A DNA stretch of 46,750 nucleotides from Flavobacteriales bacterium (lineage in GTDB: Bacteria; Bacteroidota; Bacteroidia; Flavobacteriales; Flavobacteriaceae): the NCBI GenBank assembly GCA_027023475.1, contig JALVVJ010000067.1:1-46750 (forward strand). Direction: 5' to 3'. The translations under genes and the position numbers were made by a program. This document shows positions 1-46,750 of this stretch, in pieces. How positions within the stretch are numbered: the first letter of the stretch is position 1; each line of letters starts with the position of its first letter. The notes below the pieces were generated by a model. The model had not been told where the DNA came from. It was given only the letters and a program-made list of their open reading frames with translations, and ran no database searches.

Positions 1-190
1 AGACTAAGGGCGCCGGCGCCGCGCCGTAGGCGCGGGCCGGGCGGCGCAAATCAAAGCTGGAATTTGCCAGCCGTGGATTAAAGAAGCATTGCAGTTTGTT
101 CAAATCATTGTGCCTAAACCTTTTGCGCCGCCGGCAGCGGAATTTTCATTCCGCCGCCGGCGCCCTGACGGCTTGTGAAGCGCCTGAAAA
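1..190 (-). repeat. Inverted, window-truncated copy of the GC-rich composite repeat array
   Basis: Read on the minus strand, this stretch matches 46014-46185 module by module. First comes the palindromic module GGGCGCCGGCGGCGGA-loop-TCCGCTGCCGGCGGCGC (122-165). Then comes an AT-richer spacer, and then a second palindromic GC module (1-50). The spacers of the two copies are also related (GGTTT.GGCA.AATGATTT). The array lies directly upstream of the ptb promoter, as the other arrays lie upstream of coaX, the 3-hydroxyacyl-CoA dehydrogenase gene and hpt. It continues beyond the window start. No gene is credible here. Confidence 0.85.
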
Positions 191-244
191 ACTTTAACAT
201 CACATTTTCCTGCACAAAGGCATAAGCGCTACCTGTGTTTTGCG

Positions 245-252
245 TATCTTTG
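245..252 (+). promoter_or_regulatory. -7 promoter box of ptb-buk
   Basis: TATCTTTG fits the Bacteroidota housekeeping -7 consensus TAnnTTTG and lies 16 bases before the ptb ATG, implying a leader of about 10 bases. No Shine-Dalgarno sequence is visible. Confidence 0.65.
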
Positions 253-268
253 AACCAAAGCCAAAAAA

Positions 269-1180
269 ATGCTTGAACAACTGCGTCATATTTCGGATTT
301 GGAAAATTTGGCCGCCCGGCAAGGACGAAAAAAATTGGTGCTCTGTGCCGCCGGCGATGCACATTCCATCGATGCCGTGTTCGATGCCTACCGGGCCGGT
401 GTTATTGAACCGATATTGGTTGGGCGCCGGGAAGAAATGGAAAAATTTTCGGTTCATTGTAAAGATTTTCAGCGTTTTACCATTTTTGAAGAACCCGACG
501 AAGAACAGGTTATCCGGCGTTCGGTTCAACTGGTGGTGCAAGGTCAAGCCGATATTTTGATGAAAGGCAACGTTACCACGGCCGCCTTGCTCAAAGGCGT
601 GCTCAACAAAGATTACGGATTGCGCGAAAAACGGTTTTTGTCGCACTTTGCGCTGTTCGAAGTGCCTAATTACCACAAATTATTGGCTATTACCGATGTG
701 GCGCTCAATATTTTACCGCCACTTAAACATAAGGTGCAAATCGTGCGCAATGCCGTCAGGTTTTTCCGGAAAATCGGCGTGGAACGGCCCAAGGTGGCGG
801 CGCTTTCGGCCATTGAAATGGTCAACGAGGATATGCCCAGCACCATCGATGCGGCCCTGCTTTCGATTATGCAACGGCGTGGTCAAATCAAAAACTGCCT
901 GATCGACGGACCTTTGGCTTTTGACAATGCCATCAGCAAACTGAGCAAACAACAAAAAAACATTCCGGGCGATGTGGCCGGCGATGCCGACATTCTGTTG
1001 GTGCCCAACATCGAATCGGGGAACATTTTGTATAAGGCCTTCGTATTTTTTGCCGATGCCAAGGTGGCGGGCCTTGTGGTGGGCGCTCCGTTCCCCATTG
1101 TACTCACATCGCGCGCCGACTCCGAGGAAACCAAACGAAATAGCATATATCTGGCGGCAATATCGGTCAAAAACGTCTGA
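269..1180 (+). CDS. ptb: Phosphate butyryltransferase-type phosphotransacylase
   Basis: A 303-residue enzyme of the PTA_PTB family, which exchanges the CoA of an acyl-CoA (butyryl- or branched-chain) for phosphate. Visible family blocks are DILMKGNV near residues 96-103, a conserved centre with MVNEDMPSTIDAALL, and the C-terminal signature GAPFPIVLTSRADSEETKR near 272-290. Length is normal for butyryl-type enzymes, without the extra N-terminal domains of long Pta. The ATG follows a -7 box by 16 bases. The kinase gene begins 2 bases after the stop, so both are surely co-transcribed, converting acyl-CoA to acid plus ATP or the reverse. The chain length of the substrate cannot be read from sequence alone. 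Confidence 0.93.
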   Translation: MLEQLRHISDLENLAARQGRKKLVLCAAGDAHSIDAVFDAYRAGVIEPILVGRREEMEKFSVHCKDFQRFTIFEEPDEEQVIRRSVQLVVQGQADILMKGNVTTAALLKGVLNKDYGLREKRFLSHFALFEVPNYHKLLAITDVALNILPPLKHKVQIVRNAVRFFRKIGVERPKVAALSAIEMVNEDMPSTIDAALLSIMQRRGQIKNCLIDGPLAFDNAISKLSKQQKNIPGDVAGDADILLVPNIESGNILYKAFVFFADAKVAGLVVGAPFPIVLTSRADSEETKRNSIYLAAISVKNV

Positions 1181-1182
1181 AA

Positions 1183-2217
1183 ATGAGTAGGGTAGAGCCC
1201 TTGATATTGTGTATCAATCCCGGAAGTACGTCCATCAAGTTGGGGCTTTTCCGTGGCATCGAAGCGGTGCGAACGGAAAATATTACGCGACCCGAAAATG
1301 CTAAGGTGGATTTATCGGACGAAATGAGTTCAATTCAGGCATTTACCGCTAAGGAAATGCCCGATATGATTATGGCCCGCGGCGGATTGCTTAAACCCAT
1401 GCCGTCGGGCGTGTATCGCATAAACGAACGTATGCTGCGGGATTTGGAAAATGCCGCATACCGTCATGCCAGTAATCTGGCGGCGCCCCTGGCACAGCGT
1501 TTAGCCGTAGAGTGGGGCGTTCCGGCCTACATCGCCGATCCTGTTACCACAGACGAATTGACGGATATTGCACGTCCGGCAGGGCATCCGCTTTTTGAAC
1601 GCAAAAGCATTTTCCACGCCTTGAATCACAAAGCCACAGCCCGTAAATATGCCGAGTCCGTAGGGCGGAAATACGAGGATATGAACTTGATTGTCATTCA
1701 TTTAGGTGGCGGAATATCGATAGGTGCACACCGGAAAGGCCGGGTGGTGGACGTTAATCAAGCCCTGGATGGAGAAGGGCCTTTTACGCCACAACGCAGT
1801 GGCACCTTGCCGGCGGGCGATTTGGTTCGCTTGGCCTTTTCGGGGCAACATACCCAGGAGGAAATGCTACTGATGATCACCGGAAAAGGCGGTTTGCAGG
1901 CCTATACGGGCACTTCGGATATGCGGGCACTGGAAAAACGATTGGAACAGGAACCGGAAGTCCGGCTTGCAGTGGATGCCTTGATTTACCAAACGGCTAA
2001 ATATGCCGGCGAAATGGCCGTGGTACTCCGGGGAAAAATCGATGCCATCATTATCACCGGTGGCTTGGCTTATTCCAGATACATAACCCAAAATCTTATT
2101 GCTTGGCTACAATGGTTGGGTCCGGTGGCGATTTTTCCGGGCGAAAACGAACTGGCGGCCTTGGCCTATAACGGTTGGTTGGTTTGGACGGGGCGCTTGA
2201 CGGCGAGGGAGTATTAG
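1183..2217 (+). CDS. buk: Butyrate kinase
   Basis: A 344-residue acetokinase-superfamily (ASKHA) kinase that makes acyl phosphate from acid and ATP, or ATP in the reverse direction. The N-terminal phosphate-1 signature ILCINPGSTSIKLGLF is at residues 8-23. The central VIHLGGGISIGAHRKGRVVD and the block GEGPFTPQRSGTLP are typical of butyrate/branched-chain-acid kinases rather than AckA. It is slightly shorter than the usual 355 residues but has no visible domain loss. It sits 2 bases downstream of ptb and uses that promoter. Its 3' end converges on a tiny minus-strand gene 11 bases away, with no clear terminator hairpin between them. Confidence 0.93.
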   Translation: MSRVEPLILCINPGSTSIKLGLFRGIEAVRTENITRPENAKVDLSDEMSSIQAFTAKEMPDMIMARGGLLKPMPSGVYRINERMLRDLENAAYRHASNLAAPLAQRLAVEWGVPAYIADPVTTDELTDIARPAGHPLFERKSIFHALNHKATARKYAESVGRKYEDMNLIVIHLGGGISIGAHRKGRVVDVNQALDGEGPFTPQRSGTLPAGDLVRLAFSGQHTQEEMLLMITGKGGLQAYTGTSDMRALEKRLEQEPEVRLAVDALIYQTAKYAGEMAVVLRGKIDAIIITGGLAYSRYITQNLIAWLQWLGPVAIFPGENELAALAYNGWLVWTGRLTAREY

Positions 2218-2228
2218 CAAAATTCCTT

Positions 2229-2354
2229 TTAATTTCTTTTTCCAGTTCCTTTACATACGGGACAAGTCTCACCATCTTTTTTTCCTGTTCCGTCGCATTC
2301 GTCACACAGATGACTTTCTAATTTTCCTCGTTCAAGATAATTTTCAATACCCAT
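2229..2354 (-). CDS. 41-residue double CxxCxGxG zinc-motif protein
   Basis: A very small minus-strand gene: ATG at 2354-2352, TAA at 2231-2229. The protein starts MGIENYLERGKLESHL and carries two DnaJ-type cysteine motifs, CDECDGTG (residues 17-24) and CPVCKGTG (31-38), then ends KRN. Four cysteines in this pattern would make one zinc site, as in half of a DnaJ cysteine-rich domain. A -7 box TATATTTG (2388-2381) lies 27 bases upstream of the ATG, so it appears to have its own promoter. Nothing else in the protein suggests a chaperone; a zinc-binding adaptor or regulator is possible. Function is unknown, and the small size leaves some doubt that it is translated. Confidence 0.7.
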   Translation of the reverse strand: MGIENYLERGKLESHLCDECDGTGKKDGETCPVCKGTGKRN

Positions 2355-2380
2355 AACAAATAATATTTATTTTATAGAAA

Positions 2381-2388
2381 CAAATATA
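2381..2388 (-). promoter_or_regulatory. -7 promoter box of the small zinc-motif gene
   Basis: Minus-strand TATATTTG matches TAnnTTTG and is placed 27 bases before the 41-codon gene's ATG. Confidence 0.55.
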
Positions 2389-2459
2389 AAAAATAATGTT
2401 TAGACTCTATTCAACATAATATAAATTATAGAACAATCGGGTATTCCGTTAAATACCAT

Positions 2460-2467
2460 TATATTTG
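2460..2467 (+). promoter_or_regulatory. -7 promoter box abutting the AI-2E permease gene
   Basis: TATATTTG ends 2 bases before the first in-frame ATG (2470). Transcription should start at about 2472-2474, so the ATG at 2479 is the more likely start and the message would be almost leaderless. Confidence 0.55.
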
Positions 2468-2469
2468 TA

Positions 2470-3561
2470 ATGTATCCGATGGAAAAAATCAATTCCAATA
2501 TCATTGCCAAGGGCATCATCAAGGCCGTCTTGTTTTTTTTGGTCTTGGTAGTTGTTATTTATGTGCTGAACAAAATTTTTCCGGTAATCGTTTACCTGAT
2601 TATTGCTTGGTTACTGAGTTTGTTGGGCGCACCGGTAAAAATGTTTTTGCAGCGGCGGCTTAAATTTCCTTCGGGTTTGGCCACGGCAGCCGTTTTGCTG
2701 ATTTATTCGCTAGTAGCAATGTTATTTGTGGGATTGTTTGTTCCGCTGGTGATGCGTCAGGCCGAGAATTTATCCGTGTTGCAAAGTGCGGCATTCAAAG
2801 CCAAAATTCAAACGGCGCTTAGCCAATTGGAACAATATTTGGATGCGCATCATATTCGTATGCCCGAAAATTTGAACCTTTGGGCTTGGCTAAAAGATAT
2901 CGATTGGCACTTTGTTCCGGCCTTTTTCCAAGGAGTTATCGGACTGCTGGGTGATGTGTTTATAGGGATATTTTCGGTGCTGTTTATCACTTGGTTTTTG
3001 TTGCGCAATCCCGGGCTTTTGGGTCATGCCATTCGGCGGATACTTCCGCGGCACGATACCGCTCAGTTTGCGCGCGCGCGTGCGCGTATCAAGGCCTTGA
3101 TGCGGCATTATGTGGCAGGACTATTATTGCAAGTGGGCATTTTATTTGTGCTTTACGCATTGTCGCTCAGTATGATAGGCGTTCCCGATGCAGTGGTAAT
3201 TGCACTCATCGGTGCGTTGCTCAACCTGGTGCCTTATGTGGGCCCATTGGTGGGCTTGGTGTTGATGATATCGCTCAGCATAACATCGCAGCTCAACGAT
3301 CCTGCGGCGGCATTCGGTTCGCTTAAATGGATTTTGCTTATGTATGCCGCGGCCCAATTGATCGACAATTTTTTTTCTCAGCCCTTTATTTATTCCCGTT
3401 CGGTGCATTCGCATCCTTTGGAAATTTTCCTCGTGATTCTGACATCGGGTTATTTGTTCGGGATTTTGGGTATGGTGATTGCCGTTCCCGCCTATACAAT
3501 TGTTAAAATTTTGTTTCGCGAGTTTTATACCGAGTATCGGGAGCGGTTTTTTAGTTGGTGA
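2470..3561 (+). CDS. AI-2E family (PerM/TqsA-like) membrane permease
   Basis: A 363-residue polytopic inner-membrane protein. Two N-terminal hydrophobic helices come first (about residues 12-50). After a third helix there is a soluble loop with helical character (about 95-150). A cluster of four to five helices follows, with the family-typical segment ALIGALLNLVPYVGPLVGLV near residues 245-265. A conserved Q-PFIYSRSVHSHPLEIF stretch and the closing VIAVPAYTIVKILFREF are also typical. Members export varied small molecules or ions (AI-2 in TqsA, Na+/H+ in others); the substrate here is unknown. The second ATG (2479) is favoured by the promoter position. Confidence 0.88.
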   Translation: MYPMEKINSNIIAKGIIKAVLFFLVLVVVIYVLNKIFPVIVYLIIAWLLSLLGAPVKMFLQRRLKFPSGLATAAVLLIYSLVAMLFVGLFVPLVMRQAENLSVLQSAAFKAKIQTALSQLEQYLDAHHIRMPENLNLWAWLKDIDWHFVPAFFQGVIGLLGDVFIGIFSVLFITWFLLRNPGLLGHAIRRILPRHDTAQFARARARIKALMRHYVAGLLLQVGILFVLYALSLSMIGVPDAVVIALIGALLNLVPYVGPLVGLVLMISLSITSQLNDPAAAFGSLKWILLMYAAAQLIDNFFSQPFIYSRSVHSHPLEIFLVILTSGYLFGILGMVIAVPAYTIVKILFREFYTEYRERFFSW

Positions 3562-3712
3562 GAAATATAATCCACTACAAAGTTTGCAGTAGCAGAATGA
3601 TTTTTATTGATTTGTCGATATTATCCGGAACTTGTGCCGGAGACTGCCAGGGGATAGTGCCCTACCCTACTATTTTATGTTGATTAGATTTTCTGATATA
3701 AAATTTAATGTA
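3562..3712. other. Intergenic stretch with a solo GTTTGCAGTAGCAGA box
   Basis: At 3581-3597 this 150-base gap carries AGTTTGCAGTAGCAGAA, nearly identical to the box TTCAATGTTTGCAGTAGCAGA that follows the GC-rich array at 25775. No GC-rich module accompanies it. No promoter box is convincing. Confidence 0.5.
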
Positions 3713-4198
3713 ATGAGTAAGAATATGATAATGAAAAAACTGGAAACCAAATTAAAATTGAACCGTGATGTTTATTTTGTTGAATACGATGAAAGCATCG
3801 ATTGGAGAAAGACTTTACCCGATGGAAATTGGAGTTTGACTGTTATTGCCGACAAACCGGACCCAAAAATTAATGACCTAATAAGAATTGCCATTGATAA
3901 TAATACCGGATATATTTGCGGAGTGGGGAAAGAACAAGGATTTGTCGAATTAATCGCGGATTTGGAAATCGTAGAAAGGAAAATCACGGGAGCATACCTA
4001 CCCGGGCATCTTATTTTAACCGTAGGCGACGAGGAATTTGAGGACGGCATTTGGTATAGTTTATATTTAACGCATAATGGAGATACGGAAATAAAAAAGA
4101 TTGTTTTCGTTGATTTTACCGGAAAAGCTTATCCGAAATTCATTGAATTAATCGGGAAATTGGAAAACGGTTATTTACCCCCTGATTCTGATTTATGA
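3713..4198 (+). CDS. Hypothetical protein, about 161 residues
   Basis: An acidic, soluble protein with no signal peptide or membrane segment. It alternates short strand-like stretches (WSLTVIADKPD, YICGVGKEQGFVELIADLEIV, HLILTVGDEEFEDGIWYSLYL), suggesting an alpha/beta or beta-rich fold. I do not recognise the family. An upstream ATG at 3632 would add 27 residues without any protein-like character, so I prefer 3713 (MSKNMIMKKLE); 3725 or 3731 are also possible. Codon use is more AT-rich than in the neighbouring housekeeping genes, as often seen for accessory genes. It stands alone between the permease and the receptor gene. It could be an orphan immunity-type protein, but nothing seen here shows that. 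Confidence 0.6.
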   Translation: MSKNMIMKKLETKLKLNRDVYFVEYDESIDWRKTLPDGNWSLTVIADKPDPKINDLIRIAIDNNTGYICGVGKEQGFVELIADLEIVERKITGAYLPGHLILTVGDEEFEDGIWYSLYLTHNGDTEIKKIVFVDFTGKAYPKFIELIGKLENGYLPPDSDL

Positions 4199-4270
4199 CC
4201 TAAAATATCAAAGTCGGTTGCTTTTTGGCGGGCTCAATAATCTTAAAACCTGTATTTATAAAATTGTATC

Positions 4271-4326
4271 GCGCCAGGGATGGGAACGGTATAAGCCGAT
4301 ACGTGAACGTGAGCGCCGGGGCGCCC
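4271..4326 (+). repeat. Internally deleted AGCGG-box element
   Basis: Begins with GCGCCAGGGATGGGAACGG, as the full elements do, and ends with CGTGAACGTGAGC...GGGGCGCCC like their 3' ends. The middle is missing; only a short GTAT/ATAC hairpin stands in its place and the second AGCGG motif is absent. The closing pair GCGCC/GGCGC is kept. Confidence 0.7.
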
Positions 4327-4419
4327 GAAAATAAATAATAGCGCTGAATATCAGGTTTTTCAACAACAATTTGTTGATAAAAAATCGGCAAAGCATTAAA
4401 ACCCGTTTCCAAAAAAATA

Positions 4420-4427
4420 TATTTTTG
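4420..4427 (+). promoter_or_regulatory. -7 promoter box of the Oar-like receptor gene
   Basis: TATTTTTG, 25 bases before the ATG at 4453, matches TAnnTTTG. Confidence 0.6.
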
Positions 4428-4452
4428 TGCAACTCCAAAAAACCCAAAATTC

Positions 4453-7400
4453 ATGACCAAAAAACTACTCAGTTTCATGCTCTTGTTCACCGCAATGTGG
4501 ACTTGGGCCCAGGTTACCACATCCGAAATTCAAGGTGTGGTCAAAGATGCCAACGGCCAGCCACTCCCCGGCGCCGAAGTCAAAGTTACACACGAGCCCA
4601 CCGGTTCGGTGAGCGGTGCGGTAACCCAATTCAACGGGTCGTTTACCATAGCCAACCTGCGCGTAGGCGGGCCCTACACTTTGGAAGTAAAATTCATGGG
4701 CTACAAACCCGCGAAAGTGGAAAACATTTATCTGCAATTGGGTAAAACCTACAATGTGGATATCCAACTGGTCGAAGATTCGCAAACGCTCAAAGAAGTG
4801 GTGATTTCGGCCACTAAAAACCCCACATTCAACAACGACCGCACCGGCTCGGAAACCAACATCGACCGGCGCACCATCGAAGCGCTGCCGTCCATTAGCC
4901 GTTCGGCCGCCGACTATTACCGGCTGGAACCCTCGGCTTCCAACGGCTCCTTTGCCGGACGTAATGACCAGTTCAACAACTTTTCGCTCGACGGAACCAT
5001 TTTTAACAACCCCTTCGGGCTCGATGCCGCTACGCCCGGCGGTCAGTCCAATGCCCAACCCGTTTCGTTGGACGCCATCGACCAAATTCAAGTGGCCGTA
5101 GCGCCCTACGATGTAACGCTGTCGGGCTTTACGGGTGCATCGGTCAATGCCGTTACCAAAAGCGGAACCAACAAATTTCACGGCACCGTGTTCGGCTTTT
5201 TCCGCAACCAAGCCATGACCGGTAAAGTGTATTTGGGCGGTACCAAACTGGAACCCGAACTCAAACAAAAACAAGCCGGTTTCAGCTTGGGCGGCCCCAT
5301 CATCAAAAACAAATTGTTCTTCTTTGTCAACTACGAAATCGACGACCGTTCCGATTTGGGCTCCTTTTATGTGGCCAAACGTCCGGGCGTTTCGGGCGGA
5401 AACGTTTCTCGCGTGGAAGCCGCCGACCTTGACGAAGTGGCCAACCTGCTCAAATCCATCGGCTACGACCCGGGACCCTACGAAGGATATACCCACTACA
5501 CCTATTCGGACAAAGCGCTCCTGAAACTGGATTGGAACGCCTTCGAAGGAACGCGTATCACCTTTACCTACAACAACCTGCATGCCTGGAAAGACAACAA
5601 TGCACACCCCGAAGCCATCTTCCACCGCGGACCCGACCGCAGCGTGTTGCAATTCTACAAATCGGGATACCGCATTCACAACAACATCGATTCCTACCTC
5701 CTGGAAGCCAACTCCTCGTTTGCAGGTGGAAAAATTTCTAACAAACTCCAAGTGGGCTACACCCATTTCGACGATTTCCGCACGCCTTTTTCCGACCCCG
5801 CTCCGGTGATCAACATCGTCAAAGACGGTCAAATGTATATCGTGGCCGGACACGAACCTTTTTCCATCCATAACAGTTTGGACCAAAAGGTTTATCAATT
5901 CACCGACAACGTAAACTATTACATGGGCAACCATACTTTTACGGGCGGTATTTCGTTTGAAAAATTCAAATTCAACAACAGCTTCAACCTGTTCGGCTAC
6001 GGATTTGATATTTTCCAAACCTACACCATGCAGCAATTCCGCGACTCGGTGGCTTCGGGCTACATTCAAAGCCGTTTCGATGCCGCCCGCGCCGCCGACC
6101 AAGCCGGCAATTGGAACATAACCAAGCTGGAAGTGGGCCAATTCGGTGTTTATTTCCAAGACAAATGGGAAATGAACGAAAAAGTCCGCCTGACCTTCGG
6201 GTTGCGTGTAGACAAACCGCTCTATTTCAACACGTCCAAATATATCGAAGAAAAAATCGAACAAGCCGGCAACGACTACATTGCCGAAGACGTAACCTGG
6301 TATGACGAAAATGGTAACGAAGTCAAACTCTCGGCCCGCGACCTGCCCAAAGGCCAATTGATGTTTTCGCCGCGCTTCGGCTTCAACTGGGACGTGAATG
6401 GCGACAAAACCCTGCAAGTGCGCGGTGGTAGCGGTATCTTTACCGGCCGCTTGCCCTTCGTGTGGATTGGTAACCATGTGGCCAATGTGGGCCGTTGGTA
6501 TTTTACGCCCATTGCCAAAGACTTCAAATTCCCGCAAGTGTGGCGTACCAATGTGGGTGTGGACAAAAAATTCGAAAACGGCTATGTGATTTCGGCCGAC
6601 CTGGCCTTTACCAAAGACCTGAACGGCATGATGGTACGCAACTACGGACTTAAACCTCCGTCGGGAACGCTCAACAGCCCGGTGGACGACCGGCCCGTTT
6701 ACACCGCCGCCGACCATGCCCTTATGCCCGACTACGGCATTCCGGCCGACGCCTTCGTGTTTACCAACACCAAACTGGGTCATGCCCTCAACTTTACGGC
6801 CAAGGTGGAAAAAAGTTTCGAAAACAACCTGCGTTTCAGCTTGGCTTATAGCTTCCTGGATTCCTACGACGTAAACTCCATCGAAGCCGAAATCACCGGC
6901 GACGCCTTTATGCGTAACCCCGCTTTGGGTAATGTAAACCAAGACCGTCTCGCCCACTCCCTCTACGGCGACCGCCACCGCTTTGTGGGCTACGCCATGA
7001 AGTATTGGACCTACGGCAAAGACAACAAATGGAACACTTCGCTGGCCGCCTACTACGAATTTGCCCGCGGCGGACGATTCTCCTACACCTACTCGGGCGA
7101 CATCAACGGCGACGGTTCGCCGCTCAACGACCTGATTTACATTCCCACGGCCGACGAAATCAACCAAATGCACTTCGACACCGGCCAATACAACGAACAA
7201 CAACAACGCCTGGCGTTGAATTCGTTCATCGAACAAGATCCATACCTGCGCACCCACCGCGGCATGTATATGGAAAAATACGGCGCGTTGAGCCCTTGGC
7301 GTACCCGCATCGATGTCAAACTCACCCAGAGCTACAAAATCTCGGGTAGCCAACGCATTGAGTTTAACCTGAACATCCTTAACCTGCCCAACCTGCTGGA

Positions 7401-7575
7401 CGAAAATTGGGGCCACATCAAATTCCCCACCAACCGTCAGCCCATCGGTGTGCGTATCGACAGCAACGGCGAACCCATCTACTCCTTCGACCCCACCTTG
7501 AAGGAAAGCTTTACCAACGATTACAGCTTGGATTCGCGCTGGCAGTTGCAATTCGGTGTACGCTACCGGTTCTAA
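4453..7575 (+). CDS. Oar-like TonB-dependent outer-membrane receptor
   Basis: 1040 residues. A signal peptide (about 1-19, ending TWAQ) leads into a carboxypeptidase-regulatory-like beta-sandwich (about 24-110, with GVVKDANGQPLPGAEVKV and FMGYKP). A plug domain follows (about 125-240, including NAVTKSGTNKFHGTVFG) and then a long 22-strand-type barrel ending WQLQFGVRYRF with the usual terminal phenylalanine. The GTNKFHG and F-RN patterns mark the Oar-like group rather than SusC. Members import large ligands using the proton-motive force via TonB, or act in adhesion; no SusD partner or other substrate clue is adjacent. It has its own promoter and a clear terminator. An almost full-length open frame on the opposite strand is a coding-bias artefact. 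Confidence 0.9.
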   Translation: MTKKLLSFMLLFTAMWTWAQVTTSEIQGVVKDANGQPLPGAEVKVTHEPTGSVSGAVTQFNGSFTIANLRVGGPYTLEVKFMGYKPAKVENIYLQLGKTYNVDIQLVEDSQTLKEVVISATKNPTFNNDRTGSETNIDRRTIEALPSISRSAADYYRLEPSASNGSFAGRNDQFNNFSLDGTIFNNPFGLDAATPGGQSNAQPVSLDAIDQIQVAVAPYDVTLSGFTGASVNAVTKSGTNKFHGTVFGFFRNQAMTGKVYLGGTKLEPELKQKQAGFSLGGPIIKNKLFFFVNYEIDDRSDLGSFYVAKRPGVSGGNVSRVEAADLDEVANLLKSIGYDPGPYEGYTHYTYSDKALLKLDWNAFEGTRITFTYNNLHAWKDNNAHPEAIFHRGPDRSVLQFYKSGYRIHNNIDSYLLEANSSFAGGKISNKLQVGYTHFDDFRTPFSDPAPVINIVKDGQMYIVAGHEPFSIHNSLDQKVYQFTDNVNYYMGNHTFTGGISFEKFKFNNSFNLFGYGFDIFQTYTMQQFRDSVASGYIQSRFDAARAADQAGNWNITKLEVGQFGVYFQDKWEMNEKVRLTFGLRVDKPLYFNTSKYIEEKIEQAGNDYIAEDVTWYDENGNEVKLSARDLPKGQLMFSPRFGFNWDVNGDKTLQVRGGSGIFTGRLPFVWIGNHVANVGRWYFTPIAKDFKFPQVWRTNVGVDKKFENGYVISADLAFTKDLNGMMVRNYGLKPPSGTLNSPVDDRPVYTAADHALMPDYGIPADAFVFTNTKLGHALNFTAKVEKSFENNLRFSLAYSFLDSYDVNSIEAEITGDAFMRNPALGNVNQDRLAHSLYGDRHRFVGYAMKYWTYGKDNKWNTSLAAYYEFARGGRFSYTYSGDINGDGSPLNDLIYIPTADEINQMHFDTGQYNEQQQRLALNSFIEQDPYLRTHRGMYMEKYGALSPWRTRIDVKLTQSYKISGSQRIEFNLNILNLPNLLDENWGHIKFPTNRQPIGVRIDSNGEPIYSFDPTLKESFTNDYSLDSRWQLQFGVRYRF

Positions 7576-7597
7576 ACACCGCCAAGCTTATATTAAA

Positions 7598-7630
7598 AGC
7601 CGCCTCGTTATTACGGGGCGGTTTTTTATT
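7598..7630 (+). terminator. Intrinsic terminator of the receptor gene
   Basis: A CCGCC...GGCGG hairpin is followed by TTTTTTATTT, 23 bases after the stop codon. Confidence 0.75.
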
Positions 7631-7631
7631 T

Positions 7632-7815
7632 GGGCGCCTCCCGTACATCGCTTGCGCGATGTCGGGACCGGGCTGTCCGCTCCAATGGCCCTTGGGCAAA
7701 GCCGGTTTTTGTATAGCCGGCACCGGAGTCTTCTTGTCGAAGCGGCGAAGCCTCCGCCGCCGGCACAAAAAATGCGTCTTGCCCTGCGGGCCATAACCGC
7801 TCCCATCCCTGGCGC
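7632..7815 (-). repeat. AGCGG-box element, minus orientation
   Basis: Read on the minus strand it begins GCGCCAGGGATGGGAGCGG (from 7815) and ends GGGAGGCGCCC. The main stem is ATGGCCC/GGGCCAT here but ATGCGGC/GCCGCAT in the other copies, a compensatory change. The 3' hairpin ACATCGC-GCAA-GCGATGT has a GNRA loop; the 26 kb copy has GAAA at the same place. It lies in the convergent gap between the receptor gene's terminator and the stop of the regulator gene (7859). No gene fits in this 280-base gap. Confidence 0.8.
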
Positions 7816-7858
7816 AGAAAAAATCTTTTTGGTAACCCTACGCCATAACAAATATCGC

Positions 7859-9652
7859 TCACCCCAACGCATTCAAAAATTCCGTTAGATTTTCACCGTG
7901 TTTGAGTCCTAATTTCTTTCGAAGCCGGTAACGGGCTTTTCGCAAACTTTCGGGAGAAATATTCAATACGGCCGCCGCCTCTTTGATGTTCAGGTTTAAT
8001 TTTACAAGTGCGGCCAATTTAATATCACCCGGGGTCAGGTCAACGGATATTTCCCGCAGATTGGAATAAAAGTTTTTATTTACTTCTTCAAAATACATTT
8101 TAAACAATTCCCAATCTTTTTCCAAGTTCATATTTCTTTTGATTTGCCGTTGGAAGGAACGAATCTGTTTGCGCAGCGGCTCATCCACCTTCGGACAAAA
8201 CCGGGACAGTTCTTTGTCCATTTCCATCAAAAGTTTGTTTTTTTGGAGCATATTCATGGCATGCGTAACCAATTGTTTGTTCTGATATTCGTTTTTTTCG
8301 CGGAGTTTGGCCCGGAGGAGTTCACTTTTTTCCAATTCCGTTTCCACTTGTTGTTGTTTCAGTTTCCTTCGGTTAAGTACAAGTAACACGCTTACCAACA
8401 CAGATCCGATTAACACCAATAGAATAAAAAGAACAACGCTTGTTATGGTCTTTTGTTTGACCTTCAATGCTTTTATTTCATTATCGCTTCGCAATAGCAA
8501 TATTTCTTTTTCGCGTTTATCCAATTCATATTTATTCTGAACATTCGCCAGCTTTTCGGCTATTTGCAAATTGAATATGGAATCATTAAGCGCAATAAAG
8601 CGTTTTTGATTTTCCCAGGCCTTCCGGTAATCACCCCGCCGTGCATAATAATCCGAAAGCAGCGCATAAACATCTCTTTCCTTGATTTTGTTGGATGAGT
8701 TGCGGGCATTATGCAAGCTTTTTTCCAACATGACTTTCGCCTTGGAAAGTTTGTTACGTTTCAAATATAAATCGGCAAGATTATAATAGGCATCCGAAAG
8801 AAATTCAAAATTTTGAAATGCTTCACCAATTCGTGCGGCTTGCAAATAATTTTGTTCGGCACTGACATAATCACCCTTTTTCATCTTAATAATGCCGATA
8901 TTCAAAATCAATTCGGCAATATCCTTTTTGTTGCCCATTTTATTTCGCAGCCGCAATGCGTTTGAATAATAATAATACGCACTATCCAAATTGTTTTTTT
9001 TCTCATGAATAACGCCAATATTTTGAAGGCAACTGGCTATTCCGGCGGTATCCGATAATTTTTTCCTGATCGAAAGTGCCTTCATCCGGTAATCCAGACT
9101 TTTGTCCAATTGATTCATTTTGGAATAAACCGCGCCTATGTTATTTAGTAACAATGATTTATAGAACATCGATTTTTCTTTTGATAAATTATGAATACTA
9201 TCCTCAATGAGCACAAGCGAATGCAAATAGTTGGAAAGCGATTTTTCAAAATCGGCAATTCGCAAGTAAACAATGCCCAGTTGGTTGTAGGCCCGTGCTT
9301 CGAGCACGGGATTGTGCATGATTTGTGCCAATTTAAGGGCTTGATTAATATTTTGAATGGTGCTATCCAATCGTGATAAACCCATATTCGACTCCGACAG
9401 GTTCATGTATGCATAGTAAAGTTCCATCGTGTCATGCACTTTTTTCGCCGCTTGCCTTGCCCGTTGGGCCCAATGAAGGGCTTTTTGCATATCGCCGCGT
9501 TGCCAAAATTCCAAGGATAAATCATTGAAAAACCTGGGCAATTCTTTCTCGGTCTTCGATTTTATCAGCCGGGCAATGCTGTCATTTTCCGATGAATAAA
9601 CAACACCCGTGAATAACGGATATAAGATCAATAGCAAGAGTATCCTTTTCAT
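7859..9652 (-). CDS. TPR, membrane-anchored HTH transcriptional regulator
   Basis: 597 residues in the order signal peptide (about 1-20), a run of tetratricopeptide repeats through residue ~370 (for example ALNNIGAVYSKMNQLDKSLDY-type units), one transmembrane helix (about 397-422, TITSVVLFILLVLIGSVLV), a charged coiled coil, and a C-terminal LuxR-like helix-turn-helix (last ~60 residues, LTPGDIKLAALVKLNLNIKE..ESLRKARYRLRKKLGL). This layout is a known Bacteroidota class in which extracytoplasmic TPRs are coupled to a cytoplasmic DNA-binding domain. The gene is divergent from the fibre operon across 283 bases, so control of that operon is a reasonable inference. Own -7 box at 9669. Confidence 0.85.
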   Translation of the reverse strand: MKRILLLLILYPLFTGVVYSSENDSIARLIKSKTEKELPRFFNDLSLEFWQRGDMQKALHWAQRARQAAKKVHDTMELYYAYMNLSESNMGLSRLDSTIQNINQALKLAQIMHNPVLEARAYNQLGIVYLRIADFEKSLSNYLHSLVLIEDSIHNLSKEKSMFYKSLLLNNIGAVYSKMNQLDKSLDYRMKALSIRKKLSDTAGIASCLQNIGVIHEKKNNLDSAYYYYSNALRLRNKMGNKKDIAELILNIGIIKMKKGDYVSAEQNYLQAARIGEAFQNFEFLSDAYYNLADLYLKRNKLSKAKVMLEKSLHNARNSSNKIKERDVYALLSDYYARRGDYRKAWENQKRFIALNDSIFNLQIAEKLANVQNKYELDKREKEILLLRSDNEIKALKVKQKTITSVVLFILLVLIGSVLVSVLLVLNRRKLKQQQVETELEKSELLRAKLREKNEYQNKQLVTHAMNMLQKNKLLMEMDKELSRFCPKVDEPLRKQIRSFQRQIKRNMNLEKDWELFKMYFEEVNKNFYSNLREISVDLTPGDIKLAALVKLNLNIKEAAAVLNISPESLRKARYRLRKKLGLKHGENLTEFLNALG

Positions 9653-9668
9653 TAAAGCACATTTTATA

Positions 9669-9676
9669 CAAAAATA
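9669..9676 (-). promoter_or_regulatory. -7 promoter box of the TPR-HTH regulator
   Basis: Minus-strand TATTTTTG, 16 bases upstream of the ATG at 9652. Confidence 0.6.
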
Positions 9677-9836
9677 ACAAATCTACACGCTCCATTTGGC
9701 CAACTTTGCAATAATGAAAATCAAGCCCATTGTAATGTTCTCATATACATTTATTTATCGAAATCCAAAAACAAAAATATCCACATAAAATCCACATATT
9801 TTTTGTGCTTTGTCCACTTTTTTTACACATCATTTG

Positions 9837-9869
9837 TTTGCTATCGGGGATCATTGGAATGTATATTTG
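9837..9869 (+). promoter_or_regulatory. Promoter of the fibre operon
   Basis: A -33 TTTG (9837-9840) and -7 TATATTTG (9862-9869) are 21 bases apart, a complete Bacteroidota promoter. It lies downstream of an in-frame ATG at 9810, which therefore cannot be the start; the first usable ATG is 9936. The leader would be about 60 bases, unusually long for this window. Confidence 0.7.
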
Positions 9870-9935
9870 TTATGTTTTAAAAAATCACAAACATTTCAAA
9901 TCGTAGAATTATTAACTCATAAAGTCATTGATAAA

Positions 9936-12188
9936 ATGAAAACAAAAAGCATTTTTACCCTATTGGTCATGTTGATAACCGGTTTGGGCTATGCCCAAAA
10001 CGGCTTCAACTACAAAGCACTGATTTCCGAAAACGGAAGCACGCTGTCCAACCATAGCATAAATATGCGATTCAGCATCCTGGATGCCGGAAACACGGTG
10101 GTTTACAGCGAAACCCATACCGGAACCACCGATGCCAATGGCATTGTGGTTTTTGTGATTGGCGAAGGCACGGTGGAGTCGGGTGATTTTACAAGCATTG
10201 ATTGGAGTGCCGGTGATTATTTTCTGCAAGTGGAATTGGACACCGGTAGCGGTTATCAGGATTTCGGAACAACGGCGTTCAAGTATGTGCCTTTTGCCAA
10301 ATATGCCGGCACATCGGGCGGCATAACACCGGACGCCATCAAATTGGACGATTTGAGCGATGCCCGTTCCGATAGCAATGGTTCATCTATCTATATCGGT
10401 ATGGATGCAGGATACAATGATGATCAAACCAATAATTCCAATGTGGGGATCGGATTTGGGGCATTATATGCCAATACCACAGGCGAAAGGAATTCCGCCC
10501 TTGGATATAAGTCCATGCATTTCAACACTACGGGTTCGGGCAATACGGCCTTGGGTCGTAAGTCTTTATATGCCAACACAACGGGCGCCTACAATACGGC
10601 CGTAGGAAAACGTGCCTTGTATTCCAACACCCTCGGACATTCCAATGTGGCTTTGGGTGTGCACGCATTGTATCGCAATACCGACCGGAGCAACCTGGTT
10701 GCAGTTGGAGATTCGGCCTTGTATAATAATGGAATAGGTGTTTCGGCTTCTTATCATGCCGGATACAATACGGCCATAGGTTCCAAAGCGCTATATGCCA
10801 ACACCACCGGTTATGCCAATTCGGCAACCGGTTATAGAACATTATTTTCCAACACAACCGGCTATTCCAATACGGCAAATGGTGCTGATGCGCTATATTC
10901 CAACACCACAGGATACCATAATACCGCTATCGGGGCAACGAGCTTAAATAGCAACACTACCGGACGACAAAATACTGCTACCGGAAGTGGGGCATTACGT
11001 TATAATACAACCGGAAGTGAAAATAATGCCAACGGTTTCGGTGCTTTGCATCACAATACCACAGGATTTGCCAATTCCGCCTTTGGCAATTATTCGCTTT
11101 ATCAAAACACTTCCGGTAATTATAACACTTCTCTTGGCTTTCGTTCTTTATACAACAACTCCACCGGACATAGCAATATTGCCATAGGAATACGGGCTTT
11201 GTATCACAATACCAACAGGGACAATTTGGTAGCCATTGGCGATTCGGCTTTGTTTTACAATGGTGGTGGTGTTTCACAATATTATCATGCCTCATATAAC
11301 ACGGCCATAGGATCAAAAGCACTTTATGCCAATACTACCGGATACTCAAATACAGCCACGGGATACTGGGCCTTGTTTTCCAATACAACAGGATATGGCA
11401 ATACCGCCAACGGATATCAAGCGTTGTATTCAAATACGGAAGGTTATAAAAACACGGCATACGGCAGAAATTCACTTTATTCCAATACAACAGGTGATAA
11501 AAATACGGCTATGGGTTTTTATGCATTGTATTCCAATACTACGGCTGAAATGAATACGGCAGTTGGTTACCAAAGTTTATTTGCAAATACCACGGGTTCA
11601 TCAAACACGGCACTGGGTTATGGCGCATTTTATACCGGATCAAATTATTCCAACTCAATGGCTTTGGGTAGTTATTCGTCCATTACGGCAAATAACCAAG
11701 TCCGCATTGGAAACGCATCGGTAAGTAGCATCGGCGGGTTTACCGACTGGACCAATGTCTCGGATGCACGTTTCAAAAAAGATGTCCGGGAAAACGTAAT
11801 CGGGTTGCCTTTTATCCTAAAACTTCGTCCCGTTACATACCGCTTGGATATGGATGCCATTGCCAAATTCACCAAAACACCGGACAGCTTACGCCTGCCC
11901 GGAAGTGAAAAGCTGAAAGCCGCCGAACTACAAACCGGCTTTATTGCACAAGAAGTGGAACAAGCCGCCCGAAGCGTGGGTTACGATTTCCACGGCGTGG
12001 ATGCGCCCAAAAATCCCAATGATTACTACGGACTTCGCTATGCCGAATTTGTAGTGCCCTTGGTTAAAGCCGTGCAAGAGCAGCAGGAGCAGATTGAACA
12101 ATTGAAAAAAGAAAATCAAGCCCTAAAAACCACCTTGCAAAAAATGCAAGCGCAATTGGAAGCCATTCAGCAAAAGTTGAATGATTAG
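9936..12188 (+). CDS. Tail-fibre-like surface protein with S74 self-cleaving chaperone (22 repeats)
   Basis: 750 residues. The signal peptide is MKTKSIFTLLVMLITGLGYA. A conserved N-terminal beta domain (about 22-140, NGFNYKALISENG...FAKYAGTSGG) precedes exactly 22 units of a 17-residue repeat, consensus NTTGYxNTAxGYxALYS (DNA 10473-11636). Units 6 and 16 carry a 7-residue insertion, each preceded by a variant GDSAL unit. The C-terminus is a peptidase S74 / intramolecular chaperone domain starting at Ser609 (SDARFKKDV), then a coiled coil. In phage fibres this domain trimerises the fibre and cuts itself off just before that Ser. No T9SS sorting domain is present. Start chosen because an upstream ATG (9810) lies before the promoter. 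Probably a secreted trimeric fibre; the ligand is unknown. Confidence 0.88.
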   Translation: MKTKSIFTLLVMLITGLGYAQNGFNYKALISENGSTLSNHSINMRFSILDAGNTVVYSETHTGTTDANGIVVFVIGEGTVESGDFTSIDWSAGDYFLQVELDTGSGYQDFGTTAFKYVPFAKYAGTSGGITPDAIKLDDLSDARSDSNGSSIYIGMDAGYNDDQTNNSNVGIGFGALYANTTGERNSALGYKSMHFNTTGSGNTALGRKSLYANTTGAYNTAVGKRALYSNTLGHSNVALGVHALYRNTDRSNLVAVGDSALYNNGIGVSASYHAGYNTAIGSKALYANTTGYANSATGYRTLFSNTTGYSNTANGADALYSNTTGYHNTAIGATSLNSNTTGRQNTATGSGALRYNTTGSENNANGFGALHHNTTGFANSAFGNYSLYQNTSGNYNTSLGFRSLYNNSTGHSNIAIGIRALYHNTNRDNLVAIGDSALFYNGGGVSQYYHASYNTAIGSKALYANTTGYSNTATGYWALFSNTTGYGNTANGYQALYSNTEGYKNTAYGRNSLYSNTTGDKNTAMGFYALYSNTTAEMNTAVGYQSLFANTTGSSNTALGYGAFYTGSNYSNSMALGSYSSITANNQVRIGNASVSSIGGFTDWTNVSDARFKKDVRENVIGLPFILKLRPVTYRLDMDAIAKFTKTPDSLRLPGSEKLKAAELQTGFIAQEVEQAARSVGYDFHGVDAPKNPNDYYGLRYAEFVVPLVKAVQEQQEQIEQLKKENQALKTTLQKMQAQLEAIQQKLND

Positions 12189-12241
12189 ATATAGTTCTCT
12201 CGTATTAACAGTATAGAAAATAAATAGTAAAAATTAGTGAT

Positions 12242-12721
12242 ATGAAAAATCTTCTATTCGTCGCTTTTGTTTTGGCCGTATTTGGTCTCCAAGCGCAAAC
12301 GACTATCAAAAAAAGCAGCATTTCCACCTCGGGTGGCACAATGACCTCGGGCAACCAAGAAGTCATTTTTACCGTCGGCGAAACCAATGTTCAAGAAACC
12401 GACACGGGCAATGTCCATTTGTCCGAAGGTTTTATCGGGCCCGATATTGCCGAAGCGCTCGGCATTGCCGATTACGGGATTTTATCCGGTATTACGATTT
12501 ACCCGAATCCCGTAAGTGATATATTAAGTGTCCGGTTGTCACGGAACAGCCATTACGAGTTTTACCTTTTCAACCTGGAAGGTAAGCAAATGCTATATCG
12601 CCAAAGTCAAGACGCAAACCAAACTTTCGACATCGGATTTTTAACTGCCGGGAGTTATATATTGATTGTGATTGACAGGGATAGCAAACGCAAAAAAGCG
12701 TTTAAAATCATTAAAAAATAA
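12242..12721 (+). CDS. Small T9SS-sorted secreted protein
   Basis: 159 residues: signal peptide (about 1-19, ending LQAQ), a short region of about 60 residues (SSISTSGGTMTSGNQEVIFTVGE...LSEGFIGPD), then a type A T9SS sorting domain (about 84-159) opening ITIYPNPVSDILSV and closing with a lysine-rich KAFKIIKK. The cargo part is too small for an enzyme and resembles short proteins that accompany S74 fibre genes in Bacteroidota. It lies 53 bases after one fibre gene and 61 bases before the other, with no terminator between, so all three are probably one transcript. An accessory or anchoring role for the fibres is an inference from position only. Confidence 0.85.
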   Translation: MKNLLFVAFVLAVFGLQAQTTIKKSSISTSGGTMTSGNQEVIFTVGETNVQETDTGNVHLSEGFIGPDIAEALGIADYGILSGITIYPNPVSDILSVRLSRNSHYEFYLFNLEGKQMLYRQSQDANQTFDIGFLTAGSYILIVIDRDSKRKKAFKIIKK

Positions 12722-12782
12722 TACGCTGGAAAGATACCTGTTTGTTTGAAAACCAACTTATTCATCACCAAAAAATACCATT

Positions 12783-15305
12783 ATGAAAACAACATCGAAT
12801 TTCAAAAATGGACTCATAAGCATCATAGCTTTATTGATCACAAGTTTTGGTTTCGCCCAAAACGGATTCAACTACAAAGCGTTGATTTCCGAAAACGGTA
12901 CCACGCTTTCAAACCAAAACGTGAATATGCGGTTTAGTATTCTTGATGCAGGCAACACGGTGGTTTACAGCGAAACCCATACCGGAAGCACCGATGCCAA
13001 TGGCATTGTGGTTTTTGTGATTGGCGAAGGCACGGTGGTGTCGGGTGATTTTGCAAGCATTGATTGGAGTGACGGTGATTACTTCCTGCACGTGGAATTG
13101 GACACCGGTAGCGGTTATCAGGATTTCGGAACAACGGCGTTCAAGTATGTGCCTTTTGCCAAATATGCCGGCACATCAGGCGGCATAACACCGGACGCCA
13201 TCAAATTGGACGATTTGAGTGATGCCCGTTCCGACAATGATGGTTCGGATGACGGTTCTTCAATTTTTATTGGTATTGGCGCCGGTGCCAATGACGACCA
13301 AACGAATAATCATAATATTGGCATCGGTCAAAATGCCTTGCATTCCAATATATCGGGGAATTTTAATACCGCAATAGGAAGCGATGCCCTGTATCGTAAT
13401 ACAGTAGGGTATCATAATAGCGCTATGGGTTTTACTGCGCTATTTAATAATACCGACGGATTTTATAATTCGGCTTTTGGAAGTTTGGCGCTGCACAATA
13501 CTATAACGGGGCATAGAAACACTGCCACCGGAGCGGGTGCGCTTTATTCCAATACCACCGGTTATAGAAACACCGCATCCGGGAGCGGGGCGCTTCTGGA
13601 CAATACCACCGGATACGGGAATACCGCCTTTGGGCAAGCGGCACTAGCCAACAACACCACAGGCCATTCCAATGTTGCCGTTGGCATTAAAGCACTAAAC
13701 TATAACACCGACCGCAGTGAACTTGTAGCCATTGGTGATTCGGCTTTGTTTAATAATGGCGTAGGTGCGTCTTCTACGGTTCATGCGACCAAGAATACCG
13801 CTATCGGCTCCAAAGCCCTGTTTTCCAACACTACGGGACATAGTAATACCGCCACCGGACACCATGCCCTGTATGCTAACAGCACCGGTTATCTTAACAC
13901 GGCCAACGGAAGCGGAACCTTGGCAAGCAATACCACCGGAAGTTTCAATACCGCCATGGGGAGCGACGCCCTGCATGATAATACCACGGGAGCATATAAT
14001 ACGGCTTATGGCAGGTCGGCCTTACAAAACAATACCACCGGAAGGCAGAACACGGCTACCGGTTACCGGGCGTTGTATTCAAACACTACGGGGTCGTATA
14101 ATGTTGCCAGCGGATACCGGGCATTAAATGATAACACTACCGGAAATGCCAATATAGCCATAGGTGTTGGGGCTTTGTTCCATAATACCGACCGAAGCAA
14201 CCTGGTAGCCATAGGCGATTCGGCATTGTTTCACAACGGGCAAGGCGTTAGCGATATTTATGATGCCGTATTGAATACAGCTATTGGTTCAAAAGCCCTA
14301 TACACCAATAGAACGGGACATGATAATACCGCTATCGGTTATAAATCAATGTATTCTAATACAAGTGGATATTGGAATACGGCTAATGGAAATGTCGCCT
14401 TATATTCCAATACAACAGGTCATTATAACGTAGCGGTTGGGACCGGCTCACTGCGTAGTAATACCACCGGAATAGCCAATACGGCAGTTGGTGTCGAGGC
14501 CTTATATGATAATACTACCGGCTCCGGTAATAATGTTTTCGGAGTATCATGCATGCATAGTAATACAACCGGCCATAATAACACGGCAATGGGAGAATGG
14601 GCATTAATTGATAATACTACCGGAAGCTACAATGCGGCCTTTGGGTCGTTTGCACTGGAACGTAATGTCTCGGGGGATTATAACACAGCAATAGGTTATC
14701 AAGCATTTTCTAACGGAACAAATTATTCCAATTCCACCGCCCTTGGCTTTGAAGCAAGCATTTCCGCCAGCAATCAAGTGCGTATCGGGAATAGCTCGGT
14801 TACCAGCATCGGCGGGTATGCCAACTGGACGAATGTTTCGGATGCACGTTTCAAAAAAGATGTCCAAGAAAACGTAGTAGGGTTGCCTTTTATCCTGAAA
14901 CTGCGTCCGGTAACCTACCACTTGGATATGGATGCCATTGCCAAATTCACCAAAACACCGGACAGCTTACGCCTGCCCGGAAGTGAAAAACTGAAAGCCG
15001 CCGAACTGCAAACCGGCTTTATCGCCCAAGAAGTGGAACAAGCCGCCCGAAGCGTGGGTTTCGACTTCCACGGTGTGGATGCGCCCAAAAATCCCAATGA
15101 TTACTACGGTCTTCGTTATGCGGAGTTTGTCGTTCCGCTTGTCAAAGCCGTGCAAGAGCAACAAGAAATAATAGAACGGCAAAAAGCAAAATTAGAAGAC
15201 CAGGAAATGCGCCTGCAACAGCAAGCCGAACAATTGGCCCGGCAAGCCGAGGAACTGAAAAGCTTGAAAAAACTGGTTAACCGGTTATTGGAAAGTCAAA
15301 AATAA
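12783..15305 (+). CDS. Second tail-fibre-like protein with S74 chaperone (26 repeats)
   Basis: 840 residues, paralogous to the protein at 9936. A signal peptide (about 1-25, ending FGFAQ) precedes an almost identical N-terminal domain. Then come 26 units of the 17-residue repeat (DNA 13347-14714); units 9 and 18 have the 7-residue insertion, each after an NTDRS.LVAIGDSALF unit. The S74 domain starts at Ser686 (SDARFKKDV). The terminal coiled coil is longer than in the first paralogue and rich in Gln/Glu. The ends of the two genes are much more alike at DNA level than the repeat tracts, suggesting duplication followed by gene conversion or selection on the ends. Probably forms a homotrimer, or a mixed fibre with its neighbour. 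Confidence 0.88.
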   Translation: MKTTSNFKNGLISIIALLITSFGFAQNGFNYKALISENGTTLSNQNVNMRFSILDAGNTVVYSETHTGSTDANGIVVFVIGEGTVVSGDFASIDWSDGDYFLHVELDTGSGYQDFGTTAFKYVPFAKYAGTSGGITPDAIKLDDLSDARSDNDGSDDGSSIFIGIGAGANDDQTNNHNIGIGQNALHSNISGNFNTAIGSDALYRNTVGYHNSAMGFTALFNNTDGFYNSAFGSLALHNTITGHRNTATGAGALYSNTTGYRNTASGSGALLDNTTGYGNTAFGQAALANNTTGHSNVAVGIKALNYNTDRSELVAIGDSALFNNGVGASSTVHATKNTAIGSKALFSNTTGHSNTATGHHALYANSTGYLNTANGSGTLASNTTGSFNTAMGSDALHDNTTGAYNTAYGRSALQNNTTGRQNTATGYRALYSNTTGSYNVASGYRALNDNTTGNANIAIGVGALFHNTDRSNLVAIGDSALFHNGQGVSDIYDAVLNTAIGSKALYTNRTGHDNTAIGYKSMYSNTSGYWNTANGNVALYSNTTGHYNVAVGTGSLRSNTTGIANTAVGVEALYDNTTGSGNNVFGVSCMHSNTTGHNNTAMGEWALIDNTTGSYNAAFGSFALERNVSGDYNTAIGYQAFSNGTNYSNSTALGFEASISASNQVRIGNSSVTSIGGYANWTNVSDARFKKDVQENVVGLPFILKLRPVTYHLDMDAIAKFTKTPDSLRLPGSEKLKAAELQTGFIAQEVEQAARSVGFDFHGVDAPKNPNDYYGLRYAEFVVPLVKAVQEQQEIIERQKAKLEDQEMRLQQQAEQLARQAEELKSLKKLVNRLLESQK

Positions 15306-15380
15306 TTTGCTACGGCAACAGGATAAGTGCCATAGAATTATGGGTAGAAATCTGGACATCCGGGTACATTAAAAAAAACC

Positions 15381-15705
15381 GCGCCAGGGATGGGAGCGGT
15401 TATGCGGCGCCGGGGCGCGGCCTGGTTTGCTGCCGGCGAGCAGGCTCCGAGGAATCGAGGAGACATCGCAGCCGGCCCTTAGCAAACCGCCGCGGCCCAA
15501 GCCGCATTTAAGCGGACAGCCCGACGGCGCCACGTGAGGAACGGCCGACGGGAGCGTGCTCCGTCATCGCGAAGCGGCGGCCGATGCACCGTAGGTGCTC
15601 CGAACGTGAGCGAGCGAAGCGAGTCCCGCCTCATGAATGCGCCGCGGTGCGAGCAAAGTGAAGCAACGCGGATTGCATGAATGAGGGCGGGGCGCCGGGG
15701 CGCCC
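15381..15705 (+). repeat. AGCGG-box element, long version
   Basis: 325 bases. It starts GCGCCAGGGATGGGAGCGG and the stem ATGCGGC/GCCGCAT brackets a 100-base hairpin-rich insert (GGTTTGCT...AGCAAACC). Then come AAGCGGACAGCCCGA and a 3' part enlarged by several hairpins, ending GGGGCGCCC. It fills the convergent gap between the second fibre gene and rnhA, ending 8 bases before the rnhA stop. Apart from it, the 400-base gap holds no gene. Confidence 0.8.
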
Positions 15706-15713
15706 TGATAAAT

Positions 15714-16217
15714 TTAATCATCCGTAAAGGGATTCATCCGCTCGTAAACCTCGTCCACGGCCAAACGGTGCGGCGGTTGGGACGCGGCTTTAACGGCCAA
15801 GCGATCCACATAATTGTTCTGCGGATGCTTGTCGTGGCCCTTGACCCACATAAATTCCACGTGATGCTTTTGCAAAAGGTCGGCCATTTGGCGCCACAAA
15901 TCGGGGTTTTTGACCTTTTTGAAATCGCGTAAAATCCACTTTTGGAGCCAGCCCTTTTCGATGGCATCGGACACGTATTTGGAATCGGTTACCACCAGCA
16001 CATCCTGGTTGGGTTTTCGAATGCGTTTGAGGGCTTCGATGATGGCCGTGAGTTCCATACGGTTGTTGGTGGTGCGGCGGAAACCGCCCGAAAATTGCTT
16101 TTTGTAGGTGCTGTTTTCCAGGAGCATCAAAATGCCGTATCCGCCCGGGCCGGGATTGCCCTTGCAGGCGCCGTCGGTGTAGATGATGATGCGTTGGCGT
16201 TGGGGATGGCGTTTCAT
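15714..16217 (-). CDS. rnhA: Ribonuclease HI
   Basis: 167 residues. It cleaves the RNA strand of RNA-DNA hybrids (primer and R-loop removal). The catalytic set is complete: Asp15 in YTDGACKGNPGPGG, Glu55 in NNRMELTAI, Asp78 in VVTDSKYV, His128 in VKGHDKH and Asp138 in NNYVDRLA. The ATG at 16217 overlaps the TGA of the SDR gene (ATGA), which sets the start; the longer frame to 16310 lies inside that gene. A short C-terminal tail (VDEVYERMNPFTDD) follows the fold. It is the last gene of the long coaX-rnhA run. Confidence 0.95.
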   Translation of the reverse strand: MKRHPQRQRIIIYTDGACKGNPGPGGYGILMLLENSTYKKQFSGGFRRTTNNRMELTAIIEALKRIRKPNQDVLVVTDSKYVSDAIEKGWLQKWILRDFKKVKNPDLWRQMADLLQKHHVEFMWVKGHDKHPQNNYVDRLAVKAASQPPHRLAVDEVYERMNPFTDD

Positions 16218-17098
16218 TTTTTCTTGGATTTGATCATTTGTTGCAGGGCATCCCATTGCTCGGGAGTAACGGCCTCGAAGCCGTTGAACTGACCGGCGCC
16301 TTGCAGCCATTCGCCGCCGTCGATGGTGATCACTTCGCCGTTGATATAGCCCGAAAAATCACTAATCAGGTAGGAGACCAAATCGGCCAGTTCTTCGTGC
16401 CGGCCCGTGCGGCGAAGCGGCACCCGCGCAGCCGGGTCGAACTTACGGGCCAAATCGCCGGGCAAAAGCCGTTCCCAAGCGCCCTTGGTAGGAAACGGGC
16501 CCGGTGCCACCGCATTGAAACGCATGTCGTATTTGGCCCACTCCACCGCCAGGGAGCGCGTCAAGGCCAACACGCCCGCCTTGGCCGCAGCCGAGGGCAC
16601 CACATAGCCCGAACCCGTCCAGGCATAGGTGGTTACGATGTTTACCACCGAAACGGGACGTATGTTGTTGGCAATCCAATATTTGCCGGCCGAAAGGGTC
16701 ATGTTTTTGGTGCCGCGCAGCACGATGTCGATAATCACGTCGAAAGCCCGCGACGACAGCCGTTCGGTGGGTGAAACAAAATTGCCCGCGGCATTGTTGA
16801 TTAAGCCATTGAAACTACCGAAAGTATTGCGTATCTTTTCCAAGGCCGCATCCACCTGCGCTTGCTCGCGCACATCGCACGTGGCATAAGTTACTTGGTC
16901 GTTGCCGCTATGGGTCCGGAGTTCCGCTACGGCATTTCGGAGCTTTTCTTCGTTGCGCGAACAAATGGCCACACGGGCGCCCAACCGGAGCAAGGTCAAG
17001 GCCATGGCTTTGCCCAAACCGCTTCCACCGCCGGTAATGACCACGGTTTTGCCGGTCAAGCTGTTGTCGCGTAGCATGGGAGAAACATTATTTTTCAT
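16214..17098 (-). CDS. 2,4-dienoyl-CoA reductase-like SDR
   Basis: 294-residue short-chain dehydrogenase/reductase. The NADP(H) motif TGGGSGLG is at 22-29 and NNAAGNF at 101-107. There is no ordinary YxxxK. Instead Tyr158, Ser169 and Lys173 have the spacing I recall from human mitochondrial DECR1 (Tyr199, Ser210, Lys214). The surrounding TGSGYVVPSAAAKAGVLA and the tail VTPEQWDALQQMI also resemble DECR1. It should use NADPH to reduce 2,4-dienoyl-CoA in unsaturated fatty acid beta-oxidation. It overlaps both neighbours by 4 bases (ATGA), so translation is likely coupled to the acetyltransferase and rnhA. Confidence 0.85.
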   Translation of the reverse strand: MKNNVSPMLRDNSLTGKTVVITGGGSGLGKAMALTLLRLGARVAICSRNEEKLRNAVAELRTHSGNDQVTYATCDVREQAQVDAALEKIRNTFGSFNGLINNAAGNFVSPTERLSSRAFDVIIDIVLRGTKNMTLSAGKYWIANNIRPVSVVNIVTTYAWTGSGYVVPSAAAKAGVLALTRSLAVEWAKYDMRFNAVAPGPFPTKGAWERLLPGDLARKFDPAARVPLRRTGRHEELADLVSYLISDFSGYINGEVITIDGGEWLQGAGQFNGFEAVTPEQWDALQQMIKSKKK

Positions 17099-17565
17099 AG
17101 CATAGATTTTTTGTTTTGGTGATGGAATTCCATACGTATATGTGGAATGCCTTCTTCCAAATATTCGTCGCCTGTGCGGCGAAAACCCAAATCCTCGTAG
17201 AATCTTTGCAAATATGATTGGGCGCTGATGACCACCGGCACCGACGGAAAGCGCTGACGCAAAAAGTTCAATGCCTCACGCATAATCCGTTTACCCAAAC
17301 CTTGACCCCGGTATGCTTCCAGCACAGCCACCCGGCCTATGGCCGTATAACCCGGCTTGTAGGCATCCGGCCCGAATATGCGCGCATAGGCAGCCAAGGT
17401 GCCGTCCTGATGACGTAAACACAGATGCCAGGCCAAACGGTCTTTGCCGTCGGGATCCACACAAGGACATTGCTGACCCAAATTGAAAACCACCGCCCGC
17501 AGATGAAGGATGTCATAAAGTTCGTCGCGGGTCAGTTGGTCGTAGTGTTTGATACGGATTTGCAT
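17095..17565 (-). CDS. ElaA-type GNAT acetyltransferase
   Basis: 156 residues. The N-terminal LRAVVFNLGQQCPCVDPDGKD is the ElaA-like hallmark, and the acetyl-CoA loop is seen in AYRGQGLGKRIM. Substrate is unknown. The frame is open to an ATG at 17637, but a -7 box TATTTTTG (17591-17584) lies inside that extension and MQIRIKHYDQ at 17565 gives the usual ElaA length, so I use 17565. The stop overlaps the SDR start. The internal promoter means acetyltransferase-SDR-rnhA can be transcribed apart from the genes upstream. Confidence 0.85.
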   Translation of the reverse strand: MQIRIKHYDQLTRDELYDILHLRAVVFNLGQQCPCVDPDGKDRLAWHLCLRHQDGTLAAYARIFGPDAYKPGYTAIGRVAVLEAYRGQGLGKRIMREALNFLRQRFPSVPVVISAQSYLQRFYEDLGFRRTGDEYLEEGIPHIRMEFHHQNKKSML

Positions 17566-17583
17566 CAAAAGGGCTTTTCCTTT

Positions 17584-17591
17584 CAAAAATA
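17584..17591 (-). promoter_or_regulatory. Internal -7 promoter box before the acetyltransferase
   Basis: Minus-strand TATTTTTG, 18 bases upstream of the ATG at 17565; it decides the start of that gene. Confidence 0.55.
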
Positions 17592-17638
17592 CGATGTTTC
17601 GGATGATAAAAAAAGCCGGATTTACGGGAAAAACCACA

Positions 17639-18385
17639 TCATTTGAACCAATAGAGGAGTGCCAACGACACTAGTATAAGCCCGTAAACGATTTTGAAAT
17701 GACGGGCTTTGGCCCGGTTGCCGTAGTGCGCACCGAACCAATTGGCTACAAAATAGGCGGCAAACAAAATGCCAACGGCCGACCAAACTATGGCATGCTC
17801 GGCATGATATTTAAAAAAAGCACCCAAACTCACAGGTGGAAGCAAAATGCCCAAACTCAACGCCCGCGCATGGTTTTTGTCCAGCCGGAAAAGTCCCATA
17901 AACACCGGCACCAACAACACGCCCGCCCCCACGCCGAAAAATCCGCCGATAATGCCGGCCAAGGCGCCCGTGATCAACATCCACAGGGCGGGAATGTTCG
18001 TGCTTCGTTCGCCTTCGGTTCGGATGGGCAAAAATTGGAAAATCGCTACTAAAATCAATAGCACGGCAAAAAACTTTTTGAGCTGCGCATCACCGTAATG
18101 AAAAGCGCCCACAGCACCGAACCATGAAAAAACGGCATAGGTCAGGATGCCGATAAGGATGTTTTTCCACTGGCGACGGGTTTCGTTCTTCAATTTGAGC
18201 AAAGCCATCAAACTCATAGGACCCAACATGGCCGTAAGCACCGTTCCCTGCGCCGTATGCTGATTCAGTCCGCACAGGAAAACCAAGCCGGCAATCATAA
18301 AAGGCGAACCGCTAATACCCGCATATCCGCCCAAAAAACCGATGAGCAAACCGATAAGGATTAATATGAAAATGGAGCAGTGCAT
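17639..18385 (-). CDS. TauE/SafE family anion permease
   Basis: 248-residue inner-membrane protein of the TauE/SafE (former DUF81) family, with about eight hydrophobic segments in two related halves. The half-repeats are marked by GLLIGFLGGYAGISGSPFM near the N-terminus and ALAGIIGGFFGVGAGVLLVP in the middle. Members export sulfite, sulfoacetate or related organic anions; the substrate here is not evident. It starts 3 bases after the mnmE stop, so it is co-transcribed, but it shares no obvious pathway with its neighbours. Confidence 0.85.
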   Translation of the reverse strand: MHCSIFILILIGLLIGFLGGYAGISGSPFMIAGLVFLCGLNQHTAQGTVLTAMLGPMSLMALLKLKNETRRQWKNILIGILTYAVFSWFGAVGAFHYGDAQLKKFFAVLLILVAIFQFLPIRTEGERSTNIPALWMLITGALAGIIGGFFGVGAGVLLVPVFMGLFRLDKNHARALSLGILLPPVSLGAFFKYHAEHAIVWSAVGILFAAYFVANWFGAHYGNRAKARHFKIVYGLILVSLALLYWFK

Positions 18386-18388
18386 ATT

Positions 18389-19795
18389 TTACTTCCCGAT
18401 ACAAAAGTTTTGAAAAATATGGGTAAGCAAATCATCCGTGGTTATTTGTCCGGTAATTTCGCCCAAACGGTTGAGGACATCGCGCAAGTCCACGGCAATC
18501 AGGTCGGACGATAGACCCGCTTGCAAGCCCGCTTCCACTTCGTCGAGGGCTTGCAGGGCACTTCGAAGGGCTTGATAATGCCGCACGTTGGTAATCACGG
18601 TTTGACCTTGGTCAAGGCGCTGGCTCCGAAAATGCGCTGTCAAGGCCTGTTTGAGCCGGTCGATGCCGGTTTTTTGCTTGGCCGACAGGGAAATAACTTC
18701 ATCGGCTTTCAAAGCACGAAGTTTTCCGGTCAGTTCCTCAACTTGGCCGGGACGAACCAAATCGATCTTGTTGAGTAGAACAAAAACGGGCTTGCCGGGA
18801 TGTTTGCGGCGGATGTCGTCCAGATGTGCTTTCATTTCCGGTATTTGTTCGCCGGCCTTTTGGGCATCGATCATCCAAAGCACAATGCGTGCTTCGCCGA
18901 TTTTTCCGAAGGTGCGTTCAATGCCCAGGCGTTCCACCCGGTCGTGGGTGTGGCGAATGCCGGCGGTGTCGATAAAGCGGAAACGTATGCCGTCGATGTG
19001 CACGCTGTCCTCGATGGCATCGCGGGTGGTGCCGGGAATATCGGTAACGATGGCTTTTTCTTCGTTGAGCAAAGCGTTGAGCAAAGTGGATTTACCCGTA
19101 TTGGGTGCGCCCACAATGCTCACGGCCACACCGTGCTTGATTACGTTGCCTTCGGCAAAGCTGTCGGTTAGTTCGCGGATTTGTGCACGAATTTCGTTCA
19201 GGGCCTTTTTCAAATCCTCGCGGTTGGCAAATTCCACATCTTCCTCGGCAAAATCCAGTTCCAGTTCCATCAGGGCGGTAAATTCCACCAACCGGTCGCG
19301 AAGCCGTTTGATGTCGCGCACAAAGCCACCGCGCAATTGGTGCATGGCGGCCCTGTGTTGCAAGCGGTTTTCGGCCGCAATCAAATCGGCTACGGCCTCG
19401 GCACGTGTGAGGTCCATTTTGCCGTTCAAAAAAGCGCGCATACTGAACTCGCCGGGTCGGGCCAGACGAAAACCCACAGCCAAAAAAAGTTTCAAAATAC
19501 GTTTCTGAACATAGGGCGATGCATGGCAGGATATTTCCACCATATCTTCGCCCGTGTAGGAATGCGGCGCACGAAATACCGAAACCAATACTTCGTCGAT
19601 CACTTCCTCTCCATCGATCATTTCGCCAAATCGCAAACGATGCGAAGGCGTTCCTGTGAGTCCGGAACCCTTTCGTGGTTTGAAATATTTATCCACCTCT
19701 TCGATAACGCCCCGGCCCGAAAGCCGGAACAGGGCTATGGCACCGGAACCCGGCGGCGTGGCCAATGCAATGATTCGGTCGGCGTTTGCAGGCAT
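18389..19795 (-). CDS. mnmE: tRNA modification GTPase MnmE
   Basis: 468 residues. With MnmG it makes the cmnm5U34 modification of tRNA wobble uridines. The N-terminal tetrahydrofolate-binding domain covers about 1-120. A helical domain is split around a GTPase domain with P-loop GAPNTGKST, switch DIPGTTRD, DTAGI and NKID. The C-terminus is the required CIGK with its catalytic Cys (residue 465). It lies between the CNNM gene (3-base gap) and the permease (3-base gap). All key motifs are intact. Confidence 0.97.
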   Translation of the reverse strand: MPANADRIIALATPPGSGAIALFRLSGRGVIEEVDKYFKPRKGSGLTGTPSHRLRFGEMIDGEEVIDEVLVSVFRAPHSYTGEDMVEISCHASPYVQKRILKLFLAVGFRLARPGEFSMRAFLNGKMDLTRAEAVADLIAAENRLQHRAAMHQLRGGFVRDIKRLRDRLVEFTALMELELDFAEEDVEFANREDLKKALNEIRAQIRELTDSFAEGNVIKHGVAVSIVGAPNTGKSTLLNALLNEEKAIVTDIPGTTRDAIEDSVHIDGIRFRFIDTAGIRHTHDRVERLGIERTFGKIGEARIVLWMIDAQKAGEQIPEMKAHLDDIRRKHPGKPVFVLLNKIDLVRPGQVEELTGKLRALKADEVISLSAKQKTGIDRLKQALTAHFRSQRLDQGQTVITNVRHYQALRSALQALDEVEAGLQAGLSSDLIAVDLRDVLNRLGEITGQITTDDLLTHIFQNFCIGK

Positions 19796-19798
19796 GGG

Positions 19799-21067
19799 TC
19801 AATCGTTCAAGGATTCGATACGAATTTCTTCCAGATGTTTTTTGTCGGCCCGGGTAACCGTGTAGCGGTATTGTTCGTCGGTGATGCTTTCACCCGCTTC
19901 GGGAATACGGCCGAAAAGTTCCAAAACATAACCACCCAGGGTCTCGAAATCATCGCTTTCGGGCAAATCAAGGTGATATTTTCGATTCAAATAATCAATA
20001 TCCATATCGGCCGAAAAAACATAGCTGTTTTCATCGATCACCCGTTCCACGGAATAACTTTTGTCGTGTTCGTCCTCAATGTCGCCGAAAATATTTTCCA
20101 TAATATCTTCCAGGGTAACAATGCCCGCCGTTCCGCCGTATTCTTCAAACACCACGGCAATGCTCTTTTTCTTTTGCGTCATTTTTTTGAGCAAATCCAT
20201 GATGGACATGCTTTCGGGCACCATCAGCGCTTTGCGCAGCACATCGCGTAGATTTCCGGGTTTTTTGAAAAGGTCGAAAAAGTGGATATAACCCAGCACA
20301 TTGTCGATGTTTCCCTCGTAGGCCAGTAGTTTGGAATGCCCCGAACCGGTAAATTTGGCAATTACATCGCCGGGATTTTCACGGATGTCCACCGCTACGA
20401 TCTGGGTGCGTGGAACCATAATTTCCCGGGCTTTTACATTACTGAATTCCAGGGCATTGGAAAAAATTTGCATTTCGTTTTCGGCTTCCGATGTGCCGCC
20501 CACGTGTAAATGGCGGTCCAAATATTTTCGCAATTCGGATTTGGATAATGATACGGCCGAATTGGTTTCGTCGTTGCGGCTAAACAGGCGAATCAATGCA
20601 TTGGAAAGCCGGATGACCAACCAGGAAACGGGACGGAAAATATAAAAAACAATCAAGGTGGGAACCGCAAAAAGCCGCAAACTGGTATTGGCATACAGTT
20701 GAAAAAGGATTTTGGGCAGAAATTCCGCCAACCACAGGATAATGATACCCGAAAGCACCGATTGGATAATCAAACTCTGAAAATCACTCAGTTGCGGATA
20801 ATGTTTTTGTAAATAAAACGTAATGATTTTGGCCGAATAAATACCATAGATAACCAAGGCGATGTTGTTGCCCACCAGCATGGTGGTGATAAAGTCGGCC
20901 GGATTTTCGGTGATTTTCCGCAGGATACGACCTTGGAGATTATCCTTCTTTTTGTCCAGCTCCAATTTGAGTTTGTTAGACGTAACATAGGCGATTTCCA
21001 TGCCCGAAAAAAAAGCGGACATCAGCAATAGGAAAAATACGGTAATCCAAACCCAAGCCGTTATCAT
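19799..21067 (-). CDS. CNNM/CorC-type membrane protein (DUF21-CBS-CorC_HlyC)
   Basis: 422 residues. An N-terminal DUF21 transmembrane domain has four hydrophobic segments (about 1-165, with SAFFSGMEIAYV and WLAEFLPKILF). Two CBS domains follow (about 205-330; MVPRTQIVAVD and VVFEEYGGTAGIVTLEDIMENIFG), then a CorC_HlyC domain (about 340-420). Related proteins take part in Mg2+/Co2+ efflux; a Bacteroidota relative, GldE, is linked to gliding. I do not assign gldE because neither the context nor the motifs decide it. The ATG overlaps the lptC stop (ATGA), matching the lptC-CNNM pairing I recall in this phylum. Confidence 0.88.
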   Translation of the reverse strand: MITAWVWITVFFLLLMSAFFSGMEIAYVTSNKLKLELDKKKDNLQGRILRKITENPADFITTMLVGNNIALVIYGIYSAKIITFYLQKHYPQLSDFQSLIIQSVLSGIIILWLAEFLPKILFQLYANTSLRLFAVPTLIVFYIFRPVSWLVIRLSNALIRLFSRNDETNSAVSLSKSELRKYLDRHLHVGGTSEAENEMQIFSNALEFSNVKAREIMVPRTQIVAVDIRENPGDVIAKFTGSGHSKLLAYEGNIDNVLGYIHFFDLFKKPGNLRDVLRKALMVPESMSIMDLLKKMTQKKKSIAVVFEEYGGTAGIVTLEDIMENIFGDIEDEHDKSYSVERVIDENSYVFSADMDIDYLNRKYHLDLPESDDFETLGGYVLELFGRIPEAGESITDEQYRYTVTRADKKHLEEIRIESLND

Positions 21068-21633
21068 GGTTTTTTGTTTATGCTGATTATGCCACTAATA
21101 TTATTGACCCGTGCCGATGTAAAACTCATATTGGAATCGAAGCCGCGGCCTTTGATATATTCGTTGTTGCGGCTAAACCTCACCGAATCGTCGGTAAAAA
21201 TATGGTCGCGGGTTTTGTCCCAAAAAAGCCGGTCGGTAACCAATTCTTCGTTGCGGTCGTTGTAAATGTGCACTTGGCCGATAAGTTCCACCAGTTCGAC
21301 CGGTTTGTAAACGGCTGCCCGCTTGGCTTCGATATAGGTTTTGTCGCCGTCTTTGCCATGGATAACAATATGCATGCCCTTGGGGAAAATTTGACGGGCA
21401 AATTCGTATTGCGAATAATCCAGCAATTCGGGTGCTTGCAGGGTCATGGCGATTTGGCCTTTGAGTGTGTAATGGGCCGTAAAGTCATGAATTTCGGCAT
21501 AGGGAACCGGTTCATGCTTACCGGGCAATGCGGCTTGTGTTTTCCGGCTTCGTTTACACGAAAAAAAGGCAATAGCCATCATCGAAATGAGGGCTATTGC
21601 CGGAAGGGTCGATTTGGAAAAGTTGTTTTTCAC
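21064..21633 (-). CDS. lptC: LPS export periplasmic protein LptC (lipoprotein form)
   Basis: About 189 residues with a GTG start at 21633. The signal VKNNFSKSTLPAIALIS..AFFSC has a lipobox-like end, so the protein is probably lipid-anchored, followed by an LptC beta-jellyroll (about 50-185). LptC passes lipopolysaccharide from LptBFG to LptA. The ATG at 21678 would place 15 charged residues before the signal peptide and overlap the TPR gene, whereas the GTG lies 5 bases after that gene's stop. LptC is poorly conserved; the assignment rests on the fold pattern (AEIHDFTAHYTLKGQIAMTLQAPELLDY, ARRAAVYKPVELVELIGQV-like) and on its place before a CNNM gene. Confidence 0.75.
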   Translation of the reverse strand: MKNNFSKSTLPAIALISMMAIAFFSCKRSRKTQAALPGKHEPVPYAEIHDFTAHYTLKGQIAMTLQAPELLDYSQYEFARQIFPKGMHIVIHGKDGDKTYIEAKRAAVYKPVELVELIGQVHIYNDRNEELVTDRLFWDKTRDHIFTDDSVRFSRNNEYIKGRGFDSNMSFTSARVNNISGIISINKKP

Positions 21634-21638
21634 CGCTA

Positions 21639-23018
21639 TCAGTTGGTCGGCACGCGCACGCTTCCGCCTACCCAACATTTGTTGAACTTGATGATTTTTC
21701 CGCCCATATTTTCCAGGAAAATATCCTTTTTGCTAGGCGCGCGTTTTTCGTAATCTGCGGCAATGGCCAAAGCTTTTTTACGAATGGTAGGGTCGGCCTG
21801 AGCGGCTTTGCGTGCCATTTCGGCGGCTTTCCAAAAGATGGCTTGTTTTTGAAACTTGGTGGTTCCGCATTGGTCGGCACTGGTGGCGTAGAGCCCGGCG
21901 ATAAGCAAGTAGGCATAACCCATCGACGGCTTGAATTTCAATGCTTTGTAGGCATAGTCGCGGGCCAAGGGTTTGTTTCCGCGTTTCTTGGCCAAAACGG
22001 CAAGCGCGTAATAAATATCGGCCTTCTTGTGCGGATTGGTTTCCAAGTTAATGGCGTTTTTGTAGTATTTGATAGCTTCGTCATACCGGCCTTTTTTCTT
22101 GGCACGGATGGCCAGGAACAGGGCCGATTGTGCCGAAGGATTCAAGCTGTGATAGGCCTCCACAATGTCTTCGAACAATTTGTTATCGGTACATTTTTTC
22201 TTAGCCAAACGGTTGGCGGCACGACCAAGCCATTCCACATTGCTTTTATTTTCGGCAAATTTCTTTTGATAGAAAGGTACCAGGGTTTTGCAGTCGCCCA
22301 AATCACCCAACACACGGTCCATCAATCCTTGGATTTTGGCCATAGCCGGCAAGTTCACGCTCAGCACGCGAAGTTTGCGTTGTTCTTTGGACGTACGTAA
22401 ACTGTCGGGCTTGGCGTTGAGGGCTTCGAATTCCTTGGTTTTTTCTTCGATCAACGCATTGGAATGGGCTTCCAAATCGTCGTAGAGTTGGAAAACTTGT
22501 TCCAAGCTCAATTCGCCTTTTTTGTATTTGTCCACGGCGGCTTTGAAGTAGCCCCAGTAGGCATAGGGATGCGAAAAACTTTTGGGATGATTTTTGAACA
22601 CATCCTTGAAAAGATTATAAATCTCATCGGTGGTGCCCACTTTATATTTGACCATCATCACCCCTTTGTCGTGCAACACACGGCCCGTAGGGTCGGGAAA
22701 GTTTTTCAAACGTTCGTCATAGAGTTTAACCATAGCTTCGGCCAATTGTTTTTTAGTGGTCTCATCCTTGGCCTTGGCAATTTTGGCTTTATAGATTATT
22801 ACACCTTCAATATACACGGCCTTACTGAATGTAGGGCACTTTTCGTACAGTTTTTTCCAGTTCACTTCGGCATCGGCATAGGCCTTGGCTTTCACAAATT
22901 CGTGCGTGATGCTCAATAATTTTTTGCATTCGGCTTGTTGGTCGGGCGCAGGCACATCGTTTTGTGCATTTGCAACCCAAAGCATCATTCCGAACAATAA
23001 CAAAAACAATCGTTTCAT
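21639..23018 (-). CDS. Secreted TPR-repeat protein
   Basis: 459 residues with a signal peptide (MKRLFLLLFGMMLWVANAQ), then mostly alpha-helical TPR-like repeats. The clearest are in the last half, for example LFLAIRAKKKGRYDEAIKYY and ALAVLAKKRGNKPLARDYAY. The N-terminal half is helical and Lys-rich. It is probably periplasmic. Its conserved place between an outer-membrane protein and lptC suggests a role in envelope assembly, but there is no direct functional clue. The frame extends to 23081, but the signal peptide sets 23018 as the start. Confidence 0.8.
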   Translation of the reverse strand: MKRLFLLLFGMMLWVANAQNDVPAPDQQAECKKLLSITHEFVKAKAYADAEVNWKKLYEKCPTFSKAVYIEGVIIYKAKIAKAKDETTKKQLAEAMVKLYDERLKNFPDPTGRVLHDKGVMMVKYKVGTTDEIYNLFKDVFKNHPKSFSHPYAYWGYFKAAVDKYKKGELSLEQVFQLYDDLEAHSNALIEEKTKEFEALNAKPDSLRTSKEQRKLRVLSVNLPAMAKIQGLMDRVLGDLGDCKTLVPFYQKKFAENKSNVEWLGRAANRLAKKKCTDNKLFEDIVEAYHSLNPSAQSALFLAIRAKKKGRYDEAIKYYKNAINLETNPHKKADIYYALAVLAKKRGNKPLARDYAYKALKFKPSMGYAYLLIAGLYATSADQCGTTKFQKQAIFWKAAEMARKAAQADPTIRKKALAIAADYEKRAPSKKDIFLENMGGKIIKFNKCWVGGSVRVPTN

Positions 23019-23053
23019 AAGTTTGATTTTTTTTCGTTTGTTGTATTTCATCG

Positions 23054-24298
23054 TTAGCGTATTTTTCGTTTTTGGAACCATTTGTCGTTGAAGGAAAAAC
23101 CGATTTTCAACTTAAAGATGTTTTCCTTCACCAGTCCGCCGGTCATTGTCCCCCGGTTCAGGTATTCCAAATCCACGTTCACGTTCGAGAGAAAATTACC
23201 CAGCGGTATGCTCAAACCAAATGTTGTGCCAAATTGATTAATCGGCTGATTGTCAATTGCTAAAAATCCGTTACGCATTATAATACCCGCCTTGTAGGTG
23301 GTGCGTTTCCACAATTTGGAAAAAACGCGCGCATCCGGACGCCAATATCCCCCCAATTTGAAGGCCGAACCGTTGCGGTAGGTTTCCCTGCCGGTGGTAA
23401 AGAAATCATTGGAATAGGTCCCGTAGTTATCGGTTTCGTATTCGAGTCCCACAAACCAATGGCGCAGTTTACCCACGCCGGCACCGATGCTGAATTTCGA
23501 AGGCAGAACAAGCGCCGTGGTATCGTTGCGCAAAGTCTGTTCGTTTACAATCCGCTGACCACCGTAGGCATTTTCAATCAACTGCAAAGTGCGGGTATTT
23601 TGCGAAGCAATGTTCCCGCCGAGCCGGTACATGGCGCCCGTTTGGAAAAAATATTGATTATCCTTACCGAAGTGTAAAGTGTAGTCGGCCGAAAACCGCA
23701 GTGCCGACCCCGAAAAGAACGCATTATCGATTTGGCGGGTTATGGTGAGGACATTTTCGTGCTGGTGGGCCGTACGCACCACTTTGTTTCCGAAGTAGTA
23801 GGAGTAGGCCGCGCCGATGCTGAATCCTTTGAACACCCGGTAACCCGCTTGCACAAACAAGGCGTTCATTCCGCCTTCGCCGGTTTTGACGATGGTTTGA
23901 ACGCTATCCTTGCTGCGGATATAGTAACCCGTTGTTGCATAGGGTCGGAAACCGAAACCTACCCCACCCTTGCCAATGGGAATACCCAATGCCACATAAG
24001 GCGTCAAACTGGCACCACCGATGGAACGGCTTACATTGTTTCGCATATCGTATCGATGAAATGCCACCGCCGCACTGTAATTCACATAACGCAAATTTCC
24101 CAAACTTGAAGGCAACAGGAAATTGTAATGAATACTGTCGGACGGGAAATTCAAATGCCCCATAGCGGCATTTTCGATAATTTGCGGGTCGGTAATGTCG
24201 CCGTAGCCGTAATAGCCATAGGGCGACAAAGAACCGTCTTGGGCCCGCAGGCCGGTTATTCCAAATAAAATCAATACGGAAAAAAAGAATTTTTTCAT
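23054..24298 (-). CDS. Outer-membrane beta-barrel protein, FadL/PorV-like appearance
   Basis: 414 residues. The signal peptide is MKKFFFSVLILFGITGLRA, and the mature start is rich in Tyr/Gly (SLSPYGYYGYGDI). The rest alternates amphipathic strands and turns over the whole length, ending in strand-like NIFKLKIGFSF. Similar proteins follow coaX in many Bacteroidota and are annotated only as hypothetical or membrane proteins. The general look recalls the FadL-like fold of PorV and PorQ, but I cannot prove that. The ATG overlaps the coaX stop (ATGA), so the two are translationally coupled. Confidence 0.72.
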   Translation of the reverse strand: MKKFFFSVLILFGITGLRAQDGSLSPYGYYGYGDITDPQIIENAAMGHLNFPSDSIHYNFLLPSSLGNLRYVNYSAAVAFHRYDMRNNVSRSIGGASLTPYVALGIPIGKGGVGFGFRPYATTGYYIRSKDSVQTIVKTGEGGMNALFVQAGYRVFKGFSIGAAYSYYFGNKVVRTAHQHENVLTITRQIDNAFFSGSALRFSADYTLHFGKDNQYFFQTGAMYRLGGNIASQNTRTLQLIENAYGGQRIVNEQTLRNDTTALVLPSKFSIGAGVGKLRHWFVGLEYETDNYGTYSNDFFTTGRETYRNGSAFKLGGYWRPDARVFSKLWKRTTYKAGIIMRNGFLAIDNQPINQFGTTFGLSIPLGNFLSNVNVDLEYLNRGTMTGGLVKENIFKLKIGFSFNDKWFQKRKIR

Positions 24299-25005
24299 TC
24301 AGCGGGATTTAGGTGTAAAAGTGCGTCCATACCCAAGAAAAGCAGGTTTTTATAAAACGCAAATATCTTACTTTTTATGTATTTACGCAAGGTTTCCCCG
24401 TCGCCTCCGGTAAGCACAAGCCGGATGGCGGGTAATTTTTCGCCGGCCCGGTGAAACATTCCGTCGATTTCGGCGGCTGCTCCCAATACCGCCCCTGCAT
24501 GTAAGGCATCGAAGGTGTTGGCCGCCGGAAAAGGAATTTCATCAGGACGGGAGCCGGGCAAGGGCAAGCCGGCCGTGCCTTCGTGCATAGCGCGGTAGCG
24601 CATTTGCACGCCCGGACTGATGGCCCCGCCCAGGTAAACATTGCCGGCTGTTACAATATCGTAGGTAATACAGGTGCCGGCATCCACCACCAGCAAATCG
24701 CCGGAAAACAATTGTCGTGCGCCGGCTGCCAGGGCTATGCGGTCGGCACCCAGGGTGGCGGGGGTGTCGTAGTGCAATTGAAATGGCAATCGAATGCCTG
24801 CATTAATATCCAAAACCGGAATATTCCGTCCGGCCAAGCGTGAGCGTAACCCGTGCACGTCATTACCCGTTTGGACAATGGCTGCACGAAGGGCGCCGGT
24901 CAATTCCGGCAACGCATCGCCCGTAAAGATTTGCACTATACGTCCGTTGCGGCACAGGGCCGTTTTGGTTCGCGTGTTGCCGATGTCGATACACAGGTGC
25001 TGCAT
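24295..25005 (-). CDS. coaX: Type III pantothenate kinase
   Basis: 236 residues, ASKHA fold. It makes 4'-phosphopantothenate, the first step of CoA synthesis, with ATP and a monovalent cation. Motifs: phosphate-1 DIGNTRTK near residues 6-13, GADRIALAAGA near 85-95, and VVDAGTCITYD near 106-116, where the Asp is catalytic. It is slightly short (about 255 is usual), with no missing motif. It heads the long minus-strand run. A -7 box TATCTTTG ends 11 bases before the ATG, so the leader is only a few bases. Confidence 0.93.
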   Translation of the reverse strand: MQHLCIDIGNTRTKTALCRNGRIVQIFTGDALPELTGALRAAIVQTGNDVHGLRSRLAGRNIPVLDINAGIRLPFQLHYDTPATLGADRIALAAGARQLFSGDLLVVDAGTCITYDIVTAGNVYLGGAISPGVQMRYRAMHEGTAGLPLPGSRPDEIPFPAANTFDALHAGAVLGAAAEIDGMFHRAGEKLPAIRLVLTGGDGETLRKYIKSKIFAFYKNLLFLGMDALLHLNPAE

Positions 25006-25015
25006 AAACGAGTTT

Positions 25016-25023
25016 CAAAGATA
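25016..25023 (-). promoter_or_regulatory. -7 promoter box of coaX and its operon
   Basis: Minus-strand TATCTTTG, 10 bases from the ATG at 25005, implying an almost leaderless message. The GC-rich array begins about 40 bases further upstream. Confidence 0.6.
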
Positions 25024-25063
25024 CGTTTTATCGGAATAAACGTGAAAAGGCATTCTTTATTGG

Positions 25064-26052
25064 CGTTCCGGGAGCCCTTGCGCTCCGCCTGCGGCTGTGC
25101 GCGGTCTCCCTTCACGGCTCCACAAGCCGTCAGGGCGCCGGCGGCGGAATGAATATTCCGCTGCCGGCGGCGCAAAAATTACCGGCAAATACTTTTGATG
25201 CAGGATGGGCAATTAGTTTAAAGCCCGAACAAGGAATATCTTACCGTTTTTTGCGCCGCCGGCCCGCGCCTACGGCGCGGCGCCGGCGCCCCTTGTCTTG
25301 TTCCGCCCTCCGGGAGCCGTCGGCTTCCACAAGCCAAAGCAAATGCCGTGCCTTGTCTCCCTTCGGCACTCCGGCAGCCCTGCGGTCTGCCTTCGTGGCT
25401 CCGCAAGCCATCGGCTTTCTTGGTCCAACGCCAAAGCCACGCCTTGTCTTGCTTCGCAGCTTCGCAAGCCCTTCCGGCTCCGCTTCGCTTTGCCGTTGGT
25501 CTTGCTCCGCGTGCTTCGAAGCCCTTTGGCGCCTTTGCTACGCTCCGGCGCCGCCGGTCTTCTCGCCTGCTCCGCAAGCCCTGGCGGTCTCGCTCCGCAG
25601 CTCCGGGAGCCGGCACGCCTCGCCTGCGGCGCCGCGTTTGTCTCCCCTCGCACGCTGCGGAGCCGCCTGCGTCGTCTCCTTGCGGCCCTCGGAGCCCTGC
25701 CGCCTCACTCGGACTTTCGCCTCGCTCGGCGGCGGTCTCCGCGGAGGGCGGCGAACCCGCAGAGCGGTTTCGCCTTCAATGTTTGCAGTAGCAGAGCGGT
25801 GTCATTCCGACGGAGTTTTGACGGCGTCAGCAAGGCAAAACGACGAGGAATCTCTTCACGGATTGGACAATAAGAACGTAATACTCCGCCCCGGATGAAT
25901 CATCCGTATTGAGATTTCTCAGTCGCGCCCTTCGGGCGCTCCATCGAAATGACACGCTGCTTCAATGTTTGCGGTAGGAGAGCGCAAATCGCCAATCGGT
26001 GTTCGAATGTTCGGCGTTCATTATTCAAGCGCGATTTATCGCGCGCCATAAA
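25064..26052 (+). repeat. GC-rich composite repeat array upstream of coaX
   Basis: About 1 kb with no gene. In order: a short GTCTC-type unit; the palindromic module GGGCGCCGGCGGCGGA-loop-TCCGCTGCCGGCGGCGC (25133-25176); a 70-base AT-rich spacer; a second palindromic module (25247-25297). Then about ten degenerate units of roughly 30 bases beginning GTCTY and containing GCTCCGCAAGCC-like cores (25290-25749), a GGCGAA/TTCGCC hairpin (25750-25774) and the box TTCAATGTTTGCAGTAGCAG (25775). A 162-base inverted-repeat insertion with a second box copy (25961) follows, then the hairpin GCGCGATTTATCGCGCGC (26029-26046). An AGCGG-box element follows directly. Long open frames here on both strands come from base composition. 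Confidence 0.85.
25799..25960. repeat. Inverted-repeat insertion inside the array
   Basis: Begins GTGTCATTCCGACG...GAGGAATCTC and ends GAGATTTCTC...ATCGAAATGACAC, so the two ends are inverted copies. Dispersed repeats of this GTCATTTCGAC/GAGAAATCTC type are familiar in Bacteroidota genomes. It is flanked by two copies of TTCAATGTTTGCRGTAG (25775 and 25961), as if it had inserted next to or duplicated that box; the other arrays have only one box. Confidence 0.7.
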
Positions 26053-26226
26053 GCGCCAGGGATGGGAGCGGTTATGCGGCAGCGGCCCGCCGTAGGCCTG
26101 CCGTGGCGGCGGGGCGACCAGTGGGGAGCCACGCCCGCCACGTTTGCAGGGCAAGAGCGGGCCGCTGCCGCATTTGAGCGGACAGCCCGGTCCCGACATC
26201 GCGAAAGCGATGTACGGGAGGCGCCC
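26053..26226 (+). repeat. AGCGG-box element, most regular copy
   Basis: 174 bases. GCGCCAGGGATGGGAGCGG is followed by a perfect 16-base-pair stem (26074-26089 with 26158-26173) around a GC-rich insert. Then come TTGAGCGGACAGCCCGG, the hairpin ACATCGC-GAAA-GCGATGT, and the closing GGGAGGCGCCC. The outer GCGCC/GGCGC and inner GGG/CCC can also pair. It lies just past the terminator of the minus-strand BNR protein gene. Confidence 0.85.
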
Positions 26227-26228
26227 AA

Positions 26229-26258
26229 ATAAAAAAACCGCCCTGTATGGACGGTCTT
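26229..26258 (-). terminator. Intrinsic terminator of the BNR-repeat protein gene
   Basis: Minus-strand hairpin ACCGTCC-ATACA-GGGCGGT is followed by seven T. It lies within 50 bases after the stop at 26280. Confidence 0.75.
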
Positions 26259-26279
26259 TTTTTACAATCAATCCCGGGG

Positions 26280-29200
26280 TTAACGCCGCAGGAACCGGCT
26301 ATGAAAAACGCCGCGGTTGGTTTGTAATTCCAGTATATAAGCGCCACGTGGCAGGTTGTGCACGTCGATATCTAAACGGGTTTCGGGTTGGGCAAAATGC
26401 TTTTCGGATAAAATTTTCCCGCTTAAATCCAGGATGCGGTAATGCTCAACCACCGTTTGACGTCGTGCCCGGACAAATAGCCGGCCGTCACTGGGATTGG
26501 GAAAGAGGTTCAAATAGGTTTGCCAAGCTGTTTTGTCTGTGCCCAGTTGCATATCCACTTGCAAGTTATCCAGCATAACACCTTCATAGTGAACCGAATA
26601 ATCGGAAGCCATCACAAAACGCAAATAAACCCGCGGTTCGCCGGCCAAGAAATCCAAGCTATGGCTATAATGACGGATTTGGCTGTCGTAACCCGTCCAT
26701 TGGGCGCCTTGGCAAGCACCTTGCACCGTACTGCTGTTGTACCAATCCGGGTCGGCACTGCTACCCAATACGGTCCAAGTGGAACCGTCGGTGGAATATT
26801 CCACATAAAACGCATCCCAATCCTGCTCGATGTCGAAGGCCATATCAAAGCCCAAAGTAGCCGATGTTACTTGCGAAAAATCGAGGCACGGCACATACAA
26901 GTGAGCCGTGGTTTGGTCGGGATAGGTTCCCGATGCATTGGTACAATATGCGTATGTTCCCGAAGCCGCCGCATTCAATACCGAACCCGAAGGATGGGCA
27001 CGTTCCCAAAGGTTGCCCGTTGGAAGGGTTTGGGTGAGTAGTTCGTGGGATGGTGATTCGAAATCGTAGCTAAACGATGCGCTCTCGCTTTTATTGACCG
27101 TAAGCGTATATTCCAACGTATTGTTTTGCGTGTTTTGGTCGGCGGCATATTGCACCTGGATTTGTACCGGAACCACACCTAAACTCACCGCATTGTTCAG
27201 TGTAATGGTCAGGGATAGCGTATCGCCACTGTGTAAAGTTCCGTTCCAGGAAGCGTTGCCTGTTTCGCCGTTGATGTCCCAGTTGTAGGAAAAATGCGTT
27301 ATGTCGTTGTTTCCGTTATTTATTACCCTGAAATCCACATCTTGCAAAGTTCCGCAATACATACCGGCATCGCCGTTCATAGCAATTTTGGCATCATCGT
27401 CGGGATGATAGGCAGGAACACCGGTTACCCAAGTGCTACGGCCATAGGTACCCACCCACAACTTTCCTTCATCGCCGGCCAATTCCAAATCCATACAAAA
27501 GGTATGCGGCAAGTTGTTGTGAAATGCTTCCCAATTGTTGCCTGAGGTCTTGCGGTAAACACCTATGTCGTTGGCCAAATACAAGGTCTCGTTGGGGCTG
27601 TAAGGATGATATACCAAATCATGGATGCGGATGTCGGCCGGCAGGCCGGCGGAAATGTCCGTCCAAGTAGATTCGTCGGTGCTTTCATACACGTGGCTTC
27701 CGGCGGCCACCCAAATTTTTCCGTTTTGCGGATTGAGGGTAACGGCGCGCACATTGTAGGAAAAATCGTGTAGTTGTGAGAAATTTGCGCCTGCATCGGT
27801 ACTTTTATACAAAACGGTGTTTACGGCAGCATAAATTACATTGGAATTTGTTGGGTGACAATAAAGCATATCGATATTACCCGAAAAGGATGAGCCGGTT
27901 ACCGACTGCCATCCGCTACCGGTTAGTTTATAAACCTTGGTAAATCCGGCATAAAGCGTTCCGTCGGCGCCTATGGCCAAAGGGGTTACCCAATTGCCAT
28001 AGGATGGCCCGCTGTAACCGCCAACTGTGGTTAGACCTCCGTTTCGGGTTACATTGAGATAGATTCCGTAGTAAATAAAACTGTATGCTGTTTGGGGATC
28101 GGAGGGGTTAACGGCATTATCCATACCATCGGCACCGTGATAAATATTCCAATGCTCATCGGGCTGCTTGGCAATGCCGCCGTTGTCTTGAAGGCCGCCG
28201 TAAATATGTTCGGAATGAGCATCTTTGTAAGCCGAAATGCGATAAAACATACTTATGGCCAAATCATCGTTTTTGTTGACAAAATGAGCGCCGTTGTCCG
28301 TGCTCAAATAGACTCCTCCATCGGAACCTACCACCAATGTGTTCCCGTAGTATTCCAAATAATGAATGTCGGCATGTGTATAGCGATCATCCATAGTGGC
28401 CCAATCGTTCCACACGGAAAAAGATGCACCGCCATTGGTGGATTTCCAAAGATTTAACTCTCCAAGAAAAATAATATTGGGGTCGGTATCGGAAACGGTC
28501 ATGGCCAAATCATACCAGGTTTGTTGCGACCCGTCCAAAGCGTCATTAGCCGCCGTCCGCGTAAATGAGGAACCGCTGTTTGTGGACTTGTAAAGCCCGA
28601 CAAAGCTGCTGCCGTTGGTGGCTAAAACATAAACGTTGTTAGGTGCCGCAGGCGTTACATCCATCACATAACGCGAAACATTGGACGATGAAGGAAGGCC
28701 CGAACTAACCATGGAAAAACTGTCGCCACCATTTGTTGAACGATAAAACCGAGTATTGGAAACGGCATACAAGTAATTGAAATTACCGGGTTTCATTCGC
28801 ATTTCACGAATTCCGGCATTGAGCGTTAGCGTCCAATTTTGCCCGCCGTTGGTGGATTTGTAAACACCGTCGCTCGAAGCAAAAACAATTTCGTTGCTAT
28901 TTGAGGGATTGATGATAATTTGCGACACATAATCCAGGGAATTTATCGAAGGCGTTAGGTTGGTCCAAGTTTGACCGCCGTCGGTAGAGCGGTAAACACC
29001 ATAGGAAGGCGTAACGCGGGCATCGTCGTCGCCCGTGCCGATGTAAATCGTATTGTGATCGGAAGGATCAAGCGCTATGGCCGACACTCCCAATGTGGGC
29101 AAATCATCGGTGAGTGGAGTAAAAGTTTGTCCGCCGTCGGTGGATTTCCATAATCCGCCGGCAGGCGCGCCCACATAGATGATTTGCGGATTTTGGTCGT

Positions 29201-29600
29201 CGATTAGCACAACATTCACCCGTCCTTTTCCTTCGTATCCGGCCGTCGTGTAGGGTGTGGTTCCCGAAAGTTGCCAATTGCTGTCGTCGGTGGTCGGGCG
29301 GGCCGCGGCTTGCACGGCATCGCGCCAAGCACGGGCCGGATTAACATTCATATATCCGTAATCCTCCCAAATATATTTCCAACGCTCGTAGGGCTTAACG
29401 CCACTTCCTTTAACCAAGCGATTGTGCTGTTCCCAATAGGCATCCGAGCTTCGGATAATATGCAAAATACGGTCGCCGTATTGTGTATTTCCGGCAGGGC
29501 GCTGAGCTCTCTGGGAATCATGAAAAGGATCCCATTGGGCTTGCATCTCAAACCCATATAACCCAAAAACCAGTAATAGTAAACAGAGATATTTTTTCAT
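26280..29600 (-). CDS. T9SS-sorted BNR/sortilin-like beta-propeller protein
   Basis: 1106 residues. The signal peptide (about 1-21, MKKYLCLLLLVFGLYGF...) precedes many Asp-box/BNR repeats (STDGGQTWTNL, STNGGQNWTL, STDAGANFSQL and others, about residues 100-720). These are typical of sialidase- or VPS10-like propellers and xyloglucanase relatives. A CARDB-like beta domain (about 740-840) and a jellyroll-like region with FDMAFDIEQDWDAFYVEYSTDGSTW (about 850-1010) follow, then a type A sorting domain opening LNLFPNPSDGRLFV. No catalytic residues are apparent, so adhesion or binding is as likely as hydrolysis. Start 29600 is chosen because a -7 box (29629-29622) overlaps the upstream ATG at 29624. 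Confidence 0.87.
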   Translation of the reverse strand: MKKYLCLLLLVFGLYGFEMQAQWDPFHDSQRAQRPAGNTQYGDRILHIIRSSDAYWEQHNRLVKGSGVKPYERWKYIWEDYGYMNVNPARAWRDAVQAAARPTTDDSNWQLSGTTPYTTAGYEGKGRVNVVLIDDQNPQIIYVGAPAGGLWKSTDGGQTFTPLTDDLPTLGVSAIALDPSDHNTIYIGTGDDDARVTPSYGVYRSTDGGQTWTNLTPSINSLDYVSQIIINPSNSNEIVFASSDGVYKSTNGGQNWTLTLNAGIREMRMKPGNFNYLYAVSNTRFYRSTNGGDSFSMVSSGLPSSSNVSRYVMDVTPAAPNNVYVLATNGSSFVGLYKSTNSGSSFTRTAANDALDGSQQTWYDLAMTVSDTDPNIIFLGELNLWKSTNGGASFSVWNDWATMDDRYTHADIHYLEYYGNTLVVGSDGGVYLSTDNGAHFVNKNDDLAISMFYRISAYKDAHSEHIYGGLQDNGGIAKQPDEHWNIYHGADGMDNAVNPSDPQTAYSFIYYGIYLNVTRNGGLTTVGGYSGPSYGNWVTPLAIGADGTLYAGFTKVYKLTGSGWQSVTGSSFSGNIDMLYCHPTNSNVIYAAVNTVLYKSTDAGANFSQLHDFSYNVRAVTLNPQNGKIWVAAGSHVYESTDESTWTDISAGLPADIRIHDLVYHPYSPNETLYLANDIGVYRKTSGNNWEAFHNNLPHTFCMDLELAGDEGKLWVGTYGRSTWVTGVPAYHPDDDAKIAMNGDAGMYCGTLQDVDFRVINNGNNDITHFSYNWDINGETGNASWNGTLHSGDTLSLTITLNNAVSLGVVPVQIQVQYAADQNTQNNTLEYTLTVNKSESASFSYDFESPSHELLTQTLPTGNLWERAHPSGSVLNAAASGTYAYCTNASGTYPDQTTAHLYVPCLDFSQVTSATLGFDMAFDIEQDWDAFYVEYSTDGSTWTVLGSSADPDWYNSSTVQGACQGAQWTGYDSQIRHYSHSLDFLAGEPRVYLRFVMASDYSVHYEGVMLDNLQVDMQLGTDKTAWQTYLNLFPNPSDGRLFVRARRQTVVEHYRILDLSGKILSEKHFAQPETRLDIDVHNLPRGAYILELQTNRGVFHSRFLRR

Positions 29601-29621
29601 TATATCAATTTTTGTGTTGCC

Positions 29622-29629
29622 CAAAGCTA
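29622..29629 (-). promoter_or_regulatory. -7 promoter box of the BNR-repeat protein gene
   Basis: Minus-strand TAGCTTTG, 21 bases before the ATG at 29600; it rules out the in-frame ATG at 29624. Confidence 0.6.
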
Positions 29630-29705
29630 AACATTTCCGGCGAAAAAGAGGAAGCGGTGCTCATTTATAAGCCAAAAAAGTAAACAACAAACGGATTTTT
29701 TACGT

Positions 29706-29713
29706 TACTTTTG
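29706..29713 (+). promoter_or_regulatory. -7 promoter box of the putative porin gene
   Basis: TACTTTTG, 20 bases before the ATG at 29734. Confidence 0.55.
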
Positions 29714-29733
29714 TAGGCAAACACATTACCGGT

Positions 29734-31653
29734 ATGCGCTTCCGGCTCGTTTTGTTGCTCATCATGTTCTACGGTTCCTCCATTGCCCAAATCGATCGCT
29801 TGGGTGGAATGGGCCGTGAACGTGGTGTGCAAGGACGCAACAACCGGCTAGGTCCGGTGGTGCAAGATACTTCGTCCACACGGGGACGAAAACCTGCAAA
29901 ACTCAAAACCTACCCATTGGCCCTATACCGTTTTTACACGTCCGCAGGCGACACGCTGGTGCTCGATACCCTCCTCGACCCTACCGATTTCCACAGAACT
30001 AATTTTACGGGCCGCGATACCTACCACGGGATGCCTTTCCAAAACATCGGCCAACCGTTTAACCGGCTGGTTTGGAATGATACGGCAGCCACGGCTTTCG
30101 GTTCGCCCGTTCCCGAAGGCATTCAAATGTCGGTAAGAACGGCAAGTGAACTCCACTACCACCACGTGCCCACGCCTTTTACACGCTTGTTTTTCCTGTC
30201 GGGCAACAAAAAAGGCCAAATGCTGGATTCACGCATCGGGATTAACATCCGGCCCAACTGGAACATCGGGCTGGGCTACAAAGGACTGAATTCGTTGGGT
30301 TATTACCTGCACAGCTTGACCTCGCAGGAAAATTGGTTTTTCAATACCGACTATGCCGCGCCATCCGGCCGTTTTTTTCTGCGCTTTTACCTGATAAAAA
30401 ACCATCTGGAAAACGACGAAAACAATGGCATTGCCGACGAAAGCTATTTCGAACAAGGGGGCAATGCTTACATCGACCGCGGAAAAATTCCCGTCCGCAC
30501 CACCGACGACCAAAGCATTTGGCACAGCCGGCAATCGGGCGGCGAAGCCGGTTGGGCGCCCTTAAAAAAAACGCCCGCCCTCAAACTAACCTACGGACTG
30601 GACGAATACAAGGCCTATGCCGAATACAAAGGCGGAACCGCCGTTTACGGCAACACCCTCACCTACCCTTTGGCTTACGACAGCACCGGCTACCGGCGCT
30701 TCGTTCACCGCCTTGGCATCCGTTGGAACAGCGTTCGCTCCCAATGGATTGCCGGCATTGTTTTTCAACGGATGTTTGTGCGCTACGACACCACCATTAC
30801 GGCCGGCAACACAACAGTTCCCCGTAGCACACTCCTGACCGACCGGGGCTTTTATGCCGCATATCGCTACCGGGACAGCTTATTGCATTGGCGTGCCAAG
30901 GGCGCGTTTTATAGCAACGGACTATTCGCCTTTGAAGCATTGGGCACTTATGTTCAAGGCAAACATCGTTTTTCGGCTGGTATCACGCTTCGTAAACAAC
31001 GTCCTGCGCCGGTTTATTGGTTACACCAATCGCGCTTTGTCCGCTACAATTGGCACAGCTCACCCACGCCTGAGAACTACCGCCAAATCCGCTTGCAATG
31101 GCAATCGCCTTTGGGGCAATTATCGTCCGCCTACGGACAAATTCAAAACCTATCCTATTTCGGCGCCGATTCGCTGCCAAAGGTTTACCCGAATACCATT
31201 TCGATTTGGTCGACCACCTACCGGAAAGATTGGCGTATCAAAAAATGGGGGGTTTTTCCCGAAATCACTTACCAATCCGTATTCAACGGCGGTCCGGCTT
31301 TGGACTTACCCGCGTGGCGTGCACGTGCCACACTCTACTACACCGATTGGTGGTTTACGCATCACCTCTACCTGAACACGGGTATTCGCTTGGCTTGGTT
31401 TTCGGCATATTATATGCCCGGATACCTGCCGCTGACGGGAAGTTTTTTCCAACAACACAGTAAACGCTACGGAAACTTTTATCTGGCCGATTTGTTCTTT
31501 AATTTCAAAGTAAAAAAATTCTATGCCTACTTGGTTTTGGAACATTTCAACGCCTATTGGGAAAAATATCAGCCGCGCTATTACAGTGCGCCTTTCTACC
31601 CCTATGCCGACCAAGTAATCCGGCTGGGAATTGTTTGGGAATTTACAAATTAG
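29734..31653 (+). CDS. Putative porin (Porin_10-like outer-membrane barrel)
   Basis: 639 residues. A signal peptide (about 1-18, ending SSIA) precedes a charged linker with GRERGVQGRNNRLG, then a long barrel rich in aromatic, strand-forming segments to the C-terminus (ADQVIRLGIVWEF). The conserved region DSRIGINIRPNWNIGLGYKG...FFLRFYLIKNHLENDENNG-type (about 165-235) is what I associate with the Bacteroidota Porin_10 family. The substrate is unknown. lipB begins 5 bases after the stop, so both are probably on one message, a pairing without clear functional logic. It is divergent from the BNR protein gene. Confidence 0.82.
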   Translation: MRFRLVLLLIMFYGSSIAQIDRLGGMGRERGVQGRNNRLGPVVQDTSSTRGRKPAKLKTYPLALYRFYTSAGDTLVLDTLLDPTDFHRTNFTGRDTYHGMPFQNIGQPFNRLVWNDTAATAFGSPVPEGIQMSVRTASELHYHHVPTPFTRLFFLSGNKKGQMLDSRIGINIRPNWNIGLGYKGLNSLGYYLHSLTSQENWFFNTDYAAPSGRFFLRFYLIKNHLENDENNGIADESYFEQGGNAYIDRGKIPVRTTDDQSIWHSRQSGGEAGWAPLKKTPALKLTYGLDEYKAYAEYKGGTAVYGNTLTYPLAYDSTGYRRFVHRLGIRWNSVRSQWIAGIVFQRMFVRYDTTITAGNTTVPRSTLLTDRGFYAAYRYRDSLLHWRAKGAFYSNGLFAFEALGTYVQGKHRFSAGITLRKQRPAPVYWLHQSRFVRYNWHSSPTPENYRQIRLQWQSPLGQLSSAYGQIQNLSYFGADSLPKVYPNTISIWSTTYRKDWRIKKWGVFPEITYQSVFNGGPALDLPAWRARATLYYTDWWFTHHLYLNTGIRLAWFSAYYMPGYLPLTGSFFQQHSKRYGNFYLADLFFNFKVKKFYAYLVLEHFNAYWEKYQPRYYSAPFYPYADQVIRLGIVWEFTN

Positions 31654-31658
31654 GAATT

Positions 31659-32378
31659 ATGAACCGACAGGTTTATTTTCGCCACTGGCACCTGACGGAC
31701 TACGACGAAGCCCACCGGCGGCAAACCCGGCTGTTTGAGCATATCAAACAAATCAAAATCCGCAACAAACGCGAAGGATTAAACGAACCCACACCCAATT
31801 TTTTGATTTTTACCGAACATCCGCACGTTTACACCTTGGGCAAAAGCGGAAAACAGGAACACCTTTTGGCTTCGCCCGACGAACTACGGCGTTTGGGCGC
31901 ACGCTTTATACCCACCGATCGTGGAGGTGATATTACCTATCACGGTCCTGGACAAATCGTGGGCTATCCCATTATTGATCTGGATAATTTCGGATTGGAA
32001 ATTATGAGTTATATCCGGCTACTGGAACAAGCCGTTATCGATGTGCTTCAAACCTACGGTTTGAAGGGCGAACGCAGCCAAGGCGAAACAGGCGTTTGGC
32101 TGGACGTGGGCACTCCGAAGGCCCGTAAAATCTGTGCCATAGGCGTGCGTACAAGCCGGTGGGTAACCATGCATGGATTTGCCCTGAACCTGAATCCCGA
32201 TTTGCGTTATTTTGATCGCATTATTCCCTGTGGTATCCGGGGCAAAGGTGTTACCTCATTGGATCGTGAATTGGGTTATACACCACCGCGCAACCAAGTG
32301 GAACAACGCTTGCGCGAAGCTCTGGCACGGGTTTGGAACGCCCACATTATCGACTGGCCCAAAGGATTGGAATTTTAG
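31659..32378 (+). CDS. lipB: Octanoyltransferase LipB
   Basis: 239 residues. It transfers octanoyl from acyl carrier protein to lipoyl domains of 2-oxoacid dehydrogenases and GcvH. Motifs: RGGDITYHGPGQIVGYPIIDL near residues 87-107, the catalytic Lys in ARKICAIGVR, and the catalytic Cys in FDRIIPCGIRGKGVTS. The N-terminal segment DYDEAHRRQ and HPHVYTLGKSG are also typical. The frame is open to 31557, but the ATG at 31659, 5 bases after the porin stop, gives the usual length. Longer C-terminal variants exist; this one is standard. Confidence 0.95.
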   Translation: MNRQVYFRHWHLTDYDEAHRRQTRLFEHIKQIKIRNKREGLNEPTPNFLIFTEHPHVYTLGKSGKQEHLLASPDELRRLGARFIPTDRGGDITYHGPGQIVGYPIIDLDNFGLEIMSYIRLLEQAVIDVLQTYGLKGERSQGETGVWLDVGTPKARKICAIGVRTSRWVTMHGFALNLNPDLRYFDRIIPCGIRGKGVTSLDRELGYTPPRNQVEQRLREALARVWNAHIIDWPKGLEF

Positions 32379-32439
32379 GTGGTCATATTCTTTTCTCTGC
32401 CTAAAATCATAGTTTACTAACCAAAATCGCCGTATCTTA

Positions 32440-33702
32440 ATGGCAAACATCAAGGCAATGAATTCCACAAAATTTACATATCCATTTGCCCATTCCATTC
32501 ATTTTTTGCATTCGTCCGATATCCGGGATTTGATGAAATACGCCATCCGTCCCGGATTTATTTCATTTGCGGGCGGTATGCCCAACAATCATCTTTTTCC
32601 GGTGGATGAAGTGGAAAAAATATATCATCATCTTCCGCGTAGCGAGAAGGAAGTTTCTTTTCAGTATGGTCCCACAAAAGGTTATCCGCCCTTGATCGAT
32701 GTGTTGAAAAAATATATGCAAAGCAAGGGCATAGATTTTACGCAGCATGAACTCTTGATTACCACCGGCTCGTTGCAAGCCATTTACATTGTTTCGCACC
32801 TTTTTGCCGACCCTGGCGATACCATCCTGACCGAAAATCCCAGTTTTATCGGCTCCTTGACGTTGTTCAAAAGTTTTAAATCGCATTTGCACGGTATTCC
32901 GATGGACAGCAACGGTATTTGTATCGATGCATTGAAAAAAACTTACAAGCGTGTAACCCGCCAAGGCGAAAAAGTGAAGTTCCTATATATTATTCCCAAC
33001 TTCCACAATCCGGCCGGATTGATTTATTCCAGGGAGCGCCGCCGTTCGATTTTGGATTTTATTCGCGAACACAAACTTGTGCTTTTGGAAGACGATCCCT
33101 ACAACGAACTATGGTTCGACCCTGCCGACCGGCCGCTTACCGAACCCATACTATCCATGGCCCCCAAGGAATTGAAACGGCAAATCATTTATGTGGGTTC
33201 CTTTTCCAAAATCCTGGGGCCCGGTTTCCGGCTGGGCTGGATGGTAGTGCCCAAAGAAGTTTTTACCAAAGCCGAAATTTTGAAACAGAGCTTGGACGCT
33301 TGCAGTCCCAACCTCTCACAAGTGATTGCCAACGCTTTTTTGCGTGAGGGCTATTTGGAACCCTATCTGGAACGTATCCGGCCCGAATACCGGCTGCGAC
33401 GTGACATTACACTACGGGCCATCGAAAAATATTTTCCGCCCGAAGTGAAATATGTGCGTCCCAAAGGCGGATTTTATGTTTGGCTGGAACTTCCCCGGGG
33501 CGCCGATGCGCAAAAGGTTCTGGATTACGCCTTGGAGAATAATGTGGTGTTTGTCCTGGGTAAATCCTTCGACCCTGCCCGCCGCTCGCCCACACGCTTC
33601 CGTTTGGCATATTCCAATGTGGACCCGCAAAACATCGAAGTGGGAATTCGAATAATAGGTGAAGGTATCCGAAAGGTTTTATCCCGGTCAAAAAATGATT
33701 AA
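32440..33702 (+). CDS. PLP-dependent aminotransferase, class I/II (2-aminoadipate-type)
   Basis: 420 residues, fold type I. Visible blocks: ISFAGGMPNNHLFP (N-terminal substrate loop), the QYGPTKGYPPL motif, TTGSLQAIY (cofactor phosphate), PNFHNPAGL (conserved Asn), LLEDDPYNELWF (Asp to the pyridine) and the PLP lysine in GSFSKILGPGFRLGW. These match the LysN / MocR-aminotransferase-domain group, acting on 2-aminoadipate, aromatic or branched-chain amino acids; no DNA-binding domain is fused. An alternative start is 32458 (MNSTKFTYPF). No perfect -7 box is seen, only TATCTTAA just before the ATG. Confidence 0.9.
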   Translation: MANIKAMNSTKFTYPFAHSIHFLHSSDIRDLMKYAIRPGFISFAGGMPNNHLFPVDEVEKIYHHLPRSEKEVSFQYGPTKGYPPLIDVLKKYMQSKGIDFTQHELLITTGSLQAIYIVSHLFADPGDTILTENPSFIGSLTLFKSFKSHLHGIPMDSNGICIDALKKTYKRVTRQGEKVKFLYIIPNFHNPAGLIYSRERRRSILDFIREHKLVLLEDDPYNELWFDPADRPLTEPILSMAPKELKRQIIYVGSFSKILGPGFRLGWMVVPKEVFTKAEILKQSLDACSPNLSQVIANAFLREGYLEPYLERIRPEYRLRRDITLRAIEKYFPPEVKYVRPKGGFYVWLELPRGADAQKVLDYALENNVVFVLGKSFDPARRSPTRFRLAYSNVDPQNIEVGIRIIGEGIRKVLSRSKND

Positions 33703-33707
33703 CTTTG
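33700..33707 (+). promoter_or_regulatory. -7 promoter box of prs-rplY
   Basis: TAACTTTG overlaps the aminotransferase stop codon (33700-33702) and lies 22 bases before the prs ATG. Confidence 0.6.
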
Positions 33708-33729
33708 AGCGACCCAAAACCCCTATGCC

Positions 33730-34671
33730 ATGCCCTATTCCGGTGCCGAGGCCAAACTCTTTGCTTGCTCCCAGAGCTTGGAGTTGGCACGTAAAATAGC
33801 CGACAATTACGGTGTTCCGTTAGGCCAAGTGGAAATTCAACGCTTTGCCGACGGTGAATTTCGTCCTTCGTTCAAGGAATCCATACGCGGAAAACGCGTA
33901 TTTATCATCGGCTCTACTTTTGCCCCCACCGGCAACCTGATGGAAATGCTCCTGATGATCGATGCGGCCAAGCGGGCTTCGGCCCAATATATCAATGCCG
34001 TGATTCCCTACTTCGGTTGGGCACGGCAAGATCGCAAGGACGAACCCCGTGTTCCCATCGGGGCCAAATTGGTGGCTTCCATGCTGGAAACAGCCGGTGC
34101 CTCCCGGGTGGTAACCATGGACTTGCACGCCGATGCCATTCAGGGATTTTTCGAAATTCCGGTGGATCATCTTTATTCGAGTAGTTTTTTTATTCCTTAT
34201 ATCGAAAGTTTGAATTTGGATAATTTGGTTATCGCATCACCCGATATGGGCGGTGCCAAACGGGCGCATGCCTATGCCAAATACCTCAAAGCCGATGTGG
34301 TGATCAGCTACAAACAACGGCTGCGCGCCAATGAAGTTTCCTACATGGAGATCATCGGTGATGTGAAGGACAGAAATGTGGTTTTGGTGGACGATTTGGT
34401 GGACACGGCCGGCACGTTGGTCAAAGCTGCCAAAATGATGATGGAAAAGGGCGCCCGTAGCGTCCGTGCCGTTATTACTCATGCCGTCCTTTCGGGCAAC
34501 GCAAAAAAGCGCATTCAAGAATCGCCACTAACCGAACTGGTGGTAACCGACAGCATTCCCCACTCCGCTTTGCCGGAAAAAATAAAAGTATTAACTTGCG
34601 CCCCGTTATTTGCCGATGTGATGCACAACATCCATTCGCATAAATCCATCAGCAAGAAATTCATCATGTAA
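33730..34671 (+). CDS. prs: Ribose-phosphate pyrophosphokinase
   Basis: 313 residues. It makes PRPP from ribose 5-phosphate and ATP for nucleotide, His and Trp synthesis. Two PRTase-type domains are present. Family motifs: FADGEFRPSFKESIRG, the ATP-binding flexible loop in YFGWARQDRKDEPRVPIGAKL, DLHADAIQGFFEIPVDHL, and the PRPP loop VVLVDDLVDTAGT. It is followed after 19 bases by rplY, a pairing I recall in many bacteria. hpt further along the window consumes the product. Confidence 0.97.
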   Translation: MPYSGAEAKLFACSQSLELARKIADNYGVPLGQVEIQRFADGEFRPSFKESIRGKRVFIIGSTFAPTGNLMEMLLMIDAAKRASAQYINAVIPYFGWARQDRKDEPRVPIGAKLVASMLETAGASRVVTMDLHADAIQGFFEIPVDHLYSSSFFIPYIESLNLDNLVIASPDMGGAKRAHAYAKYLKADVVISYKQRLRANEVSYMEIIGDVKDRNVVLVDDLVDTAGTLVKAAKMMMEKGARSVRAVITHAVLSGNAKKRIQESPLTELVVTDSIPHSALPEKIKVLTCAPLFADVMHNIHSHKSISKKFIM

Positions 34672-34690
34672 CACTAAATAATAACATCAA

Positions 34691-35293
34691 ATGAAATCAC
34701 TAACGATCAAAGGCTCTAAAAGAGAAAGCGTGGGCAAGGCCGCATCCAAAGCCCTACGTAATGCTGGAAGAGTCCCTTGCGTAATATACGGAGGCGACGA
34801 ACCCATGCATTTTTCGGCAGACGAACGCGAATTCAACAAGCTGGTTTACACTCCGGATACGCACACCGTAGTGATTGAACTGGAAGACGGCTCCAAACAT
34901 GAAGCCGTTATGCGTGATGTCCAATTCCATCCCGTTACCGACCGCATCCTTCATGTGGATTTTTACCGGCTTTATCCTGACAAGGAAGTTACCGTTACGG
35001 TGCCCGTTCGAACCGAAGGTGTGGCGCCCGGTGTTATCAAGGGTGGTAAGCTCTTTTTCAACGAACGAAAACTCAAAATTCGCGCCCTCCCTTCAAAATT
35101 ACCCGATTATGTAAAAGTGGATATTTCTCCGCTGGATTTGGGTGATAAGGTTTATGTGGCCGATTTGCGAAACGACCAATACAAAATCCTCCACCCCGAC
35201 AATGTGGTGGTGGTCCAAATCAAAATGTCGCGTGCCGCTATTCGCGCCGCACAGGAAGCCGCCAAGGCCGCCAAGGAAGAAGCGCAAGAATAA
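34691..35293 (+). CDS. rplY: 50S ribosomal protein L25 (Ctc form)
   Basis: 200 residues, the long two-domain TL5/Ctc type. The N-terminal 5S-rRNA-binding domain (about 1-92; [21 protein letters not shown]) precedes a C-terminal beta domain (about 95-175; [20 protein letters not shown]) and an Ala/Lys/Glu-rich tail. It stabilises the 5S rRNA region of the large subunit. Transcribed with prs and closed by a strong terminator. Confidence 0.96.
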
Positions 35294-35315
35294 TTTTTTC
35301 TACTTCTTATTTTCC

Positions 35316-35352
35316 AAACAACCGCCCTTCCGGCGGTTGTTTTGTTTTTTTT
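35316..35352 (+). terminator. Intrinsic terminator of prs-rplY
   Basis: AAACAACCGCC-CTTCC-GGCGGTTGTTT is an 11-base-pair perfect stem, followed by a run of T. Confidence 0.85.
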
Positions 35353-35379
35353 GTAACTTGCTATCAAATTTATATTAAG

Positions 35380-36756
35380 ATGCGCTTTATACATTTATTG
35401 CTTTCCATGCTTTGGCTAATCACCCCCCTCAGTGCCCAAAACCTTTACAACGAACTTTTCGATCAAAGCGGCGGTATTACCAACGGCTATGGGAGTTGGG
35501 GTTCATATAACTACGTGAGGGAACCCGGCTTGGATGTGAGCGGAAAAGGAACCATCACTTTTTATCATCCCGATGCCAATGCTGTCCCACGACCCACCGT
35601 GTTTTTTATTTCGGGTTGGGGACAAACCTATGAATCCTACGACCGGTTTTTCAAGTATGTGGCAAGCTTGGGATATAATTTGGTCAATATCTACAACGAA
35701 AACCCGGGGAGTATTCATCAAAGCTATCAAAACTCACTGGATATGATGGATTTGGCCGTTTCGACCTACGGCCAATGGCTCGACACAAGCCGCGTAGCCC
35801 TTATGGGTCATTCCTACGGCGGGGGCTCAACCATTTGGCTTGGCACGCACGTTTTCGACCCCAACGGCCGTAATTGGGGAACCAACGGACGTTTCATTAT
35901 GACTTTTGCACCCTGGCTTTCGTTTTTGGTAACCGATAATGATTTGCTAAACTATCCGCCCGATGTAAAACTCCTTATCTTGCAGAGCTACGATGATTGG
36001 CATTTGGGAACCGACCGCTACAATACCGACCCGCGTGCCACCCGCGCCGTGTATGAATTGATTAATATTCCCGATGCCGACAAGGATTATATCACCGTGT
36101 TTTCCGACACCGTTACTGCACATCAATATACCTACAACGGATATACCTTTTTTTACCAGGCCAATCACCGTTTTTGCTACACCGACCTAATAGACGGACG
36201 CTACGACCCTTATGACCGGCTTGATGTTTACGGACCCAATCGCCTGTTCCACGCCTTGGCCGATTTGGTATTTGAAAACAATCCGGCCGCTCGCAATATA
36301 GCCCTGGGTAACGGAAGCTCTGAACAAAAAAATATGGGTATGCTGCCCGATTTGGCAGTTACGGATTATTATGTTACAGTGCGGCCCGACACGATGTTTT
36401 TATATCGCTGCGCCGAAGACCGTCCGGGCACTTGGGGTGACCCCGATATTTGGAAATTGCAGGCCTATTGCGACGATGCCAATGGCGACGGAGTTATTGA
36501 CAACTTATCCACCGAAAAATCATTCTTGAACCAAGTGCGACTGTATCCCAATTCGGCCAGTGAATTCGTGATTATCGACCCGGGATTTCAAAACGAATAC
36601 CATTACACCCTTTTGGACCTCAACGGTAATGAAATTCTGCACGGACACGCCCGCACTTCGCATATGATTATGCTAAAAAACCTGCCGGCGGGCGTCTATC
36701 AAATCGGAATCCGAATCAAGGATCAGCAACGTTATTTCCGGTTGGTCATAAAATAA
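35380..36756 (+). CDS. T9SS-sorted alpha/beta hydrolase, cutinase/dienelactone-hydrolase-like
   Basis: 458 residues: signal peptide (1-19), an alpha/beta hydrolase domain (about 45-330) and a T9SS type A sorting domain (about 385-458, with VRLYPNSASEFVII). The nucleophile elbow GHSYGGG places Ser145 as catalytic. Plausible partners are Asp205 or Asp206 in LQSYDDWHLG and His248 in TVTAHQY. Before the elbow, VFFISGWGQTYESYDRFFKYVASLGYNLV resembles the oxyanion region of cutinase-like and PETase-like enzymes. Substrate is unknown; secretion through T9SS suggests a polymer or ester outside the cell. A shared terminator separates it from the convergent dehydrogenase gene. Confidence 0.82.
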   Translation: MRFIHLLLSMLWLITPLSAQNLYNELFDQSGGITNGYGSWGSYNYVREPGLDVSGKGTITFYHPDANAVPRPTVFFISGWGQTYESYDRFFKYVASLGYNLVNIYNENPGSIHQSYQNSLDMMDLAVSTYGQWLDTSRVALMGHSYGGGSTIWLGTHVFDPNGRNWGTNGRFIMTFAPWLSFLVTDNDLLNYPPDVKLLILQSYDDWHLGTDRYNTDPRATRAVYELINIPDADKDYITVFSDTVTAHQYTYNGYTFFYQANHRFCYTDLIDGRYDPYDRLDVYGPNRLFHALADLVFENNPAARNIALGNGSSEQKNMGMLPDLAVTDYYVTVRPDTMFLYRCAEDRPGTWGDPDIWKLQAYCDDANGDGVIDNLSTEKSFLNQVRLYPNSASEFVIIDPGFQNEYHYTLLDLNGNEILHGHARTSHMIMLKNLPAGVYQIGIRIKDQQRYFRLVIK

Positions 36757-36757
36757 T

Positions 36758-36785
36758 CAAGCCGTTCGGGCAACAGAACGGCTTG
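36758..36785. terminator. Bidirectional terminator between convergent genes
   Basis: AAGCCGTT...AACGGCTT forms an 8-base-pair stem between the hydrolase stop (36756) and the dehydrogenase stop (36808), with T-rich sequence on its plus-strand side. Confidence 0.65.
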
Positions 36786-36807
36786 TGTATCATTTTTCAC
36801 CGGTTTA

Positions 36808-37713
36808 TTAGCGCCTAAACGCCTTGGCCACCTTTTCGGCCTTGCGGCTTTCGGAATAATCATAAAAACCTTCGCCCGACTTAACGCCCAACTTTCCGGC
36901 CTCCACCATATTGACCAGCAAAGGATTGGGTGCATATTTGGGATCTTTGAAACCTTCATACATCACGTTCAGGATGGCCAAACATACATCCAGGCCGATA
37001 AAATCGGCCAATTGAAGCGGCCCCATCGGAAAATTGGCGCCCAATTTGAGCACCGTATCGATTTCTTTCACGCCGGCCACACCCGTTTGCAGCGCTTCGA
37101 TAGCTTCATTGATCATAGGCATCAGGATGCGGTTGGCCACAAATCCCGGGTAATCGCTAACGCTCACGGGCACTTTGCCCAGTTTTTCCGACAGCGCAAT
37201 CACCGTGTCCAAAGTAGCGGCACTGGTGGAATAACCCGAAATCACTTCCACCAGCTTCATAATGGGCACGGGATTCATAAAATGCATCCCTATTACTTTA
37301 TCGGGCCGGTTTGTTTGTCGGGCAATTCGTGTGATGGATATGGACGAAGTGTTGGTGGCTAAAATCACTTCGGGACGGGTAATTTGGTCCAAATCCCGGA
37401 AAATTTTAAACTTGATTTCGGGATTTTCGGTAGCCGCTTCCACCACAAAATCCACGTCCTTGGCGCCTTCAAACAGGTTGTCGAAGGTGTGGATATTATG
37501 CAAAGTTTGCTCCTTGGTTTGTTCGTCGATTTTTTCCTTGTTGAGCAAGCGCATCAGGTTTTTGCGGATGGTTTCCACGGCCCGTTCCAATGCCGATTTC
37601 GACACATCGATCAGGTGCACTTCATAGCCGGTTTGTGCAAATACGTGAGCGATACCGTTTCCCATGGTTCCTGCGCCCACCACGGCCACTTTACGAATAT
37701 TTTCGGTTTGCAT
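36808..37713 (-). CDS. 3-hydroxyacyl-CoA (3-hydroxybutyryl-CoA) dehydrogenase
   Basis: 301 residues. The NAD(P)-binding VGAGTMGNGIAHVFAQTG is at residues 12-29. The catalytic dyad region is GMHFMNPVPIMKLVEVI, with His and the conserved Asn after the block VVEAATEN. The C-terminal dimer domain follows (about 195-285; SDYPGFVANRILMPMINEA, GPLQLADFIGLD). It interconverts acetoacetyl-CoA and 3-hydroxybutyryl-CoA, in butyrate metabolism or short-chain beta-oxidation. A frame extension to 37749 is excluded because a -7 box TAAATTTG sits inside it. The gene may work with ptb-buk, but the two loci are 35 kb apart. Confidence 0.92.
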   Translation of the reverse strand: MQTENIRKVAVVGAGTMGNGIAHVFAQTGYEVHLIDVSKSALERAVETIRKNLMRLLNKEKIDEQTKEQTLHNIHTFDNLFEGAKDVDFVVEAATENPEIKFKIFRDLDQITRPEVILATNTSSISITRIARQTNRPDKVIGMHFMNPVPIMKLVEVISGYSTSAATLDTVIALSEKLGKVPVSVSDYPGFVANRILMPMINEAIEALQTGVAGVKEIDTVLKLGANFPMGPLQLADFIGLDVCLAILNVMYEGFKDPKYAPNPLLVNMVEAGKLGVKSGEGFYDYSESRKAEKVAKAFRR

Positions 37714-37736
37714 AGCGATAACTTTTGGTTTTGTTT

Positions 37737-37744
37737 CAAATTTA
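37737..37744 (-). promoter_or_regulatory. -7 promoter box of the 3-hydroxyacyl-CoA dehydrogenase gene
   Basis: Minus-strand TAAATTTG, 23 bases before the ATG at 37713; it falls within the codons after the upstream ATG at 37749, so that one is not the start. Confidence 0.6.
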
Positions 37745-37785
37745 GTCATTTCGGTCGAAAAATTACGGGTAAATACACATTTTTA

Positions 37786-38146
37786 TCGGGTTCCGAAGCC
37801 CTTCGGGCTTCTCCACGGCTTCACAAGCCTGCGGCTTCCCCGGGGCCGGCACCAAGGGCCGCGCCTTGTCTTGTTTCGCGGCTTCGCAAGCCCTGGCGGT
37901 CTTGCTTCGCAGCTCCGGGAGCCGGCACGCCTGGCCTGCGGCCCGGCGTTTGTCTCCCTTCGCATGCTGCGGAGCCGCTTTGCGTCTCCTTGCGGCCCTC
38001 AGAGCCCTTTGGTCTCTTCGGGTTGCGGCGAACCCGCCTGGCGGTTTCGCCTTCAATGTTTACAGTAGCGGACAATCATAAACCCGGATATTCCAACCAA
38101 AGCCGGATGTTCCATTGTAGCCGCGCGATTTATCGCGCGCCATAAA
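37786..38146 (+). repeat. GC-rich composite array upstream of the dehydrogenase gene
   Basis: A shorter array. It lacks the two palindromic modules in clear form but keeps five GTCT-type units of about 30 bases (37868-38026) and the GGCGAA/TTCGCC hairpin (38027-38051). The box TTCAATGTTTACAGTAGCGG (38052) and the hairpin GCGCGATTTATCGCGCGC (38123-38140) are also kept. From 38030 onward it is nearly identical to 46370-46520. No gene is credible. Confidence 0.85.
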
Positions 38147-38367
38147 GCGCCAGGGATGGGAGCGGTTATGCGGCGAAGCGAAAACCGTATTTTTTGTTCC
38201 GGCGGCGGGGGCTCGCAGCGCAAGAGACCACGGCGCCGGATTTACAAAAACCGGCTTTTCGCGAGCCGCATTTGAGCGGACAGCCCGGCGGCTGCCACGT
38301 GAGTGCGCCGCGGTGCGAACGACTGTGAAGCAACGCGGCTTGCAAGAACGTGAGCAGCCGGGCGCCC
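38147..38367 (+). repeat. AGCGG-box element ending on a stop codon
   Basis: GCGCCAGGGATGGGAGCGG starts it, the stem ATGCGGC/GCCGCAT holds a 100-base insert, and TTGAGCGGACAGCCCGG follows. The 3' part ends CCGGGCGCCC, whose last base is the first plus-strand base of the DUF5686 gene's TAG (38367-38369). No terminator separates element and gene. Confidence 0.82.
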
Positions 38368-40850
38368 TAAAAATCTAATCTCACATTCATTTTAAGTCCG
38401 AAATTCTGGCGGCCCGGACCACGGTAATCGGCACGCCAAAAAGCATCAAACTCCAAAAACTTCTTGATGTTGGTGATACCTACACCGTACTCCACATAGG
38501 GCCGTTCGGGCGCCAAATAGGTCATCCCCGAAGCGTTCACCGCCTGGTTGGTCGGCGAAATACGGCCCCAAACGCCGTTGGCAAAAACAATCGTACGCCA
38601 TTTGAGCCGCTTGATCAAAGGAATTTTGTTCAAAATACGCCCCTCGAAATTGTGCATCCATTTGACGGCCACATAACGGTCGGTGATAAATTCGTAATAA
38701 TTAAGCAATTGGAACGCACTTCCTACATAAAAATAGGACTGGTTGCCGGGCACCACATTGAGCAAGCCCAGCGGCGCCTTGCCATCCAAAAAGCCCGTTT
38801 CCACCTGCACGATGCTTTTTCCCACGCCGCCAATGAGGAAACGTTTGTCGAAATAGAATTGCCACTTGGCATAGTTGAAAGCATCGGGCTTGCCGCGGCT
38901 GAATCCGCGCGTGTAGCGCACCAAAAAAACCGGATAATTTCTGTTTATCTCATAGCGCTTTACACCGTAGCCCACCAGTTTGCGCCCAGGGGTGATTTTG
39001 ATTTGGCCGTAAATCTCCGGCTGACGTAAAATGCTGCGTATCTGCCCATTGCGATCGTAATAATCCATCCGGAAGGCCGGATGCGCCGAACGCATATCCT
39101 TGTATTGACCACCGATTTTGATAGCCACATTTTTTTGCGGTTCAAAACTCACACTGGCCTGGGCCAAGCGCAGGTCGGTGAGTTTGGTCTTGTCGCCGGT
39201 GGAAAGCACAAAGCTGGCCGAAAGGTTACGATTAAGTTCGTCCTCCTTCAATGCCGTAAGTGAAACACCTGTTTGTTCGATGTCGTGCCGGTAGCCGGCG
39301 GCCAACATCAAGCGTGGTTTAACCGATATCACCGCCTTGGCGCTCAGCCCGTATTTGAAGCGCCGGTCCATAAATCCGTAGGCCGTAAAACCTTCGAAAC
39401 GCAGCAAATCGTTGGTCTGGAAATAGGTGCGTCCGCCCAAGCGGATGCGCAATCCCTCCACATCGTTATAGCCCACAATGGAAAAAATGGGGCCGAAATC
39501 GAAATGCCAACGGGGTATTTCCCAATAACCCGAACCAATGGCTCTGGCCCACTTGGAAAGCCGGCGGAAAGTTTTGGTGCGGCGTAGCGAATCCAACATT
39601 TGATATACGCCTTCTTCCCTCGGGTTGAGCCGTTCGGGACGCAAGCGGGTCCAAAAAGTATCGGGCTTGGTGTATATATCCTTGTCGTAAATACTCTTTT
39701 CGTGCCGGTAAAATTTTTCGGGCAAGGGACGGTTAATCACATAATTGCGGTAAACCGTGGTTTTCTTGACCAACAGGTCGATGGATTTGATTTCCTCGGC
39801 GCCCAATTCGGTCATAACAAAATAGCGCTTGGGCAAGTATACACTGTCGTTGTATAGGTAAAAGGATTGTTCCAAATAAAAATCCTTAATCCAATTCACA
39901 TTGGCCCGCCGGCTGACACGTAAGGAAATGTCTTGCACGGCATAGAGCGAATCGGCTACCCACATATCGCCCTTGAAGGCCAAATCACCGCTGCGCCGCG
40001 GATAAAAAATGATATTAAACGAACGAATGCCATCGATTTCAGCCGTATCGGCCAAGACAAAATAATAGGTCAAAGGCGCCAAAGGCGAAAGCGGACTAAC
40101 GAATTTTTTGGCAAACACCCGGATAAACGGACTGTAAACATCGTATTCGGCATAAATATCCTTCAAATAAACATTGGTAAACTCGCTGTTATTCACCCCC
40201 GACGCCTTGGTGGCAATTAAATCTTCGCGCTTATGCGCCGGTGGCAGGTTTCGCCCGTAAACCTTGTAGTAGGATTCGTTGATAAAGGCCGGCAAAGTGG
40301 GACGTCCCGTGATGGACGATGTGTCCACATAACGGCCGATGAAACGAAAATCCTTGGGCAATCGTTTCAGGGTATAATTGGTGTCGGGCAAATACAGGTC
40401 GAACTCGATTTTTTCGTATTTGTCGTATTGGTAATAATCCACTCCGTTCAATCCGTTGCGGTGTTTGCGTGCACGCACTTTTTTGAGCAAGGCAATGGCC
40501 GGATTACCTTTATTGCGCGGTTTGCCCAAGGCCACGGTTACGGTTTCCAAGTTTTGGGCTTCGGGTTCCAGGCGGATACGCAAATTGAGTTGGCGCGATT
40601 TGATGGGAATTTCTTTGGTTTTATAACCCATAAAAGCCACCACCAAGGTATGGTAGGTTTTGTCCGATTCCAAATAAAAACGCCCGTCTTCCTCGGTAAT
40701 GGTTCCTTTGACCGAACCCTTGAAAACAATATTCACATACGGCATCGGCCGGCCTTTTTCGTCGGTAACAATGCCGGCCACTTTGGTTTGGGCAAAACCG
40801 GCCACTTTTATCATCAAAACCAAAAAAGCAATTGGCAAGCGTCGTTTCAC
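38367..40850 (-). CDS. DUF5686 / carboxypeptidase-like regulatory domain outer-membrane protein
   Basis: 827 residues with a GTG start. The signal peptide (about 1-20) is followed by a carboxypeptidase-regulatory beta-sandwich (about 23-100, GIVTDEKGRPMPYVNIVFKG) as in TonB receptors and SusC. A large DUF5686 region follows and ends in a predicted barrel (last ~300 residues, closing FGLKMNVRLDF). Members are common in Bacteroidota outer membranes; function is not known to me. The -7 box at 40871 fits the GTG start (15 bases of leader plus spacer). No TonB plug is visible, so it is probably not an active transporter. Its stop overlaps an AGCGG-box element. Confidence 0.85.
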   Translation of the reverse strand: MKRRLPIAFLVLMIKVAGFAQTKVAGIVTDEKGRPMPYVNIVFKGSVKGTITEEDGRFYLESDKTYHTLVVAFMGYKTKEIPIKSRQLNLRIRLEPEAQNLETVTVALGKPRNKGNPAIALLKKVRARKHRNGLNGVDYYQYDKYEKIEFDLYLPDTNYTLKRLPKDFRFIGRYVDTSSITGRPTLPAFINESYYKVYGRNLPPAHKREDLIATKASGVNNSEFTNVYLKDIYAEYDVYSPFIRVFAKKFVSPLSPLAPLTYYFVLADTAEIDGIRSFNIIFYPRRSGDLAFKGDMWVADSLYAVQDISLRVSRRANVNWIKDFYLEQSFYLYNDSVYLPKRYFVMTELGAEEIKSIDLLVKKTTVYRNYVINRPLPEKFYRHEKSIYDKDIYTKPDTFWTRLRPERLNPREEGVYQMLDSLRRTKTFRRLSKWARAIGSGYWEIPRWHFDFGPIFSIVGYNDVEGLRIRLGGRTYFQTNDLLRFEGFTAYGFMDRRFKYGLSAKAVISVKPRLMLAAGYRHDIEQTGVSLTALKEDELNRNLSASFVLSTGDKTKLTDLRLAQASVSFEPQKNVAIKIGGQYKDMRSAHPAFRMDYYDRNGQIRSILRQPEIYGQIKITPGRKLVGYGVKRYEINRNYPVFLVRYTRGFSRGKPDAFNYAKWQFYFDKRFLIGGVGKSIVQVETGFLDGKAPLGLLNVVPGNQSYFYVGSAFQLLNYYEFITDRYVAVKWMHNFEGRILNKIPLIKRLKWRTIVFANGVWGRISPTNQAVNASGMTYLAPERPYVEYGVGITNIKKFLEFDAFWRADYRGPGRQNFGLKMNVRLDF

Positions 40851-40870
40851 AGCAAAGGAAAATATTTTTT

Positions 40871-40878
40871 CAAATTTA
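40871..40878 (-). promoter_or_regulatory. -7 promoter box of the DUF5686 gene
   Basis: Minus-strand TAAATTTG, 20 bases before the GTG at 40850; supports the GTG start. Confidence 0.6.
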
Positions 40879-40973
40879 TCAAAAATTGTACCGTGCCATA
40901 ATGACGACCTAACAATATTTGAACAAATGGCTTTTTGATACCATGAAATTCGCTTTTGAGCCGATGAAAATCA

Positions 40974-41000
40974 TCAAAAAAAGGCACCCGAAGGTGCCTG
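40974..41000 (-). terminator. Intrinsic terminator of accBC
   Basis: Minus-strand AGGCACC-TTCG-GGTGCCT is followed by seven T, 26 bases after the accC stop. Confidence 0.85.
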
Positions 41001-41025
41001 ACTATACATTGTTGTAAGATTTTTA

Positions 41026-42375
41026 TTATTCCTCTTCGGGTTTGAGTTGAAACGTTTCCATGAATTTGGTGGTGTATTTCCCTTCCAAGAAATCGGGATT
41101 GTCCAAAAGCTGACGATGGAAAGGAATGGTGGTTTTTACACCTTCGACCACAAACTCGTCCAGGGCACGTTTCATTTTGGCAATGGCTTCTTCGCGTGTT
41201 TGGGCCGTGGTGATGAGTTTGGCAATCATGGAATCGTAAAAAGGCGGAATCACATAACCAGCATAGGCATGGGTATCCAGCCGCACGCCATGACCTCCCG
41301 GTGCATGGAAAACGGTGATTTTGCCTGGCGAAGGGCGGAAATCATTGTAGGGATCCTCGGCGTTGATACGGCATTCGATGGAGTGCAATTTGGGAAAATA
41401 ATTCTTTCCGGTTATAGGCACCCCGGCTGCCACTTTGATTTGTTCGCGTATCAGGTCGTAGTCGATCACTTGTTCGGTAATGGGGTGTTCCACCTGAATA
41501 CGCGTGTTCATTTCCATAAAATAGAAATTGCGGTCTTTATCCACCAAAAACTCCACCGTACCCACACCTTCGTAATTGATGGCCTTGGCCGCTTTTACGG
41601 CCGCTTCGCCCATACGCTTGCGCAGGTCGTCGGTCATAAAAGGCGAGGGCGTTTCTTCCAGCAGCTTTTGATGACGGCGTTGAATGGAACAATCCCGCTC
41701 CGAAAGGTGTGCGGCATTACCGTATTGGTCGCCGATGATTTGAATTTCGATATGGCGCGGATCTACGATAAGTTTTTCCAAGTACATACCATCGTTACCG
41801 AAAGCTGCCTTGGCTTCCTGGCGGGCGGTTTCCCATGCCTTTTTCAGTTCTTTCTTCTCCCACACGGCACGCATGCCTTTACCACCACCACCGGCCGTGG
41901 CTTTGAGCATCACCGGATAACCGATTTCATCGGCCAGCCGTTCGGCCTCTTCGTAGGAATCAAGGATGCCTTCGGACCCGGGAATCACGGGTACGCCCAC
42001 TTTTTTCATGGTTTCACGAGCCGTGGCCTTGTCGCCCATACGGTCGATCATTTCGGGCAAAGGGCCGATAAACTTAATATCGTGATCGTTGCAGATTTTG
42101 GCAAATTTGGAATTTTCGGCCAGGAAACCGTAACCGGGATGAATGGCATCGGCATTAGTAATTTCGGCCGCGGCCATAATGGCGGGAATATTCAGGTAGG
42201 ATTCATTGCTGGGTGCCGGTCCGATACACACGGCTTCGTCAGCAAATCTTACATGCAAACTGTCGGCGTCGGCTTTGGAATAAACCGCCACGGTTTTGAT
42301 GCCCATTTCCCGCGCGGTACGGATAATCCGCAAAGCAATTTCGCCGCGGTTGGCAATGAGTATTTTCTTAAACAT
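41026..42375 (-). CDS. accC: Acetyl-CoA carboxylase, biotin carboxylase subunit
   Basis: 449 residues, ATP-grasp fold. It carboxylates biotin on AccB using ATP and bicarbonate, the first step of fatty acid synthesis. Visible: the N-terminal [20 protein letters not shown], the glycine-rich ATP loop [11 protein letters not shown] near residues 160-170, [16 protein letters not shown], the metal-binding [24 protein letters not shown], and a C-terminal [16 protein letters not shown]. Standard length. It starts 12 bases after accB and ends at a strong terminator. A long open frame on the opposite strand is a shadow. Confidence 0.96.
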
Positions 42376-42387
42376 AAGCGCGCGGTT

Positions 42388-42876
42388 TTAGAGCGGTTCC
42401 ACCAAAAAGAGCGGTTGGTCGAATTCCACGGGCGTGGCATCTTCCACCAAAACCTTAACGATTTTGCCCGAAACCTCCGATTCGATTTCGTTGAACAATT
42501 TCATGGCTTCGATAATACAAACCACATCGCCGGGTTTGACCGTATCGCCCACTTCCACATAGGGCGGTTTATCCGGTGCCGGACGACGATAGAATGTGCC
42601 GATAATCGGCGCTTTGATGGTAATGTATTTGGATTCGTCCGCTTCTTTGTTTTCGGCCTTTTGCGGAGCCGGTGCAGGGGGCGCGGGGGCGGCGGGCTGA
42701 GCCGGAGCCACGTGCGCCGGAAGTACCGTGTGCACTTCGGGTTGCGGTACAGATGTTACTTGAATATCCGGCGTGTTCTTAATAACGATTTTGAACGCTT
42801 CGGTTTCCAATTTGACCTCACTCACACCGGATTTGGAAACGAATTTTATAAGATTTTGAATTTCTTTCAAGTCCAT
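42388..42876 (-). CDS. accB: Biotin carboxyl carrier protein of acetyl-CoA carboxylase
   Basis: 162 residues. The N-terminal region (1-45) leads to an Ala/Pro-rich flexible linker (about 52-75) and the biotinyl domain (about 85-162) with the biotin attachment site IIEAMKLF; Lys126 carries the biotin. The thumb-like [19 protein letters not shown] is present, as in other bacterial BCCPs. It precedes accC by 12 bases. An upstream hairpin separates it from rpmF, so accBC has its own promoter, though no perfect TAnnTTTG was found. Confidence 0.95.
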
Positions 42877-42957
42877 AGGGCATAGGGTTTGTTTTCAACA
42901 AGGCAAGGTAATATTTTTTTTCTAAACAAAAATCTAAAATCGTCTTCTTTAACAAAA

Positions 42958-42990
42958 GTCCCCGTAAGCAACTCACGGGGACCCATATTT
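42958..42990 (-). terminator. Intrinsic terminator after rpmF
   Basis: GTCCCCGT-9 bases-ACGGGGAC, an 8-base-pair stem 24 bases past the rpmF stop; TTTTGTT follows on the minus strand. Confidence 0.7.
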
Positions 42991-43005
42991 TATAGCCGTA
43001 AATAA

Positions 43006-43200
43006 TTATTCGGCAGCGGCTTCGGGGTCAAACAATACCTTGCCCCGGTAATAAAGTTTTCCTTCGTGCCAATGGGCGCGATGTAAAAGGTGTGCCTCTT
43101 TGGTCGTAGGGTCAATGCCCAATTGGGGCATTTTCAGCTTATAATGCGTGCGGCGTTTGTTGCGCCGGGCACGCGATTGTCGTTTCTTGGGATGTGCCAT
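43006..43200 (-). CDS. rpmF: 50S ribosomal protein L32
   Basis: 64 residues, with the family opening [19 protein letters not shown]. The zinc-ribbon cysteines of some L32 proteins are absent, so this is the zinc-free type. It lies 2 bases after the DUF177 gene, the classic yceD-rpmF pair. Confidence 0.96.
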
Positions 43201-43202
43201 AA

Positions 43203-43703
43203 TCAGGTATTTTTATCGTTTAATAATTTTTTCAATTCCTTCCAACGCGGGTCCACATATCCGGGCTTAATATCCGCCTCTCCTTCACGGTGGGATTGCT
43301 TCGGATCCAAGTGTTTCATGGGAATGCTCAACAGTACGGATTCGTACAACAATTGCGCTACGTTGAACACCGGCATATCAAACGGAATAAGAATCAAATC
43401 GTCGTTTTCGTCATTATATTCGTGTCCGAAACGCAACACGGTGCGCAAACTTCCCGAAAGCGGTTGCATATAGGGCTCGGCCGTACGGTCGTCGAGCAAT
43501 TCGACGCTGCCACGGGTGTGCAAGTCCACTTCCATCAATTGGCCGTGCTTGGTAATATTTACCGTAGCATCAATACCGGCCTTTTCAAACTCCATAGTGC
43601 CGAATCCGTCGAAAAAATCCTGTTCCAACCGGTAATCGAACCGGTTGGCGCCTTCGTCCAAGTCAAAGAGCTTGATGTCGTATTTCCGTAGCCGTTTATC
43701 CAC
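43203..43703 (-). CDS. DUF177 (YceD-like) protein
   Basis: 166 residues of the YceD/DUF177 family, found next to rpmF in most bacteria and linked to 23S rRNA/ribosome assembly. The recognisable end [16 protein letters not shown] matches the family's DPRWAKLK-type tail. The usual CxxC is not seen here, as in other Bacteroidota versions. A -7 box TAACTTTG lies 26 bases before the ATG and starts the DUF177-rpmF message. Confidence 0.88.
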
Positions 43704-43729
43704 TTGAAGTGAACCCGTTTTTCAGGTGG

Positions 43730-43737
43730 CAAAGTTA
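43730..43737 (-). promoter_or_regulatory. -7 promoter box of DUF177-rpmF
   Basis: Minus-strand TAACTTTG, 26 bases before the ATG at 43703. Confidence 0.6.
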
Positions 43738-43766
43738 CATTATTTTTTTGAAACACCGGGCATCTC

Positions 43767-44777
43767 TTACTCCGGTGCTTCGTGCAATTTTTGCCATAGC
43801 AAATCCTTCAATTTCTCCAAGCCCTCGCCGGTGAAGGACGACACGAAAACATAGGGAATATTCAGCCCCGCTTGTTCCAATTCATTCCGGATTTCTTCTT
43901 TCAACTCCCCGTCCAACAAATCGGATTTGGTGATGGCCAAAACCCGGGCTTTGTCCAGGAGCTGGGGATTATATTTTTCCAACTCATTGAGCAAAATCCG
44001 GTATTGCTCCATGATATCGGGAGCATCGGCAGGGATGGTAAAAAGCAACACGGCATTGCGTTCGATATGGCGCAAAAACCGGTGGCCGATGCCTTTGCCT
44101 TCGGCAGCGCCTTCGATAATACCCGGAATATCGGCCATCACAAAGGATTTGAAATCGCGGTAAGGCACGATACCCAGGTTGGGTTTTAGCGTGGTAAACG
44201 GATAATCGGCGATTTTGGGCTTGGCGGCCGTTAGTTTGGAAAGCAAGGTGGATTTGCCGGCATTGGGAAAGCCCACCAGGCCTACATCGGCCAGCACTTT
44301 GAGTTCCAAAATAAGGTTGCGTTCCTCGCCCGGCAGGCCCGGCTGGGCATAACGCGGCGTCTGTCGGACGGCCGATTTGAAATGCCAATTACCCAAACCT
44401 CCCTTACCGCCACGGGCCACGATGAGTTCCTCGCTATCCCGTGTAATTTCCCCTAACAATTCACCGGTGTCGGCGTCCTTGACCACCGTGCCCAACGGCA
44501 CTTCGATAATCACATCCTTGCCTGCACGTCCGTGCCGGCGGTTTCGTCCGCCGGGCTGACCGGCTTCGGCCTTAAAATGTTTGTTGAATTTCAGGTGCCA
44601 AAGGGTCCAAAAATTTCGATTGCCACGCAAAATCACGTGGCCGCCCCGCCCACCGTCGCCGCCGTCGGGACCGCCTTTGGGAACATATTTCTCTCTGCGC
44701 AGATGGGTGGAACCGGCTCCTCCTCTGCCCGATTTTACATAGATTTTGGCGTAATCGGTAAAATTACCTTCGGTCAT
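43767..44777 (-). CDS. obgE: GTPase Obg/CgtA
   Basis: 336 residues. The glycine-rich Obg domain (1-160; [34 protein letters not shown]) precedes a GTPase domain with [12 protein letters not shown] near residues 165-176, [20 protein letters not shown] and ITKSDLL. The variable C-terminal OCT domain is absent, as is usual in this phylum. It acts in late 50S assembly and stress control. Its start overlaps the adk stop (ATGA), so the two are translationally coupled. Confidence 0.96.
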
Positions 44778-45355
44778 TGACGGACCATATTTCCCAGCGC
44801 TTGCAAAATGTCGTTGTGTACGGTTTCGATATCCTGCAAGCCGTTGATTATCCGCAGTACATTTTTACGGCGGTAGTAGTCTTTGAGCGGTTCGGTGAGT
44901 TCCCTGTATTTTTTCAAACGTTTGACCACCGTACTGCGTTGGGCATCGTCGGAGCGTCCGCTGGTTTTACCCCGGTTCAGGATGCGGCTTATCAATACTT
45001 CTTCGGGTACTTCCAGAGCCAAAACGGCATCGATTTTATCACCTTGGTCATGCAACATTTTTTCCAGGGCCTCGGCCTGCACCGTAGTGCGTGGAAAGCC
45101 ATCGAAAATAATTCCGGGTGCATCGGGATATTTGGCCATTTCGTTTTTGAGCATTTCGATGGTAACTTCGTCGGGAACCAAATCGCCCCGGTCGATATAG
45201 GTTTGGGCCAAACGCCCCAGTTCGGTTTGTTCCTTCATATGTTGTCGAAACAAATCACCGGTGGCAATGTAGGCAAACCGGAGCCGGTCTTTGAGCAGGC
45301 CGGCCTGCGTACCTTTTCCCGCCCCCGGCGGGCCGAACATAACAATGTGCATCAT
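44774..45355 (-). CDS. adk: Adenylate kinase
   Basis: 193 residues. It interconverts ATP + AMP and 2 ADP. P-loop [10 protein letters not shown] at 8-17, AMP-site GDLFRQ and FDGFPRT are present. The lid is the short form ([12 protein letters not shown]) without the zinc-binding cysteines, which explains the small size. It lies 9 bases after hpt and overlaps obgE by 4 bases. The grouping hpt-adk-obgE is typical of Bacteroidota. Confidence 0.96.
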
Positions 45356-45364
45356 AGTTCAAAA

Positions 45365-45901
45365 TTATGCTTTCAATTGATAAACGTCTTTCAGGTTCCG
45401 GCCAAGCTCGTCGTAGTCCAATCCGTAGCCCACAATAAATTTGTTGGGTATTTTCATCCCGATAAAGTCCAAAGGAATGTCCTTACGGTAGGCCTCGGGT
45501 TTGTGAAACAAACTGACAATTTTTACGTAGGCCGGATTGTATTCGGCCAAACGGTCGAGCATAAATGCCAGGGTGTTGCCCGTGTCCACGATGTCTTCAA
45601 GCAAATAAACCGGACGCCCTTGCAAGTCTTCGGACGGTTTGATGAGCCATTCCATTTGACCCGTAGAACGGGTGCCGCTGTAAGATTTTACGCGAATATA
45701 ATCCAAAATCATTTCGCCCGGATAGTGTTTGGCAAAATCGGTGGCAAAAACCATACCGCCTTTGAGCACCACCAGGAATACGGGCACCTGCCGGCCCGCA
45801 TCCTCATACACACGCCCGGCCAGTTCCTGCACGGTTTCTTGAATTTTTGCGTGCGGAATGTATCGCTCAAATACCTTATCGTGCAACTTAATTTGTTCCA
45901 T
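45365..45901 (-). CDS. hpt: Hypoxanthine phosphoribosyltransferase
   Basis: 178 residues. It salvages hypoxanthine/guanine with PRPP. The PRPP motif is YLLEDIVDTGNTLAFML; the early VVLKGGMVFATDF and the metal/purine region KFIVGYGLDYDELGRNL are in place. First gene of hpt-adk-obgE with a -7 box at 45929. A GC-rich array starts about 45 bases further upstream. Confidence 0.95.
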   Translation of the reverse strand: MEQIKLHDKVFERYIPHAKIQETVQELAGRVYEDAGRQVPVFLVVLKGGMVFATDFAKHYPGEMILDYIRVKSYSGTRSTGQMEWLIKPSEDLQGRPVYLLEDIVDTGNTLAFMLDRLAEYNPAYVKIVSLFHKPEAYRKDIPLDFIGMKIPNKFIVGYGLDYDELGRNLKDVYQLKA

Positions 45902-45928
45902 CGGGCGGCGCCAAAGTTTTTAGAGCCA

Positions 45929-45936
45929 CAAAGATA
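45929..45936 (-). promoter_or_regulatory. -7 promoter box of hpt-adk-obgE
   Basis: Minus-strand TATCTTTG, 27 bases before the ATG at 45901. A TTTG lies 15 bases upstream of it, closer than the usual -33 spacing. Confidence 0.6.
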
Positions 45937-45979
45937 ATATTTATTCAGGAACAAACGAAAGCACGGAAAATTATTTCTT

Positions 45980-46485
45980 ATTCGCTCCGGCGCCTTACGG
46001 CGCCTCCGCGGCTCCACAAGCCGGCAGGGCGCCGGCGGCGGAGCTCTGCTCCGCTGCCGGCGGCGCAAATGGTTTGGGCATAATGATTTACACCCTACAA
46101 TGTTTCTTCAACCCACCACCGTCAAATTCTGCTTTTTTGCGCCGCCGGCCCCGCGCTTACGCGCGGCGCCGGCGCCCTTAGTCTTGTTCCGCGGCTCCGG
46201 GAGCCGGCACGCTCCGGCTTCGGCTTCGCGCTTGTCTCCCTTCGCAACTACGCAAGCCCTTCCGGCGCCGCTTCGCTTCGCCTCCGGTCTTGCTCCGTTT
46301 GCTTCGGAGCCACCTGCGGTGTCTCCTTGCGGCCCTCAGAGCCCTGCGGTCTCTTCGGGAAGTCGGCGAACCCGCAGGGCGGTTTCGCCTTCAATGTTTA
46401 CAGTAGCGGACAATCATAAACCCGGATATTCCAACCAAGGCCGGATGTTCCATTGTGGACGCGCGATTTATCGCGCGCACCAAAA
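45980..46485 (+). repeat. GC-rich composite array upstream of hpt (most complete)
   Basis: All modules in order: palindromic module 1 (46027-46068), AT-rich spacer, palindromic module 2 (46134-46185), four or five GTCT-type units (46182-46368), the GGCGAA/TTCGCC hairpin, the box TTCAATGTTTACAGTAGCGG (46390), about 50 bases shared almost exactly with 38070-38122, and the hairpin GCGCGATTTATCGCGCGC (46461-46478). The long open frame covering this stretch is compositional, not a gene. Confidence 0.87.
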
Positions 46486-46708
46486 GCGCCAGGGATGGGA
46501 GCGGTTATGCGGCGAAGGCGGCGAGCATGCTTTTCCGCCCGGTGGAGGCGACCGGAGGAAGCCCCACGCACGGGCGGGCGCGGGCAAGCGTAGGCACAGC
46601 CCGCGCAAAAAGCAGCGAGCCGGCAAGCCGCATTTGAGCGGACAGCCCGGTCCCGCCTCGTGAACGCACTGCGGTGCGTAGCAACGCAGCCTAGCGTTGC
46701 AGCAAGCA
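46486..46708 (+). repeat. AGCGG-box element without the usual 3' closure
   Basis: Starts GCGCCAGGGATGGGAGCGG; the stem ATGCGGC/GCCGCAT and TTGAGCGGACAGCCCGG are intact. The 3' part ends in a hairpin GCAACGC...GCGTTGC and lacks GGCGCC, so the outer stem cannot close; the 3' end may be lost or replaced. About 40 AT-rich bases follow to the window end with no feature. Confidence 0.78.
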
Positions 46709-46750
46709 TAAAATTATCACACCAAGTTTTTTTCTTTTTGTCGATAACGG

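Follow-up and report, generated by a model that had tools for sequence, protein, structure and literature searches.

The locus described here raises a question of export and attachment, namely how two long fibre proteins, neither of which matches the T9SS sorting domain (Por_Secre_tail) in Pfam or NCBIfam, relate to a small protein encoded between them that carries such a domain. We have analysed it within a stretch of 46,750 nucleotides from a Flavobacteriales bacterium, called the window below, and in relatives from the genus and the phylum. We will argue, with slightly better than even confidence, that the two fibres, A and B, are MAT-like, S74-processed and probably trimeric, that the small T9SS protein is their partner, and that the GDSAL cassettes of the fibres are modules of the shaft.

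Fibre A has 750 residues (positions 9936-12188, plus strand) and fibre B 840 (12783-15305, plus strand; AlphaFold model m3aa97c278dd5), and according to the ORFs and Pfam matches both follow the same plan, with a signal peptide recognised by eye, an N-domain, a repeat shaft, an S74 domain and a coiled coil. The signal peptide of A starts at the ATG at 9936; the mechanical ORF begins further upstream, with a TTG at 9810. The small T9SS protein, of 159 residues, is encoded between the two fibres (12242-12721, plus strand), and the gene of a 597-residue TPR protein, a candidate regulator, diverges from that of fibre A (7859-9652, minus strand; TPR_12, 5.2e-26). As judged from the ORF list and Pfam, the four genes are arranged as the earlier note had described. 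Its description of the locus as a self-contained system is, however, too strong: the same genome has 11 N-domain places and 9 S74 places on several contigs, and the layout of the window is one variant of a widespread pair of a small T9SS gene and a fibre gene.

Some features of the surroundings are recorded here for completeness. On either side of the four-gene locus stands a copy of a dispersed, intergenic repeat, about 150-240 bp long (7660-7821 and 15374-15612); the two are apparently in opposite orientation, and tens of copies are present in the sister genome G008. An open frame of 1028 residues (4465-7551, minus strand) runs antisense to a TonB-dependent receptor gene and is most likely a codon-usage shadow rather than a gene. 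Larger proteins with T9SS sorting domains are encoded away from the fibres, at 26280-29624 (minus strand) and 35380-36756 (plus strand).

The N-domain stands right behind the signal peptide and comprises about 106 residues in both fibres (10002-10319 in A and 12864-13181 in B, plus strand). All 29 N-domains that were aligned, that of B included, match the NCBIfam family NF053851 (Bdello_MAT_N), which bears the name 'mosaic adhesive trimer family chimeric fiber protein', at E <= 0.01. The match of A is partial, covering profile positions 23-79 of 162 with an E-value of 5.8e-9, and scores 35.9 bits against a curated cut-off of 60. Judged by its sequence, the N-domain is a homologue of the one in the MAT fibres of Bdellovibrio, which is a statement of relationship and not of formal membership, and A and B are on the same grounds a known kind of fibre. 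In the report on the MAT fibres of Bdellovibrio bacteriovorus (PMC10769870), S74 with the SDxxxK motif is counted in 13 of 21 members; a beta-rich N-domain of about 130 residues after the signal peptide is a trait of the superfamily. The likeness to these fibres comprises the signal peptide, an N-domain directly behind it that is related by profile, the long shaft, the S74 domain with SDxxxK, the large paralogous family and the varied ends. The fibres of the window differ in belonging to Bacteroidota, in their 17-residue shaft repeats with GDSAL cassettes, in their pairing with a small T9SS protein, and in that the N-domain of A scores under the curated MAT threshold. Elsewhere in the same order, the 1.92-Mb one-contig genome G035 has 29 S74 matches, in frames of up to 2139 residues; N-domain ORFs stand in rows of 4 and 6 on the two of its stretches that were read (L110 and L111), where no CTD ORF is present.

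The S74 domains reported by the earlier note are above the Pfam cut-off in both proteins (PF13884), at residues 609-679 of A (11760-11972, plus strand; 5.6e-9) and 686-755 of B (14838-15047, plus strand; 8.9e-9). Each starts at the serine of an S-D-A-R-F-K stretch (Ser609 and Ser686), fitting the motif S-D-x-x-x-K that is reported for self-cleaving S74 fibres in PMC10769870. Cleavage is predicted before these two serines, and from the motif we consider that A and B probably trim themselves by means of S74.

The single-chain AlphaFold model of B has a mean pLDDT of 78, with most of the shaft at 80-92, and a pTM of 0.53. Every 17-residue unit forms one coil with two short strands in it, and the model fits a solenoid shaft, with the proviso that the fold predicted from one chain may be wrong for an obligate trimer. 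Foldseek with the whole model of B lists the MyRF ICA structure 7dc3_B (prob 1.00, TMt 0.62, E 0.047) and the K1F S74 structure 3gw6 (prob 0.98, E 0.22); neither of the two models searched has a Foldseek match at E <= 0.001, and phmmer of B against the PDB gives no match up to E 1. The best VIA-align match is 3gq8 (Z 16.1, 259 aligned, rmsd 3.2) and, in the other listing, 7akv (Z 11.3, 154 aligned, rmsd 2.5); we take these matches to be phage tailspikes and other right-handed beta-helix proteins. A YadA-type head is absent from the VIA-align matches listed, which for single-chain models proves nothing. Five models of the cassette have mean pLDDT values from 60.8 to 82.3.

The best argument for a trimer is an indirect one. 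Collagen, S74 and Peptidase_G2 typically belong to trimeric proteins. Among nine further N-domain proteins, S74 forms the end of three, collagen repeats are present in one (2.9e-109), a borderline Peptidase_G2 match (24.9 of 25 bits) in another and DUF7452 in another, and three gave no match; on these grounds A and B are probably trimeric fibres. The protein with the collagen triple-helix repeats, of 964 residues and with a MAT-like N-domain, is encoded at L187:1650-4541, and a small CTD protein is encoded directly upstream of it. The trimeric autotransporter adhesins of the YadA type are also fibres with a repeat solenoid, but the fibres of the window end in S74 and a coiled coil, and the Pfam matches of A and B up to E 1 include no membrane anchor domain at the C-terminus.

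Shaft repeats and S74 are likewise shared with phage tail spikes and fibres, such as those of phrog_4636 and the K1F endosialidase with its chaperone (3gw6), and the genes could accordingly be the tail fibres of a decayed prophage or tailocin-like particle. Both proteins match the PHROG tail spike phrog_4636 (1.2e-101 for A and 3.5e-113 for B), and 113 phage records match B, all with less than 60% identity. Among the 25 of these 113 that are listed, however, the matches start at residue 171 or later and leave the N-domain out. The fibres of the window are moreover encoded by genes of the cell, have signal peptides and lie beside a T9SS gene, their paralogues are found on many contigs, and the neighbouring ORFs up to about 20 kb read by eye as a TonB-dependent receptor, RNase HI, SDR, GNAT and MnmE, the receptor being the one for which a family search was made. 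For these reasons a prophage origin was rejected, and we regard it as very improbable.

The shafts (10440-11654 in A and 13314-14732 in B, plus strand) consist of 22 and 26 in-phase units of 17 residues, in agreement with the counts of the earlier note, and our parse adds a divergent last unit to each. The spacing is 17 throughout except for two values of 24 in each protein. The 24-residue units, as that note had them, are unit 6 (residue 254; 10695-10766) and unit 16 (residue 431; 11226-11297) in A, and unit 9 (residue 314; 13722-13793) and unit 18 (residue 474; 14202-14273) in B, all on the plus strand, and each is preceded by a unit with NT(D/N)R. In the 44 ordinary units of A and B, a set that omits the GDSAL and last units, N1 and G5 are invariant, N12 occurs in 43 and L9 in 41, which is conservation far beyond chance.

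The suggestion that each fibre has exactly two GDSAL modules does not hold as a rule, since relatives have 0, 1, 2 or 6, the six being in a single fibre of 67 units on L084. The bands are nevertheless kept as a module, in the form of a three-unit cassette that is conserved in relatives: a unit ending in NT(D/N)R is followed by (L/I)(V/I)A(I/V)GDSAL with seven extra residues, and then by an NTA(V/I)GSKAL unit. Across 22 aligned cassettes, out of 25 distinct ones (one each of L010, L077 and L082 was omitted), D, S and A never vary and K almost never does. In 909 distinct unit triplets, near-identical orthologues included, D-S/T stands at positions 6-7 in 23 of the 30 units whose next unit follows at 24 residues, compared to 6 of the 797 with the next at 17, and S-K is found in the following unit in 22 of 30 and 5 of 797 cases, respectively. 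The parts of the cassette can separate, since seven of the 30 long-spaced units lack D-S/T and six units with D-S/T are spaced normally. A fixed number of units between successive modules was also considered and had to be rejected, the distance being 10 units in A, 9 in B, 11 in L008 and L083, 10 in L071, and 10, 16, 9, 9 and 7 in L084. Over offsets 1-13, the mean unit-to-unit DNA identity peaks at offset 10 in A (0.590) and 9 in B (0.570), and segmental duplication may therefore explain the spacing.

As to the role of the cassette, every GDSAL unit of A and B contains D-S-A, which agrees with the sequon for O-glycosylation in Bacteroidota, D(S/T)(A/I/L/V/M/T), published in PMC12871550. The cassettes could thus be mainly O-glycosylation sites that place a glycan at fixed heights on each fibre. 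The match to the published sequon speaks for this, as does the invariance of D, S and A in the aligned cassettes, and of the 52 sequons in 50 shafts (near-identical orthologues included) 37 fall at GDSAL. Shuffled shafts give 42 in all, however, so that the sequons are concentrated at GDSAL rather than in excess over the shafts; the sequon by itself leaves the linked R, the 7-residue insertion and the GSKAL unexplained, and the long-spacing units that lack D-S/T do not fit it. We therefore hold a role mainly in glycosylation to be conceivable, short of probable. Our own reading of the pattern is that the cassette would be a displayed functional patch, which is possibly glycosylated. A direct binding site, as put forward in the earlier note, may be an alternative, putative reading, while the branching point mentioned there finds no support.

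The small protein has a signal peptide, recognised by eye, a conserved stretch of about 60 residues, and the sorting domain, which matches PF18962 (2e-9) and TIGR04183 (5.5e-10), both above cut-off. In 14 members, the conserved stretch has no Pfam match at E <= 0.1. The association with the fibres, which had been proposed from the window, is borne out in the genus: over nine genomes, 27 of the 32 strong matches to the small protein lie within 3 kb of an N-domain, compared to 0.84 expected for random placement, and all 27 are on the same strand as the N-domain, as read from the tables. Four of the other five places were read: L100 lies next to an S74 fibre that is truncated where the contig stops, L148 and L149 are at or near a contig end, and the contig stretch of L150 shows no fibre. 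This count leaves out 33 of 65 T9SS matches, with E above 5.3e-10 and mostly to the sorting domain alone, and one of 54 N-domain rows, which was the second piece of one place. One of the dropped matches, G008:C25, is full length and weak, and is also beside an N-domain.

The pairing extends beyond the genus. Of 148 genomes from the phylum, 31, from 20 of 83 genera, contain the N-domain. The narrow profile of the small protein matches five of the 148 genomes, own genome included, and all six of its places outside the genus have an adjoining N-domain ORF. With the sorting domain as the mark, 14 of 20 stretches outside the genus have a small CTD ORF directly upstream of the fibre and in the same orientation (frames of 161-205 residues, E 3e-15 to 4e-4). 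In two of the remaining six, a larger CTD ORF lies directly downstream of the fibre, and the other four contain no CTD ORF. Twenty control stretches contain no small CTD ORF (Fisher 3e-6) and two CTD ORFs of any size (1135 and 1549 residues). The 20 fibre stretches represent 22 of the 45 N-domain places outside own genome and come from 18 genomes; the positives include six of nine families, with 7 of the 14 from one family (f35), and the controls were set at round coordinates in six genomes, namely five of the 18 and G176. The small proteins from outside the genus are 17-29% identical to that of the window. In own genome, where SprA is present, there are 45 CTD places, and a comparison by reading puts 6 of the 8 in frames below 200 residues next to N-domain fibres, whereas none of the 37 others is within 3 kb of one. 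Two contigs of this genome, C197 and C17, overlap by 136 bases at 99.3% (L041:1-136 and L042:4503-4638) and are probably parts of a single additional locus comprising one T9SS partner and several fibres.

The TPR gene is a less regular companion. Of the TPR-HTH regulator described in the earlier note, the TPR part is clear, while the HTH is weak only (Sigma70_r4_2, 0.0048, below cut-off). The gene diverges from a fibre at six loci (the window, L040, L076, L078, L084 and L141), with the order at L141 being TPR-HTH, fibre and small T9SS protein as in the window, but this association is not constant, and it is less frequent than that of the T9SS protein; at L045 and L134, homologues are near fibres in other orientations. 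At L078:1005-3253, in G008, the homologue beside the fibre is broken, giving two ORFs; the portions matching the TPR gene of the window are separated by about 380 extra bases.

If the S74 end is cut off as predicted, the C-termini of the fibres could not keep a T9SS sorting domain. Among the fetched stretches, some ORFs of which are cut by the stretch ends, there is no ORF that matches both the N-domain and the CTD profiles. With a C-terminus that would be shed and no CTD on the fibres examined, the small protein is most likely a dedicated partner, serving as their T9SS carrier or anchor. In the mechanism that we propose, the fibres would be exported by Sec and would then trimerise, with S74 helping the trimer to fold before it cuts itself off. 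The N-domain would sit at the cell, and the shaft, a solenoid of 17-residue coils, would extend from it. The small protein would bind the N-domain that the fibres share, and its CTD would take them through the T9SS, tether them outside the outer membrane, or both. The GDSAL cassettes would be modules that can be repeated along the shaft, and each would bring charged residues, an additional loop and a sequon for O-glycosylation to a set height. The T9SS is described in PMC9251779 as moving folded proteins and requiring a folded C-terminal domain. The T9SS type B substrates with PorP-like anchors (SprB-SprF, PMC9143113) are similar in that a large adhesin has a dedicated anchoring partner; in the window, by contrast, the large protein has no CTD and the sorting domain is on the small partner.

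The small protein could instead be an independent surface protein that is merely co-expressed with the fibres, for example a second adhesin, the fibres then using another route. Adjacency does not show binding, and a small T9SS gene is missing from the 3 kb around 23 of the 53 N-domain places in the genus, many of the contigs being short. Some of the 14 CTD matches in the phylum are also weak, which counts against the partner model. On the other hand, the pair recurs with different shafts on the N-domain (S74, collagen and Peptidase_G2-like), and it is the small CTD frames of own genome, six of eight, that are beside fibres. We find an independent protein rather unlikely. The places without a small gene, in the genus and in six of the 20 phylum stretches, imply for the partner model that the protein acts in trans or is not always needed. 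A more specific version of that model, to which we give a tentative place at best, is that pre-folded trimeric MAT-like fibres are exported piggyback on the small CTD protein, which later becomes their anchor, and that their bodies recombine between sites. The fibre bodies would here be cassettes exchanged between expression sites via the conserved N-domain and S74 ends.

An exchange of this kind is suggested by a comparison with G008. At the protein level A and B are 91.5% identical in the N-domain and 96% in S74, compared to 62% in the shaft, 52% in the signal peptide and 44% in the coiled-coil tail. In contig C72 of G008, the upstream region is B-type (0.91 vs 0.44), the body A-type (0.92-1.00) and the tail again B-type (0.96-0.99). 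The reverse combination is seen over contigs C169 and C166, which have 127 identical bases in common: here a B-type body stands between an upstream region (0.72 vs 0.47) and a tail (0.87 vs 0.38) that are both A-type. We consider it fairly probable from these sequences that fibre bodies were reciprocally exchanged, with crossovers in the N-domain and the S74 region. An artefact of metagenome assembly at these similar parts is a possibility to be reckoned with: the crossovers lie where A and B are most alike and share exact stretches of 86 and 69 bp, the coverage of JALWYR010000072.1, taken as contig C72, is about 4, and both assemblies are fragmented (197 and about 280 contigs). The flanks, furthermore, are mostly 89-91% identical instead of about 97% as elsewhere, which a simple exchange does not explain and which means that G008 may hold diverged extra copies of the locus. 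Against an artefact, the pattern is reciprocal over three contigs, and four other fibre loci are collinear between the two genomes at a DNA identity of 96.6-98.8%. The two flanks of the window fall on different contigs of G008, namely C238, where a larger CTD protein and a different fibre are beside the TonB gene, and C205, on whose stretch no fibre was found; the locus is thus not conserved in place.

Taken together, these are new features on a known fibre: a widely conserved T9SS-tagged neighbour, a sequon-bearing cassette and, possibly, cassette exchange. The neighbour in particular looks new as a part of MAT-like fibre systems. Our literature search found nothing on point among the papers listed, either on T9SS cargo lacking a CTD or on S74 and tail-fibre proteins in connection with the T9SS or Bacteroidota; passages of PMC10994853 have nothing on CTD-less cargo. 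If the piggyback export applies, the T9SS can export complexes with the signal on the small subunit only. For the fibres themselves, the surface element that holds the Bdellovibrio MAT N-domain is said in PMC10769870 to await identification. The small gene is a direct candidate for this role in Bacteroidota, and the question of how the fibre N-domain is anchored becomes testable in culturable relatives.
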